Source: Bacillus sp. FJAT-22090
GTDB lineage: Bacteria; Bacillota; Bacilli; Bacillales_A; Planococcaceae
Reading direction: 5' to 3'
Length of the DNA stretch: 64,000 nucleotides
NCBI RefSeq assembly: GCF_001278755.1
Contig: NZ_CP012601.1
Coordinates: forward strand, 744,001-808,000
Under the pieces are notes generated by a model. The model was not told where the DNA came from, searched no databases, and saw only the letters and a list, made by a program, of their open reading frames with translations. Within the stretch, counting starts at the first letter, position 1; the number at the start of each line of letters is the position of its first letter. Positions 1 through 64,000 of the stretch are shown piece by piece. The translations under genes and the position numbers were made by a program.

Positions 1-120
1 TTCTTACGTGAAAACGGAGCTTCAGCTATTTTTGGACCAGGTACTGTAATTCCAGTTGCTGCTCAAAAAGTAATTGAAGAAATCTATAAAAGATTGGGTT
101 ATGAGGAAGTGGAGGGCTAA
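1..120 (+). CDS. Methylmalonyl-CoA mutase large subunit, C-terminal end (partial)
   Basis: Only the last 39 codons are inside the window; the gene begins upstream. The reading frame contains FGPGTVIPVAAQKVIEEI, which resembles the final helix region of the cobalamin-binding domain of methylmalonyl-CoA mutase (succinyl-CoA/methylmalonyl-CoA interconversion in propionate metabolism). The stop codon overlaps the start of the next gene by one base (TAATG), so the two are translationally coupled. The MeaB chaperone downstream, and the epimerase and carboxylase genes 2 kb further on, support the assignment. Confidence 0.8.
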   Translation, partial: FLRENGASAIFGPGTVIPVAAQKVIEEIYKRLGYEEVEG

Positions 121-1214
121 TGGCTGAAACGGATAAGACAAACCAATCGGCAATGCATGTGATGGGTGGTATAAAGTCACAGCACGATGGAATGGGAAAA
201 GCTTCTGTAAAAAAATTTTCAAAGAAGAAACCTTTTGTTATAGATCAAGCAGAATATGTTCAAGAAGTTCTAAATGGCTCCAGATTACATTTAGCAAAAA
301 CGATTACTCTCATTGAAAGCACTGTGTCTGACCAACAAACAATAGGACAACAGATTTTGAAAGAACTACTCCCCTATACGGGAAATACGATTCGTATAGG
401 TATTACAGGTGTGCCTGGTGCAGGGAAGAGTACATTTATCGAAGCTTTTGGAAAAATGCTATGTGACCAAGGATATAAAGTCGCCGTGCTAGCTATTGAT
501 CCAAGTTCCTCTTTAACAGGAGGTAGTATACTGGGAGATAAAACTAGAATGGAAGAGCTTGCAAAACATCCAAATGCCTTTATTCGTCCTTCTCCATCTG
601 CTGGTACATTGGGAGGGGTTCATAAGAAATCTAGAGAAACGATGTTAATATGTGAGGCTGCAGGATACGATGTAATTTTAGTAGAAACAGTAGGTGTTGG
701 TCAAAGCGAGACAATCGTTCGAGGGATGGTAGATTTCTTTTTACTACTTGCATTAACTGGTGCTGGTGATGAGTTGCAAGGGATGAAAAAAGGAATAATG
801 GAGCTGGCTGATGCCATTGTAGTAAATAAGGCAGATGGGTCAAATGAAAAACTAGCTAAAAAGACTGTAGCGGAATATAAACAAATCCTGCATTTTTTAG
901 CACCAGCTTCACCTAACTGGACGACACCAGCTTTAGCAGTCTCTTCGTTGTACAAAACAGGCTTAGAAACAGTTTGGGAAACCATCCAAACGTTTAAGAA
1001 AGAAATGCTTTCGAATAATGTTTGGCAAAATCGTAGAAAAGAACAAACAGTCGCTTGGTTTAAAACAATGATTGTGGATCGATTATATGATGACTTTTTT
1101 TCTTCTACCGATAAAAAACAAAATATGGCTAAATTAGAAGGTTTAGTAAGGGATGGGCAAGTAACAGTTTCGCAAGCAGTTGAAGAGTTATTTTCCTCGA
1201 ATTCTAAGCAATAA
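120..1214 (+). CDS. meaB: Methylmalonyl-CoA mutase-associated GTPase MeaB
   Basis: A G3E-family P-loop GTPase that guards and reloads the adenosylcobalamin cofactor of methylmalonyl-CoA mutase. The Walker A motif GVPGAGKST lies at residues 97-105, followed by a Mg-binding acidic strand (LVETVGVGQSE) and the base-specificity motif NKAD. The 364-residue length is somewhat longer than the family core because of a basic N-terminal extension of about 40 residues. The start overlaps the mutase stop codon, so the mutase and its chaperone form one operon. The assignment is firm. Confidence 0.95.
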   Translation: MAETDKTNQSAMHVMGGIKSQHDGMGKASVKKFSKKKPFVIDQAEYVQEVLNGSRLHLAKTITLIESTVSDQQTIGQQILKELLPYTGNTIRIGITGVPGAGKSTFIEAFGKMLCDQGYKVAVLAIDPSSSLTGGSILGDKTRMEELAKHPNAFIRPSPSAGTLGGVHKKSRETMLICEAAGYDVILVETVGVGQSETIVRGMVDFFLLLALTGAGDELQGMKKGIMELADAIVVNKADGSNEKLAKKTVAEYKQILHFLAPASPNWTTPALAVSSLYKTGLETVWETIQTFKKEMLSNNVWQNRRKEQTVAWFKTMIVDRLYDDFFSSTDKKQNMAKLEGLVRDGQVTVSQAVEELFSSNSKQ

Positions 1215-1253
1215 TCTGCTAATATAAAATTAATTGAAAAGGAGTGTTTTGAT

Positions 1254-1697
1254 ATGAATATGATGGATTTTAATTTATTAATGAATGATATGGTTCAGCA
1301 GGCTCGTGGAGAAATGGAAGCTAGTGGATATGAGCAACTAACTTCTCCAGAAGAAGTTGATTCTGCTTTTGCGCGCCCAGGAACAACTCTAGTTATGGTG
1401 AATTCGGTTTGTGGATGTGCTGGAGGTATCGCTCGTCCTGCAGCAGCAAACGCAATTCATTACGATAAAAGACCGGATCATTTAGTAACAGTTTTTGCAG
1501 GACAAGATAAATTAGCAACTCAACAAGCCCGCAATCTATTTGGTGAAGATCATTTACCATCTTCTCCATCGTTTGTTTTATTAAAAGATGGTCAGGCAGT
1601 AGCTGAAGTAGGTCGCCATGAAATAGAAGGACATGATCCAATGTCAGTTATCACTCATATTCAAGCATTGTTTGAAGAGCACTGCGAAGAAATTTAA
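1254..1697 (+). CDS. Bacilliredoxin, BrxA/BrxB (YqiW/YphP) family
   Basis: A 147-residue thioredoxin-fold protein with the diagnostic CGC motif (SVCGCAGG, Cys53 and Cys55). Family members remove bacillithiol from mixed disulfides on proteins after oxidative stress, in the cytoplasm. The start is ATG, 10 bases after AAGGAG. In B. subtilis the YqiW paralogue sits in the same neighbourhood, so BrxB is the likelier paralogue, but sequence alone does not separate BrxA from BrxB. A strong terminator follows directly. Confidence 0.92.
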
Positions 1698-1708
1698 TAA
1701 TGTCATCG

Positions 1709-1745
1709 AAAAGAGCGGAGCAATTGATTGCCTCCGCTCTTTTTT
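1709..1745. terminator. Bidirectional rho-independent terminator
   Basis: AGAGCGGAG (1712-1720) pairs with CTCCGCTCT (1732-1740), with T-runs on both outer sides. It can end the bacilliredoxin transcript on the plus strand and the miniprotein gene on the minus strand. Confidence 0.9.
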
Positions 1746-1752
1746 ATGAACA

Positions 1753-1848
1753 TTATAAGATAAAACTTAATCCAAAAAGTAGTGATGAAGCGACCATTGC
1801 AAAGATCATTAAATAGATTACGATTTTACGAAATGTTTGATTACGCAT
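1753..1848 (-). CDS. Prli42-like stressosome-associated membrane miniprotein
   Basis: A 31-residue protein: a short basic start (MRNQTFRKIVIY) followed by a single hydrophobic segment (LMIFAMVASSLLFGLSFIL). Length, basic N-terminus and the pattern IVIYLMIFAM match Prli42, the conserved membrane anchor of the stressosome described in Listeria and other Firmicutes. The ribosome site AAAAGGAGAG ends 6 bases before the ATG at 1848. It is tail to tail with the bacilliredoxin gene and shares its terminator. It is too short for ordinary gene callers. Confidence 0.8.
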   Translation of the reverse strand: MRNQTFRKIVIYLMIFAMVASSLLFGLSFIL

Positions 1849-1969
1849 GAACTTCTCTCCTTTTACAATTACTTTTATTTTAACAAATTCGAAAAAAATC
1901 ACAAGAGGTAGCGTTTAATTTACCGATGAGAAGGCAAAACTTTTCTATTTATTAAATGTCCAGTCTTCA

Positions 1970-2113
1970 GCACATTGCCCCTCGAGGTAAAATCTTAATA
2001 GGCAATGGTGGTTGATAAGCTTCCTCCTCCCCATTCATCATTTGTTCTGAGCAAAGCTCGTAGCAGAAGAACGTTGCTTGTCGGAGCAACATATGCGCTT
2101 GCGCTTTTCTTAT
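1970..2113. repeat. GC-rich intergenic repeat-like element
   Basis: About 145 bases that differ sharply from the AT-rich surroundings and contain partial inverted segments: AGTCTTCAGCAC, GAGCAAAGCTCG, GCTTGTCGGAGCAA and GCGCTTGCGCTTTT. It has no reading frame of note. The right end (AAAAGCGCAAGCGC on the minus strand) resembles dispersed Bacillaceae intergenic repeats; that family call is from memory. It separates the miniprotein gene from the epimerase gene. Confidence 0.45.
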
Positions 2114-2161
2114 TGAAATATGTACAATAGATTATATAGTCAAAATATGGGGTGTGAGACA

Positions 2162-2572
2162 ATGGAAAAAGTAGATCATATTGGTATTGCTGTTAAGAGT
2201 ATAGAAGCAACTCTACCATATTATACAGAAACACTGGGGTTAAAACTATTACATATTGAAGAAGTTCCTACTGAAAAGGTTCGTGTTGCTTTCATTGATA
2301 GTGGTAATGTAAATCTAGAATTACTTCAACCATTAGATGAAACAAGCACAATTCATTCCTTTATTGAGAAAAAAGGAGAAGGAATACATCACATTGCTTT
2401 CGGTGTATCCAATATTCAAGAACGTTTAAATGAGCTAAAAGAAAAAGGGGTAAGGCTCATTCAAGAAACACCTAAAGCCGGTGCTCATGGGGCACAAGTA
2501 GCTTTTATACATCCGAAAGCTTCAAGTGGCGTTTTATATGAATTATGTGATAAAACAGGGGGAGCGAAATAA
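2162..2572 (+). CDS. mce: Methylmalonyl-CoA epimerase
   Basis: A 136-residue glyoxalase/VOC-fold enzyme that interconverts the (R) and (S) forms of methylmalonyl-CoA, linking propionyl-CoA carboxylase to the mutase. Metal-ligand landmarks are visible: VDHIGIAV near the N-terminus, LELLQPLDE in the middle, GIHHIAF and the final YELC. The ATG at 2162 follows GGGGTGTGAG. An in-frame ATG at 2120 has no ribosome site and adds 14 residues foreign to the family. It is equivalent in position to B. subtilis yqjC. Confidence 0.93.
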   Translation: MEKVDHIGIAVKSIEATLPYYTETLGLKLLHIEEVPTEKVRVAFIDSGNVNLELLQPLDETSTIHSFIEKKGEGIHHIAFGVSNIQERLNELKEKGVRLIQETPKAGAHGAQVAFIHPKASSGVLYELCDKTGGAK

Positions 2573-2576
2573 AGAT

Positions 2577-4124
2577 ATGGATATTTATGATAAAATTAAT
2601 GATTTATATGATCGCAAACGAAAAATTGAATTAGGTGGCGGAGACGCTCGCATTAAAAAGCAACACGAAAAAGGGAAACTCACTGCAAGAGAACGAATAG
2701 ACTTACTCGTTGATAAAGATTCTTTTGTGGAGTTAAATCCTTTTATACAACACAGAACGGTTGATTTTGGTATGGACAAGCTGGAAGGCCCAGGTGATGG
2801 GGTAGTTACTGGCTATGGAAAAGTTAATGGTCGACCAGTTTATTTATTCTCCCAAGACTTTACTGTTTTCGGTGGGGCACTCGGAGAAATGCATGCATTA
2901 AAAATTGCGAATGTAATGGATTTAGCTGCAAAAAATGGTGCGCCGTTTATTGGTCTAAACGATTCAGGTGGAGCTCGTATTCAAGAAGGTGTTGTTTCCT
3001 TAGATGGATATGGACAAATCTTTTATCGGAATGCTATTTATTCTGGTGTAATCCCTCAAATTTCCGTTATTCTTGGCCCGTGTGCAGGTGGAGCAGTATA
3101 CTCTCCAGCAATTACAGACTTTGTTTTCATGACGGATGAAACAAGTCAAATGTTTATTACAGGGCCAAAAGTGATTGAAACGGTTACCGGTGAAAAGATT
3201 TCAGCAGAAAATCTTGGAGGTTCTAAAGTACATAATACAATTAGTGGTAATGCGCATTTCCGTGGGAAAACGGAAGAAGAAGTATTAGAAAGTGTCCGTT
3301 TACTTCTAAGTTATTTACCGCAAAATTTTGAAGAGAAACCAGCAATAGTGGAAGTAACTAGTGAAAATGATGACAGACCTGATTTAGCTGATATCGTCCC
3401 ATTTGAAGCAATTCGTCCATATGATATTCGAAAAGTGATTGAGCAAGTAGTAGATACTGACTCTTTTTTAGAGGTTCAAAAAGAATTTGCTAAAAATATC
3501 GTAGTCGGTTTAGCTCGTATTAAAGGGGAAGTAGTTGGTCTTGTTTGTAACCAACCAAAAGTAATGGCTGGTGGTCTGGATATAGATTCATCTGATAAAG
3601 CAGCACGCTTTATTCGTTTCTGTGATGCATTTAATATTCCGATTATTACCTTCGAAGATGTGACAGGGTTTTTCCCAGGCATTAAACAAGAGCATGGTGG
3701 GATAATACGTCACGGTGCTAAAATACTCTTTGCTTATTCAGAAGCAACTGTCCCGAAAATGACAGTTATTCTACGTAAAGCTTATGGTGGTGCTTATGTT
3801 GCGTTAAACTCCAAATCAATTGGTGCAGATGTAGTGTATGCGTGGCCAAATGCTGAAATTGCAGTTATGGGGCCACAGGGAGCAGCAAATATTATTTTTG
3901 CTAGGGAAATTGCAAATAGCAAAGATCCAGAACAAGTTCGCGCAGAGAAAATAGAGGAATATCGTTCCAAATTTGCGAATCCATATGTTGCGGCATCGAT
4001 GGGAATGGTAGATGATGTAATTGATCCTCGTGAAACTCGTATTAAACTTATTCAAGCATTAGAAATGATGCGAAATAAAAAAGAAACTAGACCGAAGAAA
4101 AAGCATGGAAATATACCATTATAA
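2577..4124 (+). CDS. Acyl-CoA (propionyl-CoA) carboxylase, beta/carboxyltransferase subunit
   Basis: 515 residues, full length for the biotin-dependent carboxyltransferase family. It moves CO2 from carboxybiotin to an acyl-CoA, most likely propionyl-CoA given its neighbours. Two crotonase-like halves are visible: NDSGGARIQEG in the first and GGLDIDSSDKAARF with FEDVTGFFPG in the second, plus a GGAYVAL oxyanion loop. The start is ATG 2577, 4 bases after the epimerase stop. No biotin carboxylase or carrier gene is nearby, so those must be encoded elsewhere. A methylmalonyl-CoA decarboxylase role is less likely without the membrane subunits. Confidence 0.9.
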   Translation: MDIYDKINDLYDRKRKIELGGGDARIKKQHEKGKLTARERIDLLVDKDSFVELNPFIQHRTVDFGMDKLEGPGDGVVTGYGKVNGRPVYLFSQDFTVFGGALGEMHALKIANVMDLAAKNGAPFIGLNDSGGARIQEGVVSLDGYGQIFYRNAIYSGVIPQISVILGPCAGGAVYSPAITDFVFMTDETSQMFITGPKVIETVTGEKISAENLGGSKVHNTISGNAHFRGKTEEEVLESVRLLLSYLPQNFEEKPAIVEVTSENDDRPDLADIVPFEAIRPYDIRKVIEQVVDTDSFLEVQKEFAKNIVVGLARIKGEVVGLVCNQPKVMAGGLDIDSSDKAARFIRFCDAFNIPIITFEDVTGFFPGIKQEHGGIIRHGAKILFAYSEATVPKMTVILRKAYGGAYVALNSKSIGADVVYAWPNAEIAVMGPQGAANIIFAREIANSKDPEQVRAEKIEEYRSKFANPYVAASMGMVDDVIDPRETRIKLIQALEMMRNKKETRPKKKHGNIPL

Positions 4125-4141
4125 AGGAGTCTAAATACAAG

Positions 4142-5254
4142 ATGAATCGTTTAATAGAAGAATTTTTTGAACTAGTTAAAATTGACTCAGAAACAAAACA
4201 CGAAGAAATTATAGCACCTGTTTTAATTGATAAATTAGAGAAACTTGGATTTTCCGTTGTCCAAGACGATGCCCACACTAGAAATGGACACGGTGCAGGA
4301 AATTTAATAGCAACTTTAAAAGGTCAAAAATCAGAAGTAGATAGTATATATTTCACCGTTCATATGGATACAGTTGTACCTGGTAAAGGAATTCAACCAG
4401 TTTTAAAAGAAGATGGCTATATCTATTCAGATGGAACTACGATTTTAGGGGCTGATGACAAAGCAGGAATCGCTGCTCTATTTGAAGCAATCAAACGATT
4501 AAAAGAGGAAAACATCGCACACGGAGATATTCAAGTAGTTATTACTGCTGGAGAAGAAAGCGGTTTAGTTGGTGCAAAAGAATTGGATCCATCCATGATA
4601 ACAGCCAAATATGGCTATGCAATTGATAGCGATGGAACTGTCGGTGGTATCGTAACAGCAGCACCGTTCCAATCGAAACTTTGGACGACTATAAAGGGTA
4701 GAACTGCACATGCAGGAGTAGCTCCAGAAAAAGGAATATCAGCAATCACACTAGCTTCCAAGGCAATTTCAGCAATGAAGCTAGGTCGTATCGATGAAGA
4801 AACCACTGCTAACATTGGGCGTTTTGAAGGTGGACAAGCTACTAATATCGTTTGTGATGAAGTTCACATTTTATCCGAGGCACGCTCCATCAACAAAGAA
4901 AAACTTGATGTTCAAGTAGCACATATGGTTCAAATTTTTGCTGAGATTGCAGCTAATAACGGTGGTTCGGCTGAGACTGAAACCCAGTTAATGTATCCTG
5001 GATTCCACTTTGAGGAAGATCATCATGTAGTACAGGTTGCGAAACGAGCAGTTGAAAGAATAGGAAGAACTGCCGATATTAAGAGAAGTGGCGGAGGTAG
5101 TGACGCTAATGTAATTGCTGGTTTTGGTATTCCAACGGTTATACTGTCGGTTGGTTATGAAGAAATTCATACAACTAACGAGCGTATGCCAGTAGAAGAG
5201 CTAGAAAAGCTTGCAGATTTACTTGTCGAAATTGTAAGAGTAGCTGCAGAATAA
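4142..5254 (+). CDS. M20-family peptidase, PepT/YqjE-like
   Basis: A 370-residue cytoplasmic zinc aminopeptidase. Metal ligands of the family are visible: VHMDTVVPG, ILGADDKAGIAAL, TAGEESGLVGA, the Asp of YAIDSDG and the C-terminal HTTNERMP. The shorter-than-PepT length and gene order match B. subtilis YqjE. It lies 17 bases after the carboxylase and probably shares its transcript. Substrate specificity (tripeptides or modified amino acids) cannot be read from the sequence. Confidence 0.88.
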   Translation: MNRLIEEFFELVKIDSETKHEEIIAPVLIDKLEKLGFSVVQDDAHTRNGHGAGNLIATLKGQKSEVDSIYFTVHMDTVVPGKGIQPVLKEDGYIYSDGTTILGADDKAGIAALFEAIKRLKEENIAHGDIQVVITAGEESGLVGAKELDPSMITAKYGYAIDSDGTVGGIVTAAPFQSKLWTTIKGRTAHAGVAPEKGISAITLASKAISAMKLGRIDEETTANIGRFEGGQATNIVCDEVHILSEARSINKEKLDVQVAHMVQIFAEIAANNGGSAETETQLMYPGFHFEEDHHVVQVAKRAVERIGRTADIKRSGGGSDANVIAGFGIPTVILSVGYEEIHTTNERMPVEELEKLADLLVEIVRVAAE

Positions 5255-5276
5255 TTCTTACAGGAGGTGTCTATTA

Positions 5277-5759
5277 TTGAGTAGTGAGAAAGTAGTTGTC
5301 TTTCAATGTGGGAATGAAGATTATGCTGTACCTATTGAACATGTTATTTCTATTGAAAAATTAGAGCATATTAATCCAATACCACATTTACCAAATTATT
5401 TAATTGGATTAATGAAAATCCGAGGCGAACTTGTGCCAATTATCGATTTTGAGCAAATTTTATATAATCGTAATGGTGCAGATTTTGAATCTTCACGAGT
5501 TATAACGATGCATACACAAGATATGTCCATTGGACTTCTAGTGAAGGAAGCCAAAGAAATACTAGATATACCATCAGTAGATATTAAGCAAATTGGTTTA
5601 GTAAACTATACAAAAACGCAGTATTTTACTGGTGTTGCAAATTTAGAAAATCGAATGATTACGATTGTTGAACCATCCATTTTAGTTCGAACATTGGACG
5701 GGATCAAAGATATTCAGTCCTATTTAGAATCAGCAAAAAAAGAGGAAGTAGGTAGCTAA
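5277..5759 (+). CDS. cheW: CheW-like chemotaxis coupling protein
   Basis: 160 residues, one CheW (SH3-like) domain: VVVFQCGNEDYAVPIEHV, then IPHLPNYLIGLMKIRGELVPIIDF, which is the family signature. Such proteins couple chemoreceptors to the CheA kinase. The start is TTG 5277, placed by AGGAGGTG 6 bases upstream. No receiver domain follows, so it is CheW rather than CheV. It lies downstream of the peptidase without a clear terminator between them, apart from any other chemotaxis gene in the window. Confidence 0.85.
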   Translation: MSSEKVVVFQCGNEDYAVPIEHVISIEKLEHINPIPHLPNYLIGLMKIRGELVPIIDFEQILYNRNGADFESSRVITMHTQDMSIGLLVKEAKEILDIPSVDIKQIGLVNYTKTQYFTGVANLENRMITIVEPSILVRTLDGIKDIQSYLESAKKEEVGS

Positions 5760-5834
5760 TTATAGCTACTTCAGATTGAAGTTAAAAGGCAGTTGGCTAA
5801 TTGGTATTCATTATTTTGATTTTTGTCTATAAGT

Positions 5835-5930
5835 TTGGAGAATCCTCCGCTCGACTCCTGCGGGAAAAGCGAGACAGACGATACCCTTCAGGAGCATAGC
5901 GAAGGCACTGAAAAGTCTATAGAATTTGAC
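5835..5930. repeat. GC-rich repeat, left copy (GGCACTGAAAAGTC end)
   Basis: A GC-rich block beginning near CCTCCGCTCGACTCCTGC and ending GGCACTGAAAAGTC followed by TATAG. The same end appears inverted at 6313-6337, so the two ends flank the intergenic region head to head. The reading frame through it is a by-product of low stop density. Confidence 0.6.
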
Positions 5931-5959
5931 TTTACACTAAATAAAATCGTCCGACAAAT

Positions 5960-6079
5960 TAGAAAATCGTTGAAACGGCTCCCTTTCCGCGGGCGTTGCC
6001 TTAGCCTCCTCGCTACGCTGCGGGGTCTTCGGCTAACTCAATTCCCGCAGGAGTGTCGCCTTTTTCAACGATTTTCTAT
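5960..6079. repeat. Palindromic MITE-like repeat with 15-base inverted ends
   Basis: It starts AGAAAATCGTTGAAA and ends TTTCAACGATTTTCT, a perfect 15-base terminal inverted repeat. Between them is a GC-rich core with CCGCGGGCG, CTCGCTACGCTGCGGGG and CCCGCAGGAGTGTCGCC. About 120 bases in all, with no protein. The core is homologous in inverted orientation to the element at 6145-6292. Confidence 0.75.
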
Positions 6080-6144
6080 TAATACTATTTGAATAGATTT
6101 TATTGATTAAAACTTCTCTATTAATGACATAAGAGTTTTCTAAT

Positions 6145-6292
6145 TCAAAAGCGGAAAATAGTTGATTGGAGTGGAAGGCGACGACTCCAGCCGGAATAGC
6201 ATGAGCTGAAGACCCTGGACAGAGCGTAGCGAGGGAAGCGGCTGAAGCCATGCCGGCGGAAAGCGTCCGCCTGGAACGGAAATTAACGGGTC
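6145..6292. repeat. Second copy of the palindromic repeat family, inverted and diverged
   Basis: It contains GGCGACGACTCCAGCCGGAAT, GAAGACCC, AGAGCGTAGCGAGG, GGCTGAAGCCATGCC and GGCGGAAAGCGTCCG (given in pieces). Reading the element at 5960-6079 on the other strand gives the same series of blocks, so both derive from one family. Its terminal repeats are eroded. Confidence 0.65.
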
Positions 6293-6312
6293 CAACATAC
6301 TGTTATGAAATC

Positions 6313-6420
6313 TCATAGAGGACTTTTTCAGTGCCCTCAGTGTAGAGCGACCAAGCGGATCGGCGCTCGCCAGCGAAAAGCGAGCAGAAAGTTTCGGAAA
6401 ATCTGATCTATCCTATATAA
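6313..6420. repeat. GC-rich repeat, right copy, inverted end
   Basis: It begins ATAGAGGACTTTTTCAGTGCC, the inverse of the 5903-5930 end, and continues through GCGCTCGCCAGCGAAAAGCG. Together with the left copy it encloses the two palindromic elements. Confidence 0.5.
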
Positions 6421-6488
6421 ATTCGAGTTTGTCTACAGTCTGAGGTAGCTAATTATAGCTGCCTTTTTTCCTTAAAGGGGGTATTTAG

Positions 6489-7730
6489 TTGAAGAGAAAA
6501 AATAGAATAATTTTTCATATAGATATGAATAGTTTCTATGCTTCTGTTGAACAGGCGTATGATCCCTCATTAAAAGGAAAAGCAATCGCAATTGCTGGAA
6601 ACCCAAAGGAACGCAGAGGCATCCTTGTAACTTGCTCTTATGAGGCAAGGGCTAAAGGTGTTTATACGACAATGTCTGTTTGGGAAGCGAAACGTAAATG
6701 CCCGGAGATTATTTTACTTCCTCCCAACTTTGAAAGATATCGTATTGCTTCTAAAGCTATGTTTGATATATTACGTTCATATACACCTCTTGTGGAACCT
6801 GTATCGATCGATGAAGGGTATATGGATGTAAGTGAATTAAATCTTTCAGGAAACGCAGTAAGTTTGGCAGAATCTATTCAAAATAGATTGGTAAGTGAAT
6901 TGGATTTACCTAGCTCAATCGGAATAGCTCCCAATAAATTTTTAGCAAAAACTGCTTCTAATATGAAAAAGCCAATGGGAATTACCGTTCTGCGAAAACG
7001 AGAAGTTGCTGAAAAGCTATGGCCTCTTCCTGTTATTGAAATGCATGGGGTAGGTGAAAGCACGTCAAACAAACTTGCAGAGTTAGGCATTAAAACCATT
7101 GGTGATTTGGCTACTATCGAAACTGGAGTTATTAAAGAAAGATTAGGTAAAGTTGGTTTGCGACTTTTGGAAAGAGCAAATGGTGTAGATAATCGCGATG
7201 TAGATCCAACCTCCGTTTTTGATACAAAAAGCGTTGGCAATTCCACTACCCTACCTTATGATGAAACCAATCCGGACGAGCTAAACAAGGTAATTTTGAA
7301 ACTCTCCAAAAAAGTGGCTTCCCGTCTAGAGGCTAAAAATCTTGCTGGACAGTCTATTAACATTCATATTCGCGATGCTGATTGGAAAAATAAGACGAGA
7401 AGCAAAACTGTACAGAACCGTCTATTCGAAGAACGTGAGATATATCAGTTAGCAAAGTCCTTATTTCACTCTACTTGGAATGGAGAGGCTATACGACTTT
7501 TAGGTGTGACAGTGAATAATGTACATGATAAAGGTGATTATGTAGAACAATTATCGATTTTCAACTTTGAAGAACATGCTAAAGAAGAACCAATCTTGAA
7601 GCTAGTTGAACAGCTACAGGAAAAGTTCGGAAAAGACACAATCAAGAGAGGAATTAAATTAAAAAAGAATCCTTCTTTAGAATCGAAAACAAGCTTTAGT
7701 AAAGACTTTTTAGATGATCATAAATTGTAA
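6489..7730 (+). CDS. dinB: DNA polymerase IV (Y-family, translesion)
   Basis: A 413-residue Y-family polymerase for lesion bypass. The palm carboxylates are in FHIDMNSFYASVEQ (N-terminal) and VSIDEGYMDVSE. A helix-hairpin-helix thumb (MHGVGESTSNKLAELGI) and a little-finger domain follow. VEQLSIFNFEE is a good beta-clamp binding motif (QLxxF). The start is TTG 6489, 5 bases after AAAGGGGG. It corresponds to the B. subtilis yqjH/polY1 position. The end forms a terminator with the end of the opposing MurE-like gene. Confidence 0.95.
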   Translation: MKRKNRIIFHIDMNSFYASVEQAYDPSLKGKAIAIAGNPKERRGILVTCSYEARAKGVYTTMSVWEAKRKCPEIILLPPNFERYRIASKAMFDILRSYTPLVEPVSIDEGYMDVSELNLSGNAVSLAESIQNRLVSELDLPSSIGIAPNKFLAKTASNMKKPMGITVLRKREVAEKLWPLPVIEMHGVGESTSNKLAELGIKTIGDLATIETGVIKERLGKVGLRLLERANGVDNRDVDPTSVFDTKSVGNSTTLPYDETNPDELNKVILKLSKKVASRLEAKNLAGQSINIHIRDADWKNKTRSKTVQNRLFEEREIYQLAKSLFHSTWNGEAIRLLGVTVNNVHDKGDYVEQLSIFNFEEHAKEEPILKLVEQLQEKFGKDTIKRGIKLKKNPSLESKTSFSKDFLDDHKL

Positions 7731-7756
7731 AGGAGCATTCTATAAATGCTCCTTTT
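7729..7756. terminator. Convergent terminator between dinB and the MurE-like gene
   Basis: AAAGGAGCATT and AATGCTCCTTT pair around a short loop, flanked by T-runs on both strands. The hairpin overlaps the stop codon regions of both genes. Confidence 0.8.
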
Positions 7757-9185
7757 GGAAGGATAAAGAATGATTTAGAAAATGTAGTGTGTCCATATCA
7801 GACTTAGTTGGTAAAGAGAACGTTTGTTGGTAATCTTCTATGCCTTTCCCTGTAATCACTACCCAATCCTGGTCATGTGCTAGTTCCCATGCATGTTGAA
7901 TAGCTAATGTACGATCAGGGATTACGATGCATTTATTCTTTAAATTGAGTTGAGTTAGTTCATTTATCATTTGGTCAGGAGTTAAACCATTTAGATCATC
8001 GAATGTAAGTATACTTACATCACAATTGCTTGTTGAAATGTCAATCATATTTTTTCTCTTCTGAACATCTCGATTCCCTCTGAATCCAAATACATGTATA
8101 ATTTTTCGAGGCTTATAAGAATGAACAGTATCCAGAATATGATAAAAAGCATTGCTTGTATGTGCGTAGTCTATTACAAAATTAGCACCTGAAGGGTGAG
8201 AGAATAACTGAAATCTTCCTGGGACTCCTTCAAAATTAGTAAGCGCTTCGACAATAGAGGAAGGTTCAAGACCTAATGAAATAGAAGTTAAAAAAGCTAA
8301 AGAGGCATTTTCAACATTATGCTGGCCTCTCATACATGTTGTAAGAGGGTAGGATATTGTCTCCGAATTTGAAGTTGTTATTAGCTCTTCTTCAGATGTA
8401 AAATAAGCGGAGTCTTTGCCATTAACTTTTACTACGTTTTTGTTTTTTGATAAAACATAGGAACTTAATCTTTCGCCCCATTCAGTAACAGAATTTACGA
8501 TAGCGACACCATTTAATTTCAAATGATCAAATAGTGATTGTTTTGCTAAATAGTAAGACTCCATGTTTTGGTGATAATCAAGGTGTTCAGGTTCTAAGTT
8601 AGTAAAAATACAATAGTCAAATTCTATGCCTTCAACTCTGTGTTGTGTTAAGCCATGGGATGACACTTCCATAATCACAATTTCATCATGGCTAAAGGAT
8701 AATAGTTGGTGAAAAGTTAAAGGATCTAAAGTCGTATGAGTAGACGTGTTTTCGAATCCATTTATTACAGTTGATACACTTCCAAACAACGCACAGGATA
8801 TACCATGTGATTCAAGAATATGCTTGAGCATATAAGAGGTCGTTGTCTTTCCATTTGTACCAGTTACACCTATCATTATTTTATTTTGAGTTGGATTATG
8901 GTGAAAAGTACTAGCTAAAACTGCTAACGCTTTCCTTGCATTAGGGACTTTAAAGTATGGTACATCTAAATCTTGTATATCTTGTTCCCCTATTATTGCA
9001 GCCGCGCCGTTTTTTATAGCATCATTTATAAAAAGGTGACCATCCGTATTCGTGCCAGCAATTGCTATAAATATGAAATGTTTATCGATCTTGGAAGAAT
9101 CAAAAGACAATCCATTTATTACTAAAGATTTATCCTTGTCGCTTACAGAAATACCTAATGGCTGTAACAATAAATCTAAATTCAT
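7740..9185 (-). CDS. MurE-like UDP-MurNAc-tripeptide ligase family protein
   Basis: 481 residues with the three-domain Mur ligase layout: an N-terminal UDP-binding domain (SFDSSKIDKHFIFIAIAG), an ATP domain with GVTGTNGKTTTSYML, and a C-terminal domain. MurE adds the third amino acid of the peptidoglycan stem. The DAP-type signature DNPR is absent; the equivalent position reads FDDLNGLTPDQM. It stands alone between dinB and rnz rather than in the usual division cluster, so it may be a second MurE paralogue or one with an unusual substrate. ATG 9185 follows a minus-strand GGAG. Confidence 0.75.
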   Translation of the reverse strand: MNLDLLLQPLGISVSDKDKSLVINGLSFDSSKIDKHFIFIAIAGTNTDGHLFINDAIKNGAAAIIGEQDIQDLDVPYFKVPNARKALAVLASTFHHNPTQNKIMIGVTGTNGKTTTSYMLKHILESHGISCALFGSVSTVINGFENTSTHTTLDPLTFHQLLSFSHDEIVIMEVSSHGLTQHRVEGIEFDYCIFTNLEPEHLDYHQNMESYYLAKQSLFDHLKLNGVAIVNSVTEWGERLSSYVLSKNKNVVKVNGKDSAYFTSEEELITTSNSETISYPLTTCMRGQHNVENASLAFLTSISLGLEPSSIVEALTNFEGVPGRFQLFSHPSGANFVIDYAHTSNAFYHILDTVHSYKPRKIIHVFGFRGNRDVQKRKNMIDISTSNCDVSILTFDDLNGLTPDQMINELTQLNLKNKCIVIPDRTLAIQHAWELAHDQDWVVITGKGIEDYQQTFSLPTKSDMDTLHFLNHSLSFQKEHL

Positions 9186-9466
9186 AAAGGTGGTTCGCTC
9201 CTTCTAGGTGTCTATTTATTGTTAGCTGAAATAAAAAATACATGCATTAACAATAGTAATAATGTAGCTTATTCTCATTTTTCTTAAGTCGCTTGTACAA
9301 ATTTTCGAATAATTTGTATATGTATAATAATAAACAGTATACAGAAATAAGATTAAAAAGTTATGGATATAGCTTAATGTAACGAAAACTTAATAAAGCT
9401 GGAAAAGTTTGCAGTTATTTTATTCAAACATTATGATGAATGGAATAGAAGTTGAGGTGGAGATAG

Positions 9467-10417
9467 ATGAAATTATTATTTTTAGGAACAGGTGCAGGAA
9501 TGCCCTCTAAACAACGCAACACAACATCAACTGTTTTAAAACTATTAGAAGAAAGAGGAGCTTTTTGGATGTTTGATTGTGGGGAAGCGACTCAACATCA
9601 AATTCTACGAACTACTCTTAAACCGAGAAAACTAGAGAAACTCTTTATTACTCACTTGCATGGTGACCATATTTATGGACTCCCAGGGTTGCTAGGGTCT
9701 CGATCTTTCCTTGGTGGAGAAGAAGAACTCACTATTTATGGTCCATCAGGTATCAAAGCATGGATAGAGTTAACACTCACCACGTCCAAAACATATATCA
9801 AATATCCACTAACGATAATAGAGATAGAGGAAGGGATTGTATTTGAGGACGAGCAATTCATCGTGGAAGCAAAATTACTAGAGCATGTCATTCCATGCTT
9901 CGGTTATAAAATTACTCAAAAGCCTCTACCACCCGAGCTACTTATCAGTAAAACGGATGCGCTTCGTGTACCAAGAGGACCATTATTAAAGTTATTAAAA
10001 GCAGGATTAGATATTGAACTTGAAGATGGTCGAATAGTGAAGAGTGCAGAAGTGACAGGTACACCAAAGAATGGTTTTCAGGTAACTGTTTTGGGGGATA
10101 CAAGGTTTTGTGATAATTCTATTTTGCTAAGTAATGGTTCTGATATTATCATTCATGAAGGAACGTTTGATCATGAAACGGCTAATCTTGCAAGGGAATA
10201 TGGTCACTCAACTATCTTGGATGCTGCAAATGTATGTAAGGAAGCGAATGCTAAGCATTTAATCATCAATCATATTAGTGCACGATTTATGCCATCAGAT
10301 ATAAAAGAAATGTTGGCACAGGTTGATCATTTTCCTTTTCCAGTATTTATCGCAGATGATTTTTCTGAATATGAATGGCAAAATGGTTCCTTAATAAAAA
10401 TAAAAGATTCCGAGTGA
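9467..10417 (+). CDS. rnz: Ribonuclease Z
   Basis: A 316-residue metallo-beta-lactamase-fold endonuclease that trims tRNA 3' ends. The signature is FLGTGAGMPSKQRNTTS at the start, THLHGDHIYGLPG as the zinc site (HxHxDH), with further ligands in HEGTFDHE and INHISARF. The length matches the short bacterial form with an exosite arm. ATG 9467 follows GAGGTGGAG. It corresponds to B. subtilis yqjK. Confidence 0.95.
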   Translation: MKLLFLGTGAGMPSKQRNTTSTVLKLLEERGAFWMFDCGEATQHQILRTTLKPRKLEKLFITHLHGDHIYGLPGLLGSRSFLGGEEELTIYGPSGIKAWIELTLTTSKTYIKYPLTIIEIEEGIVFEDEQFIVEAKLLEHVIPCFGYKITQKPLPPELLISKTDALRVPRGPLLKLLKAGLDIELEDGRIVKSAEVTGTPKNGFQVTVLGDTRFCDNSILLSNGSDIIIHEGTFDHETANLAREYGHSTILDAANVCKEANAKHLIINHISARFMPSDIKEMLAQVDHFPFPVFIADDFSEYEWQNGSLIKIKDSE

Positions 10418-10446
10418 TTACAATAATCAATCGGAATCTTTCTTTA
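10401..10446. terminator. Convergent terminator between rnz and proC
   Basis: AAAGATTCCGA (10403-10413) pairs with TCGGAATCTTT (10431-10441), with inner TGATT/AATCA pairing and T-rich flanks on both strands. Confidence 0.85.
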
Positions 10447-10448
10447 TC

Positions 10449-11261
10449 TTATTCATATTGTTTTCCTAGCACTCTGGATTTATTTTGAGCTGCATCGATA
10501 CAAGCAAAAATAGCGTCTTTTACATTATGCTGTATCAATTGTTCTAAACCAGCTTCAGTAGTACCACCTGGGCTAGTTACTCTTCGCCGTAATTCTAAAG
10601 GTTCTGCATTACCAGTTTTAAGCATTTGAGCAGCGCCTTCCATCGTTTGAACAAATAAATGACGCGCGTCCGATTTATCCATACCATGCTTTATTGCTGC
10701 AGCTTCAAATTGTTCTGCAAAGTAGTAAAAGTAGGCAGGACCACTTCCTGATAGTGCAGTAACTACATGTAAATCCTCTTCATCGACAGCTTTTACTGTT
10801 CCTATAGATTCTAATAAATGTATGATGGATATTTTTTCTTCCTCGGTAACTAAGTCATTCCAACATATGGCGGTTGCACTCAAGCCAACAGCTGCAGATG
10901 TATTTGGCATTACACGTGCAATCGGACGTCTCCCTAAATAATTTGTAATAGTTTGGATGGTTACACCAGCTATAACTGAAATAATTGTTGCATTTTTATT
11001 AATAAAAGGAGCAATTTCAGTAAACGCAACTTTTGCATCTTTTGGTTTCATTGCTAAAAAAACTATATTTGCATCCGTAAGGGCTTTTTTCTCTTCACAT
11101 ACAATTTGTACATTGTATGTTTTTTTTAATAACTGAAGCTGATCTACATCTGATTTATTCATTACATGTATGAATTCTGGAGCAACTTTTTCTTCCTTCG
11201 TTAGTCCATTAATGATAGCCTCTGCCATTGATCCAGCACCGACAAATACAATTTTCGTCAT
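10449..11261 (-). CDS. proC: Pyrroline-5-carboxylate reductase (proline synthesis)
   Basis: A 270-residue NAD(P)H-dependent enzyme that makes the last step of proline synthesis in the cytoplasm. FVGAGSMAEAIINGL is the dinucleotide site; ALSGSGPAYFYYFAEQ and TSPGGTTEAGL are family signatures. ATG 11261 follows AAGGAGGAG. A T-box lies directly upstream, so expression should respond to uncharged proline tRNA. The position matches B. subtilis proI. Confidence 0.94.
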   Translation of the reverse strand: MTKIVFVGAGSMAEAIINGLTKEEKVAPEFIHVMNKSDVDQLQLLKKTYNVQIVCEEKKALTDANIVFLAMKPKDAKVAFTEIAPFINKNATIISVIAGVTIQTITNYLGRRPIARVMPNTSAAVGLSATAICWNDLVTEEEKISIIHLLESIGTVKAVDEEDLHVVTALSGSGPAYFYYFAEQFEAAAIKHGMDKSDARHLFVQTMEGAAQMLKTGNAEPLELRRRVTSPGGTTEAGLEQLIQHNVKDAIFACIDAAQNKSRVLGKQYE

Positions 11262-11283
11262 AAAAACTCCTCCTTATAAAATA

Positions 11284-11505
11284 AAAAAAGCGTTCCCGTC
11301 CCTAATAAATAAGGACGAAAACGCATGTCTCCGCGGTACCACCTAGATTTGCCGCAATGCGGCACAGCTTATCCCTTCATATCGTGAAGGTCACGACTAT
11401 GTTTGCATAGTAGCTCCGAAGTAGGTTCGATATATGAGCGGGAGGTGAAAATTGCAGCAGGTCATTTCACTCTCTTGACTCCATCATATATGTACTATTC
11501 TTCAT
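11284..11505 (-). promoter_or_regulatory. T-box leader, probably proline-specific
   Basis: Reading the minus strand, stem I begins near ATGATGGAGTCAAGAGAGTG. The specifier region GAACCTACTTCGGAGC has CCT as the likely codon. The T-box proper is AGGTGGTACCGCGGAG, and a terminator of GCGTTTTCGTCC with GGGACGGGAACGC plus T-run ends at 11284. The bulge TGGT fits a tRNA with discriminator A, as in tRNA-Pro. It precedes proC by about 23 bases. Confidence 0.9.
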
Positions 11506-11638
11506 CTTAGCTTTTATTTTCTGAATTAATGAAATTATATGGCTCTTCCAATAAAAAGTCAACTTGAATTTAGTGACGTCTTCTTTAAAAAAATGTACAA
11601 TTATAATGAATCATCATTCATTTAGAAGGAGTTTACAT

Positions 11639-12586
11639 ATGACTATACATAAAATTATTGTTCCTACGCCATTTGCTGTAGGTGATGTTAATGCATATTT
11701 ATTAAAAGGCGATGCACTCACCTTAATAGATGTGGGTCCAAAAACAGAAGAAGCATTAGTAGCCATTAAGGCTGGAATTAAAGAAGCGGGATATTCGCTT
11801 TCAGATGTCGAGCAAGTATTGCTAACCCATCATCATCCAGATCACTCGGGTTGGGTAGAAGCATTTGAACAAGCAACATTATTAGGGCATGCTTATAACG
11901 AACCATGGCTAACGAGAGATGAAGAATTCTTTCACTTTCATGATGATTTTTATCTACAATGTTTAAAGGAAGAGGGTGTTCCAGAAAGTTACTTTCAATG
12001 GGTTGAAAAAATGAAAAGACCTTTACACTTTATTGGAAATCGACCTCTACAAAAGATTTTAAGAGAAGGTGATTCTCTTCCAGGTCATCCTGATTTCACA
12101 ATTTTAGAGACATTAGGGCACGCCCAAAGCCATCTCTCCTTTTGGTCGGAGAAATATAGAGTATTAATCGGAGGTGATTTAGTGCTTGAAAAGATTTCTT
12201 CCAATCCATTAATTGAACCACCCCTTGATAAAGTTTCGGAACGATCAAAATCAATGATCCAATACAATGCTTCATTAAAACGAATTCAAGATTTACCTGT
12301 TGAAAAGATTTTTAGTGGTCACGGAAATGAGGTATTTAACGTGCATCAACTTATTACGGATAGACTTGAAAAACAAAGAGAAAGAGCATTAAAAGTTTTA
12401 GATATGATGAAAGAGGAAGAAAAAACTATTTTTGAACTTACTCAACAGCTGTTTCCAAAAGTATATGAAAAAGAACTTGGTTGGACTTTGTCAGAGACAA
12501 TTGGTCAAATTGATTATTTATTGGAAGAGGGTTACATCAAGGAACAAAAAAATGAGAAAGGTATATTGTTATATGAGCAAGCCTAA
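11639..12586 (+). CDS. MBL-fold metallo-hydrolase, YqjP-like
   Basis: 315 residues. The zinc site LLTHHHPDHSGW (HxHxDH) is followed by LGHAQSHLSFW and a winged-helix-like C-terminal segment (QQLFPKVYEKELGWTLSETIGQIDYL) typical of the LACTB2/YqjP type. The substrate is unknown. The start is ATG 11639 behind AGAAGGAG; a frame opening at 11564 lacks a ribosome site. It overlaps the following dehydrogenase gene by 14 bases, so they form an operon as yqjP-yqjQ do. Confidence 0.85.
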   Translation: MTIHKIIVPTPFAVGDVNAYLLKGDALTLIDVGPKTEEALVAIKAGIKEAGYSLSDVEQVLLTHHHPDHSGWVEAFEQATLLGHAYNEPWLTRDEEFFHFHDDFYLQCLKEEGVPESYFQWVEKMKRPLHFIGNRPLQKILREGDSLPGHPDFTILETLGHAQSHLSFWSEKYRVLIGGDLVLEKISSNPLIEPPLDKVSERSKSMIQYNASLKRIQDLPVEKIFSGHGNEVFNVHQLITDRLEKQRERALKVLDMMKEEEKTIFELTQQLFPKVYEKELGWTLSETIGQIDYLLEEGYIKEQKNEKGILLYEQA

Positions 12587-13325
12587 AAAAATTTTCATAA
12601 CCGGGGCAACAAGTGGGGTTGGGTTGTTACTCACAAAAAAACTGAAAGCTGATGGTCACGACGTTTGGGCAACTGGTCGAAACATGGATGTTCTGGAGGA
12701 ATTAGATCAACTTGGAATTCATTCCATCTATGCAGATTTAACTAAAGAACAATCTTTTAAGGAGCTTTTTCAGGAAATGGAGACACCTGATACAATCATA
12801 TATTGTGCCGGTGTTGGAACATTTGCATATTTAACTGATTTAGAAGAGAAAAACATGATACAAATGATGAATGTAAATGTTACTGCTCCGATGTTACTTA
12901 CAAAATACTTTGCAGATAAAATGAAAGAAAAGGGTAGCGGCCATTTTATTTTTATCGCATCTCAAGCTGGGAAGGTTGCCACACCAAAAGCCTCTGTTTA
13001 TGCTGCTTCCAAACATGCCATACTCGGTTTTGCCAATGCCATTCGTATGGAGCTTAAAGATTTCGGTATACACGTAACTACGATCAATCCCGGTCCAATT
13101 GATACACCATTCCTCGATTTAGCCGATCAGACAGGCATTTATAGAGGGAAGCTTAGTAAACATCTACTACAACCAGAAAAAGTAGTGACTTCTATTATTA
13201 AAACAATAGATTATCCTGTGCGAGAAGTTAACTTGCCTTCGTATATGGGTCTGACTAGTAAGCTATATGCAGTTTTTCCAAAAAGCGTGGAGACTCTAGG
13301 AAAAGGGTTTTTTAATAAAAAGTAG
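12573..13325 (+). CDS. Short-chain dehydrogenase/reductase, YqjQ-like
   Basis: A 250-residue Rossmann oxidoreductase of the classical SDR type. ITGATSGVGLLL is the cofactor motif, CAGVG the NAG-like turn, FIASQAGKV holds the catalytic serine, and YAASKHAILGF the YxxxK pair. The start ATG 12573 lies inside the end of the MBL gene; the much longer frame from 12432 is overlap noise. The substrate is unknown. Confidence 0.88.
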   Translation: MSKPKKIFITGATSGVGLLLTKKLKADGHDVWATGRNMDVLEELDQLGIHSIYADLTKEQSFKELFQEMETPDTIIYCAGVGTFAYLTDLEEKNMIQMMNVNVTAPMLLTKYFADKMKEKGSGHFIFIASQAGKVATPKASVYAASKHAILGFANAIRMELKDFGIHVTTINPGPIDTPFLDLADQTGIYRGKLSKHLLQPEKVVTSIIKTIDYPVREVNLPSYMGLTSKLYAVFPKSVETLGKGFFNKK

Positions 13326-13357
13326 CTTTTATGTTTATAATCCTGGAGGAAAACGAG

Positions 13358-14140
13358 ATGAATTTACAAGATATTATTAGTTTGGATTTTGCTTATTTAG
13401 AAACTTTTTCAATGCGTAAGGATAGAAAATGGGGATCATTATTTTATAATGAGAATCAGCCATCATATTATGATGCAAATCATGCACATATTAGTGAATT
13501 TAGTGAAAATCCATCCTTCATAATGGAAGAAGTAGTGAAATTTTATAATAGTAAAAAAATTATACCAAGATTTTATCTACACAATTTAGATCTACAAAAA
13601 GAGCTAATTTCTATTTTACTTGAGAATAGCTTTGGATATGAGGAGTTAATTAGTCCAGTTCAATTATGGGATAAAAAGCTTTTAGAAAAAGAGAAAAACG
13701 AGAATATAGTGATTGAACGTGTCGATAAACATAATTATTTTGAAGCCCTTCAAATTGAATGTAGTATAAAAGAGCTTGGAGGTAAAGAAGTGAGAGAAAA
13801 AGCATTTGAGCTAGAGTTTAATCATCCAAGTTTTGAACACTATATACTTCGATATAATGGGATTGCCTGTGCCACTGCCTGTATTTTTGTAAATGATAAA
13901 CAAGCTCGTATGGAGAGTGTAGCAACTTTAGAAGAGTTTAGAGGTAGGGGATTGATTGGGGAGCTAATTCATTTTATTCAAACTGAAATAGAAAAAAGAT
14001 GTTATGAAAACCTATGGGTCTTTCCAATCAACGAAAGAGTTGAAAAAGTATATCAAAGATACGGATTTAAAACAGTAGAAAAGCTCAAAACGGGACATGC
14101 TTATTTAGGTGGAAGAAGTATAACTGAGATCCAGGGATGA
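13358..14140 (+). CDS. GNAT-family N-acetyltransferase
   Basis: 260 residues. The C-terminal half has the acetyl-CoA fold: ATACIFVNDKQARMESVATL, then EEFRGRGLIGELIHFI (R/Q-x-x-G-x-G/A motif A) and YQRYGFKTVEK at the end. The N-terminal half is divergent, as in two-lobed GNATs. The ATG at 13358 is placed by CTGGAGGAAAACGAG. The acceptor is unknown. It lies 32 bases after the dehydrogenase gene. Confidence 0.75.
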   Translation: MNLQDIISLDFAYLETFSMRKDRKWGSLFYNENQPSYYDANHAHISEFSENPSFIMEEVVKFYNSKKIIPRFYLHNLDLQKELISILLENSFGYEELISPVQLWDKKLLEKEKNENIVIERVDKHNYFEALQIECSIKELGGKEVREKAFELEFNHPSFEHYILRYNGIACATACIFVNDKQARMESVATLEEFRGRGLIGELIHFIQTEIEKRCYENLWVFPINERVEKVYQRYGFKTVEKLKTGHAYLGGRSITEIQG

Positions 14141-14177
14141 TTTATATTGAAAGAAAAAAATTTTAAAATACATATTG

Positions 14178-14218
14178 AAACCGATTAGTTCCCTTATTAG
14201 GAGACTAATCGGTTTTTT
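14178..14218. terminator. Convergent terminator
   Basis: AAACCGATTAGT pairs with ACTAATCGGTTT, followed by a T-run on the plus strand and As on the other side. It overlaps the last codons of the Spo0E-like gene on the minus strand. Confidence 0.85.
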
Positions 14219-14400
14219 AATGAATTTAAATTCTGATTATTATATTTTTCTTGATATCTATTAAGTAGTTGATCTAGCTCTTGGCTAACGGATACAACAA
14301 GGGGATGCGATAATCCTAATTTTTTTGCTTTTCTATACATGTCTTTCCGCTTAATATCGATTCGAACCATTAAAGCCTTCTTATCCAATTTACTTTTCAC
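14197..14400 (-). CDS. Spo0E-family aspartyl-phosphate phosphatase (paralogue 1)
   Basis: 67 residues with the family core SHPLVVSVSQELDQLL, whose SQELD is the signature of Spo0E-like proteins that dephosphorylate Spo0A-P and delay sporulation. The start is the GTG at 14400: the ribosome site GGAGGAAGAATA stands directly before it. A frame from 14442 would translate that ribosome site as FGGRI. The same arrangement occurs in the second copy at 20743-20907, which settles the choice. Confidence 0.85.
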   Translation of the reverse strand: MKSKLDKKALMVRIDIKRKDMYRKAKKLGLSHPLVVSVSQELDQLLNRYQEKYNNQNLNSLKNRLVS

Positions 14401-14465
14401 TATTCTTCCTCCAAATAATATTTTATATTTAGCTTCCACCAAGAGGGTAATTTTTTACGAGTAAT

Positions 14466-14520
14466 GAAGCAACTTGTCCAATTGTACGATAGATAAATTG
14501 CGAAATTTGTCTAGTTGTGT
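14466..14520 (-). promoter_or_regulatory. Conserved upstream block shared by both Spo0E-like genes
   Basis: GAAGCAACTTGTCCAATTGTAC is followed at a 37-base step by AAATTTGTCTAGTTGTG. Nearly the same series stands upstream of the other Spo0E-like gene at 20969-21020. The TTTGTC elements are close to, but not, Spo0A boxes (TGTCGAA). A regulatory role is an inference from conservation between paralogues. Confidence 0.45.
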
Positions 14521-14657
14521 AGGAATGGTTCTATTTAATATAATTGTAATAAAAGTAAAAATTCTAAAAAATATAACAAATGAAAAATTAATATGAATTC
14601 TATTTTACTCATAGAGTGGATGTATACAACAACTGCTAAAAGGAAAGGAGATAGCTG

Positions 14658-15092
14658 GTGATTAAACGAAATGGGTTAGTACCAAAAAAGGCTCTTGTAG
14701 CTGCTATATCAGGTATATTTATAATTATCATCCTTTTTATGTTTTTTCCTTTCGGTTATTCTTTACAAGAAGATGGTAACGGAAAGGTTACGATTTCAGA
14801 AAACGGCATCTTGCGTAATGAATTTACTGTAGAGGTTACGGAAGCAAATGAATTAACAATCGTGTTGTTAAAATCGGTTTTGAAAGAATTTAAGACAATA
14901 TGCATAATATTATTAATCATTTTTCCACTATTGCTACTTTCTCTTGCTTTTAACTATGTGCAGAAATCTAAAGGGATTTTTATAATTATGTGTGTTATTT
15001 CTATTTTCATGATGATCGCAATTACAATTTTATATTTTAACAATATAGAAATCATGGAAAACCTAATAAAAAGTTTAAGTCAGAATAAATAA
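14658..15092 (+). CDS. Hypothetical membrane protein, three predicted helices
   Basis: 144 residues. Hydrophobic segments lie at about 14-35, 75-97 and 103-127, with a polar loop of 35-40 residues between the first and second. No family is recognised. The start is GTG 14658 behind GGAAAGGAG. It stands alone between the Spo0E-like gene and a serine hydrolase. Confidence 0.6.
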   Translation: MIKRNGLVPKKALVAAISGIFIIIILFMFFPFGYSLQEDGNGKVTISENGILRNEFTVEVTEANELTIVLLKSVLKEFKTICIILLIIFPLLLLSLAFNYVQKSKGIFIIMCVISIFMMIAITILYFNNIEIMENLIKSLSQNK

Positions 15093-15164
15093 AGTATTGA
15101 AGAATGCTTTCAATCAATTTATGATTATTCCTTATAATGCTAGAAGGTTTTTGGAGGAATTCTG

Positions 15165-16463
15165 ATGATGACAGATTATTTACAACAGCTTTTGAAGGAT
15201 TGGGAAAAAGCTTACATGCAGAATAATTATCTCCATGGATCATTGTTGGTTGCATATAAAGGAGAAATGTTATTAAACAATGGGTATGGGATGGCAAACT
15301 TTGAACATGATATAGTTAATACATCTGAAACCAAATTTAGAATTGGTTCTATTACTAAAAGTTTTACTGCATTGGCTATTTTCCAATTACATGAGGAAAA
15401 CAGGATTAATATACATAATACAATAAATAATTACTTGCCATATTTCCCAAATGGAGACAAAATCACTGTTTATCAATGCTTAACACATACAGCAGGGATA
15501 ACGAATTTCACAAGTTATCCTGATTTTTGGAGTAATACGATGCGCCTTTCTTCCAGTTTAGAGGAGATAATTAATTCTTTTAAAAATGAGCCGTTAGAAT
15601 TCGAGCCTGGCTCACAATTTGATTATAGCAATTCAGGCTATTTGTTATTAACCGCAATTATTGAAGAAGTTACTGGAGTTAAGTATGCTGAATATTTAAA
15701 GGAAAACATATTGAATCCACTTGGAATGTATAATACTGGCTGTGATAATGGAATAGAAATCGTACCAAACCTTGCAGCGGGATATTCATACAATGGTAAG
15801 CCAGTTCACGCCCCATATGCAGATCTTTCTTTTCCCTTAGGCGCTTATGGTCTTTATTCAACAACAGGTGATCTACTAATATGGGATAGAGCTATTAGAT
15901 TTTCTACATTAATAAGTGAGGAAGCCACTAAAATCATGCTAACTGCTTATCAGGACTCCTATGCTTGTGGTTGGTTTAGAAAACAAGTAGCAGAAAGAGA
16001 TTGCTACTTTCATTTTGGTGATATAAGTGGTTATGTAAATGAAATACTCTGTTTTGAAGAAGACCTCATGATTATTTTTTTATCCAATATGAATATTGTT
16101 CCTGTTAAAAAGCTGACAAGAGATATTGCTAAGAAAATTTTTGAACAACCAATTGAACTTGCTCAACTATTAAACCAAATAAACATATTTAATATGGATT
16201 TCATATGCGGTACCTATCAAAGCGATAATGGCCATTTGTCATTGCACATCACACAAGAAAAAGGCTTATTCCTTTCAGTTCCAAAAGATTACGGTGTGGT
16301 TTATAAGTTTGGGCTTATTCCTATTAGACAGGAAAAAAACAAATTAACGATGAAAACGACAATAATAGATGAAACATTAGTATTGAGTTACTCTGCAAAG
16401 AATGTGCTTTCCATTTGTTATACAGATTGCTATGGCAAACAAAGCATTCTAAAAAAAGGGTAA
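15165..16463 (+). CDS. Serine hydrolase of the beta-lactamase/penicillin-binding-protein fold
   Basis: 432 residues. The active-site SxxK is in IGSITKSFTAL, the YxN in FDYSNSGYLLL, and HFGDISGY stands near the third motif position. A C-terminal beta domain of about 100 residues follows the catalytic domain. No signal peptide is visible, so it is probably cytoplasmic or released unusually. Such proteins are esterases or peptidases more often than antibiotic-resistance enzymes. The start ATG 15165 follows GGAGG. Confidence 0.82.
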   Translation: MMTDYLQQLLKDWEKAYMQNNYLHGSLLVAYKGEMLLNNGYGMANFEHDIVNTSETKFRIGSITKSFTALAIFQLHEENRINIHNTINNYLPYFPNGDKITVYQCLTHTAGITNFTSYPDFWSNTMRLSSSLEEIINSFKNEPLEFEPGSQFDYSNSGYLLLTAIIEEVTGVKYAEYLKENILNPLGMYNTGCDNGIEIVPNLAAGYSYNGKPVHAPYADLSFPLGAYGLYSTTGDLLIWDRAIRFSTLISEEATKIMLTAYQDSYACGWFRKQVAERDCYFHFGDISGYVNEILCFEEDLMIIFLSNMNIVPVKKLTRDIAKKIFEQPIELAQLLNQINIFNMDFICGTYQSDNGHLSLHITQEKGLFLSVPKDYGVVYKFGLIPIRQEKNKLTMKTTIIDETLVLSYSAKNVLSICYTDCYGKQSILKKG

Positions 16464-16487
16464 ATAGGTTATGAAAGGATGAACATT

Positions 16488-16525
16488 GGTGTTTCGAATC
16501 CCTTTATTCGAAGCGCCTTTTAATT
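16488..16525 (+). terminator. Rho-independent terminator
   Basis: GGTGTTTCGAAT pairs with ATTCGAAGCGCC (two G-T wobbles) and is followed by TTTTAATTT. It ends the serine hydrolase transcript and separates it from the riboflavin genes. Confidence 0.8.
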
Positions 16526-16555
16526 TGTTCGTATTTGGCATATGATAGTTAATAT

Positions 16556-16584
16556 TTGACTCTCGTTACTTGTAATTATATACT
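16556..16584 (+). promoter_or_regulatory. SigA-type promoter for the ribA-ribD-monooxygenase-HAD genes
   Basis: TTGACT (16556-16561) and TATACT (16579-16584) are separated by exactly 17 bases. The leader of about 105 bases to the GTP cyclohydrolase start contains no FMN-riboswitch consensus, in contrast to the other riboflavin operon in the window. Confidence 0.65.
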
Positions 16585-16694
16585 AGGTTACGATAGGTAA
16601 GTGTAGTTAGAAAAAATTTATAAAGACAAATATGAAACAGACAGTACTGTAAAGCATGTACTTATGTTTAATCTATAAGAATGGTGAGATCGAA

Positions 16695-17435
16695 ATGACG
16701 ATATTAAATGATACTTTAAATGTTTTGCAAGATAAAATGGATATGATAAAAATTTCGGACCAAGAGAATTTATGTTTAGTTGGTCCTGTTAAATTACCTA
16801 TTAAACAAGGTGATTTTTCTGCAACTTTTAATTGGTACTCTTGGCTAAAAGTAGATGCGATGGAGTCGAAGGAAGAAGTTATTGCTTCCATTACAAACTC
16901 CCGGTTAGCTTTTGGTCAGCAATCTTCTGCATTAGTGTATGGTGATTTTGCAAATGAAGACGATGTACTCATTCGTATGCATAGCATTTGTCATACAGGA
17001 GACATTTTTGGAAGCCAGCGTTGTGATTGTGGATACCAGTTACATGAATCAATGAAGATGATCGTAGAACATGGTTGTGGGGCGATATTTTATTTGGCGG
17101 ATCACGAAGGACGTGGGATTGGTCTTTTTTCTAAATCTTTGGCTTACCTTTTACAAGAGAATGGGTATGACACAGTGGAAGCAAATCAAGCTTTAGGGTT
17201 TGAGGATGATACTCGTTCCTATGAAGAGGCTATTCGAGTATTAGAAGCTTTAAGAGAAAAGCCAGTTACGCTTATTACGAACAATCCTAAGAAGCTTGAC
17301 GCACTAAAAGCTCACGGGTTATTAGCAGATCATCATGTACCTTTATGGGGTGGAATGACAGATACAAATCGTTTTTATTTGGAAACAAAAGTCCAAAAAT
17401 CAGGTCATATCAAAGAATCTACTATAAATAGTTAA
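16695..17435 (+). CDS. ribA: GTP cyclohydrolase II (RibA-type)
   Basis: A 246-residue single-domain enzyme that opens GTP to the first riboflavin intermediate. The zinc site is intact: HSICHTGDIFGSQRCDC. EGRGIGL, DTVEANQALGF, DDTRSY and ITNNPKK follow in family order. The stretch usually read as YxRQEGRGIGL is YLADHEGRGIGL here, a local variation close to the active site. No RibB domain is fused to it. The start ATG 16695 is preceded by a weak GGTGAG; an ATG at 16656 is possible. RibD follows after 13 bases. Confidence 0.85.
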   Translation: MTILNDTLNVLQDKMDMIKISDQENLCLVGPVKLPIKQGDFSATFNWYSWLKVDAMESKEEVIASITNSRLAFGQQSSALVYGDFANEDDVLIRMHSICHTGDIFGSQRCDCGYQLHESMKMIVEHGCGAIFYLADHEGRGIGLFSKSLAYLLQENGYDTVEANQALGFEDDTRSYEEAIRVLEALREKPVTLITNNPKKLDALKAHGLLADHHVPLWGGMTDTNRFYLETKVQKSGHIKESTINS

Positions 17436-17448
17436 GGAGTGCATGGCG

Positions 17449-18561
17449 ATGAATACCGATCAAGATTATATGCGCCTAGCACTTAATTTAGCTGCAAGTG
17501 CAAAAGGTAATACGAACCCAAATCCAATTGTCGGAGCTGTGATTGTGAAGAATGGTGTCATAGTCGGAACAGGATTACATCGTAAAGCAGGGGAGCCGCA
17601 TGCGGAAGTACATGCATTTAATATGGCTGGTGAGCATTCAAAAGGAGCCACACTTTATGTAACGTTAGAGCCTTGCTCTCATTTTGGAAAGACTCCACCC
17701 TGTGCAAACCTTGTAAAGGAATCAGATGTAAGTCGTGTAGTTGTTGCAATGCAGGATCCAAACCCAGAAGTTGCTGGTAGAGGTATAAAGCTTTTGCGTG
17801 ATGCTGGAATTGAAGTAGAAGTCGGTGTACTAGAAGAAGAGGCAAAAAAACTTAATGAGCGATTCATTCATAACATGATTACACAACGTCCCTTTGTCAT
17901 TTCAAAATTTGCAATGACGTTAGACGGTAAGCTTGCTACCCATACAGGTCATTCGAAATGGATTACTGGTGAGGAAGCAAGAGCAGATGTACACAAGCTC
18001 CGCGATGAAGTAGATGCTATTTTGGTTGGGGTTGGAACTGTGTTGGTAGATAATCCTTCATTAACAACTAGATTACCGGAGGGCCAAGGAAAAAACCCAA
18101 TCCGTATCGTTTTAGACAGTCAATTAAGAACGCCATTAGATGCACATGTTTTACAAACTGATGAGGCTGATACAATTATTGTAACATCCAATAGTGTAGA
18201 TTTAGAAACAGTAAAACCGTATAAAGAAAAAGGTGTTTCCTTCATTTTTGTATCAAAAGATGACAAAGGATTGAACATTCTGGAGATGTTAAAAAAGCTT
18301 TTTGAAAGAGGAATTACGGACGTGCTCGTAGAAGGAGGAGGCGAGGTTAATGCTTCTTTTTTAAGAGCAGGTTTAATCGATAAATACTTTGTTTATATAG
18401 CGCCAAAAGTGTTAGGCGGAAGAAATTCGCTAACACCCTTTGCGGGAAGTAATATAGATTCAATGAATGCGGCAAACCTTTTATCTTTTGATGAAGTGCA
18501 AATCTTTGGGGAAGATATTAGGATTACTGCGTATCCAAATCAGGGTGTTGATCAGAAGTGA
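17449..18561 (+). CDS. ribD: Bifunctional riboflavin deaminase/reductase RibD
   Basis: 370 residues carrying the second and third riboflavin steps. The deaminase zinc site is PHAEVHAFNMAG with TLEPCSHFGKTPPC; the reductase domain starts near FAMTLDGKLATHTGHSKWI and has ILVGVGTVLVDNPSL and LVEGGGEVNASFL. AAGGAG lies 9 bases before ATG 17449 and only 3 before the ATG at 17443, so the downstream start is preferred. Its end overlaps the monooxygenase start (GTGA), which indicates coupling. Confidence 0.93.
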   Translation: MNTDQDYMRLALNLAASAKGNTNPNPIVGAVIVKNGVIVGTGLHRKAGEPHAEVHAFNMAGEHSKGATLYVTLEPCSHFGKTPPCANLVKESDVSRVVVAMQDPNPEVAGRGIKLLRDAGIEVEVGVLEEEAKKLNERFIHNMITQRPFVISKFAMTLDGKLATHTGHSKWITGEEARADVHKLRDEVDAILVGVGTVLVDNPSLTTRLPEGQGKNPIRIVLDSQLRTPLDAHVLQTDEADTIIVTSNSVDLETVKPYKEKGVSFIFVSKDDKGLNILEMLKKLFERGITDVLVEGGGEVNASFLRAGLIDKYFVYIAPKVLGGRNSLTPFAGSNIDSMNAANLLSFDEVQIFGEDIRITAYPNQGVDQK

Positions 18562-19640
18562 ATTATAAAGTAGATGTTTGTATAGTTGGGGCAGGTCCTG
18601 GAGGTGCGCTGCTTGCCTATTTACTGGCGAAGAAAAATGTTTCGGTAGTGCTTTTGGAAAGATCACACGAAGTTGGAAAAGCATTTCGAGGTGAACATTT
18701 AAATGAAGAAGGCGAAGCAATTTTAAAAGAACACGGTCTTTTTGATGCAGTGGAACAATTAGGATTACTTCGAATGGAAAAGCTAGAGTATTGGCATGAT
18801 GGAAAACCATTTAAAACAATACTACCAGACCCACAAGTGGGACATCTTGGTATTCATGTTCCTCAAAGTCATCTTTTAACTGTTTTATTACAGGCTGCAC
18901 AGCAATATCCAGCTTTTAACTGTATGATGAATACTAAAGTACTGGAGCTATTAAAAGATGATTCAGGAATTTTTTGTGGTGTCAAAGCAACAAAAGATGG
19001 GGAAGAAGTTATCATAGAGAGTCAATTAGTAGTTGGAGCAGATGGCCGATACTCAACCGTGAGAAAAAAAGCGGGAATTGATGCAACTCTTCGTAAACAT
19101 GGATATGATTTGCTTTGGGCTAAAATACCTGCTCCAACTAGCTGGGAGCCGTCGATAAAAATGGCACTTATTGGTGACAAACAACTTTCTCTCTTTACTC
19201 AAGCGCAGGGATATATACAAATTGGGTGGAATATTGAGGAAGGTTCTTTTTCTTCACTTAGAAAACAACCATTTACTCCTTTTATTGAACAGCTTATTCT
19301 GGCATTTCCGCAGCTTAAGGAAACTGTTCATCAGCATATTCAATCTTGGCAGGACTTCGTCTTATTAGATGTGTATAGTAGTAAAAGTGAGAATTGGGGT
19401 AAAGAAGGCGTAGTGTTGATCGGTGACGCTGTTCACACGATGACACCAACCGGTGCATTTGGTTTAAATAGTGCATTAAAAGATGCTGATTTACTCGCAT
19501 CTCTCATTGATGAAAATTATATATCTCAGCTTGATTTTACAAGTTGTGCTACGCAAAGAAAAAAAGAAGTTGAAAAGATTCAAGCGATTCAAATTGAGAA
19601 AGAACAATCATTTGCCTCACAATTTGTCGTTTTGGCTTAA
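18558..19640 (+). CDS. FAD-dependent monooxygenase (aromatic-ring hydroxylase type)
   Basis: A 360-residue group A flavoprotein. CIVGAGPGGALLAYLLAKK is the FAD fold, GADGRYSTVRKKAGI the GADG region and VVLIGDAVHTMTPTGAFG the GD motif contacting ribityl phosphate. The GTG start overlaps the RibD stop by four bases, so it is translated together with the riboflavin enzymes. That linkage suggests either a use of the flavin made there or oxidation of a flavin/pterin-like intermediate; neither can be shown from sequence. Confidence 0.8.
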   Translation: MNYKVDVCIVGAGPGGALLAYLLAKKNVSVVLLERSHEVGKAFRGEHLNEEGEAILKEHGLFDAVEQLGLLRMEKLEYWHDGKPFKTILPDPQVGHLGIHVPQSHLLTVLLQAAQQYPAFNCMMNTKVLELLKDDSGIFCGVKATKDGEEVIIESQLVVGADGRYSTVRKKAGIDATLRKHGYDLLWAKIPAPTSWEPSIKMALIGDKQLSLFTQAQGYIQIGWNIEEGSFSSLRKQPFTPFIEQLILAFPQLKETVHQHIQSWQDFVLLDVYSSKSENWGKEGVVLIGDAVHTMTPTGAFGLNSALKDADLLASLIDENYISQLDFTSCATQRKKEVEKIQAIQIEKEQSFASQFVVLA

Positions 19641-19655
19641 TTTAGGAGGATATTC

Positions 19656-20216
19656 GTGAAGTTTGGTTTTGATATTGACGATACATTAATTAATCTAAGA
19701 GAGCATGCCTTTCATTTATATAACAAAAAATTGAATCAAAATATAGCTTTGGATGTATTTCAAGCATTGAAAACTGTGGAAATACATGAAGCGTTTGGGA
19801 TGGAAAAAGAAGCAGGAAATACTATGTGGAATAACTTATTGGAAGAAATTTATTTTACTGATTGTCCTGCCTATGAAGGAGCTCTAGAAACATTACAGCA
19901 ACTAAAAAAAGATGGACATGAAATTTTTTATATTACTTCACGCCCCAAAAAATACTGTCTGCAAACACGAGAATGGATGAAAGCTAAAGGTTTTCCAGTG
20001 GAAGATGGGCATTTTTATTGTGGAATGCAAGATGCAGAAAAAATAGCAACAATTCAAGAACTTGAACTAGACTTTTATTTTGATGATAAACCAGCTGTAT
20101 TGGAAACCCTAAGTGGGGTAGCTTCCAAAGTGTATATAATGGACCAGTCTTATAACCAACAGGTGGAACTACCTAGGTTGAAGAACTGGGCCGATTTAGA
20201 AAAAATTATTCACTAA
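19656..20216 (+). CDS. HAD-fold phosphatase, 5'-nucleotidase (NT5C)-like
   Basis: 186 residues. Motif I is FGFDIDDTLI (DxDxT), YITSRPKKY gives motif II, and the acidic motif is FYFDDKPAVLETL. The layout resembles NT5C-type deoxyribonucleotidases and YqfW/YorS-like proteins. The start is GTG 19656 behind TTAGGAGG, 15 bases after the monooxygenase. Given the operon, a role as the phosphatase that removes phosphate from the RibD product is possible but unproven. Confidence 0.72.
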   Translation: MKFGFDIDDTLINLREHAFHLYNKKLNQNIALDVFQALKTVEIHEAFGMEKEAGNTMWNNLLEEIYFTDCPAYEGALETLQQLKKDGHEIFYITSRPKKYCLQTREWMKAKGFPVEDGHFYCGMQDAEKIATIQELELDFYFDDKPAVLETLSGVASKVYIMDQSYNQQVELPRLKNWADLEKIIH

Positions 20217-20221
20217 TCAAT

Positions 20222-20390
20222 GTGCTTACGAGTAGTCTTCTGGACAATGGTTAGACTGACATGTAAGTTTAAACGGCTGACTTCAGTAAGCAAGAAATTA
20301 GAAGTGGGCTTATTATTTCATAGGTTAAGAAGAGTGATCACGTTCGTTAGGGAAAGCCTATCGTCTCTTTATGGGATGGTAGGCTTTTTT
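20222..20390 (+). ncRNA. Possible structured RNA ending in a terminator
   Basis: Downstream of the HAD gene, CTTAC-TAGTCT pairs with AGACTGA-GTAAG to make a long stem-loop. A later GTAAGC can pair alternatively with the same GCTTAC, and a strong terminator (AAAGCCTATC with GGTAGGCTTTTTT, 20353-20390) closes the stretch. No gene on the plus strand follows within 800 bases, so it is not an obvious leader. It may be only the 3' untranslated end of the operon. I cannot match it to a known RNA family. Confidence 0.3.
20353..20390 (+). terminator. Terminator of the ribA-ribD operon
   Basis: AAAGCCTATC pairs with GATGGTAGGCTTT (one bulge) and a T6 run follows. Confidence 0.8.
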
Positions 20391-20584
20391 GCATTTTATT
20401 CGATCTATGCTTGTAGACATGAACTTCAAAGATGCAATGACCTTTGGATTAATCATGAACAGAATAAGTAAAGCGTTTGTGAAATCAGAAAACCCAGATC
20501 ATGTTTATGCATGAGATAGTACAACTATCATTTCCTGGTTTATAATTTTTGAATCTAAAGCTACGTTTATCAGTAAGTAATGAC

Positions 20585-20624
20585 AAAACTGATCCGTATT
20601 TCAAAATAAGTACGGATCAGTTTT
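20585..20624. terminator. Bidirectional terminator
   Basis: AAAACTGATCCGTA pairs perfectly with TACGGATCAGTTTT over 14 bases. It lies downstream of the second Spo0E-like gene (minus strand). Confidence 0.85.
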
Positions 20625-20742
20625 AATAAATGATTTTTAAAGCACTGATTATTGTGTATAAGCAACTTATAAAGTAGACCATGGATGTGCGCTTGCTAAA
20701 CATTACACATGAGCGTCTGTCTTTAAAATAGTATATATGTTT

Positions 20743-20907
20743 TTAAGACACTTTTTCAAAATACTTATTGAGTAACACGTCTAGTTCTTGACTACAGGAG
20801 ACGACAAGTGGATGGCTATATCCGAACTTCTTAGCCATATTGTACATAACTTTCCTTTTCATCTCAATCTGAACTAATAATGTATTACCTTTCAACAAAG
20901 TTTTCAC
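20743..20907 (-). CDS. Spo0E-family aspartyl-phosphate phosphatase (paralogue 2)
   Basis: 54 residues with the core SHPLVVSCSQELDVLLNKY (SQELD motif). It should act on phosphorylated Spo0A. The GTG start at 20907 stands after GGAGGAAGAATT, exactly as in the copy at 14197-14400. The two proteins share the run MKRK-MY-AKK-G-SHPLVVS-SQELD, so they are clear paralogues in one window. Confidence 0.85.
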   Translation of the reverse strand: MKTLLKGNTLLVQIEMKRKVMYNMAKKFGYSHPLVVSCSQELDVLLNKYFEKVS

Positions 20908-21218
20908 AATTCTTCCTCCATAAAGTATATTTCGCTTCATTTCTTGACGAGTTTTTCTAGTATGTAGGGAAGCAACTAGTACATTGTATAATATCCAAAT
21001 TAAAAAATTTGTCGTATTGTGGAAAAATAATGAAAGTTCACAAATTTGTCATAAGTTATATGTATAAAAGTCGAAGAAGTGAAAATTTTGGAAATCTGAA
21101 ATGTAAATGAAACAATTTTCCCGTATAAACGTATACATTTCATGAGGCGAGAAGAAAACAGAGCAATAGGTAGAACGATAAGATGAAAGAATAAAATACA
21201 GGTTTCAAGGAGATTATC
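20908..21218. other. Gene-free divergent region with the conserved Spo0E upstream block
   Basis: About 310 bases between the Spo0E-like gene and a NUDIX gene. GAAGCAACTAGTACATTGTATA (20969 on, in two pieces GAAGCAACTAGT and ACATTGTATA) and AAATTTGTCGTATTGTG at 21005 repeat the block found at 14466-14520. A further AAATTTGTCATAAG lies at 21043. Nothing else was recognised here. Confidence 0.45.
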
Positions 21219-21782
21219 ATGAAAAAATGGAAAAAGTTAAAATCACAATATGTATATAAAACAGAATTTGGAAATTTACGAGCGGATCAATGTGAATTAC
21301 CTGATGGGCAAATCATAAACAATTATTACGTGAATGAATATGCGGATTGGGTCAATGCCATCGTTCTTACAAAAGAGAATAAGATTATTCTTGTTAAGCA
21401 ATATAGGTATGCTGCTGAAGACTTCTTCTTAGAAATTCCTGCAGGTAAACCAGAGGGGGAGGAAAAATATGAGCAAGCTATAGTAAGGGAAGTACGAGAA
21501 GAGACAGGCTATATTACGGATAAAAAGCCTATTTTAATTGGAGAGTTTTATGTGAATCCAGCTACTCAAACGAATAAAGTAGTGACGTTTTTATTAGAAG
21601 ATACATATAAAGCATTTGGTCAAGAGCTAGACACCACTGAGTTTATAGATGTGGAGTTAGTCGACATCAATCATATGCACTCTATGATTACAAATGGTGA
21701 AATTAATCAACTTTTTACTGCTAGTGCTTTCTATATGTTTAAGGCATACTTAAACGAAAGAATTGGATTAAAAAATTTATAA
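21219..21782 (+). CDS. NUDIX hydrolase, ADP-ribose pyrophosphatase-like
   Basis: 187 residues. The Nudix box is complete: GKPEGEEKYEQAIVREVREETGYI. EIPAGKPE just before it and FYVNPATQTNKV after it resemble ADP-ribose and nucleotide-sugar pyrophosphatases, although the exact substrate cannot be fixed. ATG 21219 follows CAAGGAG. It begins a run of three hydrolase genes in the same direction. Confidence 0.82.
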   Translation: MKKWKKLKSQYVYKTEFGNLRADQCELPDGQIINNYYVNEYADWVNAIVLTKENKIILVKQYRYAAEDFFLEIPAGKPEGEEKYEQAIVREVREETGYITDKKPILIGEFYVNPATQTNKVVTFLLEDTYKAFGQELDTTEFIDVELVDINHMHSMITNGEINQLFTASAFYMFKAYLNERIGLKNL

Positions 21783-21814
21783 GAATTATATTGAAGTGAA
21801 GAGAGGTTATGTAA

Positions 21815-22477
21815 ATGTTCAGAGGGATTATATTTGATTTTGATGGTTTAATTGTAGATACAGAGACAGTCTGGTATGAGGCTTTTAAAGAAGCTTTGTT
21901 TAATAGTCATTCTGTTGAATTAGGGCTACCAGGGTACGCTAATTGTATAGGGACTGGTAATGAAGTTTTATATAAACATTTTCGTGAGCTGGTTGGAAAT
22001 ACAGTAGACTGTGAGCAAATAGAAAACGATGCATTATTAATATATACAAATAAAATGCAAGAACCAGTTCTTAGAGAAGGTGTGAAAGAATATTTGGAGG
22101 AAGCAAAAAGCCACAACTTAATAATTGGCTTAGCTTCAAGTTCATCCAAACAATGGGTAACTACTTATTTAGAACAACTAGGTATTATACAATATTTTGA
22201 TGTGATTAATACAAGAGATGATGTCAACAAAGTTAAGCCCCATCCTGAGTTATATGTAAAAACCTTAAAGGACTGTGAGCTGTTACCGACAGAGACTATT
22301 GCTTTTGAAGACTCATTAAATGGATTAACTGCAGCAAAAAAAGCAGGAATAAGATGTGTGATAGTTCCAAATGATGTGACTAGTAATCTACCATTTAATA
22401 ATCATGATTATCATTTGAATTCCATGAAACAAGAATCACTAGAACAAGTGATGAAAAAATTGGGACGTATAGTCTAA
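21815..22477 (+). CDS. HAD-superfamily hydrolase, beta-phosphoglucomutase-like (YhcW type)
   Basis: 220 residues. FDFDGLIVDTETVW is motif I with cap insertion, LASSSSKQW motif II, VKPHPELYVKTL motif III lysine region and AFEDSLNGLTAAKKAG motif IV. It is probably a phosphatase or mutase on a small phosphorylated sugar or nucleotide. AGAGAGGT precedes ATG 21815; the NUDIX gene ends 33 bases before. Confidence 0.85.
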   Translation: MFRGIIFDFDGLIVDTETVWYEAFKEALFNSHSVELGLPGYANCIGTGNEVLYKHFRELVGNTVDCEQIENDALLIYTNKMQEPVLREGVKEYLEEAKSHNLIIGLASSSSKQWVTTYLEQLGIIQYFDVINTRDDVNKVKPHPELYVKTLKDCELLPTETIAFEDSLNGLTAAKKAGIRCVIVPNDVTSNLPFNNHDYHLNSMKQESLEQVMKKLGRIV

Positions 22478-22495
22478 TTAAAGGAGACGATTAAT

Positions 22496-23077
22496 TTGAC
22501 TACTGTTGCACTAATTAGGCATGGAATGACAGAATGGAATGTATTAGGAAAAGCCCATGGAATAACTGATATCCCTTTAAATTTATCCGGTGAAAACCAA
22601 GCATATGCACTAGCAGATAGACTATCTATGGAAGGCAAATGGGACATAATTGTATCAAGTGATTTACTTCGTGCTAAGGAAACTGCTCAAATTATTTCTC
22701 GCAAATTAGATGCTCTTACATGCATTTTTGACGAAAGAATTCGTGAAATTAACTGTGGAGATATCGAAGGAACTACGGAAGAAGAAAGGATAAAAAAATG
22801 GGGGAACAATTGGAGAGAACAGGAGCTCGGAATGGAGAAATTTGAAGAAGTTTCTGTTCGAGGGTCGTTATTTTTAGATGAATTAGTGACTACATATAAA
22901 AATAAGCATATTTTAGTTGTAAGTCATGGTGCGTTAATTGGTCTCACATTACAACATTTACTTCCTGAGAAATTTACAACAACTTATATTGAAAATGCAT
23001 CGATTACTTTACTGACACACATGAAAAACGAATGGAATTGTTCTCTTTATAATTGCACAAATCACTTAGTGAATTAA
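22496..23077 (+). CDS. Histidine phosphatase family protein
   Basis: 193 residues of the phosphoglycerate-mutase-like superfamily. LIRHGMTEWN is the catalytic RHG motif, SSDLLRAKETA and REINCGDIEG follow, and the second histidine is in VVSHGALIG. Substrates of such proteins vary widely. The start is TTG 22496 after AAAGGAGACG. It ends the three-gene hydrolase group; a terminator follows at 23111. Confidence 0.85.
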   Translation: MTTVALIRHGMTEWNVLGKAHGITDIPLNLSGENQAYALADRLSMEGKWDIIVSSDLLRAKETAQIISRKLDALTCIFDERIREINCGDIEGTTEEERIKKWGNNWREQELGMEKFEEVSVRGSLFLDELVTTYKNKHILVVSHGALIGLTLQHLLPEKFTTTYIENASITLLTHMKNEWNCSLYNCTNHLVN

Positions 23078-23110
23078 GTTCTTAAATAAAAGAAGGAACT
23101 CCATGAATGA

Positions 23111-23143
23111 AGCATCTTCTTATAGTATAGAAGTGCTTTTTTT
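23111..23143 (+). terminator. Rho-independent terminator
   Basis: AGCATCTTCT pairs with AGAAGTGCT (one bulge) and a run of seven Ts follows. Confidence 0.7.
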
Positions 23144-23153
23144 AATTTGTAAT

Positions 23154-23244
23154 TGTTTTACATGTTTTAGATGAAGGATTAAGTTATCTTGATGAAGAAT
23201 ATTATGAAATACAGGTATATTTTTCAAAAACAGTAAGTGCTTAA
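23154..23244 (+). pseudogene. Short decayed coding remnant
   Basis: An open frame without a start codon reads VLDEGLSYLDEEYY then EIQVYFSKTVSA and a stop. Its composition is protein-like, but it is bounded upstream by TAA. It looks like the last 25-30 codons of a lost gene; the parent family is not recognised. Confidence 0.3.
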
Positions 23245-23343
23245 TATAAAAAGGGCATGTCAATAAAATTAGTAGAGTCCTTTTATGTTAAGAACATATT
23301 ATTAAAGAGAGGATAGGAAAATTGTTACAGGAGGTATAAATGG

Positions 23344-23868
23344 ATGAATAAATTAGTTATCCTTCTCCTTTTTTTACTGTTGTTATCAGGATGTAAGGAT
23401 GATTCTACTAAAGTTAATGAAGTTAATGGAATAGAAAAAGATTTGCAATCGCAAATAGCTCAGCTTGAAATAGAAAAGAAGCAGTTGAAAGATCAAGTAA
23501 CGGAAATGCAAAAGATTCTTGATGAAGAGAGAGATTCTTTAAGGACGACAATGAATTTAACATTTAAACTTTTAACAGCTATGGAGAAAAAAGATTTTAT
23601 ATATATTTCCTCCATCGCTTCATCAAATGTTCAAATTGATGAACAAGACAGTTCTATTTTATTTGATCAACAAAACTATAGGCTCGAACTTACCGATAAA
23701 ACTGTACATAATTTAGAAAACTTAGAGTATCGATTTTATGATTTAGAGGATGACAAGATGACTATAGGATTCGCTAAATATTTTTTGGAAGGGCATAGTA
23801 CCATATATTTTGAATTTATCAACGTTGAAGGTACATGGTTAATAGATTATATAGTTACGAATGCATAA
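23344..23868 (+). CDS. Lipoprotein with coiled-coil segment
   Basis: 174 residues. A lipobox LLLLSGC places the lipidated cysteine at about residue 17, so the protein is anchored outside the membrane. Residues 32-68 (KDLQSQIAQLEIEKKQ and following) form a heptad-rich coiled coil, followed by a compact alpha/beta domain ending IDYIVTNA. The family is not recognised. The start ATG 23344 follows CAGGAGGT at 12 bases. Confidence 0.7.
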   Translation: MNKLVILLLFLLLLSGCKDDSTKVNEVNGIEKDLQSQIAQLEIEKKQLKDQVTEMQKILDEERDSLRTTMNLTFKLLTAMEKKDFIYISSIASSNVQIDEQDSSILFDQQNYRLELTDKTVHNLENLEYRFYDLEDDKMTIGFAKYFLEGHSTIYFEFINVEGTWLIDYIVTNA

Positions 23869-23896
23869 TAGTGTGGTTAGTGGAAGGAGTTTACTT

Positions 23897-24361
23897 ATGA
23901 ACATAAGACTTGCAGAGAGAAAAGACTTTGACCAATTAATACAAATGAGATGGGATTTTACAATTGAAGATTATGAAACGAAATCTTTCGGTGAAAACGA
24001 GATGGATTCGTTTAAATTGGAGTGTCAAACATTTTTAGAAAATGCGATGAATAGTGGGAATTGGTTTATTTGGGTCGCTGAGGAGGACGAAAAAATCGTA
24101 TCCCATATTTACATCGAACTAATTCAAAAAGTACCTCGTCCCGGAAGAATCACTTTTCCATTTGCTTATATGACGAATGTATATACGATTAAAGAATACA
24201 GAAGCAAAGGAATCGGAAGTAAATTGATGAAGACAATACATGAATGGGTTAAACAAAATAAATATGAATTCATTATCGTATGGCCAAGTGATGCCAGCAG
24301 AAATTACTACGAAAGGAATGGATATAAACTTTGTAAAGAACCTATGGAATTCTTTTATTAA
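23897..24361 (+). CDS. GNAT-family N-acetyltransferase
   Basis: 154 residues with a complete acetyltransferase fold: MNIRLAERKDFDQLIQMRW at the start, YTIKEYRSKGIGSKLMKTI as the acetyl-CoA loop (R-x-x-G-x-G) and NYYERNGYKL at the end. The ATG at 23897 is placed by GGAAGGAG; the frame from 23861 overlaps the lipoprotein stop. The acceptor is unknown. Confidence 0.82.
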   Translation: MNIRLAERKDFDQLIQMRWDFTIEDYETKSFGENEMDSFKLECQTFLENAMNSGNWFIWVAEEDEKIVSHIYIELIQKVPRPGRITFPFAYMTNVYTIKEYRSKGIGSKLMKTIHEWVKQNKYEFIIVWPSDASRNYYERNGYKLCKEPMEFFY

Positions 24362-24393
24362 TTAATTTAAGTAGAGTCGGGAGAAGAATAAAG

Positions 24394-24804
24394 ATGACAT
24401 ATAAAGTGATTGAAAAATTAAATGAAAACCAGCTTAATCATTTACTAGCTTTGTTTAAAAATGAATGGTGGACGAAAAATAGACAAGCTATAGATATAAA
24501 AAAAATGCTAGAAAATAGTAATGTAGTTATTGGGCTTCTTCATGAAGAAACGGATGAATTGGTTGGTTTTGCAAGAGTTATTACAGATACTGTTTACCGA
24601 GCTTTTATATTCGATGTAATTGCAAAAGAAGAATACAGAAATAGTGGTATTGGCAAGATTTTGATGGATTCTATTTTAAGCCATCCACTTGTACGAGATG
24701 TTGATAGAGTCGAACTTTATTGTCCTGATCGATTAGTTTCCTATTATGAGAAGTGGGGATTTTCAACAGATGTTAATGGCAGCAACTTAATGAGAAAAAA
24801 ATAA
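24394..24804 (+). CDS. GNAT-family N-acetyltransferase
   Basis: 136 residues. VIGLLHEETDELVGFARV, then AKEEYRNSGIGKILMDSI (acetyl-CoA loop) and LVSYYEKWGFS at the C-terminus define the fold. It follows another GNAT gene by 32 bases but is not closely similar, so this is a pair of unrelated acetyltransferases rather than a duplication. The acceptor is unknown. Confidence 0.82.
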   Translation: MTYKVIEKLNENQLNHLLALFKNEWWTKNRQAIDIKKMLENSNVVIGLLHEETDELVGFARVITDTVYRAFIFDVIAKEEYRNSGIGKILMDSILSHPLVRDVDRVELYCPDRLVSYYEKWGFSTDVNGSNLMRKK

Positions 24805-24816
24805 GATGAAAATGAA

Positions 24817-24851
24817 AGAACCTCCACTATGTATATGCAAAGGGAGGTTCT
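24817..24851 (-). terminator. Terminator of namA
   Basis: On the minus strand AGAACCTCC pairs with GGAGGTTCT, followed by TTTCATTTTCAT. Confidence 0.6.
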
Positions 24852-24876
24852 AATTCTGTTCTATAAGATAGCCAAT

Positions 24877-25896
24877 TTAAAAACCTCTTTTATAAGGTGT
24901 AGGAGGCTCGACTTTCCCTGTGATTGACTCTTCTGCGTGAAGTGCCCAATAAGGGTCCTTCAACATTCCACGGCCTATGGCTACTAATTCTGCATCGCCT
25001 TCTTCGATAACTTTTTCCGCTAGATTAACATCTTCTAATATACCTACAGCAATGACTGGTAAATCCAGTGCTTGTTTAAATGCACGAGCAAATGGAACTT
25101 GATAGCCTGGTGTATTTGCAGGTTTTACTTTACCAGGTGGTGCCTCACCTCCACTTGAAACGTGGAAAACATCAACACCAGCTTCTTTATATTTTTTAGC
25201 AAGTTCTAGAGAATGTTGTAGACCATATCCATTATCCATATATTCAACAGCAGAAATTCTCATGATTAACGGCATTCCATCAGGCATAACACTTCGAATT
25301 GCTTGAATAACTTCTACGCCAAATTTAGATAAATCTTTTCCATAATCATCTGATCTATTGTTAATAGCAGGTGAATGGAATTGATGAATTAGGTAACCAT
25401 GTGCCCCATGAATTTCAATTGTATCGAAACCGGCTACAATTGCTCGTTTTGCTGCATCTTTAAACTTATTGACCATTTCTTTCACTTCATCAGTTGAAAG
25501 AGCTCTCGGTTTTTTCCAGTTACTATCTACTGGAATATCGGATGAACTAACAGGTTCTTTGGCGTCTGTTGCTTTTCTGCCAGCATGAGCAATTTGAATA
25601 CCTATTTTCGAGCCATATTTATGTACTTCTGAGACAAGTCTTTCATAAGCAGGAATCTGTTCATCAGACCACAGTCCTAAATCATTGTCCGTAATTCTTC
25701 CATCAGGCTCCACATCAGTCATTTCAACTATTATTAAACCTGACCCACCGACAGCTCTAGAAACATAGTGAACAAAATGCCAATCATTTGGAATGCCGTC
25801 CTTAGCTTCAACGGAATATTGACACATTGGTGGCATTACAACTCTATTTTTTATTTCAAGCCCTTTTAGTTTTATAGGTGAAAATAAATGACTCAT
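24877..25896 (-). CDS. namA: NADPH dehydrogenase, old yellow enzyme family (YqjM-like)
   Basis: A 339-residue FMN-containing TIM barrel that reduces activated double bonds with NADPH. VVMPPMCQYSVEAKDG holds the redox-tuning cysteine typical of the YqjM subclass, IQIAHAGRKA and EIHGAHGYLIHQFHSP the substrate and FMN contacts, and AVGILEDVNLAE the phosphate site. In B. subtilis it lies close to rnz, but here it is about 14 kb away. ATG 25896 follows AAGGAGTG. Confidence 0.94.
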   Translation of the reverse strand: MSHLFSPIKLKGLEIKNRVVMPPMCQYSVEAKDGIPNDWHFVHYVSRAVGGSGLIIVEMTDVEPDGRITDNDLGLWSDEQIPAYERLVSEVHKYGSKIGIQIAHAGRKATDAKEPVSSSDIPVDSNWKKPRALSTDEVKEMVNKFKDAAKRAIVAGFDTIEIHGAHGYLIHQFHSPAINNRSDDYGKDLSKFGVEVIQAIRSVMPDGMPLIMRISAVEYMDNGYGLQHSLELAKKYKEAGVDVFHVSSGGEAPPGKVKPANTPGYQVPFARAFKQALDLPVIAVGILEDVNLAEKVIEEGDAELVAIGRGMLKDPYWALHAEESITGKVEPPTPYKRGF

Positions 25897-26366
25897 TCTA
25901 ACACACTCCTTTCATATTATTATCTTTGTTTCTTCTCTGGTAATCAAATCATGTGCTTTTAAATTTTAATATATCCAGTTGGAGGGGAAAGTTAGGGGTA
26001 TACAAAATACTATCATTTCCTAAACCTAGGGTATTCACTTTGAGATGAAATAACCGCTCTATTACAAATGAAGGTAATAAAGATGCTATCCAAAAGTTTA
26101 TTTAGCATACACAGGTAGAAGTTATAAAGAATACAATTGACGAAATTGAAAGACAGCTTAATACAACAGAAATCATATATACTTTTATTTGATATATGAT
26201 CAAGAATAAAGTAGAGAAACCTACAATAGAAGATACTCTAGTAAAATAAAAAAATGAAATATATTCCTCATAATCATAAAATATTAGTTGTATTTATACA
26301 TTAAGCATGTTACATTATGTATATTAATACTAAAAAAACGTATAAACATACATGGAGGAATATAAA
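25897..26366. other. Gene-free region with decayed coding remnant (about 26090-26250)
   Basis: Within this 470-base gap, a frame interrupted by TAG and TGA reads TQVEVIKNTIDEIERQL then NTTEIIYTFI and, after a stop, YMIKNKVEKPTIEDTLVK. The helical composition resembles the C-terminal coiled coil of a MerR-type regulator, but the evidence is slim. The remainder is very AT-rich and probably contains the argG promoter; I could not fix its boxes. Confidence 0.35.
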
Positions 26367-27575
26367 ATGAATAAAAAAGTCGTTTTAGCTTATTCAGGTG
26401 GTTTGGACACATCTGTAGCAATCACATGGTTAAAGGATGAAGGATATGATGTTGTTGCTGTTTGTCTAGATGTTGGTGAAGGAAAAGATTTAGAGTTTGT
26501 TAAAAACAAAGCCCTACAAGTTGGAGCTATCGAGAGCTATATGATCGATGCAAGAGAAGAATTTGCAAATGAATACGCTCTGATAGCACTTCAAGCTCAT
26601 ACATGGTATGAAAATAAATACCCACTTGTTTCTGCTTTATCGCGTCCGTTAATTTCGAAAAAATTAGTAGAAATTGCAGAACAAACAGGTGCAACTGCAG
26701 TAGCTCACGGCTGTACAGGTAAAGGGAATGACCAAGTACGTTTCGAGGTTTCGATTAAAGCTTTGAATCCAAGTTTAGAGGTAATTGCACCAGTTCGTGA
26801 ATGGAGCTGGAGTCGTGAGGAAGAAATTGAATATGCAAAGACGAAAAATATTCCTATTCCTATTAACTTAGACAGTCCATTTTCTATTGACCAAAACCTT
26901 TGGGGGCGTTCAAATGAATGTGGAATTCTAGAAGATCCGTGGGCAGCACCTCCAGTAGATGCATATGATTTAACCGTTGCATTAGAAGATGCTCCTGATA
27001 CTCCGGATATTATTGAAATCGATTTTAAAAATGGCGTCCCAGTAGCGCTTGATGGTGTGGAATATAAATTATTTGAGTTAATCTTAAAATTAAATGATTT
27101 AGCTGGTAAACATGGTGTTGGACGTATTGATCATGTAGAAAACCGATTAGTTGGGATTAAATCACGTGAAGTATATGAAATTCCAGGAGCTCACACTCTA
27201 TTACTTGCCCATAAAGAGCTAGAAGATATTACTCTAGTAAAAGAATTGGCACACTTTAAACCAGTAATGGAGAAAAAATTAACTGAGCTTATTTATGAAG
27301 GTCTTTGGTTTTCTCCACTAAGAACTGCTCTTGAGGCTTTCTTAAAAGAAACACAAGTATATGTAAATGGTACAGTTCGCGTGAAGCTTTTCAAAGGCCA
27401 TGCAATTGTCGAAGGGCGTAAATCTCCAAACTCTCTATACAATGAAAAGCTTGCAACATATACAAAAGATGATGAATTTAACCATGCTTCTGCAGTTGGA
27501 TTTATCGAACTTTGGGGTCTTCCAACTAAAGTTCACGCTATGGTGAATAAGGGAGCAGAGAAGGTGCAATCATGA
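26367..27575 (+). CDS. argG: Argininosuccinate synthase
   Basis: 402 residues, full length. It joins citrulline and aspartate with ATP in arginine synthesis. [13 protein letters not shown] is the PP-loop, [15 protein letters not shown] and [22 protein letters not shown] are family signatures. The ATG at 26367 follows GGAGGAATATAAA; the upstream ATG (26352) overlaps that ribosome site. Its stop overlaps the argH start by four bases. Confidence 0.97.
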
Positions 27576-28945
27576 CCAAATTGTGGGGCGGAAGATTCCA
27601 AAAATCTGCCGAGCAATGGGTAGATGAATTTGGTGCTTCCATTGGCTTTGACCAAACACTAGTAATGGAAGACTTAGATGGCAGTATCGCGCATGTTAAA
27701 ATGCTTGGAGATTGCAAAATCCTTCCTTCTAAAGATGTCCAACAAATATTGGTTGGTCTAGAAGAGTTAAAAAAACGTGCAGCAGAAAACGAGTTAGAGT
27801 TTTCTGTTGCAAATGAAGATATTCATTTAAACTTAGAAAAAATGCTAATTGATCTAATTGGTCCAGTTGGTGGTAAGCTACACACTGGCCGTAGTCGTAA
27901 CGATCAAGTAGCTACTGATATGCATCTATTCCTGAAAAATAGAGTAAGTGAAGTCATTGAGTTAATTGACCTCTTCCAAAAAACACTGGTGGAACAAGCA
28001 GAAAAACATGTGGAGACTCTTGCACCAGGTTACACCCATTTACAACGAGCGCAACCAATTTCGTTTGCACATCATTTAATGGCTTATTTCTGGATGCTAG
28101 AACGCGATAAAGATCGTTTTCATGACTCGATTAAACGTATCGATATCTCTCCGCTAGGAGCAGGTGCACTAGCAGGTACTACCTTTCCAATCGACCGAAA
28201 ATTGGCCGCTGATTATTTAGGCTTTTCAAATGTATATGCTAACAGTATGGATGCCGTAAGTGACCGAGATTTTATCGTGGAATTCCTTAGTAACTCCTCG
28301 ATGCTAATGGCACACCTATCAAGATTTGCCGAAGAAATTATTCTATGGTCTAGTTCAGAATTCAATTTTATTGAACTTGATGATTCGTTCTCTACCGGTT
28401 CTAGTATTATGCCTCAAAAGAAAAATCCAGATATGGCCGAATTAATTCGTGGAAAAACAGGTCGTGTGTATGGAAATCTTATGGGCTTGCTGACCGTAAT
28501 TAAAGGATTACCCCTTGCTTATAACAAAGACATGCAAGAAGATAAGGAAGGTATGTTCGATACAGTTCATACAATTGTTGGATCGTTGAAAATTTTTGAA
28601 GGTATGGTTCGAACAATGACAGTTCATACAGAGCGACTTCACGACACTGTTCATAAAGATTTTTCTAACGCAACAGAACTTGCTGATTATCTTGCTTCAA
28701 AAGGGCTTCCATTCAGAGAAGCACATGAGGTGACAGGAAAGTTGGTTTTCCTATGTATCCAACGAGACTATTTCTTATTGGATCTTCCACTAGAAGATTT
28801 ACAAGAAGCAAGCAATCTAATCGAGTCTGATATTTACGATGTCTTATCACCATTAGCGGCCGTAAAAAGAAGAAATTCAATAGGTGGAACTGGATTTGAG
28901 CAAGTTAAAATACAAATTAATAAAGCTAAAAATCGTTTAGCATAA
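27572..28945 (+). CDS. argH: Argininosuccinate lyase
   Basis: 457 residues, full length. It cleaves argininosuccinate to arginine and fumarate. [15 protein letters not shown] and the signature loop [15 protein letters not shown] are present. The start overlaps argG (ATGA), so both enzymes are made from one message. A terminator follows. Arginine made here could also feed the DDAH/YqcI pair at 42.5-44.3 kb, but that link is only thematic. Confidence 0.97.
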
Positions 28946-28949
28946 TAAT

Positions 28950-28994
28950 AACTGTAGAAACCACTCACATTCTTGTGAGTTTTCTACAGTTTAT
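28950..28994. terminator. argGH terminator
   Basis: AACTGTAGAAA pairs with TTCTACAGTT and inner ACTCACA with TGTGAGT, giving one long stem. It can serve both argH and the convergent serine hydrolase gene. Confidence 0.8.
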
Positions 28995-29026
28995 TGGTTT
29001 TTAAGCATATCAGTGCGTGAAATATC

Positions 29027-30070
29027 TTACTTTACTCCCATTGCTAACTTTATAGAAAGACGAATCGGCAGACTAGGGTTAGCAAATTGATTAACATCCC
29101 CGACGAAAAAAATGTCCTTCTGGGGATAGTAAAATGCAAAGGAACCAGATGAGCCGGAGTGACCCAGTAATTCTCCCTTTTCCATAAACGGCATTAATAA
29201 TCCACCAAGAGTAATTCTCATATATCCTCCCCCATAGCTAATCGGTCCCATTGTGATTTGAAGCTTGTTATAATTAGCTAGTTCATTAAATACAATTTTA
29301 TTAAACAACTTACCGCCAAAAAATGCTTTAATAAATATCATCATTTCTCTAGCAGTAGTAACAGCACCGCCACTCGCACGACAACTACAAATAAACATAG
29401 GGCGGTTCAATACTTTATCCTTGTAGTAAATATGTGGTATAAAATCATTTTCACTTTGTGGAAGATAAGTATTCTTAAGCTCTAGTGGAATAAAAATTAA
29501 TTGCTGGTAGGCTTCTGCTAGTGTCGTTCCATTTACCTTTTCAATAATTTCACCAAGTAAATCAAAGTTGAGATCAGAATAATAGGCTTTTCCATTAGTA
29601 CGCGGAATGAAATGTGGTTTAAGTTCTTTTGTCCAATTTAAAAGTTCATGAAAAGAAAAGCTGAAATCTTGATTAATAACTTTTCTTTTAGTCGAACTCT
29701 TCTTCTCTTCAAATTTATCAGGTAATCCGCTAATTTGAAACAACAAGTCGTATAAAAGTAAGTCAAATGAATATTCCTTTGACTTGTAAATATGCAGTCC
29801 GCTTAAATGTTCTTGGTCAATAAATTCAGATATTTTATTCTTCAAAGATAGCTTTCCTTGTTCTTTCAAAATTAAAATACAAGCAGTGGTCAAAAGCTTT
29901 GTTATGCTTGCCATAAGCAATGGTGAATCTAATTCCTTACCACCATATCCTTTGTACCAAGAAAATTCACCTCTTGTATCTTCCATATAAACAATTCCTT
30001 CATGAATGCGCTTATTAACCATAGTTTTATTAAAAACCTTTTCTAAAATTATAGATTTATACATTTTCAT
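29027..30070 (-). CDS. Serine hydrolase, beta-lactamase/PBP fold
   Basis: 347 residues. LLMASITKLLTTAC contains the SxxK nucleophile, AYYSDLNFDLLGEI the YxD/N motif, and LLGHSGSSGSFAFYYP the HxG-like third motif. No signal peptide. It is related in fold to the gene at 15165 but of a different subfamily. ATG 30070 follows AAAGGAGACC. Substrate unknown; esterase or peptidase action is likely. Confidence 0.8.
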   Translation of the reverse strand: MKMYKSIILEKVFNKTMVNKRIHEGIVYMEDTRGEFSWYKGYGGKELDSPLLMASITKLLTTACILILKEQGKLSLKNKISEFIDQEHLSGLHIYKSKEYSFDLLLYDLLFQISGLPDKFEEKKSSTKRKVINQDFSFSFHELLNWTKELKPHFIPRTNGKAYYSDLNFDLLGEIIEKVNGTTLAEAYQQLIFIPLELKNTYLPQSENDFIPHIYYKDKVLNRPMFICSCRASGGAVTTAREMMIFIKAFFGGKLFNKIVFNELANYNKLQITMGPISYGGGYMRITLGGLLMPFMEKGELLGHSGSSGSFAFYYPQKDIFFVGDVNQFANPSLPIRLSIKLAMGVK

Positions 30071-30408
30071 AAGGTCTCCTTTCTAAGATCTGATACAAAA
30101 TGTTGCTATTATTAATTTCTTTAATACTCATAAGTAAAGTGGAAGTAAATGTACAGAATCCTTTTATATTATTCTTTAAATAAAAAATATATCCCTTCTT
30201 TAAATATTTAAAAAAATAGACCAATAAGAAACTGCTTAAAACACAACTTATAGAGTAATTCTCTACTGGTATTAAAGTAGATATAATACAGAATATACAC
30301 TTGTGTATACTTGACTGATTGAGCAATCTGATATATTAACAAATATAGGAAAGACAATTTACGTGTATAATTATTCTTTACGTGGTATTATAATTGCATA
30401 GATGAATA

Positions 30409-30533
30409 GTCCTTCGGGGTCGGGTGAAATTCCCAATCGACGGTGATGAAGAAATTCTAAGCCCGTGAGCCTTTTTAAGGCAGGATTTGGTGCGAATCCA
30501 AAGCCGACAGTATAGTCTGGATGGGAGAAGGAC
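30409..30533 (+). promoter_or_regulatory. FMN riboswitch (RFN element), first of a tandem pair
   Basis: All conserved RFN blocks are present in order: CCTTCGGGGTCGGGTG, AATTCCCAATCGACGGTGAT, AGCCCGTGAGC, GGCAGGATTTGGTGCGAATC, AAGCCGACAGT and GGATGGGAGAAGGAC. The closing stem P1 is GTCCTTC with GAAGGAC. A TATAAT at 30389-30394 lies just upstream. FMN binding should switch off ribE-ribB-ribH. Confidence 0.97.
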
Positions 30534-30612
30534 GTTTGAACAACTTTATTTACTTATGGAGAAAAACTTCTTCTATAGGTTTATTTGTTGATGAAAATAA
30601 CTTTTCTAACGA

Positions 30613-30645
30613 CCCCGTAGAGATTCTCTATGGGTTTTTCTTTTT
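30613..30645 (+). terminator. Terminator of the first FMN riboswitch
   Basis: CCCGTAGAGA and TCTCTATGGG form the stem before TTTTTCTTTTT. Its left edge CGACCCCG (30610-30617) is an exact 8-base complement of CGGGGTCG in the riboswitch, so an antiterminator with the aptamer 5' strand is available when FMN is absent. Confidence 0.8.
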
Positions 30646-30682
30646 GTAAAAATGAAAAACCAATTACAACTTTATATTATAT

Positions 30683-30807
30683 TCCTTCGGGGTCGGGTGA
30701 AATTCCCAATCGACGGTGATGAAGAAATTCTAAGCCCGTGAGCCTTTTTTAAGGCAGGATTTGGTGCGAATCCAAAGCCGACAGTTAAAGTCTGGATGGG
30801 AGAAGGA
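30683..30807 (+). promoter_or_regulatory. FMN riboswitch, second of a tandem pair
   Basis: Almost base-for-base the same aptamer as at 30409-30533 (one extra T in the AGCCTTTTTT loop and a few changes near the end; the 3' strand of P1 is GAAGGA). A second switch directly behind the first implies a recent duplication of aptamer plus platform and two successive termination decisions. Confidence 0.97.
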
Positions 30808-30882
30808 TGTAAGAGCAAGAAGCCTTTTAAATTTTCTGGATTTAGATAGGTTTATTAAGTATTGCTTAAATTACATAATCCC

Positions 30883-30915
30883 AAAACCCCTTAATTTCTA
30901 AGGGGTTTTCTTTTG
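30883..30915 (+). terminator. Terminator of the second FMN riboswitch
   Basis: AAAACCCCTTA pairs with TAAGGGGTTTT followed by CTTTTG. The sequence differs from the first terminator, so the two platforms have diverged more than the two aptamers. Confidence 0.85.
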
Positions 30916-30991
30916 TTTATCAGAGAATTTTGTTGTCAAGACAGGAGGTTTTCTGAATTAAATAAAATATTTCTGAATAGAGGTGTTTATG

Positions 30992-31639
30992 TTGTTTACT
31001 GGAATTATAGAAGACTTAGGTAAAGTTAAGGCCCTTAAAAGTGGTGCGAACAGTATGAAGTTAACATTGGAATCTTCTAAAATAGTTGAAGACATTCATT
31101 TAGGTGACAGTATTGCTGTTAATGGTGTTTGTTTAACAGTTATTGCTTATTCTAATAATCATTTCACTGTAGAAATAATGCCAGAAACTGTAAAGTCAAC
31201 AAATATTCGTTCACTGCAAATTGGCCATGTAGTCAATTTAGAAAGAGCGATGGCGGCAAATGGAAGGTTTGGTGGACATTTTGTTTCTGGTCATGCGGAT
31301 GGAACGGGTGTCATCTTAAGAAAAAGAAAACTGGAAAATGCGGTGTACGTAGATATCGGTATTGATAGAGAACTCAGTAAATATTGCATGCTAAAAGGTT
31401 CGGTAGCGATCGATGGAATTAGTTTAACTATTTTCGAAGTGCAGCCCACACAAATAACAGTATCGCTTATTCCACATACATTTAGCGAGACAATCTTAGG
31501 TATTAAAAGAGAGCAAGACATTGTAAATATTGAAAATGATTTATTGGGGAAATATGTTATTCAACAATTAGATCAAAAACAAGAGAAATCAACGAACTCA
31601 ACAATAACGATGGATTTCTTAAGACAAAATGGATTTTAA
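30992..31639 (+). CDS. ribE: Riboflavin synthase, alpha chain
   Basis: 215 residues; two repeated lumazine-binding barrels, each beginning with a [21 protein letters not shown]-type block. It dismutates two lumazines to riboflavin. TTG 30992 gives the family-typical MFTGIIE start and sits 6 bases after GAGGTG; the ATG at 30989 is only 3 bases away from it. First gene of the operon controlled by the FMN switches. Confidence 0.94.
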
Positions 31640-31655
31640 TAAAGGGGCTTTTACT

Positions 31656-32279
31656 ATGTTTCATACAATTGAGGAAGCTATAGATGATTTAAAAAAAGGT
31701 AAAGTCATTATTGTAGTGGATGACGAAAGTCGAGAAAATGAAGGAGACTTTCTAGTATTGGCAGATTACGCTACACCCGAAAATATTAACTTTATGGCAA
31801 CGTATGGTCGTGGATTAATATGCACACCTATTACGAAGAATTTAGCTGATTATCTAAATTTATCTCCTATGGTCGAAAATAATACGGATAACCATCAAAC
31901 AGCCTTTACTGTTAGTATAGATTATAAAACTACAGAGACCGGTATTAGTGCATTTGAACGTTCTGAAACGATATTACAACTTTTGAATGCTGAGTCGGTA
32001 GGCTCTGACTTCCGTCGACCTGGTCATGTGTTCCCTCTAATAGCAAAAGACAATGGTGTACTTGAACGTCCGGGTCATACGGAAGCAGCTGTTGATTTTG
32101 CAAAACTTTGCGGAGTTACACCCGCTGGTGTCATTTGCGAAATTATGAGTGAAAATGGGGAAATGGCTAGAGTACCAGAATTAAAAGAAATAGCAAATCT
32201 TCATGGTTTGAAATTTGTCACTATTGAAGCATTAGTAAATTATCGAAATGCACATGAAAAATTAGTGATGGGAGAATAG
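31656..32279 (+). CDS. ribB: 3,4-dihydroxy-2-butanone-4-phosphate synthase (RibB)
   Basis: A 207-residue single-domain enzyme. [18 protein letters not shown] is the acidic catalytic loop, and [14 protein letters not shown] the C-terminal signature. In B. subtilis this domain is fused to GTP cyclohydrolase II; here that partner is missing and is encoded 15 kb upstream at 16695. ATG 31656 follows AAAGGGG; the gene lies 16 bases after ribE. Confidence 0.93.
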
Positions 32280-32335
32280 CTTTAATTCAGAGGAAATATT
32301 AACTTATAAAATTATAAATTTAGGAGAGATAAAGA

Positions 32336-32800
32336 ATGGGACAAATATTTGAAGCACAATTAATCGGAACAGATTTGAAAATAGGTATTGTAGTTGGTAG
32401 ATTTAATGAGTTTATCAATGGTAAATTATTAGATGGTGCAATGGACGGCTTGAAACGTCACGGTGTTTCTTTGGATAATGTAGATGTAGCATGGGTACCT
32501 GGAGCATTTGAAGTACCATTTTTAGCGAAAAAAATGGCGGAAACAAAAAAATATGACGCAATTATCGGCTTAGGAACTGTTATTCGAGGCTCTACTACAC
32601 ATTACGATTATGTATGTAACGAAACAGCAAAAGGTATTGCAAGTGTGGGGTTAACAACAGGTGTGCCAGTTATGTTCGGCATTGTGACAACGGAAACAAT
32701 CGAGCAAGCTATTGAACGTTCTGGTACAAAAGCTGGTAACAAAGGTTATGATGCGGCAGTATCTGCAATTGAAATGGCGAATTTAAGCCGTTTATTTTAA
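32336..32800 (+). CDS. ribH: 6,7-dimethyl-8-ribityllumazine synthase
   Basis: 154 residues, full length. It condenses the RibD/phosphatase product with dihydroxybutanone phosphate. [25 protein letters not shown] and [16 protein letters not shown] are diagnostic; the icosahedral capsid-forming type of Bacilli is likely. ATG 32336 follows AGGAGAG. Last gene of the operon, with a terminator behind it. Confidence 0.96.
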
Positions 32801-32807
32801 TAGACAT

Positions 32808-32839
32808 AAAAAACAGGCTATCATTAGCCTGTTTTTTTA
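32808..32839 (+). terminator. ribEBH terminator
   Basis: AAAACAGGCTA pairs with TAGCCTGTTTT and a T-run follows. Confidence 0.88.
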
Positions 32840-32984
32840 TATTCGCTTGTTCCAATCGATTTAAGAGGGCTGAAAATTGGATTAAATGGAGAAATGTCTC
32901 AAATTACTTAAAATTCTCTTTTTTTTATATTTTACTATGTTATGATATTTTCATCTTAGTTTTCGGACAGCAGGGGGATTTTTT

Positions 32985-33827
32985 GTGAAGAAATTATCAA
33001 AATGGTTGCTTCAATTGACGGTAGCTTTTATAGGTATTTTACTGATAAGTGGCTTACCTATATTGATCACAGGTATACAACAAGGGGAGTTTAGGGGAAA
33101 GGAATATTCGCAACATATACTTGCACTATTTCCAATTTCTAATTTTATGGATCAATACTATGGTCCACATATAGGGGAGTATATTACCTATTCCTTAGAG
33201 ATATTATTTTTGGCATTAGTAGTTGCAATTTTTTTAGCACTATTATTTACGATTCTAACAATGCTGTTTAAAGAACGAACAAGACAGCGAATTAAAACGA
33301 TCTTTTTCTTTTTGGAATCCTTTCCAGACATATTAGTGATCTTGCTTGTTCAGTTAACGGTAATTATGATTCATAGAAATACAGGTATTTTTCTTTCTAA
33401 AATAGCCGTCACTGGTGGAGAAAAGATTTATATGCTTCCTGTTTTTTGTTTGATGATTTTACCGATGGTACAGCTGTATCGCTTAAGCATGCTGACATTT
33501 GAGGCAGAGGAACGTAAAATGTATGTAGAACTTTCAAAGTCGCTTGGTTTTAGTAAATTAATTATTTTAATTATACATATATTTAGGAATGCAATTGTTA
33601 GTATATTTTTTCAATCGAAAAAGACGATGTGGTTTATGCTTTCTAATTTATTTATTTTAGAACGAATGTTCAATATGCCAGGTATTATGTTTCACTTGAG
33701 CCAAAACATGTCTGGCGAGCTTTTTTTAATTACAGTTTGCAGTTTCTTTTTACCTGTTTTCATACTGTACAGCTTTGGTGAGTGGTACTTTTTACGCCGT
33801 TTGAATCGGGGAGGTGCTATCTTATGA
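32985..33827 (+). CDS. ABC transporter permease, DppB/OppB-like
   Basis: 280 residues with five to six membrane helices (about 9-30, 72-98, 110-128, 151-165, 202-216, 244-268). A permease coupling loop is recognisable as LSKSLGFSKLIILIIHIF. The family moves oligopeptides or nickel; the substrate is unknown. The start is GTG 32985 behind AGGGGG. It overlaps the next permease by four bases. Confidence 0.75.
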   Translation: MKKLSKWLLQLTVAFIGILLISGLPILITGIQQGEFRGKEYSQHILALFPISNFMDQYYGPHIGEYITYSLEILFLALVVAIFLALLFTILTMLFKERTRQRIKTIFFFLESFPDILVILLVQLTVIMIHRNTGIFLSKIAVTGGEKIYMLPVFCLMILPMVQLYRLSMLTFEAEERKMYVELSKSLGFSKLIILIIHIFRNAIVSIFFQSKKTMWFMLSNLFILERMFNMPGIMFHLSQNMSGELFLITVCSFFLPVFILYSFGEWYFLRRLNRGGAIL

Positions 33828-34864
33828 AGTCTGTTTGGAAGCAACCTTATTTTGTTTTTGGATTTATCATTCTTGCATTCTTTTTAATAGGAAGTTTTGT
33901 ATTCGAATGGATTAATGGACCGGATCCTAAGCAAACATTTTTTATATACGAAAAAGGTAAATTAGTAGAAGCAGCCCCACTTTCACCTAGTTGGGCTAAT
34001 CCTTTTGGGACAGACCAGTTCGGTTATGATATGTTTGCAAAAATTATGCTAGGTGCAAAATATACTATTATTGCTGCAATGGGAGTTGCTGCAGTCCGTA
34101 TGTTTATTGCAGTACCCCTAGGTTTTGTCATAGGTACGTATTGGCAAAAGAAACGTTCATTATTGAATAGTTTTATTGATCCGCTACATTATGTGCCAAT
34201 GACCATATTTTCCTATCTCATGTTGTTTCCCGTATTATGGGAGCCGATGGAAGGGTTCTCAACAACGGTATGGGAACGTATTGTTATTCAAGTTGTGTTA
34301 ATGGCTATTATAACCGTGCCTATTGTGTCCGCTTTAATTGGGAATGAAGCGAATTTACTTTATCAGCAGGAATACATTTTAGCTGCAAGAACACTTGGAG
34401 CGAGTCGTCGAAGAATAATAACGAGACATCTCTTTCCAATGATGCGGGAAAAATTGTTTGTACTTTATGGTCAGCAAGTGGTTGAAACATTAGTTGTTTT
34501 TACACATTTAGGACTTCTTCAATTATTTATTGGGGGGACAAATGTGAGCTATGATCCGATGTTTGGAGATCCACCTAAATCGATTGCGTATGAATGGGCT
34601 GGACTATTTGGTTCTTCGTTTCGATATTTACAAGGTGTTCCATGGCTGCCCCTTGCTCCAGCAATCTGTTTCGCACTCGTTATATTAGCTGTTGCCACTA
34701 TGATCGAGGGCTATACGCGAGCAGTGAGTGGGCAAGTAATCATTCCAAAACGAAGAAAAGCTGTATTTGTTTCGGATGACACAATTGAATGGAATCAACG
34801 ACAGTTAAAAGAAAAGTTGCGTTTGCTACATCAAACTGAAAAACAAAAATCAACAAAACTGTAG
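33824..34864 (+). CDS. ABC transporter permease, DppC/OppC-like
   Basis: 346 residues. NPFGTDQFGYDMFAKIMLGA is the typical DppC entry motif and EYILAARTLGASRRRIIT the ATPase-coupling EAA loop. The start ATG 33824 lies in the stop codon of the first permease and follows GGGGAGG. No ATPase or substrate-binding protein is encoded with the pair, which is unusual for this family; they must be supplied from elsewhere. A basic C-terminal tail of about 45 residues follows the last helix. Confidence 0.82.
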   Translation: MKSVWKQPYFVFGFIILAFFLIGSFVFEWINGPDPKQTFFIYEKGKLVEAAPLSPSWANPFGTDQFGYDMFAKIMLGAKYTIIAAMGVAAVRMFIAVPLGFVIGTYWQKKRSLLNSFIDPLHYVPMTIFSYLMLFPVLWEPMEGFSTTVWERIVIQVVLMAIITVPIVSALIGNEANLLYQQEYILAARTLGASRRRIITRHLFPMMREKLFVLYGQQVVETLVVFTHLGLLQLFIGGTNVSYDPMFGDPPKSIAYEWAGLFGSSFRYLQGVPWLPLAPAICFALVILAVATMIEGYTRAVSGQVIIPKRRKAVFVSDDTIEWNQRQLKEKLRLLHQTEKQKSTKL

Positions 34865-34887
34865 GCTTTAGTCTACAGTTTTTTTAC
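34856..34887 (+). terminator. Terminator of the permease pair
   Basis: AAACTGTAG pairs with CTACAGTTT with a T7 run; it overlaps the last codon of the second permease. Confidence 0.8.
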
Positions 34888-34916
34888 AGCATATTAAATT
34901 TTAGGAGGAATTTAAA

Positions 34917-35399
34917 ATGAAAATGCCAACACATATATTAGCAGTTGGGGGAATAGTAGAGAACGAAAAGAGAGATATTCTGTTAGTGAAAACACTTCAT
35001 GGGGGATGGGTTTTTCCTGGCGGTCAAGTGGAAATAGGCGAAAATCTAATGGATGCCTTATGTAGAGAAATAAAAGAAGAAAGCGGAATAGATATAGTTG
35101 TTTCTCGCATGATTGGTATTTATTCAAATACTGGTATTCATAAATGGTATGACAATAAAACGGATGTCGCTACTAAATTGATAGTAGATTTTTTGTGCAA
35201 GCAAACTGGCGGAGAACTTTGTACTTCTGATGAAACAACAGAAAGTGGCTGGGTGGCAAAAAATAAAGTGTTAGATTTAATTACTGCTCCAGCTATACTT
35301 GCACGTTACCAAGCTTATTTAGATTTTAATGGGACTGTAAATTATATGGAATATGTAACAAAACCAGATTTTGTACAGAAGTTAAACAGGAAAATATAG
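34917..35399 (+). CDS. NUDIX hydrolase
   Basis: 160 residues. The Nudix box GGQVEIGENLMDALCREI with KEESGI is intact. AVGGIVENEKRDILLVKT and GGWVFPGG precede it, as in MutT/YtkD-like proteins. The target nucleotide is unknown. ATG 34917 follows AGGAGGAAT. It stands alone between the permeases and the decayed DinB gene. Confidence 0.85.
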   Translation: MKMPTHILAVGGIVENEKRDILLVKTLHGGWVFPGGQVEIGENLMDALCREIKEESGIDIVVSRMIGIYSNTGIHKWYDNKTDVATKLIVDFLCKQTGGELCTSDETTESGWVAKNKVLDLITAPAILARYQAYLDFNGTVNYMEYVTKPDFVQKLNRKI

Positions 35400-35448
35400 A
35401 TCTAGTAATTCCTCTTCTTTAAAAAGTGAGTCAAAGAAGAGGTCCATA

Positions 35449-35918
35449 TCAATAGTTTGGTTCTCTAAATAATATATCGCTAGATACAGGTTTAATACCG
35501 ATTTCCCTAGACCAAATAGATAATTGTCCTATATGATGCGTTTCGTGTGAAATGATATGTTGCAAAATTTTATCGTAAGAAAATGAATAAGTAATACCTT
35601 TTTTACTAGTAATTTTTAATACTTGTCCTGATTAGAAATCCACTTTTGGATAAAATTATAAGTATTTTGCTTTGTTTCATTCGAAAAATTAATTACTTCT
35701 TCAAGGTTGGTAATTAAGTCAATATTACTCTCTATAACAGGTGTACCATTCATTTGATTGATCCATAGTTGTTCACAATCTATTACATGGTATAAATTAT
35801 GTAAAATACTACCCATCCCACCTATACGTTTTTTTGTTAGCTCTTCAAAAGATAATTCGAGACACCATTCAAACCAATCATTCCTTATTTGCCAATTATA
35901 CAAAAACATCTCAAGCAC
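35449..35918 (-). pseudogene. DinB-superfamily gene broken by a frameshift
   Basis: The first 100 codons (MLEMFLYNWQIRNDWFEW to WISNQDKY) end at a TAA near 35616. The following reading frame continues the same fold with VLKITSKKGITYSF, DKILQHIISHETHHIGQ and ends LFREPNY at 35449. One missing base after GACAA restores a single frame of about 155 codons. DinB-fold proteins bind a metal through three histidines; one (HETHH) lies after the break. It could also be a sequencing error. Confidence 0.75.
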
Positions 35919-36118
35919 TTTCTTACCTCCTACTCTTAAACTATTATTTCATATTATCGCAAATATTCTATAATATTGGTAGGATAGAAAAAAGTCTTAA
36001 GAAGATTACTGCAAGAAGAAAGATTTTGTTTGGTTTAAGGAGAACTACTACTAAAATATTTAATAGAGTTTGTAAAAGATGCTACAGCTAATTTTAGTCT
36101 CGAAGGGAGATGTATTAG

Positions 36119-36709
36119 ATTTACATACAAAATAGATCAAATGCTTTAATTATTGTAGTTCATGAAATTTACGGAATTAATCAGCATATGAATTATATTT
36201 GTCGTACATTATCAGAAAAAGATTTTGATGTCATTTGTCCTAGTTTATACGAACGTGAAACATCATTTGAATACATTCAAGAGGAAGTTGCTTATCAGCA
36301 TTTTATGGAGAACGTAGGTTTTACAAATGCTTCTAAAAAAATCAAATGTGTATTCTCTGACATGAAAGATAGATATGAGAAAGTATATATAGTTGGATTT
36401 AGTGTGGGGGCTACGATTGCTTGGTTGTGTAGTGAGGAAAATGATGTCGATGGAATTGTCGGATTTTATGGTTCTCGTATAAGAAGCTATATAGAGATAG
36501 AACCCTTATGTCCTTCATTGCTTTTTTTTCCAGAAATAGAGAAATCGTTTATTGTGAACGAGTTAATCCAACGTTTAGAAGAAAAGAATATAAAGGTACA
36601 TAAATTTAACGGCCACCACGGGTTTAGTGACCCATTTTCTCATAAATATCATGAAAAATCAGCACAAAAAGCATTTAACAAGATGTTCGATTTTTTTCAG
36701 AAAAATTGA
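36119..36709 (+). CDS. Alpha/beta hydrolase, dienelactone-hydrolase-like, probable ATT start
   Basis: 196 residues if begun at ATT 36119. The nucleophile elbow is VGFSVGATIAW and the histidine region GHHGFSDPFSHKYHEKSA. The essential first strand and oxyanion loop (ALIIVVHEIYGINQHM) lie upstream of the first ATG (36188), so a start there would remove part of the fold. A TAG stands immediately before ATT, and GGGAG lies 9 bases upstream. Either ATT initiates or an original start codon has been lost. Substrate unknown. Confidence 0.65.
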   Translation: MYIQNRSNALIIVVHEIYGINQHMNYICRTLSEKDFDVICPSLYERETSFEYIQEEVAYQHFMENVGFTNASKKIKCVFSDMKDRYEKVYIVGFSVGATIAWLCSEENDVDGIVGFYGSRIRSYIEIEPLCPSLLFFPEIEKSFIVNELIQRLEEKNIKVHKFNGHHGFSDPFSHKYHEKSAQKAFNKMFDFFQKN

Positions 36710-36760
36710 GTAAAAAAGAGATGTAAAGCGATAGAAAAACTGAATAAAGGAGGGCTTAAT

Positions 36761-37276
36761 ATGAATGAAAGATACCCGATAGGTGAGTTTGAATTTGATG
36801 GAAAAATTACTAGGAATGAGATTGAGGAATTGATTAAGCAGATTGAAGATTTGCCTGAATTATTAGCAGTTGCTGTAAGTGACTTGAATGACCAACAAAT
36901 GGATACAGCTTATCGTTTAGGAGGGTGGACAGTTCGTCAAGTAGTTCATCATCTTGCGGATAGCCATATGAATGCATATATTCGATTTAAATTAGCAATC
37001 ACAGAAGAAACTCCAGTAATCAAGCCTTATAACGAAGGTGATTGGGCAGAACTTCCTGATTACGAACTGCCGGTTGAGACTTCCATATCTCTTCTTAAAG
37101 CCTTACATATAAGATGGGTTAAACTATTAAAAAGCCTAACCCTTACGGATTTAGAGAAGACCTTTGTTCATCCAGATTCAGGTGAAATTTCAATTGGAAA
37201 AAATATTGGCATTTATGCTTGGCATGGTCAACACCATCTTGCTCATATAACTTCTTTATGTATTCGTAAGGGCTGA
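36761..37276 (+). CDS. BstA-like bacillithiol transferase / YfiT metal-dependent hydrolase
   Basis: 171 residues of the DinB-fold YfiT/BstA group. [10 protein letters not shown] and [18 protein letters not shown] carry the first metal histidine, and [11 protein letters not shown] the other two. Known members conjugate bacillithiol to electrophiles with a Ni or Zn ion. ATG 36761 follows AAAGGAGGG. It fits the bacilliredoxin at 1254, which also points to a bacillithiol-producing host. Confidence 0.85.
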
Positions 37277-37424
37277 TAAATTGGACTTTTTTGATAGAAG
37301 CATTGCTGTAACTAGTTTACTTTTTTAGAGAAATTGCTACAGGGCATGCTAGTGAAACATGCAACATTTCTTAGTGATACAACCAATAAATTGTTATTTA
37401 CTATTAGGGAAGGGTGGGAAGAGA

Positions 37425-37592
37425 ATGAAAAACTGGTTGTATACTTTGTATTTTATAGTTCTTGGAGTTATATCTTTTATAACCCGGGAAGTTGTTACTT
37501 TCGTTATGTTGGGTATTATTTTAATAGCTCTAAATAATATTCATTCAACATTGAAGGAAATACTAAAAAATAATAAAACTAAAATTAACTAA
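37425..37592 (+). CDS. Small membrane protein
   Basis: 55 residues: a hydrophobic N-terminal part (LYTLYFIVLGVISF and VVTFVMLGIILIAL, two short helices) and a polar tail (NNIHSTLKEILKNNKTKIN). The start ATG 37425 is preceded by GGGTGGGAAG; longer frames lack one. Function unknown. Confidence 0.55.
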   Translation: MKNWLYTLYFIVLGVISFITREVVTFVMLGIILIALNNIHSTLKEILKNNKTKIN

Positions 37593-37676
37593 GGGGGACG
37601 CTTCTAAAAGAAGATAAAAATAAAATCAAAATGCCGAATTATTGTGATATTACTTTCTTTCTAATCTTGTTTTATT

Positions 37677-38441
37677 TTATTTAAAAGTTACCTTTCTTAT
37701 GGAAAGAGTTGTGTCCTTGTATGCCTCTAGAATGCCTTTCTTTTCAATTTGATCTTTTAATACTTCCTTGTATGGTAGTTGTACTTCCAATTCATTCTTT
37801 AAAGGAGAGAAGGAAAGTGAAACGGTTTCTAGATTTTCCCAATGAGCAACGATGGGTTTGTCCGTAACAAAAAGAAACAATTGTGGAAATCCGTTTTGAA
37901 AAAAGGGATGATTCCTTTTATTATCACCAGGTTCATTTAAACTAATATAAAGAGAAAGATAATCACTAAATTTTAGCAAATCCAATTGGTACATTAAGGT
38001 TTCATTCTTATCCGCATTTTCCTTCAATCCCAGTTCCTTTGAAAGTCGCTTATTTCTTTGCTTTTCTTCATTCCAAAACTCCTTAACTACGGATTGGGTA
38101 GCGTCCTGAAGTAATGAGGAATAGTGTAAACTACATAACAAGCCTGCATACTTGCTCATTTTTTCAACCTCATCCAGTCCCTTTTTATAAAAAGGGATTT
38201 TAAGCTCAGTCGGGTAGTCAATAAATGAGTAGGGCTTATCTGTTTTATCATTCCATACTGGAGAAGTATCTAACTCTATCCATCCTCTATCATGTTCTTT
38301 GATCGCCAGTAGCACTTCTGGTGTTCGTTCAAGCTCAAAAAAATAATCCTTCTTACAATTTTGGGCGATTTTCCCTGCAATTTTGGCATGATCATTCTGA
38401 GTAACCATTACATAGCTTTGTTCTCGTTCTAATATAATCAT
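37677..38441 (-). CDS. DUF3891 family protein
   Basis: 254 residues. The start MIILEREQSYVMVTQNDHAK and IKEHDRGWIELD are typical of this uncharacterised family; the HD pair suggests a metal site like HD-domain phosphohydrolases, but that is inference. ATG 38441 follows GAAAGGAT on the minus strand. It is monocistronic. Confidence 0.8.
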   Translation of the reverse strand: MIILEREQSYVMVTQNDHAKIAGKIAQNCKKDYFFELERTPEVLLAIKEHDRGWIELDTSPVWNDKTDKPYSFIDYPTELKIPFYKKGLDEVEKMSKYAGLLCSLHYSSLLQDATQSVVKEFWNEEKQRNKRLSKELGLKENADKNETLMYQLDLLKFSDYLSLYISLNEPGDNKRNHPFFQNGFPQLFLFVTDKPIVAHWENLETVSLSFSPLKNELEVQLPYKEVLKDQIEKKGILEAYKDTTLSIRKVTFK

Positions 38442-38788
38442 TTCTGTATATCCTTTCTTTATATAACTCCATCATATTGAGTTTCTCATGTTTAATAGGT
38501 ACCTCATAACCAACAGATTTAAACAAATTTACTTTAATTGACTTTGCCAAGGGTGAAGTTAAATCCTTAAAGTCTTTTGAATAGGATGTCCAATTTAACC
38601 ATGATAGACTCATTGGGAATTTAGAATTTGGATCTGTATTAGTTACATAGAGGAGATTATATCAGTTATTATGTTAATATTTATATTGCTTATAGTGTAG
38701 TTCTCAAAATGACTGTGAATCTCAGAAATGAGGTCACTTCATTTTTTTCATTTTACGAATCTTTTATAGGTACTAAAAGAAGAATTTG

Positions 38789-38834
38789 TTGACAGGATTT
38801 AAAATGTTTGTTATTTTTAACTGACGAACGTTCG
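38789..38834 (+). promoter_or_regulatory. Promoter and operator of the TetR-SMR operon
   Basis: TTGACA (38789-38794) and TATTTT (38812-38817) are 17 bases apart. The perfect palindrome CGAACGTTCG (38825-38834) lies at the expected transcription start, where a TetR dimer would block the polymerase. Autoregulation is inferred from position. Confidence 0.7.
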
Positions 38835-38847
38835 GAAGGGTGATAGT

Positions 38848-39429
38848 ATGACAATAAATAGAATAAAAGAAGTTGCGCTTAACCGATTTGCCCAGAATGG
38901 ATATGATGGAACATCAATGGCTCACATTGCTGATGAGGTAGGGATAAAAAAACAATCTATTTACACATACTTTAAAGGAAAAGACGAGCTTTTTCTTGAT
39001 GTTTGTAACGACGTGTTTGCTAATGAATTAAGAATTGTTACCAATTTTATTGACGGTAACAAGAAGCTTCCTATTAAGGATTTCTTATTTAATTTTCTGT
39101 TGCATTATAAAGAGCAATATGAAAAAAATGGTTATACTAAATTTTGGCTTCGTATAACGTTTTTTCCTCCTACTCATCTCTATAATGAAGTCATGAAATA
39201 TGTATATGAATACTTAGACAAGGTAGAAGAACTACTAGTTCCAATTTTAGAAGAAGCAATCATAAAAAAGGAAATTAGCTCTTCAATTGAAGCTAAGAAA
39301 GCTACAGTAGCATTCTTAGGGGTATTAGATGGAATTTTTGTAGAAATGTTATATGGTGGCCCTGAGCGTTCGAATAAAAGATTAGATGCTTCTTGGTATC
39401 TTTATTGGCGTGGATTATCGAAGGATTAA
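38848..39429 (+). CDS. TetR/AcrR-family transcriptional regulator
   Basis: 193 residues. The N-terminal helix-turn-helix is textbook: NRFAQNGYDGTSMAHIADEV then GIKKQSIYTYFKGKDELF. The C-terminal ligand domain is variable. It heads an operon with two small multidrug-resistance pumps, like B. subtilis yvdT-yvdS-yvdR, and probably represses it until a toxic compound binds. ATG 38848 follows GGAAGGGTG. Confidence 0.9.
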   Translation: MTINRIKEVALNRFAQNGYDGTSMAHIADEVGIKKQSIYTYFKGKDELFLDVCNDVFANELRIVTNFIDGNKKLPIKDFLFNFLLHYKEQYEKNGYTKFWLRITFFPPTHLYNEVMKYVYEYLDKVEELLVPILEEAIIKKEISSSIEAKKATVAFLGVLDGIFVEMLYGGPERSNKRLDASWYLYWRGLSKD

Positions 39430-39452
39430 GAAGCTTTACGGAGGGAAACTAT

Positions 39453-39794
39453 ATGAATCGAAATTGGGCACTTGTAATTATTGCTGGTGTTATTGAAATT
39501 TTTTGGGCAATGGGTTTGAAGTATTCAGATAACTGGATTTCTTGGCTTGTGATTGCCTTCCTAATATATTTATCGTTTGTCGTGTTACTAAAAGCTTTAC
39601 AAACCGTACCAGTTGCCTCGGCGTATGCTGTCTTCACTGGAATTGGTACAGCTGGAACCGTTGTGGTAGAGATGATTGTATTCGGAGAACCATTTAGTTG
39701 GACTAAAATATTTTTTATACTTTTGCTATTAGCTGGTGTAATTGGTTTAAAATTGATCACCACCGATTCAAGCGAGAAAGATGGTGTAGCATAA
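39453..39794 (+). CDS. Small multidrug resistance (SMR) protein, first subunit
   Basis: 113 residues, four helices. The membrane-buried glutamate is Glu15 in AGVIEIFWAMGLKYS. VASAYAVFTGIGTAG is the SMR signature, with Phe in place of the usual Trp. ATG 39453 follows GGAGGG; the longer frame from 39393 overlaps the TetR gene. Paired with the next gene, it forms a heterodimeric proton-driven exporter (EbrAB/YvdRS type). Confidence 0.9.
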   Translation: MNRNWALVIIAGVIEIFWAMGLKYSDNWISWLVIAFLIYLSFVVLLKALQTVPVASAYAVFTGIGTAGTVVVEMIVFGEPFSWTKIFFILLLLAGVIGLKLITTDSSEKDGVA

Positions 39795-40109
39795 ATGGAT
39801 TGGGTATACCTTATTTTAGCTGGATGTCTTGAAGTTATAGGAGTTATAGGTTTGAACAGAGTCATTAAATACAAGAACATTCAATCATATGTAATCTTAA
39901 TTGTTGGTTTTATATTAAGTTTTAGTTTTCTGGCATTAGCAATGAAAACTCTCCCTATGGGACTATCGTATGCAGTTTGGACAGGTATAGGAACAGTAGG
40001 GGGAACACTTGTAGGAATGTTTATTTATGGAGAATCTAAGGATTGGAAACGAATTGCATTTATAGGCATGATCGTAGCTGCAGTAATTGGGTTGAAACTG
40101 ACTTCCTAA
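39795..40109 (+). CDS. Small multidrug resistance (SMR) protein, second subunit
   Basis: 104 residues, four helices. Glu13 in LAGCLEVIGVIGL and the classical LSYAVWTGIGTVGG (with Trp) are present. Its ATG touches the stop of the first subunit, so the two are made in equal amounts. The differing lengths and charges of the loops fit dual-topology heteromers. Confidence 0.9.
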   Translation: MDWVYLILAGCLEVIGVIGLNRVIKYKNIQSYVILIVGFILSFSFLALAMKTLPMGLSYAVWTGIGTVGGTLVGMFIYGESKDWKRIAFIGMIVAAVIGLKLTS

Positions 40110-40126
40110 AAGAAATTATATAGAAC

Positions 40127-40227
40127 TATTGGAATTAAAGAATGGAGCTCTAACTTGTCGAATTAAAATATTTGATGAAATTTCAAAGGGAAAAACTAAG
40201 TTCGTAAATATGGAATATTCGCAATGA
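40127..40227 (+). pseudogene. Short coding remnant after the SMR operon
   Basis: A startless frame reads LLELKNGALTCRIKIFDEIS then KGKTKFVNMEYSQ and a stop. Its composition is protein-like but the family is unknown; probably a decayed gene end. Confidence 0.3.
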
Positions 40228-40246
40228 GTAATATATTTTAATACAG

Positions 40247-40285
40247 AAAGAGATACTACCTTATTTCAAGGTGTATCTCTTTTTA
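40247..40285 (+). terminator. SMR operon terminator
   Basis: AGAGATAC and inner ACCTT pair with AAGGT and GTATCTCT, followed by TTTTT. Confidence 0.85.
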
Positions 40286-40418
40286 CAATTGAGTTTCAAT
40301 AATGATGGAGTTGTCAGTTTAATATACATAGCGTTTGACCATATCATAATTTAAATGAACAAGAAGTTATTACTGAGTATTAAATCATACTATAGTTGCA
40401 TGTATGTTAATAGTTGTA

Positions 40419-40559
40419 TTAGCAATTTTGTTGGTTATTATTTTGTACGTTTTTACGTTTAGTTTGATTTAAATCTTGTTCTTCCGCGAATTCTTCCCGA
40501 TTGTTTTTTCTTGAATTAGGTTCTTTCTTTTTAAAGTTTGGTTTACTTTTCTTTGTCAT
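40419..40559 (-). CDS. Small highly charged protein
   Basis: 46 residues, rich in Lys, Asn, Gln and Glu (MTKKSKPNFKKKEPNS, then REEFAEEQDLNQTKRKN), without hydrophobic core. A near-perfect ribosome site TAGGAGGTGA precedes the ATG at 40559. The composition resembles small spore proteins of Bacilli, but no family can be named. Too short for most gene finders. Confidence 0.5.
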   Translation of the reverse strand: MTKKSKPNFKKKEPNSRKNNREEFAEEQDLNQTKRKNVQNNNQQNC

Positions 40560-40707
40560 GGTATCGTCACCTCCTAGAGTTTAATGTGCTCTGTAAAGAT
40601 GGTCTTATTCAAAATGAATAGTTCTTTACAATGCTTAATGAAATTGGAAAAGATTCATTTGAAGATAATATTTTTAAACGGACTAGTTAAGGAATTTTTG
40701 TAATCAA

Positions 40708-40766
40708 GGGTTGCTAAGGCAACTCTTTTTATTATTGAGCTAACGGGACAAGTTAGTGGAAGAGGC
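40708..40766 (+). repeat. Cassette-boundary element A
   Basis: A hairpin GGTTGC-TAAG-GCAACTC with a T5 run is followed by the 7-7-7 palindrome AGCTAAC / GGGACAA / GTTAGTG (40738-40758). It precedes the gene at 40854 by about 90 bases. Confidence 0.7.
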
Positions 40767-40853
40767 AGGGATTTTTGAAAAGAAGTAGAAGTACTTATTA
40801 TATGGAAAATTATACAAGTGTCGAGTAGGTAAATTAGAAATGGAAGTGAATCA

Positions 40854-41099
40854 ATGTTAGTTAAAGGTCATATTGTCAGTATGCCTAAGATTTATTGGGT
40901 CATATTGATTCCTATCTTCTTAGGGGTGAGTTACTATAATATTTTTTTTGATTGGGATTTGCAACACTATGGTGTAACTGAACTAGAAGATTTTGGGCTA
41001 TATGTGTTTGTCTTATGTCTAAGTTTTTGCCAATGCTTTATTTACATTTTATTTATTCGGTTAGCAGTGACTACTATAAAAAGACTTCAACATAAGTAG
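40854..41099 (+). CDS. Small membrane protein (cassette gene)
   Basis: 81 residues with two hydrophobic segments (MPKIYWVILIPIFLGVSY and LYVFVLCLSFCQCFIYIL) and a polar loop containing DWDLQHYGVTELEDF. No family recognised. ATG 40854 lies behind GGAAGTGA. It is the first unit of the repeat-bounded array. Confidence 0.6.
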   Translation: MLVKGHIVSMPKIYWVILIPIFLGVSYYNIFFDWDLQHYGVTELEDFGLYVFVLCLSFCQCFIYILFIRLAVTTIKRLQHK

Positions 41100-41168
41100 A
41101 GCTATTAGGAAAGAAGTGATCTTAGTAAACAAGAGTGTTTTTTCTACAAAAATTGGAGACTTTTTTTT

Positions 41169-41192
41169 CACGGACGGGTCGTTAGTTTAAGT
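41169..41192 (+). repeat. Degenerate cassette-boundary element B
   Basis: CGGACGGGTCGTTAGTTTAAG keeps the spacer GGGTC and right arm GTTAGTT but has lost the left arm. A T8 run stands just before it, as in the intact elements. Confidence 0.4.
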
Positions 41193-41251
41193 GTGTTGAT
41201 TAATTTTGGGTACACCCAATCCATTAAGGTTTTCCTAAAAGGAGTAAATGT

Positions 41252-41566
41252 ATGAAAAAATCTCGTAATTTCTTATTAATTATTGTTACTGCTTTAATTG
41301 GTTTTTTTATCTTATTCTATTTTTTAAATCAAAACGCTGTTATTGAATCTAAAACCGAAAACATTCAAGTAATTAGTAAAGGTAAAACTTCTGAAGAAAA
41401 GTGGATAGTCCTTTCAAATAATAATAAGATCTACATAGAAGATTTTAGTATATGGGCTTTAATTGAAGAAAATCAAAATTACACTATAGTTTATGATTTA
41501 ATGAAAAAAACAAAAAGATACAAATTAATAACTATTGTACCGGGGGATTATAATGGACAATTTTAG
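41252..41566 (+). CDS. Membrane-anchored protein of unknown function (cassette gene)
   Basis: 104 residues: an N-terminal anchor (FLLIIVTALIGFFILFYFL, about 7-25) and an extracytoplasmic beta-rich domain (IQVISKGKTSEEKWIVLS and following). No cysteine lipobox. ATG 41252 follows AAAAGGAG. Function unknown. Confidence 0.65.
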   Translation: MKKSRNFLLIIVTALIGFFILFYFLNQNAVIESKTENIQVISKGKTSEEKWIVLSNNNKIYIEDFSIWALIEENQNYTIVYDLMKKTKRYKLITIVPGDYNGQF

Positions 41567-41580
41567 GATATTAATATTTT

Positions 41581-41680
41581 TCTTATTCAACTAACGAGTG
41601 CTTTAGTGAAAGATCATAGAGTTGCTATATGCAGCTCTTTTTTCTTATTGAACTAAAGGGGCAGCTTAGCTGATGAAGGG
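41581..41680 (+). repeat. Cassette-boundary element C, complete composite
   Basis: Box 1 AACTAAC / GAGTGC / TTTAGTG (41589-41608), then hairpin GAGTTGC-TATAT-GCAGCTC with a T6 run, then box 2 AACTAAA / GGGGCAG / CTTAGCT (41651-41671). This is one of the fullest copies and shows the complete order box 1, hairpin, box 2. Confidence 0.8.
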
Positions 41681-41837
41681 ATAATTAGGGAAATATAGAA
41701 TATAAAGTGTAAGGATTATTATTTTGAACAGAAACACTATTAAAAATTTTAGTACATGGTCATATTGACAAGTTATAGAGTTGTTCAATCGATTTTTTTC
41801 CTTAGCATAGGGGGAAGGAATGAAAGGGGTATTTCAT

Positions 41838-42413
41838 TTGAAATCTAATATTCTTATCTTTGTATTTTTAACTTCACTATTATTTATCACTGGTTGTACG
41901 CTAAGTAATTCCGTACAAACATATGATACAAATAATGAAAATGTAATCAGTATATTAGACGAGAAAGTTTTAAAAATTGATGACTCAGAAGAAGAGTTTT
42001 CTTATTTAACCGACTTATCGGAAGAAGAATTAAAGTCTTATAAATTATTTACCCAGGAATATGATACAAATTATATAAAAGGTTTTTCACCAGAAAAGAT
42101 TATGCTTATATACATTCATTCAGCAGTTATAGATGATATAGAAGCAATCTATTCGTTGGTTTATATTGATGGGGAGTTACCTGATTTCGATACTTTTAAA
42201 AGAATATATTACCAAAATCTTAACATATCCAACTTGGAAATGGCTTTAGATTTCAGATATTATGACACAATCAAAATAAAACAAGAAGACAGTAATGGAT
42301 TATTAGTTGAATTAACGGTTAGTTATGGAAGGTTCACAGCTTCAACATTAATGGAATTAAAAAAAGAAAATGATATATGGAAAATTGTTCTCCCCCACTC
42401 GTTCAAAAAGTGA
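41838..42413 (+). CDS. Lipoprotein of unknown function (cassette gene)
   Basis: 191 residues. The lipobox LLFITGC places the modified cysteine near residue 20. The mature part is acidic and alpha/beta-rich, ending SYGRFTASTLMELKKE and a short tail, suggestive of an NTF2-like fold (inference). TTG 41838 is placed by AAAGGGG 8 bases upstream; the ATG at 41820 overlaps that site. Confidence 0.7.
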   Translation: MKSNILIFVFLTSLLFITGCTLSNSVQTYDTNNENVISILDEKVLKIDDSEEEFSYLTDLSEEELKSYKLFTQEYDTNYIKGFSPEKIMLIYIHSAVIDDIEAIYSLVYIDGELPDFDTFKRIYYQNLNISNLEMALDFRYYDTIKIKQEDSNGLLVELTVSYGRFTASTLMELKKENDIWKIVLPHSFKK

Positions 42414-42504
42414 GCACTTTAAGCAGCGTATTCTCTATTTTAACTTGTCTTTTCTCCATTTTATTTTCCACAAAAAAATCCCCTATGAAAATGGGGACTT
42501 GCTT

Positions 42505-43239
42505 TTATGCTTGTGATTTATGGTGGAATGGACATTTTCCTTGAATTGGCTCAATATCATCACCAATAAAGAATTGCTTCCATTCATTATGCGTCGGGTC
42601 GCCGAAGTGACCGATATCTGGATGTTTAGGCAGCTGATCCCAAGCTTCTACACGTTTACGAACTTTTTCACGTGACATTATACCGCCTTTTTCAGTTCCT
42701 TCTAATCCTTCAAATATCTTGCGAGGCTGGAATCCAAGAACCATCGCATTTCCTAAATGACGTGTCTTTCGCTTCTTATATGCAGGAGCATTTCCGAACA
42801 CGAAGATTGGCTCTCCATTGAATCGGAAATCCCATAAATAGTGTTCAGGGTCGCGAGGGCTGTCTTCCGGCCATTCAATTTCATCGACCTCATGTATGTA
42901 TTGGAGAATCTCCCAAAATTGCTTTCGATAATCTGCGAGAGAACCCTCTTGCTCAAAAGGCTCTACAAATACAAAAAGACCGTGTCTCTTATAGTTTGGT
43001 AGTTTAAATAAATCTAGAAAGCCTTCTAGTGCAAGCGGTAGATTACTCCAGTCGTCTTGATTGATATATGCATAGCGGAGCTCGCCTTTCAGTTCGCCAC
43101 TCATTCCAAAAAAACATGGAAACGTTTTATCCGTTACCGTGTTATGAAAGGTTTCGTATTCTTTATAGAGCCAACTCGGCAAGTCTTTTCTAGTATGAAA
43201 ATCTTCTTTTGTTAATAAAGCTCGTTCCTTCGTAATCAT
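42505..43239 (-). CDS. YqcI/YcgG family protein, possible heme-dependent N-hydroxylase
   Basis: 244 residues. The family (PF08892) includes GntA, a heme enzyme that N-hydroxylates a guanidino compound in guanitoxin synthesis. Visible landmarks are FPCFFGMSGELKGELRYAY, LWDFRFNGEPIFVFGNAPAY, TRHLGNAMVLGFQPR and the C-terminal GKCPFHH. ATG 43239 follows GGAGG at 7 bases; the frame from 43266 would translate that site. It is divergent from a DDAH-like gene, which acts on modified guanidino groups, so a joint role is plausible. Confidence 0.8.
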   Translation of the reverse strand: MITKERALLTKEDFHTRKDLPSWLYKEYETFHNTVTDKTFPCFFGMSGELKGELRYAYINQDDWSNLPLALEGFLDLFKLPNYKRHGLFVFVEPFEQEGSLADYRKQFWEILQYIHEVDEIEWPEDSPRDPEHYLWDFRFNGEPIFVFGNAPAYKKRKTRHLGNAMVLGFQPRKIFEGLEGTEKGGIMSREKVRKRVEAWDQLPKHPDIGHFGDPTHNEWKQFFIGDDIEPIQGKCPFHHKSQA

Positions 43240-43408
43240 ACAATCGCCTCCACTATCTTTATTCACACATCTCGTTATGTCTAGTCTTTACCCCATCCTA
43301 AATTTCCTGAAACAACGAAGTTCAAATGAAAAAAATTCACAAATAGGTTATGAAATGAAAAATCAAGGGAATAAAAAAGGAATGAATTAAGAAATTGGAG
43401 GATGACTT

Positions 43409-44263
43409 ATGGTGAAAATAATTCAAAATCAATCTAAAATAAATTGTCAAAGCGAATATGGAACACTTAAAAAAGTCGTATTATGTGAACCTCAATATAT
43501 GGAAATTAAAGAAGTGATTAATGATGTTCAAAAAAAATATATAAATGATAATATTGACCGTTCACTTGCTATTTCGCAGCATCAGATATTTGAACAAACA
43601 TTACGGAACGAAGGTGTGGAAGTGATTAAACTACGACCAAGTAAAGACCACCCTGAACAAGTCTTCACTAGAGATATTGGTTTTACTTTGGGTAATCGTT
43701 TATTTATTTCCGAAATGGCGAATCCGATTCGTAAAGGCGAAGAGAAAGTATTAGCTCATTGGATGAATGAACATGACATTTCGTATAAGAAGCTTTCAAC
43801 GCATCCCATTGAAGGTGGCGATGTAATCGTAGATGGCAATCGTGTATTTATTGGAATTAGCCATCGTACATGTATGAAAGCTATTCAAGCTTTGCAAAAT
43901 GAATTACCTGATTTTGAGATTCTACCTATACCTTTTAAACCAAATTATTTGCATCTAGACTGTGTGTTCAATATTCTTTCCACAAAAGATGCGTTGATTT
44001 ATCCCGATGCGCTCGATCCAAAAATCGTGGACCGTTTATCGAGCATGTATCATTTAATCGAAGTGAGCGAAAGTGAGCAGTTCTCAATGGGTACGAATGT
44101 GTTGTCTATTGGTCATAATCGAGTGTTTAGTTTACCAATAAATCGTGACGTGAATCATCAGCTGAGACAGCATGGATATCAAGTGTTGGAGGTCGATTTC
44201 TCGGAAATCATTAAATCAGGTGGATCATTCCGATGTTGTTCAATGCCAATTGTGCGCCATTAA
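43409..44263 (+). CDS. Dimethylarginine dimethylaminohydrolase (DDAH)-type amidinohydrolase
   Basis: 284 residues of the guanidino-modifying superfamily (DDAH, arginine deiminase). The catalytic set is visible: the acidic pair in PIEGGDVIVDG, the histidine in YLHLDCVFNIL and the nucleophilic cysteine near the end (GGSFRCCSMPI). VFTRDIGF supplies substrate contacts. The family hydrolyses substituted arginines to citrulline and an amine. ATG 43409 follows GGAGGATGA. It shares a divergent promoter region of 169 bases with the YqcI gene. Confidence 0.85.
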   Translation: MVKIIQNQSKINCQSEYGTLKKVVLCEPQYMEIKEVINDVQKKYINDNIDRSLAISQHQIFEQTLRNEGVEVIKLRPSKDHPEQVFTRDIGFTLGNRLFISEMANPIRKGEEKVLAHWMNEHDISYKKLSTHPIEGGDVIVDGNRVFIGISHRTCMKAIQALQNELPDFEILPIPFKPNYLHLDCVFNILSTKDALIYPDALDPKIVDRLSSMYHLIEVSESEQFSMGTNVLSIGHNRVFSLPINRDVNHQLRQHGYQVLEVDFSEIIKSGGSFRCCSMPIVRH

Positions 44264-44313
44264 GAAAAAAGTCAATAGCATCTTTATAGGAGACTATGCT
44301 ATTTTATGCAATG

Positions 44314-44347
44314 AAAAACCCTTTAGAATTTGTTCTAAAGGGTTTTT
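44314..44347 (+). terminator. Terminator of the DDAH-type gene
   Basis: AAAACCCTTTAGAA pairs with TTCTAAAGGGTTTT and a T-run follows. Confidence 0.9.
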
Positions 44348-44654
44348 CTGATTATTTATTCCGTTTTCTTGCTATTAATACAGTACCTATGTACCTTTAA
44401 GAATCGACATAATTACACAAATTTAGATTTAGAGAAAAACTGTCACAGGGGTAGTAAAATATAATGATAAATTACATTTGTCTGTAATTGTGAATGATCA
44501 AAATAACAAAACAAAGGTAATAGAGGAATTGCTCAATTAACAAAACCTTTTAAAAGAGAAACTAAATTGAAAATATTAAATCAGAAGCTGTAATTATAAT
44601 CAAAAATGGAATAACAAATCCAAAAGTATATTACACTAATCGTTAATTTTATAT
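44348..44654. other. Gene-free stretch with a coding remnant
   Basis: About 300 bases. Around 44445-44540 a startless frame reads VVKYNDKLHLSVIVNDQNNK then TKVIEELLN and a stop, which looks like the tail of a lost gene. TATTAATACAGTACCTATG (44372 on) recurs almost unchanged at 47759 (CTTAATACAGTACGTATG). Nothing else was seen. Confidence 0.35.
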
Positions 44655-44742
44655 TAAACAAACGGTGCTTCACTTGAAGAGTGTTGAGCTGCTTACCTGG
44701 CTCTTATTCATTGAAGTAAAAGAGAAGGTTAGTTGAACAAGA
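44655..44742 (+). repeat. Cassette-boundary element D
   Basis: Eroded box 1 AACAAAC / GGTGC / TTCACTT (44657-44675), a weakened hairpin (GAGCTGCTTACCTGGCTC), and box 2 AAGTAAA / AGAGAAG / GTTAGTT (44714-44734). It precedes the CPCC gene by 39 bases. Confidence 0.65.
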
Positions 44743-44780
44743 AAGTATGGTAAAATCAAAAAAAATATTGAGGTGATTGT

Positions 44781-45047
44781 ATGAAATACACTTGTCCTTG
44801 CTGTGGCTATAAAACATTAGATGAAGAACCGCCAAACACTTATGAAATTTGTGAAATATGTTTTTGGGAAGATGATGGTGTTCAATTTAGAGACGCTGAT
44901 TATGAAGGTGGGGCAAATGATGTTTCGTTAAGACAAGCACAACTAAACTACATTATGTTTGGGGCATGCCAAGAAGGCTCAATCGAATTTGTGAGAAAGC
45001 CGAACGAGAAAGATGTAGTAGACCCTGATTGGAAACAGTTAATTTAG
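44781..45047 (+). CDS. CPCC family cysteine-rich protein (cassette gene)
   Basis: 88 residues. The family signature is at the start: YTCPCCGYKTL and EICEICFWEDDGVQ, two CxxC pairs that likely bind zinc. GGANDVSLRQAQLNYIMFGA completes the PF14206 pattern. Members are small, widespread in accessory DNA and of unknown function. ATG 44781 follows TTGAGGTG. It is followed by a lipoprotein gene in the same unit. Confidence 0.88.
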   Translation: MKYTCPCCGYKTLDEEPPNTYEICEICFWEDDGVQFRDADYEGGANDVSLRQAQLNYIMFGACQEGSIEFVRKPNEKDVVDPDWKQLI

Positions 45048-45076
45048 AGTGTTATTAAGCCTAGGAGGAGTACATC

Positions 45077-45394
45077 GTGAAAAATAAAAAAATACTCGGT
45101 TTATCTTTTTTATTTATAAGTTTGCTATTCTTTGTCGGTTGTTCCGAGTATCAAGAAGACTTCACTTTCACAGGAACTGTTGAGGAGATAGTTGTTGAAG
45201 ATAAAATACTGGTAATGAAAGAATACGATGCACCTGAAAGTAGAAAAGAAGGAAATGTATATGAAATCCCAGTTGACAAAGTTGAAAGGTACAACGTCGG
45301 ACAAAAACTGGAAGTAACAGTCTTTTCGAATACTGATGTAGATGTTTGGGATTTGGACCATATGAAATTCGAAATAGAGGTAATTGATAACTAA
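45077..45394 (+). CDS. Small lipoprotein, DUF3221-like
   Basis: 105 residues. Lipobox LLFFVGC with the lipidated cysteine near residue 22. The mature part (FTFTGTVEEIVVEDKILVM to LEVTVFSNTDVDVWD) resembles the OB-like fold of DUF3221 lipoproteins; the family call is tentative. ATG (GTG) 45077 follows TAGGAGGAG, 30 bases after the CPCC gene. Confidence 0.7.
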   Translation: MKNKKILGLSFLFISLLFFVGCSEYQEDFTFTGTVEEIVVEDKILVMKEYDAPESRKEGNVYEIPVDKVERYNVGQKLEVTVFSNTDVDVWDLDHMKFEIEVIDN

Positions 45395-45395
45395 A

Positions 45396-45437
45396 CTCTC
45401 TTATTCATCTACCGGGATAGGTTAGTTGAAGAAGGTA
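45396..45437 (+). repeat. Cassette-boundary element E
   Basis: Box 2 only: ATCTACC / GGGATAG / GTTAGTT (45407-45427), followed by GAAGAAGG as in the other copies. It stands 2 bases behind the lipoprotein stop and 43 before the methyltransferase. Confidence 0.7.
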
Positions 45438-45479
45438 TTTCAACATTCAATAAAGAATTTGATGTAAGGGGTGAAAACA

Positions 45480-46190
45480 TTGACTAGAATTGAATTTATT
45501 CGAAATGAAGAGAAGAAATATCACGATTATTGTTACGATAACTATAAATTATTTGAAGAAGGTTCTTGGTTATACAAACCTGTAAAAACGGTAACCGATT
45601 TATTACATTTATTTGATGATAAAGAGAATGTAAAAGTTCTAGACTTAGGTTGTGGAGTCGGCAGAAATAGTATTCCGATTGCTGAAGCAATCAAGTCCAA
45701 AAACGGTAAAGTTGTCTGTGTTGATTTACTTGATTCGGCATTACTAAAATTAAGACAATATAGTAAAGAATATAAGGTTGAAGAAGTAATTCTCACGGAA
45801 AAAGCTGATATAGGTAACTATGAAATCAAAACAAACGAATATGATTTAATAGTTGCCATTTCAAGTTTAGAACACGTTCAATCAGAAGTTGCTTTAAATA
45901 AAATTATACAGCAGATGGCAGATGGTACTCAAAACAACGGAGTAAATGGTATTATCGTGAACTCTGAAGTTACAGAAATTGATGAAGAAACTAACGAGAA
46001 GTTAGATGCACTTATGGAAGTAAATCTTTCAACAGAAGATATGATTAAAAAAATCAGTAGCTTCTATACATGATGGGAACTATTCAAATCAGAAGTAAAA
46101 CCATTAGAATACAGCATTATTCGAAATGGAAAACCTGTATTGTCAAAAACCAACGCAATAACTTATGTTGTTAGAAAAAATAATGAATAG
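45480..46190 (+). pseudogene. Class I methyltransferase with an in-frame TGA (cassette gene)
   Basis: The SAM-binding motif VKVLDLGCGVGRNSIPIAEA is intact, followed by VVCVDLLDSALLKL and YDLIVAISSLEHV. Codon 198 is TGA (46071-46073); the same frame then continues for 38 sense codons (WELFKSEVKPLEYSIIRNGK, then a short tail) to TAG at 46190. FYT-stop-WELFK matches the FxxWE end strand of small methyltransferases, so the stop is most simply a nonsense mutation, perhaps GGA to TGA. The 197-residue product may still be made. TTG 45480 follows AAGGGGTG. Confidence 0.7.
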
Positions 46191-46191
46191 T

Positions 46192-46332
46192 ACTTCAACT
46201 AGTGGGCGCTTTAGTTAAACTAGAACATCACTTCGATGGACTAGTTTAATATATAAAACACCATGTAAATTTCTGTGATCAAGTGTGAAATTTTACACTT
46301 AAACTAACGGGGCAGGTTAGTGTAATAAGAAA
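46192..46332 (+). repeat. Cassette-boundary element F
   Basis: Box 1 AACTAGT / GGGCGC / TTTAGTT (46197-46216), a replaced middle with the palindrome AAGTGTGAAATTTTACACTT (46281-46300), and box 2 AACTAAC / GGGGCAG / GTTAGTG (46302-46322). Box 2 is only 33 bases before the next start codon, too little for a separate promoter. Confidence 0.75.
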
Positions 46333-46355
46333 TCGAAGAAAGGGAGAGTGAAAAA

Positions 46356-46847
46356 TTGACAACCAAATATGTGAATTGGGGAGATTCAAAAGTAAAACTA
46401 ACCTGGAAGCGTGATCCACAACTTCCTCCAAGAAAGTTAATTACAAGCGTTCACGGCATTTGTTTACAAGAAGAAAAACTACTTTTGGTTAATCTAAATC
46501 ATAGAGGGTGGGATTTTCCTGGCGGTCATATTGAACTTGAAGAAAACCCTGAAGATTGTTTAAATCGTGAAGCGTATGAAGAGGGATATGTAACGGGAAG
46601 TATCTTTCTTTTAGGTCATATTATAGTTGACCACACTGAAAACATAAAATGGGATGCAAGTAGCAATTATCCAAAGGTAGGATATCAAGTTTTTTACCGT
46701 ATGGACATTGATCGATTACATGATTTTCAAGCACAGTTTGAGTCAGCTGAAAGAATTCTTATAAATCCGGGTGAAGTAATAGAATACTATCATGATTGGA
46801 ACGAACTTTATCAAGAAATTCTTGATTATGCTTTAGTCCTAAAGTAA
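46356..46847 (+). CDS. NUDIX hydrolase with variant Nudix box (cassette gene)
   Basis: 163 residues. RGWDFPGGHIELEENPEDCL followed by NREAYEEGYV occupies the Nudix position; the end reads EEGYV instead of EExGU, shifting the glycine by one. The glutamates that hold magnesium are kept. Substrate unknown. The start is TTG 46356 behind AAAGGGAGAG. Confidence 0.82.
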   Translation: MTTKYVNWGDSKVKLTWKRDPQLPPRKLITSVHGICLQEEKLLLVNLNHRGWDFPGGHIELEENPEDCLNREAYEEGYVTGSIFLLGHIIVDHTENIKWDASSNYPKVGYQVFYRMDIDRLHDFQAQFESAERILINPGEVIEYYHDWNELYQEILDYALVLK

Positions 46848-46870
46848 TTCATTTACAACTAGCTATAGAT

Positions 46871-46932
46871 CGGGTTGCGTATGCAACTCTTTATTCTTAT
46901 TGAACTAACGTAGCAGTTTAGTTGAAGAAGGA
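46871..46932 (+). repeat. Cassette-boundary element G
   Basis: Hairpin GGGTTGC-GTAT-GCAACTC with a T-run, then box 2 AACTAAC / GTAGCAG / TTTAGTT (46903-46923) and GAAGAAGG. It starts 24 bases behind the NUDIX stop. Confidence 0.75.
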
Positions 46933-47010
46933 TATTTCTGTATCCATATAGAATTAGATACAAACTGAATGATAATCTGAGAGAGTACATTAAAAGTAGT
47001 TCCTTTAATT

Positions 47011-47040
47011 TTATTCAACTAAAGGGGGGAGTCTAAAAAT
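47011..47040 (+). repeat. Degenerate second boundary element before the CPBP gene
   Basis: TTATTCAACTAAAGGGGGGAG keeps the left arm and G-rich spacer; the right arm is lost (TCTAAAA). It suggests that a unit between 46932 and 47011 has been deleted. Confidence 0.4.
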
Positions 47041-47082
47041 ATTCTATGTAATAGAGAGATAATTAGGACAGGAGAGTTAAAA

Positions 47083-47727
47083 CTGGTAAATATAAAAAAA
47101 ATATGTTTAATTGCAATGATAGTTATGACTGCTGTTTCATTTGCAAATTTTTTAGGATTTAGTATTGCTGGGATATCAGTTATTATTGGTATTGCGTTTT
47201 TCTTTATTAATAGTAATTTGGAAAAAAATGTTTCTACTGACACTGGACTAAATGCAAAATCAATAGGAAAGTGTCTGAAAAACAAAACAATTTATTTTTG
47301 GATTGTTTTACCACTGATTTTGAATGTTGTTTGTATTGTGTTGGCAAAATTAATTTTGCCCGAATACATAGAACATCTTTATGGAAGAACGGAGTTTGTA
47401 GTTTCGTTAGATAAGATAATGTTTCTCGTCTTCCAACTTGCCATTTTAGCATTGGGTGAAGAAATTGCTTGGAGGGCTTTTTTTCAAAAGCAATTGAGTA
47501 AAGCACTACCAATAATACCTACTTTAATTGTTACATCCATAATATTTGCATTTGCTCACATTGTGGAGGGGAGTAGTATTGTAGTCGCTTATGATATTTT
47601 CTTTATCTTTATAAATAGTGTTTTATATGGTGTGATATTTTATAAAACAAACAATGCGTGGATAAGTGCTATTTCGCATTTTATTGCTAATTTATTTAGT
47701 ATTATTGTAATTTCATTTTTGTTGTGA
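47083..47727 (+). CDS. CPBP-family intramembrane protease, probable CTG start (cassette gene)
   Basis: 214 residues with six or more helices. The ABI/CPBP catalytic motifs are present: GEEIAWRAFF (EExxxR), FAFAHIVEG (FxxxH) and SHFIANLFS (HxxxN). The first ATG (47116) has no ribosome site and lies inside helix 1. CTG 47083 stands 6 bases behind AGGAGAG and adds the basic lead VNIKKICLIA. CTG initiation is therefore proposed. Members are often self-immunity or protein-modification proteases. Confidence 0.75.
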   Translation: MVNIKKICLIAMIVMTAVSFANFLGFSIAGISVIIGIAFFFINSNLEKNVSTDTGLNAKSIGKCLKNKTIYFWIVLPLILNVVCIVLAKLILPEYIEHLYGRTEFVVSLDKIMFLVFQLAILALGEEIAWRAFFQKQLSKALPIIPTLIVTSIIFAFAHIVEGSSIVVAYDIFFIFINSVLYGVIFYKTNNAWISAISHFIANLFSIIVISFLL

Positions 47728-47805
47728 TGTGACTTTAAGATCTTTTTGCTGGTCATATTCTTAATACAGTACGTATGATATATTAAGTTTAATATTAACA
47801 ATCGG

Positions 47806-47882
47806 AGGGCGTTGATCCAAGAAGGGATTGAGGCTCTTTTTGTTGAACTTATTGAACTAATGGGACAGGTTTGTTGTATAAG
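47806..47882 (+). repeat. Cassette-boundary element H
   Basis: A hairpin-like lead (GGGCGTTGATCC, GGGATTGAGGCTC) with a T5 run, then box 2 AACTAAT / GGGACAG / GTTTGTT (47855-47875). It precedes the HAD gene by 62 bases. Confidence 0.7.
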
Positions 47883-47943
47883 TTTTTTAAATAAAATATC
47901 AAAATACAGAAAAAAATAATATCGCTTATAAAGGAGGATTAAA

Positions 47944-48627
47944 ATGAATCAAACAAAAAATGAAGTGAAAGTAATTTTCTTTGATGCTGGTGGTGTTCTT
48001 TTTGATACTTTTTTAAAAGGAGATGACAGAATAAGGTATATATTGCTGGAAAGAGGTTATCAAAAATCAAAAATTGATGTTGCTATTATGAAGGCAAAAC
48101 AAATTAAACTGACTTTCATTTCGAATTGGAATGAGGAAGAACAATACTATAAGCGTTATTATGGAACTATTGCAAAAGAGCTTGGAGAAATTGAACTAAC
48201 AAATGAATTATTCTTATTTACCCATTTTGCTGGTCACTGTGAGCTGTTTCCAGAAGTAAAAGGGTTGCTTGAGGAATTAAGTAAAGAGTACAGATTAGCT
48301 GTTATTTCGAATGCAATGCCAAGTATGGACTGGATATTTGATAGGTTAGGAATTCGTAAATATTTTGATTCTATTATTCTTTCTGCCTTTGTAAAAGAAG
48401 AAAAACCAGGAGAAGCAATCTATAATATCGCGCTTAATCATGCAAAAGCGATAAAAGAAGAAAGTATATTTATAGATGACAAAATTGAAAATATTGAAGG
48501 AGCCGAACGAGTTGGGATAAGAGGAATTCACTTAGATAGAAATCGGGTGAATTTGTTAGAATTGCTAAGTGAACAACAGCTTATCCAAAATACCATTAAA
48601 AATTTTAAGAATGAAATTACAAACTAA
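47944..48627 (+). CDS. HAD-superfamily hydrolase (cassette gene)
   Basis: 227 residues. IFFDAGGVLFDTF is motif I with Gly in place of the second Asp, as in YihX-like HAD proteins; AVISNAMPS is motif II, KEEKPGEAIYNIAL motif III and IFIDDKIENIEGAERVG motif IV. Probably a phosphatase; substrate unknown. ATG 47944 follows AAAGGAGG. Confidence 0.82.
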   Translation: MNQTKNEVKVIFFDAGGVLFDTFLKGDDRIRYILLERGYQKSKIDVAIMKAKQIKLTFISNWNEEEQYYKRYYGTIAKELGEIELTNELFLFTHFAGHCELFPEVKGLLEELSKEYRLAVISNAMPSMDWIFDRLGIRKYFDSIILSAFVKEEKPGEAIYNIALNHAKAIKEESIFIDDKIENIEGAERVGIRGIHLDRNRVNLLELLSEQQLIQNTIKNFKNEITN

Positions 48628-48789
48628 CCTGATTTAAATACCATGAAAAGAAGGTTCTTCAAAAAAAGAAAAATGACAATATAAAAAAAGACCCTACTCA
48701 AACGGTAAAAAAAGAGGAGAGCGTTAATTTCAGTAGATTGGATTAAGGTCAATTTTAGTATTGTCACGTCTTTACCATTTTCATTCTCT

Positions 48790-48850
48790 GAGGTGCAGCA
48801 AATATATTGTGCTGCATGGATGGCTAACGGGTCAGGTTAGTTGAGAAAGG
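48790..48850 (+). repeat. Cassette-boundary element I
   Basis: Hairpin GTGCAGCA with TGCTGCA, then box 2 GGCTAAC / GGGTCAG / GTTAGTT (48822-48842) and GAGAAAGG. The GNAT gene starts 49 bases later. Confidence 0.75.
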
Positions 48851-48898
48851 TATTTATAGAGAACTAATAAATATGCAGATTGAAAGGGTGATTGTATA

Positions 48899-49666
48899 TT
48901 GTCTCAAATTTCGATGGTGGAAAACCTTTTAAAAGATTCATTTAAAGTAATTAATGGCATGCCTCAATATATTGGGATAGAAGAGAGAGAGAAAACAGAA
49001 TATAACCATAATAACTGGAAAGATAAGATAAATACTTTAAATGACTTTGCTATAAAGCATAAGCTTAACAGAATTAGTGCTTTAATTAATAGATCTTCGG
49101 AACACTATTTGAGTCTTTCACAAATGCTAATTAACTTCGGATTTGAAAAGTATGCTTCAAAAGTTGAAGTATTAAGAGACTTAAAAGATATTAATAACAA
49201 TAAAAAGGGATATGAATGGTATTCATTAAGTGACTATAAAATATCTGAAGATGAATTTAAGAGGATTTGGGAGAAATGTATGTATGGGTCTGAAAACTCT
49301 CCAACTTCATTTACAATGGATGAACATCTAGACTCTTTGAAAAATGAAATAGGGGAGAATTGGAGTAAATCTTGTAATGTCATTTACTTGGAAGACAAAC
49401 TCATTGGTATATCTATCCCTCACATAGAAAGTGGCACTGTATATGAAGGAAGGTTATATTATTTCGGAATTTTACCTGAAGAGCGAGGGAAAGGACATAG
49501 TATACATATACACTATCAGTCCATGAATTTATTAAAGCAAATGGGAGCGAACTATTACATAGGAATTACACATGAGACCAATAAAAAAATGCAGAAAGTA
49601 TTTTTAAAAAATAAGTGTTCAATAAAGGCCAAAACAGAATCCTATTATAAATATATAATTAATTAA
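48899..49666 (+). CDS. GNAT-family N-acetyltransferase (cassette gene)
   Basis: 255 residues. The acetyl-CoA loop is in FGILPEERGKGHSIHIHYQ (R-G-K-G) in the C-terminal half, followed by NKKMQKVFLKNKCSIK; the N-terminal half is a second, degenerate lobe. TTG 48899 stands behind AAAGGGTG. The acceptor is unknown. Confidence 0.78.
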   Translation: MSQISMVENLLKDSFKVINGMPQYIGIEEREKTEYNHNNWKDKINTLNDFAIKHKLNRISALINRSSEHYLSLSQMLINFGFEKYASKVEVLRDLKDINNNKKGYEWYSLSDYKISEDEFKRIWEKCMYGSENSPTSFTMDEHLDSLKNEIGENWSKSCNVIYLEDKLIGISIPHIESGTVYEGRLYYFGILPEERGKGHSIHIHYQSMNLLKQMGANYYIGITHETNKKMQKVFLKNKCSIKAKTESYYKYIIN

Positions 49667-49722
49667 TTCATTGATTATTAAACTACCATGAAAATAAATT
49701 TCTTCAAGAAAAGAAAAATGAC

Positions 49723-49813
49723 ACTTGAACTAACGGGTGCTTTAGTTGAAGAACAGTGATTTGCAATGCAGCTCTTTTCTCTTAATCAATTAAAGGGACA
49801 ATTTAGTACAATA
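49723..49813 (+). repeat. Cassette-boundary element J, complete composite
   Basis: Box 1 AACTAAC / GGGTGC / TTTAGTT (49728-49747), hairpin TTTGCAATGCAGCTC with T-run, then box 2 AATTAAA / GGGACAA / TTTAGTA (49788-49808). The order matches element C. Confidence 0.8.
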
Positions 49814-49939
49814 TGCAGGTATATTTGGAAAGAGTGATGAAGTATTTATTATGCGGTAAATATTATAAGAAATAATATATATAAATTTACTAACTAATGA
49901 TGGTTTATTATCCAAGTAAGCCATAAAGGAGGGTTAGCT

Positions 49940-50383
49940 ATTTTCCAAATCAATAGTAGAAATTTAACGTTTTCGTTATTGATTTATTTTTGTTTAATAA
50001 CAATACTTTTACTTTTAACACTGAAAACCAACTTCAATTTGACTGGTTATAATTACTACTTGAATGAAGAATCGATGATACTAACGATTGAAGAAGGGTT
50101 TGTAAAAAAAGAAAAGTACAATGTGCAAGGTACTGCAATTCAAGCTATAAAAGTTATGTTACCAATTAACCAAGCAAATGAGATGTGGAAACTTAACATT
50201 TATTTACTCTCGCTTTTTATAACAGTCTTTTTTGTATTATTTTTGAAACCTTTGAGACCGAAGAAAAACTTGAAAATGTATATTGCATTATATTTTTTAT
50301 TCCTTATCACCTTTATTATTTGGGATATATACGTTCACAAAGAAATAATTGAAGAAATAACAAATACTATAAATAGTTTATAA
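49940..50383 (+). CDS. Membrane protein of unknown function, probable ATT start (cassette gene)
   Basis: 147 residues with three hydrophobic segments (about 14-30, 84-102 and 114-130) and an extracytoplasmic loop with ILTIEEGFVKKEKYNV. The frame has a TTG at 49979 without ribosome site. ATT 49940 lies 6 bases behind AAAGGAGGG and gives MFQINSRNLTFSLLIYF, so ATT initiation is likely. No family recognised. Confidence 0.6.
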   Translation: MFQINSRNLTFSLLIYFCLITILLLLTLKTNFNLTGYNYYLNEESMILTIEEGFVKKEKYNVQGTAIQAIKVMLPINQANEMWKLNIYLLSLFITVFFVLFLKPLRPKKNLKMYIALYFLFLITFIIWDIYVHKEIIEEITNTINSL

Positions 50384-50454
50384 AGATAGGATGACATTTG
50401 TTAGAAAATAAGCTTATATAATGATTCGAAATATGAATGTAGCCAGTTAGTTAT

Positions 50455-50494
50455 TTTCTTGTTCAACTAACGGGACAGGTTAGTTATACAAGGA
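50455..50494 (+). repeat. Cassette-boundary element K (consensus box 2)
   Basis: AACTAAC / GGGACAG / GTTAGTT (50465-50485), a perfect 7-7-7 palindrome and the best single copy in the window. LysE gene starts 123 bases later. Confidence 0.8.
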
Positions 50495-50607
50495 GATATA
50501 ACCCCTTGAATAGATTGAATATTATTACATTTAGTAATATAATAGTAGAATTAAACGGAGAATAAAACGGAAAAATAAAAGAAAGTAAAAGTTAATGAGG
50601 GTTTTAT

Positions 50608-51243
50608 TTGTTTGTACTATTTTTGACATATGTTTTACTTGGACTTTCTATTGCTCTCCCTATTGGTACAGTTACAATAGAAATGACAAAACAAGGTCTT
50701 AAAAACGGATTTATGCATGGATGGATTGTCGGTCTTGGAGGAATGACGATTGATTTAGGTTTGATTTTACTTCTTTATTTCGGCTTAGCTTCTGTACTAT
50801 CCATGCCCATTGTTCAAATTACGATGTGGTTGGTAGGTGCTTTATTCTTATTTTTTATTGGCTATGATAGCATAAAAACTGCTGACCATAATATCTCAGT
50901 AGCAGGAGAAAAGTCAACAAAATCACTGAAGTCTTCTTACTTTAATGGGTTACTTGTAGCTATATCACCTGGTAATTTAGTCTTTTGGGTAAGTATTTTT
51001 GGTACAGTATTAGCGGACTCGTTCGATTCATCCAATACCTTTAAATTCCTTATTGTTGGTGCAGGAATACTTACAGGAATTCTTATTCATGACATAGTTT
51101 TAATGACAATTGTTGCAGGTACGAGAAAGGTACTAAATCCTACATATATCAAATGGGTTTCTATTTTAACTGGACTTGTATTAATAGGATTTGGTATAAA
51201 ATTTCTTTTTGAATTTTATAAAAGTATTCAAGGAGCTTTTTAA
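50608..51243 (+). CDS. LysE/RhtB-family amino acid exporter (cassette gene)
   Basis: 211 residues, six helices. The start GLSIALPIGTVTIEMTKQGL and AISPGNLVFWVSIFG (the GN-xxxFW type repeat) are typical of LysE translocators. Export of amino acids or their analogues is expected. TTG 50608 lies 6 bases behind GAGGG. A bidirectional terminator follows. Confidence 0.85.
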   Translation: MFVLFLTYVLLGLSIALPIGTVTIEMTKQGLKNGFMHGWIVGLGGMTIDLGLILLLYFGLASVLSMPIVQITMWLVGALFLFFIGYDSIKTADHNISVAGEKSTKSLKSSYFNGLLVAISPGNLVFWVSIFGTVLADSFDSSNTFKFLIVGAGILTGILIHDIVLMTIVAGTRKVLNPTYIKWVSILTGLVLIGFGIKFLFEFYKSIQGAF

Positions 51244-51307
51244 TGAAAGAATAAGTGTTATAGGAGATATTTTCACCAAAAACATGGACAAATTTTTTTT
51301 GTAATAA

Positions 51308-51341
51308 AGAAGGACCATTCCTCATTTGGAATGGTCCTTTA
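51308..51341. terminator. Bidirectional terminator between LysE and HpaB-like genes
   Basis: AAGGACCATTCC pairs perfectly with GGAATGGTCCTT; T/A-rich flanks on both sides. Confidence 0.9.
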
Positions 51342-51360
51342 AGTCAATAATGAATTACTG

Positions 51361-52812
51361 TTACTCTTCATTTTTTAAATTTAAGAAATTACTAATTACC
51401 TTTACATATTCATTTTTGGGATATTTCTTATATAGATCGCTAGCTAATCGAATTGGGTCACCAAAAAAGTATCGCTCATATTGGGTTTGTCTTGTTCCGA
51501 ATGCACTCATTGTTAGATCCCAAGCTAAACGAAATATTTTTACACGTTCCTCAGCGGTCTTAGTTGCTCCTTGAAGATAAAAATCTAAGTCATTTCTAAC
51601 AATAGAATGGAATGCTTTTTCGGTTGGCAATGTAATCATTCCACTAGCTCCAATTAACTGGATAATTTCAGTGAAACGAGGATAAATTTTAGGAAAAATG
51701 TTACCAGCAACTTGAAGCGGGAAAATTTCTGGACGCATATATCCCCATTCATCTAATTTTGCGTTATTCTCTGATTTTTCTAACAAGGCTTTCATCGTCT
51801 CTAGACCAATGATGATTTCTGACATCTTTTCTTGAATATGTTGATACTCGCTAATATTAATCGTTTCGATAAGAAGCTCAGCAATACCTAAGATAAACTC
51901 TGTTTTTACAATTTGTCTAATCAATACTTGGTGCTTAGTAAAGGGATGGAAAGAGCTTTGAATTGGGAATTGCTCAGCTACTTCTGCATTGTTGTAATAA
52001 AATACTCTATTCCAAGGTACTAACACATTGTCAAAGACAACGATAGAATCCATTTCTTCGAACCGCGAACTTAATGGATAATTAAAAGAAGATTGTCCGC
52101 CGATGAACGTGTCCCTACAAATAAACTTTAATCCTTTTGTGTTAGAAGGGATCGAAAAAGCAAAAGCTTCATCTTCATTAAATAGAAATTTACCTACGCT
52201 AAAAACTAATACTTCATCTGTTAATCCACCTTGTGTAGCAAGAAGACGGGCACCTTTAACGATAATTCCTTCTTCATTTTGATCAATTACTTTTGCTGCG
52301 ATTGGCTCATCCGTATTTTCATAGTAGATATAAGAACGATTCACTTGTGGAGAAATAAAGGTATGTGCAAACGACAGATCATTTTCCCTAGCAAATTCAT
52401 AAAATGTTTGCAGATTGTTTGGAAAACATTTGTCCTTATTATTTAAAAAGGATACGGAAGAGGCGAAGCTCATTAAAACAGTGTTCAAATAATCTGGGCT
52501 TCTTCCCATGATTCCCCCTGAATACCTAGCCCAATGTTTAATCATCTTTCGTCTTCTTATTAAGTCATCTTTCGTTTTTGGTTGCAAATAGGAAAGACCA
52601 ATAAGCTCTCCTGATACTGGGGAAATAAAAGTCATCTCATCTTTTATTTTTGGGTCATGTTGCAAATCATAAAGATTCGCTTTGGACTGAATTAGTCCCT
52701 TGAAGACAGGTTGTTCAGATAGCAACCCCTCCATTTTTTCACCGTCATACCAAATTTCATTGTTTAGCTGATTTAATCTGTTAATGAAATCTTTTCCATT
52801 AATAGCCCCCAT
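51361..52812 (-). CDS. 4-hydroxyphenylacetate 3-hydroxylase family protein (HpaB/YoaI-like)
   Basis: 483 residues, the full length of the FADH2-dependent oxygenase component. FISPVSGELIGLSYLQPKT, YWARYSGGIMGRSPDYLNTV, CRDTFIGGQSSFNYPLSSRF and FDNVLVPWNRVFYY follow the family order. It would hydroxylate a phenol such as 4-hydroxyphenylacetate using reduced flavin from a separate reductase, which is not nearby. ATG 52812 follows GGGGAGTG. It is the only long minus-strand gene inside the array. Confidence 0.9.
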   Translation of the reverse strand: MGAINGKDFINRLNQLNNEIWYDGEKMEGLLSEQPVFKGLIQSKANLYDLQHDPKIKDEMTFISPVSGELIGLSYLQPKTKDDLIRRRKMIKHWARYSGGIMGRSPDYLNTVLMSFASSVSFLNNKDKCFPNNLQTFYEFARENDLSFAHTFISPQVNRSYIYYENTDEPIAAKVIDQNEEGIIVKGARLLATQGGLTDEVLVFSVGKFLFNEDEAFAFSIPSNTKGLKFICRDTFIGGQSSFNYPLSSRFEEMDSIVVFDNVLVPWNRVFYYNNAEVAEQFPIQSSFHPFTKHQVLIRQIVKTEFILGIAELLIETINISEYQHIQEKMSEIIIGLETMKALLEKSENNAKLDEWGYMRPEIFPLQVAGNIFPKIYPRFTEIIQLIGASGMITLPTEKAFHSIVRNDLDFYLQGATKTAEERVKIFRLAWDLTMSAFGTRQTQYERYFFGDPIRLASDLYKKYPKNEYVKVISNFLNLKNEE

Positions 52813-52940
52813 GTTGCACTCCCCACTTTAATCGATATTTATATAAAATCATTCGATTATAGCTGTATTAACAAGTTAAGCCGTCAAATATCTATAGCTA
52901 TTACTATAATTATTTTATGTAACTAGAGCATGCTATTATT

Positions 52941-52982
52941 ACTTCGTCAACTAATGGAGCAGGTTAGGTCAATAAGAGGATT
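52941..52982 (+). repeat. Cassette-boundary element L
   Basis: Box 2 AACTAAT / GGAGCAG / GTTAGGT (52949-52969), followed by CAATAAGAGGA. The DnaB/DnaD-like gene begins 45 bases later. Confidence 0.75.
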
Positions 52983-53026
52983 TACTGGATTATGAGATAA
53001 TACAACTGGATTAAAGGAGGAAAGGA

Positions 53027-53605
53027 ATGACTAAAGATAAAAAACGACATATAAAAATATACCGTATAGCAAACGAAGAACGATATGAAGAAGTAATGGA
53101 AATGACAACAGAAGCATGGAATGCAAAACTTGAAGAAAAAAATAAGGTTAAAACAGGGAAGATAATAGATAAAAAACGAAGGAAAAAAGAACAAGGGAAA
53201 GTAATACATGGGAAGACACCAGAAGAACGATTTCAAGAAATAAACGGAATGACAATAGAGGAATGGCACGAAGAACAATTCAAAGCTAAAATGGGAATGA
53301 CAACCAATGATTGGTATATAAAACAGGTTAAATCATCATCACCAATTGACTATTTTAAAATACAGAACAGTACAATTACAGAGGAAGATGTAAAGCTTGT
53401 TAAGGATTTGCAGGAGTTAGGATTAAATGATGACGTGATAAATGTTTTACTAAGTTACGTTGTAGTTGTTAGTAAAATTGGACTCATTCACCCATTGATT
53501 AAAGAAATGGGTGAATATTGGATTGAAAAAAATTTATTAACTGTTGAGAAGGCAATTGTCTTTGTTAGGGAAGAACATAAGAAGTACAAAGAGTCCTCAG
53601 AGTAA
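53027..53605 (+). CDS. DnaB/DnaD-domain-like protein with internal MT-W repeats (cassette gene)
   Basis: 192 residues. The C-terminal 65 (LGLNDDVINVLLSYVVVV, then HPLIKEMGEYWIEKNLLTVE and AIVFVREEHKKYK) follow the layout of the DnaB_2 domain of Firmicute replication-initiation proteins, with LxxxMxxxW in place of YxxxIxxxW. The N-terminal half is basic and holds three copies of a short motif: EMTTEAW, GMTIEEW and GMTTNDW. No ATPase domain. ATG 53027 follows AAAGGAGG. A DNA-binding or replication-related role is inferred from the domain only. Confidence 0.6.
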   Translation: MTKDKKRHIKIYRIANEERYEEVMEMTTEAWNAKLEEKNKVKTGKIIDKKRRKKEQGKVIHGKTPEERFQEINGMTIEEWHEEQFKAKMGMTTNDWYIKQVKSSSPIDYFKIQNSTITEEDVKLVKDLQELGLNDDVINVLLSYVVVVSKIGLIHPLIKEMGEYWIEKNLLTVEKAIVFVREEHKKYKESSE

Positions 53606-53766
53606 TAATTATTAAATGGGACTTGTAATCTATCAGTGAACCAAATTTGATGAAAAAACTTATTTATTCATTATAGAAGATGAAGTGCATTAAGATAGAT
53701 CAAATGTTACAATTAATGTAAAAAAAACCATTTTAGTTAAAGAGGATATATAAATAGGGGGAATAT

Positions 53767-54060
53767 ATGTTTTTAGTCTTTATTTTAGTCTTGATATGTA
53801 TCGTTATGTTTGTCAGTGCAATTATTTTATATCCTATATTTTATTTTTTGCCAATTGAGAAAAGAAAGGGAACGAATCAATTTTTCCTTGTGGTATTAAT
53901 TGGATCATCCATAACTATTCTTGTATTAAGTCCTTTTATGATGATAGGGGCAATGTATGTGCTGTTAATTTTTTCTATAATAGTGGCTTCGTTTTCGTTG
54001 ATAGGTTATCTATATTCTAAAACAAAATCTGAAAAAGAAACTAAAGCTGATGTTAGTTAA
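53767..54060 (+). CDS. Small membrane protein
   Basis: 97 residues with three hydrophobic helices (about 1-27, 39-57, 60-84) and a charged tail KTKSEKETKADVS. ATG 53767 lies behind AGGGGG. No family recognised. Confidence 0.6.
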   Translation: MFLVFILVLICIVMFVSAIILYPIFYFLPIEKRKGTNQFFLVVLIGSSITILVLSPFMMIGAMYVLLIFSIIVASFSLIGYLYSKTKSEKETKADVS

Positions 54061-54145
54061 ATAATTGTTATTTTTAAAATAGCGGCTATGTTGACCAAAG
54101 AAGCGGTAACAATTTTTTAGATCTAGGTGATAGAAAGAGGATATT

Positions 54146-54538
54146 ATGTATAAAATAAATTTATTATTTTTATTAAGTTTCGGATTATTAACAGGGACTT
54201 CTAATCAAGAAACCATTCAAGCTATTGATTTCAAGTCAGATTCGGAATTCATATATTTTTTTGTAAATATAGTAGAGTTCTGGTCTATTATGGTGTTATT
54301 ATATTTTGTATTTTATTTGTTTCTCCGTAAACATAAAAAAATTATTACGGTAATCTATGAAATGATTTTATTAATAATGTTACATTATATTATCATTGCT
54401 CAACGAGATTATATATTTGAGGAATTATCTTGGCGCGCATATGTATGGATTATATTGTTGTTGATTGGTTATTTTGCATTTGGTAGAGATTTGTATTCAT
54501 TGGTAAAAACAAATAATAAAACATTTAAGGAAAAGTGA
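54146..54538 (+). CDS. Membrane protein of unknown function
   Basis: 130 residues. A hydrophobic N-terminus (LLFLLSFGLLTG) and three further helices, ending with a polar tail SLVKTNNKTFKEK. ATG 54146 follows AAAGAGG. No family recognised; composition similar to the preceding membrane gene but no clear homology. Confidence 0.6.
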   Translation: MYKINLLFLLSFGLLTGTSNQETIQAIDFKSDSEFIYFFVNIVEFWSIMVLLYFVFYLFLRKHKKIITVIYEMILLIMLHYIIIAQRDYIFEELSWRAYVWIILLLIGYFAFGRDLYSLVKTNNKTFKEK

Positions 54539-54684
54539 TTATTTTTATTCCTATAGGAATAGCATACAGCCATTCTTCCTTTTTTAGTTTTAGAAGATAA
54601 ACCCGGGGATGTTATTAACCTTATAGTTAATCCAATATACTAAAGGTGTCTTTATATTTGAGATAAAAATGGGGGACAAAATAA

Positions 54685-55002
54685 GTGTATGTAAAAATTT
54701 ATCAATATTATATTCAAAAAGATAAAGCAGAAGAGTATTTATACATGCAGCAAAAGGCGACTGCAATATATGAGAGATATTTAGATGTACATATTATGTT
54801 TTTAAATAGTCAAGTAGATGTCACTAAATGGGTAGAGATTGCTAGATATAAAGATGAAGAAGAATACATAAAAAGTATAAATATCATTAATCATGAAAAA
54901 GAAATAAAAGAGCTGTTCGCGTTATTCCAGACTTTTTTGGTTGCTGATAAGAGTGAGGTCCAAGAAGAGAACTTTATAGAAAGAATAGTGAAAAAGATGT
55001 AA
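54685..55002 (+). CDS. Small protein, possible dimeric alpha/beta-barrel fold
   Basis: 105 residues, soluble. The alternation YVKIYQYYIQKDKAEEYLYM and TKWVEIARYKDEEEYIKSI resembles antibiotic-biosynthesis-monooxygenase/dimeric ferredoxin-like folds, an inference. GTG 54685 stands behind GGGGGAC. Function unknown. Confidence 0.55.
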   Translation: MYVKIYQYYIQKDKAEEYLYMQQKATAIYERYLDVHIMFLNSQVDVTKWVEIARYKDEEEYIKSINIINHEKEIKELFALFQTFLVADKSEVQEENFIERIVKKM

Positions 55003-55027
55003 AATACTTACTTTATTAGTTTAAACT

Positions 55028-55062
55028 TTTATTGAAGTAAAAGGACAGGATCTAATACGAAA
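55028..55062 (+). repeat. Degenerate cassette-boundary element N
   Basis: AAGTAAA / AGGACAG / GATCTAA (55035-55055). The left arm and spacer are recognisable, the right arm has decayed. No gene follows it now on the plus strand. Confidence 0.45.
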
Positions 55063-55154
55063 GTGAACGGAACAACTATCCTCACAGGAAATTCAGATAT
55101 ACAAGACCCTAAAAGTTCATATCATATAGGATTAAGAATATGTAGACATCTACT

Positions 55155-55192
55155 TTCTTAATAGACGTTCGGTAGGAGGAGTCTATTAAGAA
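55155..55192. repeat. Perfect 12-base inverted repeat
   Basis: TTCTTAATAGAC (55155-55166) and GTCTATTAAGAA (55181-55192) enclose a 14-base loop containing GTTCGGTAGGAGGA. There is no T-run, so it is not a standard terminator. It lies between a plus-strand gene and the end of gerC. Confidence 0.6.
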
Positions 55193-55298
55193 GAAACCAC
55201 CAACCTACATAGAGGATGATGGTTATCTTGTTAATAGATGTACTGCTGTTTTTCTTTGGACTTAAAGGGTAGATAATTTCCTTTGATTTTTAATCCGA

Positions 55299-56426
55299 TT
55301 ATTCAAATACTCCGTTTCTAAGTATCGTAAAATCTACTTTGATATTTACTTTCATTTCTTTAAACAACTCGTGCCACTTTTCTTGAGTAAGTTTAGAGTT
55401 TCTAACAGAGCTTCTATATGATTCCCCAAAACCAAAAACATCTGAATTAATTTTTTGTCCGTATTTTATTACTCTTGACATTTCACGAGATAAATTCTTA
55501 CTTATAGCTTGTTCAAGTTCTGCCACTATTTTCGAATCTCCTATGTTTAGATCTGACTTAATTTCTAATAATCTTGCTTTAATGGTAATGTGCAAGTCGA
55601 ATTCAGGAGTATTCGAATTAACTAGTTTCAATTTTCTGTTCGTCTTAACTGTATCAAATGCTAAAGGAATCTCACTAATAGTGTTCTTCCTTAAAGAAGT
55701 TGGAATATCTTCTTCTTGTAACTTAGTTTCAAAAATTCCATGTTCGTAATTGTCTCTTATCATCTTTACATAAAAACTATCTTCAGCTGAGAGTCTGCCA
55801 GCCATATTACCATCTTTAAAGAGAGCTATTCCCGATATTTCAACGAATTCCTCCTCTTTTTTGATAATTGGCATAACAATGTTTCTACCGGATGAATAAT
55901 AATCACGTGCTACTTCATGGAGGGTTGATGAAATCATGTGTTCAGATTCAATGTTTTGTGCTAATAATCTAAATATATGTTGACCAATATCCTCGATATT
56001 TTCATATTGATATTCAAGTAAGGAGGTCATTGGACCTTCGACGACTGCCATATAAATACCATTACTAACACTAGGGTTTTCTAAGTGTGAATCAATGTAA
56101 TGATGAATATCATTCTTTGCTAGCTCTTCGCTGAATAAAACAACTCTCATCTGACCGACCATAATTTTTTTTGATAGCTTGCGATTGGTTTTTGCACGTG
56201 CACCTTTACTTGTTTCGTCTTCAGTGGTAACAACTTCAACATTACTTTGAAATTCTGGATTTACTTCACGAATAACTGCGGTAGTTTTCATTTTATTATC
56301 TTCACTGCCCAAATCATAGCCCACTAAAGTGGTTAACCCAACTCTATCGAGAATATTTGTCTCTGCACACCCGACCAAAGTAATGAATAGAAGCAGTGTA
56401 ATAATATAGAAGCTCAACTTTTTCAT
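55299..56426 (-). CDS. gerC: Ger(x)C-family spore germinant receptor lipoprotein subunit
   Basis: 375 residues. Lipobox FITLVGC gives lipidation at Cys20. The three-domain GerC layout is followed: LTTLVGYDLGSEDNKM, KIMVGQMRVVLFSEELAK and a C-terminal domain with VKVDFTILRNGVFE-like ending. It anchors the nutrient receptor on the outer face of the inner spore membrane. Its ATG overlaps the gerB stop by four bases. Subtype (A, B, K) cannot be fixed. Confidence 0.9.
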   Translation of the reverse strand: MKKLSFYIITLLLFITLVGCAETNILDRVGLTTLVGYDLGSEDNKMKTTAVIREVNPEFQSNVEVVTTEDETSKGARAKTNRKLSKKIMVGQMRVVLFSEELAKNDIHHYIDSHLENPSVSNGIYMAVVEGPMTSLLEYQYENIEDIGQHIFRLLAQNIESEHMISSTLHEVARDYYSSGRNIVMPIIKKEEEFVEISGIALFKDGNMAGRLSAEDSFYVKMIRDNYEHGIFETKLQEEDIPTSLRKNTISEIPLAFDTVKTNRKLKLVNSNTPEFDLHITIKARLLEIKSDLNIGDSKIVAELEQAISKNLSREMSRVIKYGQKINSDVFGFGESYRSSVRNSKLTQEKWHELFKEMKVNIKVDFTILRNGVFE

Positions 56427-57535
56427 TCCTCTTGCTCCTTTTTTGTTGTGAATTTCTTTTTCACCACAGCGACCAAGTATAAGAAAATAGGGTAGACAAA
56501 TACAATATAAAAAGCGACTTTGGCAAACTGATTGTTAATCATGTTGATTTGAATTCTACTTTGAACAACTAAAGTGCCTATAAGAATAATAAAGGAAAAC
56601 AACCAAACGAATTTATTTCCACTTATTTTTACTATACGTGTGACCCCTCTATAAGCAGCCCATAGGTAAAGACATAGATTCGGTATAATGATCAACATCC
56701 AGTAACAAACCGCAGCAAATTCAAAACGTTCAATAAATGGAAAACTGATAAAACTAAACAGGGTTAAAGTTGCCCAAACTGTTTTAAGTAACTTTCCTTC
56801 GCTATAGTATGTAAGCGAAACCAACATAACAGAAAGATAAACAAATGTAGTGGCTAATAAAGCTAGATGAGCATGCTTCTTAACCTTTTCTTTTTCCTTT
56901 ATATAAGGATAAATAATATTGAGAATTTCGAATCCAATAATAGTGAAAGTCATGGAACGTGCTCCATTTAAAATAGAACTTATTTTTGTTTCCAAAATTG
57001 GCAATAGGTTAGCAGCTGTTGAAAATTCAAGAGGGAATATCAACATTGGGAGAAGCCATATAGACAGTATGATGCTAAAAAAAGAAACTCCCACAATTAC
57101 ACGGAGTCCACCCGTAAAGGCGTAAATTATGATTAACAGCAACGTGGAGGAAATGAACCACGTACTTAAACCCGGGAAAATCCATGCATGAATTACTTCA
57201 ATATAGTTACGCAGTATGGAAAAGAATGCCATGGCACAGTAAAGAATATAGGTAGCATTCAATAAATTTCCAAAAAACTTCCCAAAAACATCTTGATGGA
57301 TTCCATAGAGGTCATTGGAACCGTACAATTCTAACGTTTTTATCATGAAAAAAATGACAATATGTGTGGCGAATCCTGCAATAAGAACAGAAATCCAAGC
57401 ATCATGTCTTGCATCTTGATAAACTATACGTTGAAAACCCTGTATCCCAACACCAATTTGAGCGCTATGAATAACAAAGAAAAGTAAATAAGCATTAAGC
57501 ATATCTTTAGGACTGACTTGTATGGAACTTTTCAT
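56423..57535 (-). CDS. gerB: GerB-family spore germinant receptor permease subunit
   Basis: 370 residues, about ten membrane helices, of the amino acid/polyamine transporter superfamily. The opening QVSPKDMLNAYLLFFVIHSA and VSVLIAGFATHIVIF-type helix 2 are typical. It binds the nutrient that triggers germination. It begins 5 bases after gerA stops. Confidence 0.9.
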   Translation of the reverse strand: MKSSIQVSPKDMLNAYLLFFVIHSAQIGVGIQGFQRIVYQDARHDAWISVLIAGFATHIVIFFMIKTLELYGSNDLYGIHQDVFGKFFGNLLNATYILYCAMAFFSILRNYIEVIHAWIFPGLSTWFISSTLLLIIIYAFTGGLRVIVGVSFFSIILSIWLLPMLIFPLEFSTAANLLPILETKISSILNGARSMTFTIIGFEILNIIYPYIKEKEKVKKHAHLALLATTFVYLSVMLVSLTYYSEGKLLKTVWATLTLFSFISFPFIERFEFAAVCYWMLIIIPNLCLYLWAAYRGVTRIVKISGNKFVWLFSFIILIGTLVVQSRIQINMINNQFAKVAFYIVFVYPIFLYLVAVVKKKFTTKKEQEE

Positions 57536-57540
57536 TCATT

Positions 57541-59073
57541 TCACCTTTTTTCAGGATTTATAGGCTCTGGATCGAATTTTTCTGTATCCTCTGCTCTTGT
57601 ACTGGTAGGCCTTTTGGATGTAAATGGTATAGGCATACGGATAATACTATCTCTCCAGTCTTTTAAACGAGGAGGATAGAAAGGTGCAGTATATGGAGTA
57701 CCCAAGCTGGATTGGCGTAAAAGATGAATGAGGATAAAACAATAAGCTAGCATTATACCAATAAATCCCCAAAATCCTGCTAATATTATTATTGGAAATC
57801 TAAGGACTCTAATAACATTACCCATCATGTAACTAGGAGTTGTAAAAGAAGCCAATGCACTTAATGCAATAATAATGATTAATATATTACTGGTAATTCC
57901 AGCTTGTACAGCTGCAGTTCCAATGACAATACCACCAACGATACCAATTGTTTGCCCAATCTTTGTCGGAAGTCGCCCGCCAGCTTCTCTCAGTAATTCA
58001 ATAATAAGTTCTAACAATAATGCTTCAAATATGGGAGGGAAGGGTACCAAAGCTCTTGACTCACTTAGTGGAACCAAAAATGCTTGCGGAATAACTTCGT
58101 AATGAAAAGTCAATGCAGCAACGTATATTGGAGTCAAAAAAATGGATAAAAAGACGGCACTAAACCTTAATAATCGAAAAAAAGTTGCAATTTGCCATCT
58201 AAGATTTTGATCCTCTCTACTTTGAAAGAACTCTATAAACGATTGAGGGCAAATGATTGCCATGGAACTACCGTCAACAATTACTCCTACTTTTCCGATT
58301 AATAGTGAATCGCAAAACCTATCAGGTCTTTCAGTAAGAAGCATTTGAGGAAAGATTGACATAGAATTATCATCAATCATTTCTGCTAAAACGGCACTAT
58401 CTATTAATGTATCTAATTCGAGGCTTGTAATTCTCTGTCTTAACGAATTGATTATATGATCTGAGGCTATTCCATTCATGTATAGTAGAGTAACTGTTGT
58501 GTTTGTACGTTTGCCTATTTTGAATTTTTCCAAACTAAGATCTGGACTCATTATGTATCTTCGGACAAGAGATACATTTGTAGAAAGGCTTTCATTGAAT
58601 CCAACTTGAGAACCTATTACTTGAGATTCATTTTCCGGTGCTGACAAACTTCGCGACTCCCTTTTAGGGATAGTTGCTAATACAACTTGAGAGTGTCCTT
58701 CAACATGAATTAGTACTGTTCCATTCACCATTGAAACAATAGCTTCATCAAAATTATTTGTCATTTTTACTTCAGGTATGGATAGATTAGCTTTAATGCT
58801 TACTGGTGAATCCAACTTTTTTTGATATAAGTCTCGAATGATATGTTCATTTAATGTCTGTCCATCTACAAGATTATCTATATAAACGATCACAACAGTG
58901 GGAGGAATATCTTTTACAATCAAATCTGATGGATTGTTTGTTACTTCTCTTATCTGCTGTATAAATACATTCTTTAAGGGAGAAATCGTTTCTAATCTGG
59001 TTTCTGTTACTTTCCCTTTTTCGATCGAAGACTTCTTATTTACGAAAGGTAGTTTAAATTTCATGTGGGCCAT
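57541..59073 (-). CDS. gerA: GerA-family spore germinant receptor subunit
   Basis: 510 residues. A long soluble N-terminal region (to about 290), then five helices including RALVPFPPIFEALLLELIIE, family-typical PTKIGQTIGIVGGIVIGTAAV and ASFTTPSYMMGNVIRVLRFP. First gene of the gerA-gerB-gerC operon, expected in the forespore under SigG. ATG 59073 follows AGAGGAG; a downstream ATG (59064) is possible. Confidence 0.92.
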   Translation of the reverse strand: MAHMKFKLPFVNKKSSIEKGKVTETRLETISPLKNVFIQQIREVTNNPSDLIVKDIPPTVVIVYIDNLVDGQTLNEHIIRDLYQKKLDSPVSIKANLSIPEVKMTNNFDEAIVSMVNGTVLIHVEGHSQVVLATIPKRESRSLSAPENESQVIGSQVGFNESLSTNVSLVRRYIMSPDLSLEKFKIGKRTNTTVTLLYMNGIASDHIINSLRQRITSLELDTLIDSAVLAEMIDDNSMSIFPQMLLTERPDRFCDSLLIGKVGVIVDGSSMAIICPQSFIEFFQSREDQNLRWQIATFFRLLRFSAVFLSIFLTPIYVAALTFHYEVIPQAFLVPLSESRALVPFPPIFEALLLELIIELLREAGGRLPTKIGQTIGIVGGIVIGTAAVQAGITSNILIIIIALSALASFTTPSYMMGNVIRVLRFPIIILAGFWGFIGIMLAYCFILIHLLRQSSLGTPYTAPFYPPRLKDWRDSIIRMPIPFTSKRPTSTRAEDTEKFDPEPINPEKR

Positions 59074-59349
59074 TATACTCCTCTCATTTTTAACTTCATA
59101 TATAGGATAGGTATAAGAAATAGTATCTATACTTAATACTTAAGTTTTCAGGATATTTATATAGAAAAATCCTGTTTTCATACCCTCCCAGACAGTAAGG
59201 AACAAATGAAAAAGGACTCGGTATATTACTTTAATAATGTAAAAAGACTAATATCTACTGAATTAAATTTGTTTTGTTAAAGAACAATGATAGTTGAACT
59301 GCATTTTATAAACTAGACAATTGTTATTACAATTGCTAAATAATATGTA
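59074..59349. other. Gene-free divergent region upstream of gerA
   Basis: About 275 bases, very AT-rich. It must hold the gerA promoter (minus strand); GATACTA near 59125 may be the SigG -10 region but the -35 is not convincing. No coding remnant was seen. Confidence 0.3.
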
Positions 59350-59385
59350 TTAAAACTAACTTGGAGATTAGTTCAATAAGGAGGT
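59350..59385 (+). repeat. Cassette-boundary element M, degenerate
   Basis: AACTAAC / TTGGAG / ATTAGTT (59354-59373), followed by CAATAAGGAGG. The two arms are good but the spacer is unlike the rest. The MBL gene starts 110 bases later. Confidence 0.5.
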
Positions 59386-59441
59386 ATTTTTGAGAGTTTG
59401 TTGAAGTAGTAATTGTATGATGTCTTATTTGCAAATTAATT

Positions 59442-59461
59442 GAGCAAACGTTCGCTCATAA
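59442..59461 (+). promoter_or_regulatory. TetR-type operator palindrome
   Basis: GAGCAAACGTTCGCTCA is a near-perfect palindrome (one mismatched pair) with the same AACGTT centre as the TetR operator at 38825. No regulator gene lies next to it. It precedes the MBL hydrolase, so a regulator from elsewhere is expected. Confidence 0.55.
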
Positions 59462-59494
59462 TTGTTTAGACATTGATTTAAGGAGGAATAGCTT

Positions 59495-60463
59495 CTGAAA
59501 AAGTCCAGCATTATTTTCTTTGAAAGACAATTTCCAAGTGCAAACATGATTCTTATTAAGGATGAGTACGCCATCCTTATTGATACTGGTTTTGGAAGTG
59601 AAGTGAAAGATACAGAGAAATTAATTAAAGAAGCAGGTGTTTCTCCTGAAGAATTACACCTTATTGTGAATACGCACTACCATAGTGACCATGTAGGAGG
59701 TAATTTTCATCTTCAAAAAAATTATGGTGTGCCAATTGCTACTCATAAATGGGAAGCCGATTTAATTAATTTTTGTGACCCTGAAGCCTGTAGTGCAGAA
59801 TGGTTAGATCAGCCTGTAGAACCTTATCGAGTAGATAGGAAGCTTGCTGATAACGATGAGATTAATACAGGAAGTAGAACCTTGAAGGTCTTGCACACAC
59901 CGGGACATACGTTAGGGCATATTTCTTTATTTGAACCCGAAGAAGAGATATTAATATGCGGGGATCTCTTTCACCAAAATGATATTGGATGGTTAAATAT
60001 CTTTCGAGAGGGAGTTACATCTATTCAAAGATCTTTAGAAAGTTTGGAACGATTGTCCACGCTCCGGATAAAGCAGGCATATTCAGGACATGGTCCTCAA
60101 ATAGAGAATCCTCAAGCTGCCATTGAAACAGCAAGGAAACGGTTTGAAAAGTGGCTTAAGATGCCAGAAAAAGTTTCTTGGAATGCCTGCAAGAGGATTT
60201 TTTCATTTACATTAATCATTAAAAACGGATTAGCGAAAGAAGAAATCAATAGCTACCTACTTAATTGTGGTTGGTTTCAAGATTATGCGCGCTACTCTTT
60301 CCAACTTCAGCCTATAGAATTTATTCAAATTCTGCTCGATGAAATGATTCGTTCCGGAGCTGCAATCTGGCACGATAATCACTTAATCGCCACAGCCCCA
60401 TACCATGCACTGGAAAAGGAATGGATGGATAAAAATATAAAACCAAAAGAATGGAAAATATAA
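59495..60463 (+). CDS. MBL-fold metallo-hydrolase, probable CTG start
   Basis: 322 residues if started at CTG 59495. The zinc site NTHYHSDHVGGNFHLQ (HxHxDH) is followed by HTPGHTLGHISLF and ICGDLFHQND, with AYSGHGPQI carrying the last histidine. The first ATG (59546) would delete the opening strand SIIFFERQFPSANMILI. AGGAGG lies 8 bases before CTG and an in-frame TAG stands 2 codons before it, so initiation there is well supported. Substrate unknown. MaoC-like gene follows. Confidence 0.78.
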   Translation: MKKSSIIFFERQFPSANMILIKDEYAILIDTGFGSEVKDTEKLIKEAGVSPEELHLIVNTHYHSDHVGGNFHLQKNYGVPIATHKWEADLINFCDPEACSAEWLDQPVEPYRVDRKLADNDEINTGSRTLKVLHTPGHTLGHISLFEPEEEILICGDLFHQNDIGWLNIFREGVTSIQRSLESLERLSTLRIKQAYSGHGPQIENPQAAIETARKRFEKWLKMPEKVSWNACKRIFSFTLIIKNGLAKEEINSYLLNCGWFQDYARYSFQLQPIEFIQILLDEMIRSGAAIWHDNHLIATAPYHALEKEWMDKNIKPKEWKI

Positions 60464-60551
60464 GATTTTCTTATACATTTAAAGGACAAATTACCAAAAC
60501 AATTTGTGAAATACATTTATAGTTAAAATTATTTTTAAGGGGGAGATTACT

Positions 60552-60929
60552 ATGCCGTTAAAAGTAGGAGATATAATTAAGTTTGAACGGGCTTTTACGA
60601 TAAGGGATGTTGAATTATTTACAGAAATTTCAGGTGATGAAGGTATTCATCATAGAACCTTAGATGAACAGGGAAGACTTGTAATTCAAGGCTTATTAAC
60701 TGCAACGCTACCAACAAAAATTGGTGGAGATAACAATGTACTGGCGCGTACAATGAATTTTGAGTTTTTAAGACCTGTGTATACAGGGGATATAATAATT
60801 TGCGAAGTTAAAATTGAAAAATACGAAAGGCAAGAAAATAATAGAACAACTATTATTGCATCCTTTTTATGTAAAAATCAGCATGAAAAAGAAGTATTAA
60901 AAGGAAATTTTGCAGGTGTAATTCTTTAA
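60552..60929 (+). CDS. MaoC-like hot-dog fold hydratase
   Basis: 125 residues. FTIRDVELFTEISGDEGIHH is the catalytic Asp-His loop in slightly altered form (usual SGDxNPxH), and NFEFLRPVYTGDII the second signature. Such enzymes hydrate 2-enoyl-CoA. ATG 60552 follows AAGGGGGAG. Together with the MBL gene, it may act on a CoA compound, but this is inference. Confidence 0.8.
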   Translation: MPLKVGDIIKFERAFTIRDVELFTEISGDEGIHHRTLDEQGRLVIQGLLTATLPTKIGGDNNVLARTMNFEFLRPVYTGDIIICEVKIEKYERQENNRTTIIASFLCKNQHEKEVLKGNFAGVIL

Positions 60930-60984
60930 AATTTTTAAACTTTTTTTTGCTAACAAAGGATTAAGTTAAATAAGGAATTTTAAT

Positions 60985-61013
60985 AACACATTGGTAAATC
61001 CAATGTGTTTTTA
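60985..61013. terminator. Terminator
   Basis: ACACATTGG pairs with CCAATGTGT and a T5 run follows on the plus strand. Confidence 0.8.
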
Positions 61014-61054
61014 GTATCCTTTATTTAAATTAACTTTCCCTAAAGTGCAGCGTC

Positions 61055-61234
61055 TTATGAATTTGAACGATCTTTTTCTAGCAAATAGATGATTTTATCT
61101 AGTTTTGTTTCAATTTCTTTAGAATGAATATTCCGTAGGCTTGAATTTATTATTAGTCTTCGTATTAACAAGGAGAAAGAAATTACTCCTAACAAAATTA
61201 AAAATATAGGAATAAGAGCAAAAATAACATTCAT
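61055..61234 (-). CDS. Small membrane protein, DUF4083-like
   Basis: 59 residues: one N-terminal helix (VIFALIPIFLILLGVISFSL), a basic stop-transfer RRLI, then KEIETKLDKIIYLLEKD, the pattern of DUF4083 miniproteins. The ATG at 61234 follows GAGGGGG; longer frames upstream have no support. Function unknown. Confidence 0.65.
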   Translation of the reverse strand: MNVIFALIPIFLILLGVISFSLLIRRLIINSSLRNIHSKEIETKLDKIIYLLEKDRSNS

Positions 61235-61528
61235 TATAAACCCCCTCAAACAATTTTTTCTAATTATACCATATTTTTTATAACAAATTTTGAAATTTGA
61301 AAAATGAACACTCTGACAATAATGGGTTAATTCAAATTGTAAAGAATCCTTTCTTAATAAGGATATAGAGTCCTTTGTAAGAGTCAATTAAGTATTAATA
61401 ATGTTTATGGTTTTGCGAAAAAGTAATATACTTATATAATAAACAATAGGTTGAAAAAGGGTTTATAAAAAGTACATAAATCTTTTGAATATGTATCAAT
61501 CAAATAATTGATTAAACGGGGAATTATA

Positions 61529-62401
61529 ATGAGCACAAACAGTAAGCAAAAGCCCAATTTAGGCAAAATGTTATTTAAAGCATTAATGGTTATTATTGGG
61601 GGTTTTATAGCTGCATATGGTTTAGAAGCAGTATTAATTCCAAATAATGTATCTGATGGTGGGGTAACGGGACTAAGCATCGTTGGATCTCAATTATTCG
61701 GAATACCTTTAGGATTTCTAATTGCATTATTAAATATTCCATTCATTTTTTTAGGATATAAACAAATTGGTAAGAGTTTTGCAATTTATTCAGTAATCGG
61801 TATTGCTTCACTAGCAGTTGGCACTAGTCTTATGCACCATGTACATACGATTATCAATGGGGATACATTGTTAGTAACGGTTGTTGGTGGTATTATCATT
61901 GGTTTTGGTATGGGGTTAGCTTTACGTAATGGTGGGGCATTAGATGGCATAGATATGCTAGCAGTTCTTCTTTCTCGAAAATTACCTTTTGGTACAAGTG
62001 ATCTAATTCTTTTCTTAAACACGTTTGTATTTATTGTTGTTTCAACAGTTTTCGGTCTACAAGGGGCTATCTTATCTGCAATAGCTTATTTTATTGCTTC
62101 AAAAGTAATTCATATCGTAGAAGTAGGTTTGAGCGGTTCAAAAACTTTTAAAATCATTACAAATCAACCCGAACTAATGGTAGAGACAATTCGTGACCGA
62201 CTTGGTCGTGGAGCAACGTATAATATAGTGCACGGTGGATATTCAAATGAACAATTCAAAGAAATAACATGTGTTATTAACCGACTAGAAGAAAGTAAAA
62301 TGAAAGAAATCATTAATGATATTGACGTGAATGCTTTTATCACAGTCTATGAAGTAGCCGAGGTAAAGGGCGGTAACTTCAAAAAGAATAATATTCATTG
62401 A
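61529..62401 (+). CDS. YitT-family membrane protein (DUF2179 C-terminal domain)
   Basis: 290 residues. Five to six helices; LEAVLIPNNVSDGGVTGLSI and LRNGGALDGIDMLAVLLSRK are the family hallmarks, then a soluble C-terminal DUF2179 domain with RGATYNIVHGGYSNEQFKEI. Function of the family is not settled. ATG 61529 follows GGGGAATT; the frame from 61508 is unlikely. Confidence 0.88.
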   Translation: MSTNSKQKPNLGKMLFKALMVIIGGFIAAYGLEAVLIPNNVSDGGVTGLSIVGSQLFGIPLGFLIALLNIPFIFLGYKQIGKSFAIYSVIGIASLAVGTSLMHHVHTIINGDTLLVTVVGGIIIGFGMGLALRNGGALDGIDMLAVLLSRKLPFGTSDLILFLNTFVFIVVSTVFGLQGAILSAIAYFIASKVIHIVEVGLSGSKTFKIITNQPELMVETIRDRLGRGATYNIVHGGYSNEQFKEITCVINRLEESKMKEIINDIDVNAFITVYEVAEVKGGNFKKNNIH

Positions 62402-62406
62402 ATATA

Positions 62407-62443
62407 TAAAAAAGCTATACTTCATTGGAAGTATAGCTTTTTT
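62407..62443. terminator. YitT-family gene terminator
   Basis: AAAGCTATACTTC pairs with GAAGTATAGCTTT, followed by a T-run. Confidence 0.9.
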
Positions 62444-62570
62444 ATAATACAAGTTACAGAAAATTAGATGGAATAAAAATAGGGGAATGAATATATCCGT
62501 TTATTCAAATCCTTGTTGGAATATAGGCACTTATCTCTCAATAAGAATACTATTACATATATAATGAACA

Positions 62571-62993
62571 TTATTCTTTGGAATACTCTTGGGTGTAATA
62601 CTCCATACCTTCTCCATCCACAATAATACGTTCACCAATTTTTTGAAACTCCAATGATACCCCACCGTCAGCAGAAATATAATACTTGTCATCTTTTGTC
62701 GAGATGTTCACATTTTTAAAATTTTTTAAAAAATGATTACCACTCTTGACCTGTTCGGATTCCAAAATCTTATCTATACTACTTTTCTCTTTTGACTGTG
62801 GATCATAATTAGCGCTAATCATTAATTCATCCCCGATAACTACTATTAGCTGGCCTCTCCGACTTGTAAAGCCTGAATCTTCAAAATCACTAGCTTTAGC
62901 AATAAATTTAGATTCATTTGTTTCTTCCGAGCATGCGACTAATAGAAGGATTAAAGCGATGCAAAAAAATAATAGGGCTATTATCTTCTTCAA
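62571..62993 (-). CDS. Lipoprotein of unknown function
   Basis: 140 residues. Lipobox LLLVAC places the lipidated cysteine near residue 21. The mature domain (SRRGQLIVVIGDELMISA and VSLEFQKIGERIIVDGEG) is beta-rich. ATG 62993 is preceded by GAGGAAAG on the minus strand. Family not recognised. Confidence 0.7.
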   Translation of the reverse strand: MKKIIALLFFCIALILLLVACSEETNESKFIAKASDFEDSGFTSRRGQLIVVIGDELMISANYDPQSKEKSSIDKILESEQVKSGNHFLKNFKNVNISTKDDKYYISADGGVSLEFQKIGERIIVDGEGMEYYTQEYSKE

Positions 62994-63354
62994 TATCTTT
63001 CCTCCTCTATCTTTTGTATTACAATACGTTAAGAGATATTAAAGGTTTCAAATTATTTAATATTCTGGAAATATACAAGCATTAAAATGTAAAATATTAT
63101 TTTTCTCAATTGTCACGATTGTTTAACTACAGCTAGTTCAATCTTTCATATGTTTTGATTCGAATGGAAAATTTCATAATATAAGAAACTTATATTTGTT
63201 TAAGTCGTATTAGAAAGGAGGGCGAAGTTTACGTGTCAAAATAAATAGACCAAATGCTGTTTGCCTAAGGCGCAGGTTTAATTAACGTTAAATTCTGACT
63301 AATAGCATTAAGGATTTAAATCGTATGATGGGAGTTACAAAACGGTGGGGAATT
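62994..63354. other. Gene-free stretch
   Basis: About 360 AT-rich bases between the divergent lipoprotein and the next membrane protein. An AAAGGAGGG at 63211 stands before a GTG frame of only three codons, so no gene is called. No repeat or structured element was seen. Confidence 0.4.
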
Positions 63355-63768
63355 ATGAGAAATAAGAAAACATTATGTATTATAATTGTAACGTTACTAC
63401 TTCTAATTATTGTTACAAGTTTACAATTATCAAAAACTATTAAAATTGAAGATTTATTAACAGAAGAATTCTTGTATGATGATACGAATATTATTGTCGA
63501 AAGTATAAATGGTGTAAACTTCGAAGAAATCAATCTTCCAGATCACAAGAAGAAAGAGTTAATTTCACTGTTTGAAAATGCAGAATTGAATGAGGCTAAA
63601 GAACAGTATTCGCCTTTGGATGCTGAATATAAAATATATACTAAAGTGGACCAAATTTATATATTTGTTGAAGAAAATGTAATTGTATTCCCTAAGAAAA
63701 ATATTAAGTCTTATAAAGTTATAAATAATGATAGTTTTATAGAAGAAATAGAAGAAATATTACAATAG
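63355..63768 (+). CDS. Membrane-anchored protein of unknown function
   Basis: 137 residues: an N-terminal anchor (TLCIIIVTLLLLIIVTSLQL) and an acidic extracytoplasmic domain (EDLLTEEFLYDDTNIIVES). ATG 63355 lies behind GGTGGGG; the frame from 63325 has no ribosome site. No family recognised. Confidence 0.65.
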   Translation: MRNKKTLCIIIVTLLLLIIVTSLQLSKTIKIEDLLTEEFLYDDTNIIVESINGVNFEEINLPDHKKKELISLFENAELNEAKEQYSPLDAEYKIYTKVDQIYIFVEENVIVFPKKNIKSYKVINNDSFIEEIEEILQ

Positions 63769-63801
63769 CATTTATTTCATTATTGTTTGGAGGAATGTAT
63801 T

Positions 63802-64000
63802 TTGAAAAAGTTTGTTTTTATATTTGGGCCACAAGCAGTTGGAAAAATGACTGTCGGGCAAGAACTTGCAAAGGTAACAGGCTTAAAGTTATTCCATAAC
63901 CACATGACTATTGATTTACTAGAGCCGTTATTCGGATTTAGTCCAGAAATGTGGAGATTAACACACCTATTTCGGAAGGAAATATTTAATGCATTTTCTA
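63802..64000 (+). CDS. P-loop kinase/ATPase-like protein, N-terminal part
   Basis: The gene runs off the window end. Sixty-six codons are visible: MKKFVFIFGPQAVGKMTVGQ is a Walker A segment (GPQAVGKMT) as in small kinases of the shikimate-kinase/AAA_33 type; LKLFHNHMTIDLLEPLF follows. TTG 63802 stands 9 bases behind GGAGG. Confidence 0.7.
   Translation, partial: MKKFVFIFGPQAVGKMTVGQELAKVTGLKLFHNHMTIDLLEPLFGFSPEMWRLTHLFRKEIFNAFS

Follow-up and report, generated by a model that had tools for sequence, protein, structure and literature searches.

The palindromic element that recurs between genes of Bacillus sp. FJAT-22090 is very probably the core site of a Bacillales gene-cassette recombination platform that works like an integron or superintegron. 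Under the mechanism that we propose, a solo tyrosine recombinase of Xer descent (about 281 amino acids (aa)) would bind two inverted arms of about 13–14 bp and exchange strands within or next to a 7-bp spacer, with site-bounded gene units being excised or inserted. New cassettes would enter at an attI-like B site with a core beginning some 70 nt upstream of the divergent integrase gene; a sister integrase clade would sit at the opposite end of an array that points toward it, with an A-type attI at some loci. No description of such a Bacillales cassette system was found in the literature searched.

Two site classes bound the units of a chromosomal array

The window is the whole 64,000-nt stretch analysed (NZ_CP012601.1, positions 744,001–808,000). 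Using a profile derived from the array in its entirety, with sites scored as 36-bp units, we located 11 B-type and 3 A-type sites in it, on one strand throughout (Table 1). The B-type site has two inverted arms and a 7-bp spacer, GNNGCAG. A first-pass annotation had described an arm–7–arm form with 7-base arms; the shape was correct and the arms too short, because conservation extends to about 13–14 bp on each side. All 11 full copies that it named were recovered on the + strand (16.9–49.1 bits). Of two copies called decayed, the one at about 47011 persists as a left half-site (family D3) and the one at about 41169 falls below 6 bits. A plus-strand gene shortly after each copy was also seen, within about 25–200 bases. 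Two of its cargo labels failed at Pfam E ≤ 0.001 or the family cut-off, namely GNAT (a 255-aa ORF with no match) and DnaB_2 (20.9 bits against a 22-bit cut-off). Absent from its list was the A-type site, AACTAAC-GGGTGCT-TTAGTT. One simulated Markov strand of 640 kb gave 0 matches above 12 bits, and the bare 20-mer (at most 3 mismatches) occurs 6 times in the window and 0 times across 100 window shuffles. Rfam returned only two weak matches over 38–56 kb (E = 0.65 and 0.8).

Table 1 Sites and units at 40.7–53.0 kb of the window
Feature	Position	Strand	Details
B-type site	40732..40767	+	33.7 bits; array's first site in this genome stretch
Gene unit B–A	40747..41598	+	ORFs 40854–41099 and 41252–41566, without Pfam match
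A-type site, gene/terminator junction	41583..41618	+	38.5 bits
Terminator-like mini-unit, 62 bp	41598..41660	+	Stem–loop and T run 41618–41638
B-type site	41645..41680	+	36.5 bits
Composite gene unit B–B	41660..44723	+	Lipoprotein-like ORF 41838–42413 without Pfam match; YqcI_YcgG 42505–43266 (−); DDAH/arginine-deiminase-like 43409–44263
B-type site	44708..44743	+	30.4 bits
Gene unit B–B	44723..45416	+	Cys_rich_CPCC 44781–45047 (Pfam, 115.1 bits); 105-aa ORF 45077–45394
B-type site	45401..45436	+	31.4 bits
Gene unit B–A	45416..46206	+	SAM methyltransferase ORF 45471–46073 (Pfam)
A-type site	46191..46226	+	36.4 bits
Terminator-like mini-unit, 105-bp size class	46206..46311	+	From unit list and class sizes
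B-type site	46296..46331	+	48.0 bits
Gene unit B–B	46311..46912	+	NUDIX 46356–46847 (Pfam); stem–loop 46872–46889
B-type site	46897..46932	+	49.1 bits
Gene unit B–B	46912..47864	+	CPBP/Rce1-like protease, scanned as 47086–47724 (Pfam, 57.8 bits); left half-site 47003–47027 inside
B-type site	47849..47884	+	29.0 bits
Gene unit B–B	47864..48831	+	HAD hydrolase 47944–48627 (Pfam, 64.1 bits)
B-type site	48816..48851	+	16.9 bits
Gene unit B–A	48831..49737	+	255-aa ORF 48899–49666, no Pfam match at E ≤ 0.001
A-type site, exact AACTAACGGGTGCTTTAGTTG	49722..49757	+	43.8 bits
Terminator-like mini-unit, 60 bp	49737..49797	+	From unit list
B-type site, degenerate	49782..49817	+	17.5 bits
Gene unit B–B	49797..50474	+	134-aa ORF 49979–50383, without Pfam match
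B-type site	50459..50494	+	38.9 bits
Gene unit B–B	50474..52958	+	LysE transporter 50608–51243; HpaB-type hydroxylase 51361–52812 (−); Pfam
B-type site, window's last	52943..52978	+	35.0 bits; followed by ORF 53027–53605 (DnaB_2-like, below cut-off)

The window sites open an array that extends for 0.5 Mb along this Psychrobacillus-like chromosome, scanned from 720 to 1360 kb, and that numbers about 280 B and 230 A sites. Site direction runs from origin to terminus and flips at a dif-like site that occurs once in the genome (1242099–1242126) and is unrelated in sequence to the cassette sites. The first-pass annotation had named copies upstream of core genes in both orientations, together with a constant gene order, as the mark of a regulatory or neutral repeat; the opposite orientation is rare, since 499 of the 510 sites across 640 kb follow the direction of replication.

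B sites form the left border of gene units and A sites that of short terminator-like units, so that genes and terminators mostly alternate. The two classes are not strictly separate, since 78 gene units run straight into a B site without an intervening terminator unit, and A–A neighbours occur 36 times. Mini-units come in size classes of about 45–65 bp and 100–109 bp, and TTTTT is present in 81% of 169. They probably end transcription. Terminator-like sites number 12 in the window array (4.8 expected). For 204 of 234 gene units, the longest ORF lies on the site strand. Promoter-like sites are not in excess in a consensus scan of the window array (54 versus 60.1 expected), and the idea that each cassette has its own promoter was set aside. 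No cargo family was common to the array ORFs in a scan of 130 of 193, GNAT and NUDIX being the most frequent, and PADLOC gave 8 matches in 4 families.

Gene units change neighbours at the sites

Where homologous gene units lie at different places, sequence is kept between the two sites and drops to background identity from around the 7-bp spacer. Across 53 pairs per side, identity at the left border is at background at −17, −14, −11 and −2 (0.36, 0.36, 0.26 and 0.34) but clearly exceeds that level at +5, +12 and +15 (0.74, 0.72 and 0.91). The right border is above background at −14 and −11 (0.58 and 0.77) and at background from +8 on (0.32, 0.32 and 0.23 at +8, +11 and +14), with one exception at +17. 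A small residual excess lies outside the step (left −18, right +17), and two variable spacer bases match neither partner, which is unexpected under simple single-point exchange.

Gene order, whose constancy the first-pass annotation had set against its own reading, is not conserved: of 60 pairs of homologous gene units, drawn from 52 gene families (65 pairs minus 5 double-counted through overlapping loci), 48 have neither neighbour in common. Among 121 pairs of looser homology, same-strand pairs within one source included, homology extends to the next gene unit in 3, and pairs of at least 93% identity, overlapping loci included, share the left flank in 9 of 38 cases and the right flank in 10 of 38. 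Within the window, the YqcI_YcgG and DDAH/arginine-deiminase-like genes of the composite unit are kept across the genus with different flanks, and blastn homology of the LysE–HpaB unit to two relatives stops at 52940 and 52954, which puts its ends on the right-hand site or immediately within it. A search for pairs with and without an extra cassette, apart from same-strand pairs within one source, yielded one doubtful case only. Together, these borders suggest that recombination takes place at the sites, probably A mainly with A and B mainly with B, and presumably through double-stranded circles.

Ordinary RecA-type homologous recombination would have substrate here, because the 36-bp repeats, hundreds in number, resemble one another, as do their terminator stretches; it could have reshuffled cassettes among neutral interspersed repeats. 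It predicts crossovers spread over the 36-bp repeat. At the left border, however, identity does not exceed background at −11, −14 and −17, whereas positions +5, +12 and +15 are linked, and the right border gives the mirror image; homologous recombination also leaves the integrase-linked attI and the match of clade to array orientation (below) unexplained. We consider it highly unlikely. The recurring mini-unit sizes, their T runs and the excess of terminator-like sites would likewise suit a MITE-like or regulatory A–terminator–B repeat inserted after immobile genes, an account to which we give almost no credence: the 78 gene units ending at B have no mini-unit, the same gene is seen with different mini-units or without any, the change falling at the crossover (right-hand class the same in 11 of 60 pairs; expected 0.17), and gene units common to several places have both flanks different. 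A repeat moving as a unit into conserved gene order is not what we find.

Xer-like integrases adjoin the arrays

The first-pass annotation had noted that no integrase lies in the window and had suggested looking for a tyrosine recombinase near such arrays. The PF00589 family is indeed absent from the window, and three Xer-like members lie elsewhere in the same array (959, 1002 and 1283 kb), 94–95% alike and all oriented against it; relatives adjoin arrays in many Bacillales. With the changed neighbours, these recombinases support its proposal of an integron-like recombination site that moves unrelated genes singly. The second site type, the terminator-like mini-units, the attI-like site and the Xer-like rather than IntI character of the integrase lie beyond that account.

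The integrase (about 281 aa) has a helical N-terminal and a catalytic domain. Its catalytic R140, K164, H230 and Y265 are invariant in 28 of 28 sequences, and R233 and H256 are kept in at least 90%. These residues and a predicted structure of two domains (core-binding and catalytic, no arm-binding; mean pLDDT 73, pTM 0.48) point to a simple, Xer-like tyrosine recombinase. The protein scores 219.9 of 220 bits in the XerA model NF040815 and 88.3 in the integron-integrase model TIGR02249 (cut-off 265); its nearest solved chains are XerC-like and XerD, and the IntI4 alignment spans 69 residues only. A classical integron with divergent IntI and attC sites would share the layout of divergent integrase, attI-like site and mostly single-gene, same-direction cassettes, but these scores and structural relatives disagree with it, as do crossovers at simple arm–7–arm sites to either side of the terminator unit, and we find it scarcely credible.

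We found 98 integrase relatives in named genomes and kept 78 loci; clades were assigned from sequence alone, and the orientation and attI-position counts exclude 19 of the 78. In a tree built without 14 truncated or frameshifted sequences, the orientation classes form two supported clades (99/97 and 98/99), with a long branch between them and the Xer proteins of the host. Sites are opposite to the integrase at clade-1 loci (540 of 558 sites, 41 loci) and co-oriented with it at clade-2 loci (134 of 146, 15 loci). Genomes with a clade-1 integrase have a median of 41 sites (37 genomes) versus 0 in the 184 without. Five genomes have at least 30 sites without a detected clade-1 integrase, and at least 5 sites occur in 31 of the 184 genomes without an integrase match; decay, draft gaps or the 1e-60 cut-off could be the causes. 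Three close integrase relatives (L125, L128 and L133) have at most one site nearby.

Beside the divergently oriented integrase, about 70 nt are conserved between species and end at a B site, beyond which the first cassettes are unrelated. In 21 closely related loci, aligned identity is 0.90 on the integrase side and 0.60 (highest 0.71) beyond, against 0.57 at random, the clade-2 pattern in this comparison being lax (3 mismatches allowed); an earlier ungapped comparison, now superseded, gave 0.63 versus 0.31. The B site lies 98–109 nt from the integrase, on the opposite strand, in 30 of 41 clade-1 loci; the other 11 have no B site at the expected position, and one of these scores as A. An A site lies 97–113 nt from the integrase in 6 of 15 clade-2 loci and is lacking in 9.

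The in-array integrase is probably the catalyst. Real cassette sites might instead be served by host XerC/XerD or another integrase, with the in-array enzyme riding along: the host genome has 19 tyrosine-recombinase family matches (15 above cut-off), of which two, at 1666 and 1830 kb, are Xer-like with high scores, and many-site genomes without a detected clade-1 integrase exist. However, the attI-like sequence, its distance and the array orientation follow the integrase clade, site numbers follow clade-1 presence, and the single dif-like site is unrelated in sequence. We judge a different enzyme very unlikely.

Such sites border some plasmid resistance genes

The pC194 cat gene has a B site on one side and an A site on the other; plasmid dfrK also lies between such sites, and dfrD has one site, upstream. 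Cassettes may be carried between cells by plasmids or DNA uptake. Among 50,697 phage records, 7 match the B site, 6 of them covering less than 80% of the query. An order-level search returned the same family only and so added no wider range. Excerpts of PMC5703833 note abrupt module junctions in small staphylococcal rolling-circle plasmids such as pC194 and ascribe them to single-stranded DNA and to recombination, either homologous or illegitimate. The cat gene also figures in laboratory constructs, with primers in PMC3609815, PMC4403831 and PMC2440758.

Comparison with known systems

Integrons are the textbook gene-capture platform of Gram-negative bacteria. One survey reports, in the part available, a single complete integron in Firmicutes (PMC9024848). 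We put at about even chances the broader view that a second integron-like system exists in Bacillales, one with an origin independent of IntI/attC, in which two integrase clades with matched, largely separate B and A site classes at opposite array ends allow genes and terminators to swap as alternating modules; it would be oriented by replication toward the terminus, hold several hundred cassettes per chromosome and be the source of pC194 cat, dfrK and dfrD on staphylococcal and enterococcal plasmids. If true, this would be a separate system, built on the same principle and common among soil Bacillales, that fills the Firmicutes integron gap and accounts in site-specific terms for the abruptness with which some Gram-positive resistance genes, pC194 cat among them, begin and end. 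The acting enzyme, the cut position and cassette travel are testable claims, and the platform also supplies simple, directional sites for recombination in two naturally occurring sets.

Sedentary chromosomal (super)integrons (IntI, attI, attC) share with the arrays a divergent integrase, an adjoining attI-like site and a long one-orientation array of mostly single-gene cassettes with varied cargo, apparently exchanged at a conserved core; some arrays in both lack a detected integrase. The Bacillales platform differs in its Xer-like integrase without an IntI score, in having simple arm–7–arm sites of two classes that alternate with terminator-like units, and in the position of its two integrase clades at opposite array ends. 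In integrons, IntI carries a specific insertion in its catalytic domain, a promoter in the integrase/attI region drives the cassettes, and attC sites (R''-L''...L'-R', core GTTRRRY) recombine as a folded single strand. The cassette-site core here, GTTAGTT, departs from that motif, and crossovers are seen at simple sites flanking the terminator unit; one typed A-to-B stretch, a single example, is foldable on either strand. Given an integrase that falls short of an IntI score and sites that look unlike attC, we regard the platform as integron-like in its working and do not class it as an integron.

Neighbouring pdif sites alternate in orientation, whereas those here run near-uniformly one way per replichore. 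Acinetobacter plasmid XerC/XerD–pdif (dif) modules, for which the text available of PMC13141974 names shuffling of modules and a division into classes C and D, likewise have genes bounded by Xer-type sites. The present arrays, by contrast, are chromosomal, hold hundreds of sites and have dedicated integrases with attI-like sites, and judging from its letters the cassette site is not a dif-like 11–6–11 site for host XerC and XerD. Simple tyrosine recombinases (the Xer subgroup, IntI, TnpA and others, as classed in the accessible part of PMC8138268) share the length, the two domains and the catalytic residues; the integrases here form clades of their own, tied to cassette arrays. Staphylococcal rolling-circle plasmid cassettes share the abrupt module junctions, which the parts of that literature consulted do not attribute to these sites, between a B and an A copy of which pC194 cat lies.

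Two alternating site types delimit an array of gene units

The first-pass annotation had named 11 full copies of an arm–7–arm element as the borders of single-gene units. A profile scan of the window recovered all of them on one strand, each where that annotation had placed it, together with three copies of a second, sister site type; the shuffled window and simulated sequence yielded zero sites. Iterated over 720–1360 kb of the source genome (a single contig of 4.21 Mb, in which the window spans 744,001–808,000), the profile returned 280 B sites, with a GNNGCAG spacer, and 230 A sites, with a GGGTGCT spacer, and no site above 12 bits in one simulated Markov strand. The two types alternate in most places, giving 188 B-to-A and 187 A-to-B units, along with 78 B-to-B and 36 A-to-A units. 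Behind gene units, 156 of 188 A-junction spacers begin with GGG; those at B junctions vary. Positions 2–3 of the B spacer, the two variable bases, do not follow the unit on either side.

Units that start at a B site are gene units. The longest open reading frame (ORF) is on the site strand in 204 of 234 such units and on the other strand in 24, the remaining 6 having no ORF of at least 50 amino acids (aa), and it starts a median of 84 nt past the crossover. The cargo is unrelated in kind: no family dominated among 130 scanned array ORFs, GNAT and NUDIX being the commonest. Three of these 130 ORFs matched integrase-core (rve) transposase domains, and two were predicted members of the APH phosphotransferase family and one of the beta-lactamase family. 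One unit in the window contains a YqcI_YcgG and DDAH-like gene pair with no site detected at its own ends; the pair is conserved (86–92%) in nine same-genus loci, whose 1.5-kb flanks have no match to the window.

Units shorter than 200 bp that start at an A site peak in size at 45–65 and 100–109 bp. Among 169 of these, the longest ORF has a median of 12 aa, and TTTTT occurs in 81% compared with 8% for AAAAA. Their folds are just mildly more stable than shuffled ones (median z of −1.5 in 80 units). On this sequence evidence, the mini-units would be terminators. They are not bound to particular genes, because the right-hand class was the same in just 11 of 60 gene-unit pairs (0.17 expected).

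Cassette borders lie within the sites

Borders were compared base by base in 10 chosen pairs of cassettes that occur twice in the source genome or in two genomes. At the left border of most pairs, identity starts at GCAG and the sequence before CTAAC is unrelated; the two bases that separate these motifs are free. At the right border, identity stops inside the next site; beyond it, the copies may part, one carrying another terminator unit or leading straight into another gene (918242 versus 1000221), and some pairs have part of the terminator unit in common or are shifted by small indels. A larger set, comprising full-length gene units of at least 80% identity, held 65 pairs, or 60 after removal of double counts from overlapping loci (52 families; 14 pairs within the source genome). 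Both flanks differed in 48 of the 60, one in 10 and none in 2. Across the 53 left-different and 53 right-different pairs, identity jumps between the background and homology levels around the spacer, with a small excess outside the step at −18 on the left (0.74 versus 0.59) and +17 on the right (0.60 versus 0.35). Spacer bases at B junctions differ even between 99%-identical cassette copies, as if they were settled afresh at each exchange.

Two integrase lineages adjoin arrays of these sites

A tyrosine-recombinase family search of the source genome gave 19 matches, 15 of them above the cut-off. Three integrase copies, at 959, 1002 and 1283 kb, are 94–95% alike (the 1002-kb copy is N-terminally truncated) and lie within the array or at its edge, oriented against it. 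The integrase scores 219.9 bits against the XerA model (cut-off 220) and 88.3 bits against the integron-integrase model (cut-off 265), and the closest chains of solved structure are XerC-like and XerD. The predicted structure (mean pLDDT 73, pTM 0.48; moderate confidence) pairs a catalytic domain with a helical domain at the N terminus; R140, K164, H230 and Y265 are invariant among 28 relatives, and R233 and H256 are present in at least 90%. By sequence, the in-array integrase is Xer-like. Near the array end, three tyrosine recombinase genes also stand in tandem (open frames of 513, 376 and 318 aa); we take them to resemble a recombinase-in-trio element.

A scan of named genomes found 98 integrase relatives, of which 80 were kept, forming 78 loci in genera that include Psychrobacillus, Sporosarcina, Lysinibacillus, Paenisporosarcina, Viridibacillus, Neobacillus, Domibacillus, Peribacillus and Cytobacillus. 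Clade membership was assigned for 59 of these 78 loci according to which of seven reference integrases matched best. In clade 1, that of the source genome (41 loci), 540 of 558 sites face the opposite way to the integrase, with a B site 98–109 nt away in 30 loci. The layout of clade 2 (15 loci, for example, L126, L130, L131 and L145) is the mirror image: 134 of 146 sites are co-oriented with the integrase, and in 6 loci an A site lies 97–113 nt upstream of it, where attI would be. Three loci with close integrase relatives (62–63%; L125, L128 and L133) have one array site among them.

Conservation beside the integrase ends at these sites. In 21 closely related clade-1 loci, the 70 nt on the integrase side are 0.90 identical up to a B core 71–74 nt from the start codon, and aligned identity beyond it is 0.60 (highest 0.71) compared with 0.57 for random sequence. 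In 11 clade-2 loci, identity is 0.75 up to an A-like core, defined by a lax pattern, compared with 0.59 beyond. The orientation classes form two clades in an integrase tree of 44 rows, from which 14 truncated rows were left out, with support of 99/97 (31 rows) and 98/99 (7 rows). Given this agreement and the site positions, the two lineages seem matched to opposite array ends and, probably, each to one of the site classes.

Site number follows the integrase across the family

At least one B match was present in 137 of 250 genomes of the family, and a backward control pattern gave 0–3 matches per genome and strand. Integrase relatives (E ≤ 1e-60) occurred in 66 of the 250, and genomes were assigned to integrase groups by identity. 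The 37 genomes with a clade-1 copy or piece had a median of 41 sites (at least five in 36), compared with 1 in the 29 with only more distant relatives (at least five in 9) and 0 in the 184 with none (at least five in 31). Site number differed by integrase group with p = 3e-21, or 1e-14 with the own genus removed, values not to be taken at face value given species kinship. Thirty genomes had at least 30 sites, and clade 1 was present in 25 of them.

Sites run from origin to terminus

In the source genome, dnaA lies at 3.19 Mb and the array orientation flips at a dif-like site, with 422 plus-strand and 10 minus-strand sites to its left and 77 minus-strand and 1 plus-strand to its right. Among the B matches listed, 100 of 100 (listed from 111 matches in total) are on the leading strand here, 97 of 100 (listed from 107) in the related genome G012, whose terminus was placed at the orientation flip, no dif being found there, and 48 of 50 (listed from 81) in a further relative, G015. 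Nearly all listed sites in these three genomes thus run from origin to terminus. Insertion polarity, gene co-orientation and a reaction requirement are all candidate causes.

Sites flank resistance genes on plasmids

The site sequence occurs in primers for a chloramphenicol gene in passages of three articles (PMC3609815, PMC4403831 and PMC2440758). Three Gram-positive resistance genes, cat, dfrK and dfrD, look like cassettes of the B/A-site system (see table). The B site was matched in 76 of 72,556 plasmid records, and seven plasmid records encode an integrase relative (E ≤ 1e-50). On Sporosarcina psychrophila pSP10-266k, an integrase copy adjoins nine opposite-strand sites, and the oriented array includes the mercury-resistance pair merR–merA and an IS110 transposase gene. 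These plasmid and resistance-gene findings are descriptive only.

Coordinates of features in the source genome and of stretches in which resistance genes lie next to sites
Feature	Record	Coordinates	Sites and orientation
YqcI_YcgG and DDAH-like pair	Window	42457-44267	
dif-like site (L207)	G000:C1 (source genome)	1242099-1242126	
Tandem recombinase trio (L077, L078, L083)	G000:C1 (source genome)	1290502-1294132	
cat	pC194 (L200)	928-1835	Between B site (37.8 bits) and A site (38.9 bits) in same orientation; cat on opposite strand
dfrK (trimethoprim)	pKKS627 (L201)	936-1537	Between two B sites (42.4 and 47.4 bits)
dfrD	Enterococcus faecalis record (L204)	992-1572	B-like site directly upstream (84% sequence match)

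Mechanism and comparison with known systems

The simplest reading is conventional tyrosine recombination at a double-stranded arm–7–arm site. The two arms of a site derive from separate units, crossovers fall at both ends of a gene unit, and attI, too, is a simple site. A two-base heterology within the overlap seems to be tolerated. A × A and B × B exchange would preserve the A/B alternation, to which B–B and A–A neighbours are exceptions. What we say of catalysis, circles and strand use in this exchange we infer.

Judged by title and abstract start, no description of this cassette system was among the literature matches listed, which covered open-licence PubMed Central articles; a description elsewhere is possible. 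For Firmicutes, IntegronFinder 2.0 lists a single complete integron, in Limnochorda, along with a few arrays that lack an integrase (PMC9024848). As presented in titles and abstract openings, the nearest module system is that of the dif modules of Acinetobacter.
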